A DNA stretch of 9,730 nucleotides. Source: a bacterium. GTDB lineage: Bacteria > DYJV01 > JALVYZ01. The stretch spans positions 1 to 9,730 of the forward strand of contig JALVYZ010000274.1 in assembly GCA_027037705.1 (NCBI GenBank), read 5' to 3'. Within the stretch, counting starts at the first letter, position 1. Each line of letters opens with the position of its first letter. A program made the translations under genes and the position numbers. Positions 1 through 9,730 of this stretch are shown in pieces. Below the pieces are notes generated by a model. The model was not told the origin of the DNA and did no database searches. It saw only the letters and a list, made by a program, of their open reading frames with translations.

Positions 1-90
1 AAAGATATATTTGTTTACTTTGACAACGATTTCTACGGATATGCCCCTCAAAATGCGTTAGAACTCAAGAAATCCATAAATGTAAATTAA
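1..90 (+). CDS. C-terminal end of a DUF72 (YecE-like) family protein, partial
   Basis: Only the last 29 codons are inside the window, ending in TAA at 88-90; the rest lies upstream. The visible peptide starts KDIFVYFDNDFYGYAPQNAL. It fits the conserved end of DUF72 proteins, in which a strand with a YFNND-like motif is followed by GYA and a helix containing NALEL. DUF72 proteins are TIM-barrel-like and their biochemical role is not established. The gene is on the same strand as the glycan operon but separated from it by 112 bp without coding sequence, so it is probably a separate housekeeping-type unit at the edge of the glycan locus. The family call rests on a short piece and is therefore moderate. 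Confidence 0.7.
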   Translation, partial: KDIFVYFDNDFYGYAPQNALELKKSINVN

Positions 91-115
91 TCTTAAACTT
101 TTTTCTAAACTAATA

Positions 116-139
116 ATTTTAAAATTATAATTTTAAAAT
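116..139. repeat. 24-bp perfect palindrome in the gap before the glycan operon
   Basis: Positions 116-139 read identically on both strands (two copies of ATTTTAAAAT flanking TTATA-type centre bases), made only of A and T. The gap 91-202 otherwise holds no gene. It could be a regulatory site, or a weak hairpin at the end of the DUF72 unit, but there is no T-tract immediately after it, so a standard terminator is unlikely. Low-complexity AT sequence makes chance palindromes more likely. Confidence 0.5.
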
Positions 140-141
140 AC

Positions 142-178
142 TATTTAAAATGGTCAAATAATCATAAAATTTTTTGGT
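142..178 (+). promoter_or_regulatory. possible promoter of the glycan operon (weak)
   Basis: The operon must be transcribed from the 91-202 gap or by read-through. The best -10-like hexamer is TAAAAT at 165-170 (5 of 6 to TATAAT), with a poor -35-like TTTAAA at 144-149 (spacing 15). In such AT-rich sequence matches of this quality are common, so this is only a candidate. Confidence 0.2.
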
Positions 179-202
179 ATTTTTATTGCATTTATTAAAA
201 CA

Positions 203-1153
203 ATGGGGAAATTAATTTCAATAATAATTAGATCCTATAATGAAGAAAAATTTATTGGAAAACTTATTAATAAAATTTATTGTCAAAAGATTAATGAAAA
301 ATTTGAAGTAATACTTGTTGATTCTGGCTCAACAGATAATACAGTTTCTATTGCTTTAAAATATCCAGTAAAACTTATAAAAATTCCTAAAGAAAAATTT
401 TCATTTGGTTATTCTTTGAATAAAGGAATTGAAAATTCAGAAGGGGAAATTTGTGTTTTTGTAAGTGCTCACTGTATTCCATACAATAATTATTGGCTTG
501 CAGAAATAGTTAAACCATTTAACGATGAAAAAGTAGCTATGGTTTATGGGCGTCAGGTTGGGGATAAAAATTTTACAAAGTTTTCAGAACATCAGATCTT
601 TAAGAAGTGGTTCCCTGAAAATTTAATTGAAAATCAGAACTATCCTTTTGCTAACAATGCAAATTCTGCTATTAGAAAATCTGTATGGGAAAAAATAAAA
701 TTTGACGAAACATTAACAGGGCTTGAGGATGTAAAATGGGCTAAAGATGTTTTAGAAAAAGGATATAAATTGTATTATAATGCAAATGCTATAGTTTTTC
801 ACATCCATGAAGAAAGATATTCTCAAATTTACAACAGATACAAAAGAGAGGCAATTGCCTTAAAAAGAATTTTTCCTGAAATGAATTTTACATTTATAGA
901 TTTTATAAAATTTTTCATATCAAATACATTTAATGATTATATCAACGCAAAAAAAGAAAAAAAATTTTTCAAAAATATTTTTGAAATTCCTGTTTTTAGA
1001 TTCATGCAATTTTGGGGAACTTATAAAGGATACAAGTATAGATATAACTATTTAACAAAAAGACTAAGAGAAAGATTTTACTATCCTCCTGAAAAAAATA
1101 GAAAGGAAGTTTCATCTACAATTAAATTTCAACATGTTGAGGAATTAAAATGA
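203..1153 (+). CDS. family 2 glycosyltransferase (GT-A fold)
   Basis: A 316-residue predicted cytoplasmic transferase that would add one sugar from a nucleotide-sugar donor to a glycan acceptor. Residues 1-200 form the GT-A domain: opening strand LISIIIRSYNEEKFI, nucleotide-binding VDSGSTDNT at 39-47, and a catalytic-base region LEDVKWA around 173-179 (E175, D176). At the place where many GT2 enzymes have a DxD metal site, this one has SAHCIP (88-93), a variant also seen in rhamnosyltransferase-like GT2 members. Residues about 205-316 are a basic, aromatic C-terminal extension with no clear transmembrane helix. ATG 203 has no Shine-Dalgarno sequence, but it is the only sensible start for the domain. 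It is the first gene of the operon; its TGA overlaps the next ATG by 4 bp. Donor and acceptor are unknown. Confidence 0.9.
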   Translation: MGKLISIIIRSYNEEKFIGKLINKIYCQKINEKFEVILVDSGSTDNTVSIALKYPVKLIKIPKEKFSFGYSLNKGIENSEGEICVFVSAHCIPYNNYWLAEIVKPFNDEKVAMVYGRQVGDKNFTKFSEHQIFKKWFPENLIENQNYPFANNANSAIRKSVWEKIKFDETLTGLEDVKWAKDVLEKGYKLYYNANAIVFHIHEERYSQIYNRYKREAIALKRIFPEMNFTFIDFIKFFISNTFNDYINAKKEKKFFKNIFEIPVFRFMQFWGTYKGYKYRYNYLTKRLRERFYYPPEKNRKEVSSTIKFQHVEELK

Positions 1154-1809
1154 GATTTTATGCAATCGTTCCAGCTAAAGAGCACTCTGAAAGAGTTCCT
1201 AATAAAAATATCAGAAATTTTAATGGTAAACCTTTATTTTATTGGATAATTAATACATTAAAAAAGATTGAAGATATAGAAAAAATAATCCTTGATACAG
1301 ATTCAGATAAAATTTCTGATTTTGTCCTCAAATTTTTTCCTGATATTACAATTAATTTCAGACCTGAGCATCTACATGGAGACTTTGTTTCTATGAATAA
1401 AATAATTGAAAATATTTTGATTAACTATAATGATACAAATTTTTTTATTCAAACCCATGTGACAAATCCATGTTTAAAAAAAGAAACTATTGAAAAAGCT
1501 ATTGAAATTTTTAAAATTCAAAATGATTATGACTCTCTATTTACAGTTACAAAGATTCAGGCAAGGTTGTATGATAAAGATTTTAATCCATTAAATCACG
1601 ATCCTGATGAGTTAATTAGAACTCAAGATTTACCACAAGTTTATGAGGAAAATTCATGTTTATATATATTTTCAAGAAACAGTTTTTTTAAAAATAAATC
1701 AAGAATTGGTAGAAATCCTTATCTTTTTGAAATTAATAAGCTTGAGGCAATTGATATTGATACTGAAGAAGATTTCATTTTAGCGGAGAAGATTCATGAA
1801 ATTTTATGA
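1150..1809 (+). CDS. NeuA-like (acylneuraminate-type) cytidylyltransferase
   Basis: A 219-residue protein, close to the length of bacterial CMP-sugar synthetase catalytic domains. Known family members transfer CMP from CTP to 2-keto-3-deoxy sugar acids such as sialic acid, legionaminic acid or Kdo. Visible signatures are the nucleotide loop PAKEHSERVPNKN (8-20), DTDSD (49-53), RPEHLHGD (71-78) and the C-terminal metal-binding IDIDTEEDF with D202 and D204. The usual QPTSPLR stretch is replaced by QTHVTNP (101-107), and the loop has PAK instead of PAR, so this is a divergent subfamily and the substrate need not be a sialic acid. Start is supported by GAGGA at 1139-1143, six bases upstream, and by ATGA overlap with the preceding stop. 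No NeuB-type synthase is in the window. Confidence 0.88.
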   Translation: MRFYAIVPAKEHSERVPNKNIRNFNGKPLFYWIINTLKKIEDIEKIILDTDSDKISDFVLKFFPDITINFRPEHLHGDFVSMNKIIENILINYNDTNFFIQTHVTNPCLKKETIEKAIEIFKIQNDYDSLFTVTKIQARLYDKDFNPLNHDPDELIRTQDLPQVYEENSCLYIFSRNSFFKNKSRIGRNPYLFEINKLEAIDIDTEEDFILAEKIHEIL

Positions 1810-2392
1810 TATTTCAATGAAATTAAATAAAGATATAGTTCAATGGCCAGACTCTATTAGCTTTTCTCATATTTTCTATAATGAAAACACTTCTTTTATA
1901 AAAATGGACCTTCATACAGGTACTCATGTTGATGCACCAAAGCATTTTATTAAAAATGGTAAAAGTATTGATAATTTAGAAATAAAAAGATTTTTCGGGA
2001 AATGTCAGGTTATTGAAATAAATGATGATGTTATATCTTCTCAGTCATTTAAAAATTTTGAGATTAGAGCAGATAATATTATTTTGAAAACAAAAAATTC
2101 TGTAAATTTAAATACAGATTTTAACAAAAATTATGTTGCTTTAAATTCAGATGGTGCAAGGTTTCTTGCAGAAAAAAAAATTAATCTTGTTGGAATAGAT
2201 TATCTTTCAATTGAAATTTTTAATAATGAAAATTTTGAAGCTCATAAGATTTTACTTTCAAATGATATTATAATTTTAGAAGGACTTAATTTAAAAAATA
2301 TCTCACCAGGAATATATACTCTAATTGCTTTTCCTTTGTTAATAGAGAATGCAGAAGCATCACCTGTGAGGGCAGTTTTATTGGAGGGATAA
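1796..2392 (+). CDS. cyclase / kynurenine-formamidase-family metal-dependent hydrolase
   Basis: A 198-residue protein of the cyclase family (arylformamidase KynB, isatin hydrolase relatives), which hydrolyse amides or lactam-like bonds using a divalent metal. The metal motif HTGTHVDAP is intact at 40-48 (H40, H44, D46) and followed by H50. Later conserved positions are also present: H150 in EAHKILL, E162 in ILEGLNL, and the terminal ASPVRAVLLEG. No signal peptide is visible. Its start lies inside the cytidylyltransferase gene (14-bp overlap) with GGAG at 1785-1788 seven bases upstream, so the two are probably translationally coupled. A tryptophan-catabolism role is unlikely in this setting; it more plausibly acts on an amide, formyl or lactone intermediate of the activated building block. 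That role is inference from context. Confidence 0.85.
   Translation: MKFYDISMKLNKDIVQWPDSISFSHIFYNENTSFIKMDLHTGTHVDAPKHFIKNGKSIDNLEIKRFFGKCQVIEINDDVISSQSFKNFEIRADNIILKTKNSVNLNTDFNKNYVALNSDGARFLAEKKINLVGIDYLSIEIFNNENFEAHKILLSNDIIILEGLNLKNISPGIYTLIAFPLLIENAEASPVRAVLLEG
2383..2387 (+). promoter_or_regulatory. consensus ribosome binding site for the 2-hydroxyacid dehydrogenase
   Basis: GGAGG lies six bases before ATG 2394, inside the last codons of the cyclase gene. It is the strongest Shine-Dalgarno match in the operon and fixes the start, one base after the preceding stop codon. Confidence 0.75.
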
Positions 2393-2393
2393 A

Positions 2394-3311
2394 ATGTATA
2401 AAGTTATTATTTCAGCTCCATATATGCAAAAAGAGATTGATAGATTTATTGAAGAATTAAAAAATAAGAATATTGATATTTTTATACCTGAAGTAAAAGA
2501 AAGATTAGAAGAGTATGATTTATTGAAAATAATTGAAAATGCACACGGAATTATCTGTGGCGATGATAGAATAACAGAGAAAGTAATAGATAAAGCAAAA
2601 AAGTTAAAAGTTATTGTAAAATGGGGAACAGGAATTGATTCCATTAATAAAGAATATGCAGAGTCAAAAGGAATCAAAGTATTTAATACTCCAAATGCAT
2701 TTACAGAACCTGTGTCTGATACAGTTATTGGATTTATGTTATGTTTTGCAAGAAATATTATCAATAGTGATAAAATAATGAAACAAGGAAAATGGGAAAA
2801 GATAAAAGGCTTTACATTGCAGGAAAAAACTCTCGGGATAATTGGAGTTGGAAATATTGGAAGAAGAGTTGCAGAAAAGGCAAAAGTTTTTGGAATGAAA
2901 ATCATTGGAAATGATATAAAAAAAATAGAAGATCCTCCATGCAAAATGGTTTCTTTAAATGAATTATTAGAACAGGCTGATTTTGTATCAATTAATTGTG
3001 ATTTAAATGAAACTTCGTATCATTTAATAAATATAGAAAAGCTTAACCTTATGAAAAAAGATGCAATTATTATAAATACTGCAAGAGGACCAATTATAAA
3101 GGAAGAAGATTTAATCCTTGCATTAAAAAATAAAATAATAGCAGGAGCAGCTCTTGATGTTTTTGAGTATGAACCACTGCCAGAAGATTCTCCTTTAAGG
3201 AAAATGGATAATGTTATTCTATCACCGCATAATTCAAATTCAAGTAAATTATTTTGGGATAAAGTACATAGAAATTCTTTAAACATGCTTTATAAAGGAC
3301 TTGGATTATGA
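2394..3311 (+). CDS. NAD-dependent D-2-hydroxyacid dehydrogenase (phosphoglycerate-dehydrogenase-like)
   Basis: A 305-residue enzyme of the D-isomer 2-hydroxyacid dehydrogenase family, which interconverts 2-keto acids and D-2-hydroxy acids with NAD(H). The Rossmann loop is GVGNIG (151-156), and D174 at the end of the second strand suggests NAD rather than NADP. The catalytic triad is complete: R231 in NTARG, E260 in DVFEYEP and H279 in LSPHN. The N-terminal half (about 1-105) is the substrate domain, with KWGTGIDSIN (76-85). It lacks the C-terminal ACT regulatory domain of serine-pathway SerA, and the residues after the catalytic His (NSNSSKLFW) differ from the usual GGST pattern. Together with its place in the operon this argues for a dedicated glycan-precursor role instead of serine synthesis. 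It overlaps the next gene by 4 bp (ATGA). Confidence 0.9.
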   Translation: MYKVIISAPYMQKEIDRFIEELKNKNIDIFIPEVKERLEEYDLLKIIENAHGIICGDDRITEKVIDKAKKLKVIVKWGTGIDSINKEYAESKGIKVFNTPNAFTEPVSDTVIGFMLCFARNIINSDKIMKQGKWEKIKGFTLQEKTLGIIGVGNIGRRVAEKAKVFGMKIIGNDIKKIEDPPCKMVSLNELLEQADFVSINCDLNETSYHLINIEKLNLMKKDAIIINTARGPIIKEEDLILALKNKIIAGAALDVFEYEPLPEDSPLRKMDNVILSPHNSNSSKLFWDKVHRNSLNMLYKGLGL

Positions 3312-4024
3312 AAACAGTTTTTATAACAGGAACTTCAAATGGTATTGGAAAAGAAATTGCAAAATTTTTTAAAAAGAAAAAATGGTATGTAATAGGACTT
3401 GATAAAGTAAAACATGCTGAATTTACAGATATTTTTATTCATTACGATCTTGCAAAGCCTATTAATAAAAACTTTATTTTAGGAAAATTATCAAATATAA
3501 ATCAAATTAACCTATTAATAAACAATGCAGCCATTCAGATTGCAAAGCCTATTTTTGAATATAATCTTGAAGATTTGAACATTTCTTTTAAGGTTAATTG
3601 CATTGCAATTTTTGAACTTGTACAAATATTAAGGAAGAAATTAGATAGAGGTTCATCAATTATTAATATCTGTTCTGTTCATTCAATAGCAACTTCACCT
3701 AATTTATCAAGTTATGTGGCTTCAAAAGGTGCGGTTCTATCTTTGACAAGAGCTTTTGCTCTTGAACTTGCACCTTTAGGAATTAAAGTTAATTCAATAT
3801 CTCCAGGTGCAGTTAATACAGATATGTTAAAAGAAGGGTTAAAAAGAGCTGGAAAAAAGTATGATATTACAAAAAAAATTCCATTACAAAAGATAATAGA
3901 ACCTATTGAGATCGCAAAATTATGCTATTTTCTAACAAAAGAGGATATAACAGTTACTGGACAAAATTTTATAATTGACGGAGGAGTTACAGCACAGTTA
4001 TCATCAGAAATTTTTGAGGTGTAA
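3308..4024 (+). CDS. short-chain dehydrogenase/reductase (classical SDR)
   Basis: A 238-residue classical SDR, a normal length for the family. The cofactor loop TGTSNGIG is at 7-14, D32 after the second strand favours NAD(H), and NNAA is at 72-75. The catalytic tetrad N97, S123, Y136 and K140 is intact, with Y and K in YVASK, and the C-terminal GQNFIIDGG is typical. It should oxidise a hydroxyl or reduce a ketone on a small substrate, here most likely a precursor of the compound activated by the cytidylyltransferase. That substrate assignment is from context only. AAAGGA at 3294-3299, eight bases upstream, supports ATG 3308, which overlaps the preceding stop. The stop at 4022-4024 is followed after one base by the start of the next gene. 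Confidence 0.9.
   Translation: MKTVFITGTSNGIGKEIAKFFKKKKWYVIGLDKVKHAEFTDIFIHYDLAKPINKNFILGKLSNINQINLLINNAAIQIAKPIFEYNLEDLNISFKVNCIAIFELVQILRKKLDRGSSIINICSVHSIATSPNLSSYVASKGAVLSLTRAFALELAPLGIKVNSISPGAVNTDMLKEGLKRAGKKYDITKKIPLQKIIEPIEIAKLCYFLTKEDITVTGQNFIIDGGVTAQLSSEIFEV
4016..4021 (+). promoter_or_regulatory. ribosome binding site that sets the start of the three-domain protein
   Basis: GAGGTG lies four bases before ATG 4026. The reading frame stays open upstream to a TTG at 3975, but that would overlap the dehydrogenase gene by 50 bp and add 17 residues of no domain character. The site therefore favours ATG 4026. Confidence 0.7.
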
Positions 4025-4025
4025 A

Positions 4026-6632
4026 ATGAAAGCAAAAAATTGGATAATTACATTAATGGGTTACACAAATCCAGGGCATACAAACTGGTATCCCTGGAAA
4101 AAATTTTATGAAGTGTTTAATGAACTTGGATATGAAACAGAATGGGTTGAACTTGAAAATCTTGAAGTAAAAAAGGATAAAAGAAGGATATTTATCTGCT
4201 GGAATGAACCAACTTCTCTTGAATTAATTCATAGTGGTAAATATCAGGAACACGATATTTTACTTCAGAAATTAACATCTCTTGGAAAAGGATGTGATGA
4301 TATAAATTGGGGAGATAATCCTTATGAATTTTTTAAAAACTGGCATTGGCCATTATACAGAATGTTTGAAAGAATTTATGATTCTGGGTATAACATTTTT
4401 GCTTTTGGGTGTAAAACAGATCCTGAGCCTTTTCCTGAAAAAAAGAGAATATGTGATAAGTTAAAAGATAGAATTTTCTGGATTCCTTGGGGTTCAAGTC
4501 TTTATTCTTGGGAAGAAATCCAAAGAGCAAAACCAATAATGGATAATTTTGAATTTGATATAGGCTTTGTAGGTTCTATTTGGGGAATTAAAGGAAGGGG
4601 AAATATTGATACAGTAGAAGATTTTTTACTACCAATAATAAAGAACAAAAAATGTGCTCTTGGAGGTCAGGGAACCCCATTGGGCCCAGTTGATGATAAA
4701 ACTCATAAATATATTCTTAAAAAAAGTAAACTCTGTCCAATTATAAATGCACCAAGCTGGAGAATAGAAAAAGGAGTCCAGGATAGATTCTGGACAGTAT
4801 TTACATCAGGAAGATTTGGAGTTGTAGATTCAGAAGGAATTTACTACTTTTTTAATGAAGATGAAGTTGTATGTGAGACACATCCCGAAGAATATATTGA
4901 AAAGTCAATATATTTTTTAAACAATGTTGAAAAACAAAAACCTTACATTGAAAAAGTGCTCAAAAGAATAAAAAAAGAGTACAATTACTACATTACATGG
5001 GAAAGAATTCTCGCAAAAATTATTCCTGAAAATAAATATTCTATAGATAATTTGCAAAAATTGGACAGAATTGAAACATTTCATATTAATACTATTCATG
5101 GCCATACTCTTTTACTGATAAATAAAAATAAAATAAAAAAAATTGCAAAGGAAGTTGAAACCCCAGTAATAGTTGAAATTGGTTCTCAGAGAGATGCAGG
5201 TTCAACTTTGGAACTTGCAAAAATGTGCAATGAATTTGGTATTAAATTTATTACTGTTGATCCTGACGAAAATGTGTATTTAAGTGCAAAGAAAATTATA
5301 AAAGAAATCAATCCTGAATTTGAAGCTGTATGTAAAGAAGGTGAATTATTTTTACAAGAGTGGAACAAAAAGAATATAATAGCTGTTTATCTTGATGCAT
5401 TTGATATAGTAACATATTGGCCTCATAAAAATAAAACAATAGAATCTTATAGAAAAAGAAAAACAGAGCTAACAAATGAAAATGCCTATAAAATGCATCT
5501 TGAGGCTGCAAAAAATGTGTATGAAAAGATTGTGGATAATGGGTTTATATGTTTTGATGATACATGGCTTGATGAATACAACCAATGGGAAGGAAAAGGA
5601 AAAACCGCTGTCCCTTTTTTACTAAATAATGGATTTGTAATTAGTGATTATAAACCATGTGCTGTTTTAATGAAAAAAATAAAAAAGATAAAATATATGT
5701 TTGTCCCTTCAAATGACACTCATGTTAACTGGATGCTTCCTATTTATAATAAATTAGATTCTGCAATTTTCTTAGTTCATCCAATAGAAAAAGAAAATGC
5801 AAGATATTACCTTTATAAAAATCGTGTAAAATACTATACATTTAAACCAGGAATATTTAATGAAATTAGACCTGAAGTATTAATTTTTGGAAATGATTGG
5901 GGACCTCTTGAAAAACAAATTATTACTGAAGCTAAAAAATACAACATAAAAACAGTATGCATTCAGGAAGGACCATTATTTTTTGAAGAAATCTCTATGA
6001 ATAGAATGAAAAACTGTGATTTTGCTCTTATACAGGGACCTATTATGAAAAAATATCTTAATAGGAATAATATTATTATAACAGGAAATCCAAAGTATGA
6101 TTTTATAAAAGAAGAGCCTTTGCCAGATAAACCTGTAGTTATGATAAACTCAAATTTTACCTATGGCGTATATGAAGATGTTAGGGATAGCTGGGTAAAT
6201 GATGCTGTTTTAGCATGTGTTGATTGCAAGATAGATTATTTTATTTCAAAACATCCGAGAGATAGAGGGAACTTTCCAGATTATAATGTGATAGATTCAG
6301 ATGCATTTAAGATAAAAGATCAATTAAAAATGTGCTCTATTTTAATAACACGATTTTCAACTTTAATATATGAGGCTCTTTATATGGGGAGAGAAGTCAT
6401 ATACTACAATCCTCATGGAGAACCCTTTAAAATTTTTAATGAAGACGATTCTGGAGCAATTTTTAAAGCTAAAAATAGGAAAGAGCTTATTGAGGCAATC
6501 AATAATATTATTTCTGGGGAAAAGCCAAATAAAGAAATCATACTAAAATTTTTGAATAATCATTGTATAGGGATTGACAAAAAAAATACTGAAAGATGCA
6601 TTAAAGCCTTAGAGGAAATATATAATGGATAA
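4026..6632 (+). CDS. three-domain fusion: GT-B glycosyltransferase, methyltransferase-like, CDP-glycerol phosphotransferase-like
   Basis: An 868-residue protein with three segments. Residues about 1-333 look like a CgeB-type GT-B glycosyltransferase: FDIGFVGSIWG (about 177-187), then RFWTVFTSGRFGVVDSEG near 254-271 and a closing helical region. Residues about 346-553 resemble a class I SAM-dependent methyltransferase: VEIGSQRDAGST (383-394) as the cofactor motif, TVDPD at 410-414, YLDAFD near 455-460 and CFDDTW near 509-514. Residues about 555-868 resemble the GT-B fold of CDP-glycerol glycerophosphotransferases and UDP-GlcNAc 2-epimerases: TGNPKYD (686-692), SKHPRD (741-746) and ITRFSTLIYEALYMG (774-788). 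No membrane helix is obvious. It would extend and decorate a polymer, possibly using the CMP-linked product of the upstream enzymes; this is inference. It overlaps the next gene by 8 bp. Confidence 0.78.
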   Translation: MKAKNWIITLMGYTNPGHTNWYPWKKFYEVFNELGYETEWVELENLEVKKDKRRIFICWNEPTSLELIHSGKYQEHDILLQKLTSLGKGCDDINWGDNPYEFFKNWHWPLYRMFERIYDSGYNIFAFGCKTDPEPFPEKKRICDKLKDRIFWIPWGSSLYSWEEIQRAKPIMDNFEFDIGFVGSIWGIKGRGNIDTVEDFLLPIIKNKKCALGGQGTPLGPVDDKTHKYILKKSKLCPIINAPSWRIEKGVQDRFWTVFTSGRFGVVDSEGIYYFFNEDEVVCETHPEEYIEKSIYFLNNVEKQKPYIEKVLKRIKKEYNYYITWERILAKIIPENKYSIDNLQKLDRIETFHINTIHGHTLLLINKNKIKKIAKEVETPVIVEIGSQRDAGSTLELAKMCNEFGIKFITVDPDENVYLSAKKIIKEINPEFEAVCKEGELFLQEWNKKNIIAVYLDAFDIVTYWPHKNKTIESYRKRKTELTNENAYKMHLEAAKNVYEKIVDNGFICFDDTWLDEYNQWEGKGKTAVPFLLNNGFVISDYKPCAVLMKKIKKIKYMFVPSNDTHVNWMLPIYNKLDSAIFLVHPIEKENARYYLYKNRVKYYTFKPGIFNEIRPEVLIFGNDWGPLEKQIITEAKKYNIKTVCIQEGPLFFEEISMNRMKNCDFALIQGPIMKKYLNRNNIIITGNPKYDFIKEEPLPDKPVVMINSNFTYGVYEDVRDSWVNDAVLACVDCKIDYFISKHPRDRGNFPDYNVIDSDAFKIKDQLKMCSILITRFSTLIYEALYMGREVIYYNPHGEPFKIFNEDDSGAIFKAKNRKELIEAINNIISGEKPNKEIILKFLNNHCIGIDKKNTERCIKALEEIYNG

Positions 6633-8055
6633 TTTAGTTTCTGTTATTATCCCATCATTTAAAAGAACTGACACATTAAAAGAAGCAATATTAAGTGTAT
6701 GTAATCAAACTTATAAAAATTTTGAGATAATTGTAGTTAATGATTGTGGTATTGATACAAAATTTATAGTTGATGAGATTAGAGAAAATTATAATGTGAA
6801 TATAAAGTATATTCGTCATGAAAAAAATAGAGGACTTTCTGCTACCAGGAATACTGGGATAAAGAATGCAAAAGGGGATTATATAGCTTTTTTAGATGAT
6901 GATGATATTTTCTATCAAGACCATTTAGAAACATTAATAAATGCTTTAAAAGAAAATACTCAATATAAAATTGCCTACACAGCAGCAAAAGTTTTTACTA
7001 TAAGAAATAATAAAAAAATTGAAGAAGAATCATATAACTTCCGATTTTCAAAAGAACGTTTTTTTGTGGAGAATTATATTCCTGTAAATGCTTTTATGAT
7101 AAAAAAGGAAATATTTTTAAAAGAAAATTTTTGGTTTGATGAAAATTTAAGAGTTCTTGAAGATTATGACTTATGGATAAGATTAAGTCAAAAATATGAG
7201 TTTTTATATATCCCAAAGTTTACATGCGAAGTAAGAAGAGTTGATAAATCTTTATCAAAAAATCATTTAAAAATGTATCAAACTAAATTATATCTTTATG
7301 AAAAATATCCATTAAATAAAAATAAGTATCCTGAACTCTATTCAACAAGAGAAAAGGTTAAAGATGAATTTCAAAATGCTATTTATTTAATTATGAAAAG
7401 AAAAGAAAATTTAGATAAAATTTCAATTATTGTCCCTTGCATAAATAATACAGAATATTTAAAAAAACTTTTTGATTTTATAAAAAAATTTAATCCTTAT
7501 TTAAATAAAGAATTACTTATTGTAAATTCTAATACCAATACTTTATTTTGTAATGAAGTTAAAAATCTTTTATCTGAAGACTTTTTAAAAAATTGTGATT
7601 TTAACTATAAGTTTTTTAAAGAGAGATATAATCTTCCAAAATTGCTTAATCAAGGTGCATACATCTCAAATGGAAAATTTTTAATTTTTTTAATTAATGC
7701 TTTTCCTGGTCTTTACTCTTTTACATCAATGGTAAGATTTTATGAGTTGTTTGATAATTGTGGTATAATTGGTGGAAAAACCTTAACTAATCAAACTATT
7801 TCTTTGTCGCAAAATTTAAGATTATTAGTTAAAGTTTTTCACGAAAAAGAAAGATTTAAAATAGAGAATAATCAAATAGAAAGATTAGATATGATATATT
7901 CTCATATACTTTTTATTTCTAAAAAAGACTTTTATAAAATTGATGGATTTAACGAAAACTTAGATGACTTTTCTACTGTTTTGGACTTTACTTCAAAAAT
8001 AAAAGAAATAGGAAAATTTGTTTATTATAATCCCTTTTCAGAATGTGTTATTTAA
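6625..8055 (+). CDS. tandem family 2 glycosyltransferase, second domain degenerate
   Basis: A 476-residue protein. Residues 1-215 are a complete GT-A domain: VSVIIPSFKR (5-14), VVNDCG (37-42), NRGLSATRNTG (68-78), the metal-binding run DDDD (91-94) and the catalytic-base ED at 179-180 (LEDYDLWIRL). After a linker, residues about 264-476 repeat the fold: KISIIVPCINN opens it, LLNQGAYISNGKFLIFL (340-356) matches the helix and strand before the metal site, and DGFNENL is near 440-446. Here the DxD is replaced by INAF, and the protein stops where a conserved His normally follows, so this half is probably non-catalytic. AGAGGA at 6611-6616 supports ATG 6625. It is the last gene of the operon. Confidence 0.88.
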   Translation: MDNLVSVIIPSFKRTDTLKEAILSVCNQTYKNFEIIVVNDCGIDTKFIVDEIRENYNVNIKYIRHEKNRGLSATRNTGIKNAKGDYIAFLDDDDIFYQDHLETLINALKENTQYKIAYTAAKVFTIRNNKKIEEESYNFRFSKERFFVENYIPVNAFMIKKEIFLKENFWFDENLRVLEDYDLWIRLSQKYEFLYIPKFTCEVRRVDKSLSKNHLKMYQTKLYLYEKYPLNKNKYPELYSTREKVKDEFQNAIYLIMKRKENLDKISIIVPCINNTEYLKKLFDFIKKFNPYLNKELLIVNSNTNTLFCNEVKNLLSEDFLKNCDFNYKFFKERYNLPKLLNQGAYISNGKFLIFLINAFPGLYSFTSMVRFYELFDNCGIIGGKTLTNQTISLSQNLRLLVKVFHEKERFKIENNQIERLDMIYSHILFISKKDFYKIDGFNENLDDFSTVLDFTSKIKEIGKFVYYNPFSECVI

Positions 8056-8216
8056 TATATTACTAACTTAAAATTTTTAATTTTTATTTAAGCAGTGTTT
8101 TATGATTCTATACTAATTAATGTTATTTTGAAATATTTGTTAATATTCTTAATGCTTTCTCAGAGTTTTTATTTATTTTAATTTTAAAGAAATTAAATTA
8201 TATCAAAAAATCAAAA
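8056..8216. other. 161-bp gap between convergent genes, no gene seen
   Basis: This gap separates the ends of the plus-strand operon and the minus-strand pair. It is almost entirely A and T with stops in all useful frames. Two weak inverted repeats are present: CTTAAA/TTTAAG at 8067-8092 with a 14-base loop, and an all-AT 8-bp stem at 8177-8197 with a 5-base loop. Neither has a GC-rich stem plus T-tract, so no intrinsic terminator can be called, although termination in both directions is expected here. Confidence 0.6.
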
Positions 8217-8957
8217 TTAAGAAATAAAATTAATCAAATTAAAACTTTGAAAGTCTTTTCCTATAATAATATTATCTCGTTGTAGAAGATCTGTATCCTT
8301 AATTGACAGGTAGCTATGAAGTAGAATCAATTTTTTTATGTTTAATGATTTTTTTAAATTTAAGATTTCATTAATATTTAACTTTCCAGAGTTTAAAAAA
8401 CATATATCTGTATTTTTGAAAAAATTTAGATTATCTTTTTTAATATCAATATCACCAGTTATAGCAATATCTTTATCATTTAATTTAAATTTGATTGAGA
8501 TATTTGATGAGTGATTGGAAAATAGAGTTTTAATTTTTAAATCTTTAATATAAAAGATACCATCAGATTTTATAATTTTAATTTTTACTATCTCATTAAA
8601 GTTATCTGGAGCAGGTAGTAATCTTCTTATCATATTAATAATTTCAAGAAATTCTTCGCCTGAATACAAATATAAAAGATTTTTCTTTTTATTTTTTGAA
8701 TAAAAACAAGAATGTAAAAAAGGAATTAAATCGCAGAAATGATCAGGATGTGAATGGGAAATAATAATACGAGAGATATTTTCATTTGAAAATCCAAGTT
8801 TTATTAAATTAGAATACACCCTGTATCCAAAATCATAAATTATATTTTCATTATTATATTTTATTAATAATGAAGTATTTGCCTTATCAGGTTCAATATT
8901 GCAAGTTCCGGAACCTAAAATAATAATTTTAGCTTTTACATCTTTTAAGTTTTTCAT
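8217..8957 (-). CDS. MBL-fold metal-dependent hydrolase (RNase Z-like)
   Basis: A 246-residue metallo-beta-lactamase-fold protein, slightly shorter than RNase Z. It opens with the strand KIIILGSGTC (10-19). The dinuclear metal site is complete: HSHPDH at 68-73, H149 in FSNHSS, D169 in ITGD and H214 in ILLHSY. This arrangement resembles the RNase Z / phosphodiesterase branch, which cleaves phosphodiester bonds, but the RNase Z flexible arm is not evident and other hydrolase activities are possible. No signal peptide is seen, so it is probably cytoplasmic. ATG 8957 lies inside the nucleotidyltransferase gene (29-bp overlap) without a Shine-Dalgarno sequence; no later in-frame Met exists before the first strand, so coupled translation is likely. 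The pairing suggests a shared pathway, but substrate is unknown. Confidence 0.85.
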   Translation of the reverse strand: MKNLKDVKAKIIILGSGTCNIEPDKANTSLLIKYNNENIIYDFGYRVYSNLIKLGFSNENISRIIISHSHPDHFCDLIPFLHSCFYSKNKKKNLLYLYSGEEFLEIINMIRRLLPAPDNFNEIVKIKIIKSDGIFYIKDLKIKTLFSNHSSNISIKFKLNDKDIAITGDIDIKKDNLNFFKNTDICFLNSGKLNINEILNLKKSLNIKKLILLHSYLSIKDTDLLQRDNIIIGKDFQSFNLINFIS

Positions 8958-9528
8958 GAAGGTTGTTTTCTATTATATAATTATAAACAGCTTTTGGAAC
9001 AAGTTTTGACCAATCTTCGTTATTGATTATTCTTCTTCTTACTTCTGTGCCAGTAGTGAATCGTGTGCTCATATCTCTTTCCCATAATATTTTTATTTTG
9101 AATCCAATTTTTTTAAACATTTCTACTTTTTGTTTACCCCATTCATCGTAGATTGTTATAAATATAGTAGAATTAATTGGAATATAATATTTCAAAAATT
9201 CAATTTTATGTATGGGGAATGGAACTATATCAAATTCTTCAGGATTAACCCCTTCATCTATAAGAGCATCTTTTATCATTTTCATTCTATCATAAAAGGT
9301 AAATGGAAATACTGGATTATTTACACTTCTAAAAGGTTCTAAAAGATTATTTCTATCATAATCATGCATTGTTTTGTCATAATTAAAATAAGCTCTTTCA
9401 GGATCACAATCAGTAATTCCAATTATTAGATATTCACAATTCTTTTTTGCTTCTAAAAGATACTCCATATGTCCCCAATGAATAATATGAAATCTCCCTT
9501 GTGCTATCCCTGTTTTTATTTTTTTCAT
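8929..9528 (-). CDS. NadM-like nucleotidyltransferase (NMN adenylyltransferase family)
   Basis: A 199-residue HxGH-type nucleotidyltransferase. The N-terminal GRFHIIHWGH (11-20) carries the ATP-binding H17-x-G-H20, FYDRMKMI (78-85) matches the family's ERxxMI helix, and TGTEVRR (159-165) is the second nucleotide motif, followed by WSKLVPKAVYNYI as in NadM proteins. The family normally joins NMN and ATP to make NAD, but related enzymes use CTP. An extra stretch of about 25 residues (about 43-70) separates the first strand from the ERxxMI region compared with compact NadM, so the substrate is uncertain. The neighbouring MBL-fold gene overlaps it by 29 bp. Start ATG 9528 has only a weak AGG 11 bases upstream. 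A role in NAD supply or in activating a glycan precursor are both possible. Confidence 0.78.
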   Translation of the reverse strand: MKKIKTGIAQGRFHIIHWGHMEYLLEAKKNCEYLIIGITDCDPERAYFNYDKTMHDYDRNNLLEPFRSVNNPVFPFTFYDRMKMIKDALIDEGVNPEEFDIVPFPIHKIEFLKYYIPINSTIFITIYDEWGKQKVEMFKKIGFKIKILWERDMSTRFTTGTEVRRRIINNEDWSKLVPKAVYNYIIENNLHEKLKRCKS

Positions 9529-9557
9529 TTTAGATTAAACCTAATTTAGAATATAAT
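9529..9557 (+). promoter_or_regulatory. possible plus-strand promoter for the glycosyltransferase at 9616
   Basis: A perfect -10 TATAAT is at 9552-9557, with TTTAGA (4 of 6 to TTGACA) at 9529-9534 and a 17-base spacer. It overlaps the predicted minus-strand promoter, so the two divergent units could compete. A second TAGAAT at 9605-9610 ends five bases before ATG 9616 and could instead drive a leaderless transcript. Confidence 0.35.
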
Positions 9558-9567
9558 AATTTGTCAA
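9529..9567 (-). promoter_or_regulatory. possible minus-strand promoter of the nucleotidyltransferase/MBL pair
   Basis: On the minus strand a perfect -35 hexamer TTGACA sits at 9562-9567. With an 18-base spacer it is followed by TAGGTT at 9538-9543, a weak -10 of the TANNNT type. Transcription would begin only a few bases before ATG 9528, which fits the lack of a good ribosome binding site. The perfect -35 is the main support. Confidence 0.4.
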
Positions 9568-9589
9568 TAATTTAATTTTAATAATTATG

Positions 9590-9602
9590 GCAAAACTTTT
9601 GC
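9590..9602. repeat. 13-bp inverted repeat, possible operator
   Basis: GCAAAACTTTTGC is a perfect inverted repeat with 6-bp arms around a central C. It lies downstream of the TATAAT at 9552-9557 and just before the start of the 9616 gene, a position suitable for a repressor site. It contains the only G/C-anchored dyad in the divergent region. No binding protein is indicated. Confidence 0.35.
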
Positions 9603-9615
9603 GATAGAATTTTTG

Positions 9616-9730
9616 ATGGAAGTTTCTATCATAATACCTGTATATAACAAAGTTAAATTAACATTAAACTGTATAAGCTCTATTTTAAATTCAAAAAATT
9701 CTACTTCATTTGAAATAATAGTTTCTGATG
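9616..9730 (+). CDS. family 2 glycosyltransferase, N-terminal part (runs off window)
   Basis: The first 38 codons are visible and the gene continues beyond 9730. The start MEVSIIIPVYNKVKL is the classic opening strand and loop of GT-A family 2 transferases, and FEIIVSD matches the second strand that ends in the nucleotide-binding Asp. It is divergently oriented from the nucleotidyltransferase gene and probably begins a new transcription unit that continues the glycan locus. There is no Shine-Dalgarno sequence before ATG 9616. Specificity cannot be judged from this fragment. Confidence 0.85.
   Translation, partial: MEVSIIIPVYNKVKLTLNCISSILNSKNSTSFEIIVSD

Follow-up and report, generated by a model that had tools for sequence, protein, structure and literature searches.

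Multi-module enzymes that join two glycosyltransferase (GT) units in one protein are already known, and proteins combining a methyltransferase with GT modules, or a terminating with a polymerising GT module, are established (PMC11231755). The known terminators that control chain length possess a coiled-coil ruler, and those of the methyl-phosphate type carry a kinase as well (PMC11231755). A GT, a cytidylyltransferase, a methyltransferase and a TagF-like transferase form a known set of activities in the Type A flagellin glycan of C. difficile and the FgtA system of P. aeruginosa, where FgtA fuses the GT to the phosphotransferase (PMC10714395). KrkA, a CMP-Kdo transferase, relies on a Glu as general base, and its CMP phosphate is held by the His of an HP motif (PMC12887879). 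Here we describe a bacterial protein in which a methyltransferase lies between two GT-type units, each of the three domains being of a known kind. It is proposed, with a probability of about 0.5, that this fusion is a single-chain glycan-assembly enzyme, which would synthesize a glycan, with a CMP-activated acidic sugar as one of its building blocks, and O-methylate it.

Gene organization of the locus

The window, that is, the whole stretch of DNA analysed (9,730 nucleotides), is one entire contig (G000:C274) of a 2.05-Mb, 93%-complete genome assembled in 496 contigs. The fusion gene belongs to a seven-gene operon in which neighbouring genes overlap or directly adjoin one another. Its six other members are as follows.

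203..1153, + strand: GT2a, a GT2 glycosyltransferase (PF00535, 1.3e-26)
1150..1809, + strand: CMP-sugar synthetase, CTP_transf_3, PseF/KdsB-like (PF02348, 1.9e-30)
1796..2392, + strand: metal-dependent hydrolase of the cyclase/kynurenine-formamidase kind (PF04199, 1.6e-22; TIGR03035, 143 bits against a cut-off of 223)
2394..3311, + strand: D-2-hydroxyacid dehydrogenase (PF02826, 2.9e-60)
3308..4024, + strand: short-chain dehydrogenase/reductase, SDR (PF13561, 2.2e-39)
6625..8055, + strand: GT2b, a tandem GT2 protein with PF00535 in two stretches, sharing 8 bases with the fusion gene

The CMP-sugar synthetase stays below the equivalog cut-offs (TIGR03584, 99 bits against a cut-off of 205.7). 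A search for NeuB (PF03102), which belongs to the canonical nonulosonic acid pathway, found no copy in the 93%-complete source genome, so the operon probably makes a sugar other than a standard nonulosonic acid. This search thus located no sugar-acid synthase, which counts against the proposed pathway. Flagellin genes are present in the same genome, along with further genes of the flagellum, which makes flagellin a possible acceptor of the glycan.

Beyond the operon, an RNase-Z-like metallo-hydrolase gene overlaps an archaeal-type NMN-adenylyltransferase-like gene at 8217-9528 on the minus strand, both far below the equivalog cut-offs and facing the operon. By eye, the start of another GT2-like gene is seen at the right edge (9616-9730), and positions 1-90, at the left edge, look like the end of a DUF72-like protein.

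Domain architecture of the fusion protein

The fusion gene is one uninterrupted frame on the forward strand, which opens with the ATG at 4026 and closes with its stop codon at 6632 (868 codons, 868 residues, no internal stop). Its ATG lies one base past the SDR stop, and the ribosome-site-like sequence GAGGTG is found immediately 5'. The initial annotation had described this frame as a three-domain fusion, which the open frame, the homology found for each domain and the tight operon bear out. The domains are arranged as follows.

4026..5024, + strand: N-terminal CgeB-like (PF13524) glycosyltransferase domain, residues 1-333, based on PF13524 and a free-standing homologue on contig L033
5025..5093, + strand: linker, residues 334-356, from the end of the L033 homologue to the conserved HGH-LL start of the methyltransferase
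5094..5684, + strand: class I SAM-dependent methyltransferase domain, residues 357-553, based on a 10-member alignment, the AF2 model and structural matches
5691..6629, + strand: C-terminal GT-B domain, residues 556-868, based on the AF2 model, GT-B matches, and Neorhizobium and other relatives

The edges drawn earlier agree with these limits within a few residues, the methyltransferase starting nearer to 357 than to 346. The three domains fill the chain, with inter-domain linkers of ~23 and <5 residues. Sequence comparison confirms that they represent real homology and not chance. Each of the three also exists elsewhere on proteins that lack the other two. We did not find this domain order (CgeB-like GT, methyltransferase, GT-B) in any other protein of the collections covered, in searches that were of limited depth and did not extend to a full protein database; no full-length relative was detected among phages, plasmids and viral contigs, and the second genome of the same phylum (two genomes in the set) has no match. 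Searches with the whole protein or single domains against sets of 241-386 relatives' genomes returned weak, partial GT matches and nothing more, and PDB sequence searches gave nothing significant for the whole protein, the N-terminal domain or the methyltransferase. In the literature covered, neither the cassette nor the fusion architecture was the subject of any paper we came across.

Since the assembly is fragmented and the window makes up one of its contigs, separate genes might have been joined by an assembly artefact. However, the in-frame joins fall exactly at domain edges, the parts are functionally related, and operon spacing is normal on both sides. GC3 of the three segments is even (0.20, 0.16 and 0.20), resembles that of the neighbouring genes and gives no sign of a chimaeric join. 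We regard an artefact as very improbable.

Our Pfam scan of the whole protein matched residues 209-329 to PF13524 (1.8e-5, 25.1 bits), just above the cut-off of 25. The free-standing homologue (339 residues, 55% identity, E 1e-122), encoded on L033 (IMG/VR 3300027779_002770), itself matches PF13524 with 49.7 bits (4.9e-13). Because this contig carries the domain alone amid sugar genes, both the edge of the N-terminal domain and its role in glycan synthesis are supported. The AF2 model of the N-terminal part, made from an alignment of two sequences, has pLDDT mostly <60, and the GT-B fold assigned to this part rests on the Pfam match and the 55%-identical homologue. Structure prediction of the segments, as suggested earlier, gave a class I methyltransferase for the middle and a GT-B fold for the C-terminal segment, and an unreliable model for the N-terminal one.

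On L033 the N-domain homologue adjoins an SDR and a CTP_transf_3 enzyme, the latter only 26% identical to the cytidylyltransferase of the window, and a PIG-L deacetylase, a DegT aminotransferase and a GT29-like gene lie nearby. The stretch 2215-10436 of this virus-labelled contig, which holds GT29-like (sialyltransferase), DegT aminotransferase, epimerase, SDR, CMP-sugar-synthetase-like and PIG-L genes, is a sugar cluster on a possible phage.

The methyltransferase domain

The middle segment had no match in the whole-protein Pfam scan. Two alphaproteobacterial relatives of residues 358-556 were recovered from plasmids by tblastn. Class I methyltransferase motifs were visible in a three-row alignment, and a scan of ~85,000 species genomes added seven more relatives, all from Alphaproteobacteria. 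These nine relatives are 32-38% identical to the middle segment, and all ten members touch PF13578 (best 1.9e-5). EIG, GST, TVDxD, LDAxD and CFDDTW are invariant in the ten aligned sequences, and the motifs are placed as follows in the window protein.

Residues 384-386: EIG, the E/DxG motif I
Residues 392-394: GST
Residues D412 and D414: within TVDxD, D412 being the acidic residue after strand 407-411
Residues D457, D511 and D512: putative metal ligands

The AF2 model of residues 357-553 (pLDDT ~90 over most of the length) has the class I methyltransferase fold. Its nearest structures are nearly tied: MeT1 (Z 16.2, rmsd 3.1 over 164 residues), a bacterial O-methyltransferase (15.9), COMT (15.5) and MycF (15.3), within a broader range of matches at Z 14-16. 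The invariant motifs, the modelled fold and Z scores up to 16.2 agree with the earlier description of this segment as SAM-methyltransferase-like. In the model, D457 follows strand 4 and D511-D512 stand at the end of strand 5, and all three are invariant in the ten members. Presumably these are the positions at which COMT and MycF hold their metal ligands, the likeness to metal enzymes being one of fold only. The model supports an O-methyltransferase function for the middle domain, which is probably metal-dependent.

The C-terminal GT-B domain

A separate scan of the C-terminal segment gave matches to PF04464 (1.2e-6) and PF00534 (2.7e-6) that are about equally good, both above cut-off. Its AF2 model (pLDDT 76.7, pTM 0.69) aligns with WecB, SpnG and MurG at Z 13-14.2 over 260-290 residues, in line with the GT-B fold that had been predicted for this outer segment. 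UDP-GlcNAc epimerases and NDP-sugar GTs are the best structural matches and are tied in Z; Foldseek matches include 8a0m (a capsular polysaccharide synthesis multienzyme) and TarL, and a PDB sequence search with the domain profile gave a weak GT-B signal. With this fold and that of the middle part, and with the domain matches, the arrangement of two GT-type units around a SAM-methyltransferase for glycan synthesis is supported.

The conserved residues of the C-terminal domain are E648-G, H743-P, R776-F and E783. The catalytic histidines of TagF are H444 and H584. Mutation of either His inactivates TagF-like polymerases (PMC5974469). In an alignment of the domain with true PF04464 members and TIGR04396-like proteins, in which MAFFT misplaced the N-lobe of one reference and of which hhalign supports the C-lobe part only, a Glu is aligned with the catalytic His of WHG/QHG in 6/6 members, and the His of HP is kept. 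Since one required catalytic His is replaced by Glu, a standard phosphotransferase activity of the TagF type is improbable for this domain. The label "CDP-glycerol-phosphotransferase-like", given in the initial annotation, is too specific: the PF04464 match (28.2 bits, cut-off 22.1) is confined to positions 234-365 (of 367), the four relatives tested show no match to this family, and the activating enzyme of the operon is of the CMP-sugar type (CTP_transf_3), not the TagD type.

Because KrkA also uses a Glu base together with an HP His, a role as CMP-sugar transferase is plausible by analogy. CMP-sialyl/Kdo transferases carry a (K/R)xHP motif, which is displaced by one position in the domain family, most members having S-(K/R)-H-P, and where a Ser pair would contact the CMP phosphate, a single Ser/Thr is constant. 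No CMP-Kdo-transferase structure is among the fold matches listed for the domain.

The best relatives of the domain are the C-terminal parts of GT2-fusion proteins from Neorhizobium, Pseudogemmobacter, a Paracoccus MAG, a Beijerinckiaceae MAG and two virus-labelled contigs. A GT2b-like domain precedes the C-domain relative in L008/L026, L023, L024, L025, L031 and L032; in the window, GT2b lies directly 3' of the C-domain, whereas in the relatives the GT2 domain is fused ahead of it. L031 (4873-7422) and L032 (4864-7413) are near-identical virus-labelled contigs from different samples, each with an 849-residue GT2 + C-domain gene near lysozyme-like genes.

These fusions, the PF04464 score above cut-off, the TarL and Bcs3 matches and the flagellins of the genome would also fit a phosphodiester-linked modification of the C. 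difficile Type A or P. aeruginosa FgtA kind, in which the GT adds a sugar, the TagF-like domain moves a phospho-compound from a CDP donor and the methyltransferase methylates it on N or O. However, the substitution of the TagF catalytic His by Glu in all six aligned relatives and the CMP-sugar class of the operon cytidylyltransferase argue against it. Moreover, neither a CTP:phospho-amino-acid cytidylyltransferase nor a phosphoserine-phosphatase-like partner is found among the proteins of the window. We consider such a modification rather unlikely, and prefer assembly of a glycan with a CMP-activated acidic sugar.

Recurrent linkage in relatives

In six of the nine alphaproteobacterial loci (L002, L003/L014, L007, L008, L011 and L012), the methyltransferase adjoins a three-gene cassette of relatives of GT2a (38-42% identity to the window), the CMP-sugar synthetase (43-45%) and the 2-hydroxyacid dehydrogenase (~33%). 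No partner accompanies the synthetase more constantly than GT2a, so it may be GT2a, not the fusion, that acts as the CMP-sugar transferase. In Neorhizobium, the cassette, a GT2 + C-domain protein and the methyltransferase are found within ~9 kb, where the C-domain relative is separated from the methyltransferase segment by ~3 kb and from the cassette by ~2 kb. This is the only genome with the C-domain near the methyltransferase, the C-domain gene being on another contig in the others. Of the six other genomes that bear the methyltransferase, three have C-domain relatives, as detected with a two-row profile (window and Neorhizobium) built before those three genomes were known; 288 other Alphaproteobacteria gave no comparably strong C-domain match, and 336 others no strong methyltransferase match. 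The cassette also occurs on Thalassovita and Pararhizobium plasmids with no methyltransferase match within 12 kb.

On the Thalassovita gelatinovora plasmid pAge77 (L039, 2804-16357), the cassette is located near kpsF, kdsB-like, kdsA, SDR, SMP-30 lactonase and MptE-like (DUF115) genes, and in Sulfitobacter sp. D7 (L014) SDR and SMP-30 genes are likewise upstream of it. The SDR, SMP-30 and Kdo-type genes near the cassette hint at a sugar-acid pathway.

Relatives of the methyltransferase, the C-domain and the N-domain are all located near cytidylyltransferase genes, the last in a different cytidylyltransferase setting, which upholds the suggested link to a cytidine-activated donor. This recurrence suggests related pathways and weighs against a fusion by mere convenience, in which three independent pathway enzymes would be joined for co-expression, with no channelling and possibly with different acceptors. 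Such a fusion, with which the separate occurrence of each part and the tight linkers agree, appears quite unlikely to us.

The initial annotation had proposed that methylation caps the chain and controls its length. The GT domains would then build an O-antigen- or capsule-like chain whose growth is stopped by end methylation, as in WbdD, K. pneumoniae O7 ORF6 and WbbB. The presence of MeT1, a reducing-end 1-O-methyltransferase (PMC9883506), among the top structural matches, and the established co-occurrence of such modules in single proteins, speak for this function. However, 868 residues with the linkers given above leave no room for a kinase or coiled-coil ruler, and neither stands beside the methyltransferase as in terminators of the WbdD/O7 ORF6 type. 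Furthermore, the methyltransferase relatives carry different N-terminal segments, in which no polymerase domain is recognised, and several of their loci have DUF115/MptE-like genes nearby. The cap is unsupported by these data, and we judge a polymerase-terminator unlikely; synthesis and O-methylation of a glycan by a single-chain assembly enzyme remains our preferred reading.

Proposed pathway

From the domains, the folds of the middle and C-terminal parts, the motifs, the operon and the linkage we infer the following donors, acceptors, reaction order, methyl position and metal use. The cytidylyltransferase, 2-hydroxyacid dehydrogenase, SDR and hydrolase of the operon would make the CMP-activated acidic sugar. 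One sugar would be transferred by the CgeB-like domain and one by the C-terminal GT-B domain, for which the CMP-sugar is the most likely donor, with Glu648 as putative base and His743-Pro in nucleotide binding. Assembly would be sequential, and at least one step would draw on the CMP-sugar. The middle domain would use SAM and a divalent metal at Asp457/Asp511/Asp512 for O-methylation of the product or of the transferred sugar, and the GT2 neighbours may add more sugars. The likely product would be a short methylated glycan attached to some structure of the surface, for instance flagellin or an envelope polymer.

A further reading, which we advance tentatively, is that the C-domain and its alphaproteobacterial and virus-borne relatives constitute a new GT-B family using an undescribed, cassette-made CMP-activated acid and served by its own O-methyltransferase family; the window protein would be a three-activity version joined to a second GT. 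Fusions indicate which separate enzymes cooperate. Taken with the alphaproteobacterial loci that hold two of the parts separately, this one points to a rare CMP-activated-sugar module with a dedicated methyltransferase and transferases. The module occurs in distant bacteria and on plasmids, and its transferase domains are found on contigs labelled as viral too. If the proposal is true, a substrate pathway could be named for families annotated just as hypothetical or generic glycosyltransferase.

Comparison with known systems

WbdD, K. pneumoniae O7 ORF6 and O12 WbbB share with the window protein a methyltransferase and/or several GT modules per chain, but carry a coiled-coil ruler and, in the methyl-phosphate types, a kinase, both of which the window protein lacks (PMC11231755). 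The C. difficile CD0240-CD0244 proteins and P. aeruginosa FgtA (PA1091) resemble the locus in the cooperation of a GT, a cytidylyltransferase, a methyltransferase and a TagF-like transferase, FgtA being a fusion of GT and transferase; they differ in that the methyltransferase is separate and the activating enzyme is of another class, and the phosphothreonine enzymes are missing from the window (PMC10714395). The TagF-like capsule polymerases (Cps1B, Cps7D, CslB and Bcs3) are also long proteins with a GT-A or GT-B domain and a TagF-like GT-B domain. They possess two catalytic His together with five TagF motifs, and a methyltransferase is not mentioned (PMC5974469), whereas in the window protein one His is Glu and the two GT units are separated by a methyltransferase. 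KrkA (GT140) and KpsS1, the CMP-Kdo transferases, have in common with the C-domain the GT-B fold, the N-lobe Glu and the HP histidine at the nucleotide phosphate, but in the window protein (K/R)xHP is shifted by one, no Asp nucleophile is evident and there is no sequence match (PMC12887879). Finally, the O-methyltransferases of the MeT1/MycF/COMT type, of which MeT1 is a sugar 1-O-methyltransferase and MycF a sugar O-methyltransferase, share with the middle domain the fold (Z 15-16, rmsd 2.3-3.1) and the D...DD pattern past the fourth and fifth strands; they differ at 8-16% identity, and the window enzyme is fused between GT domains.
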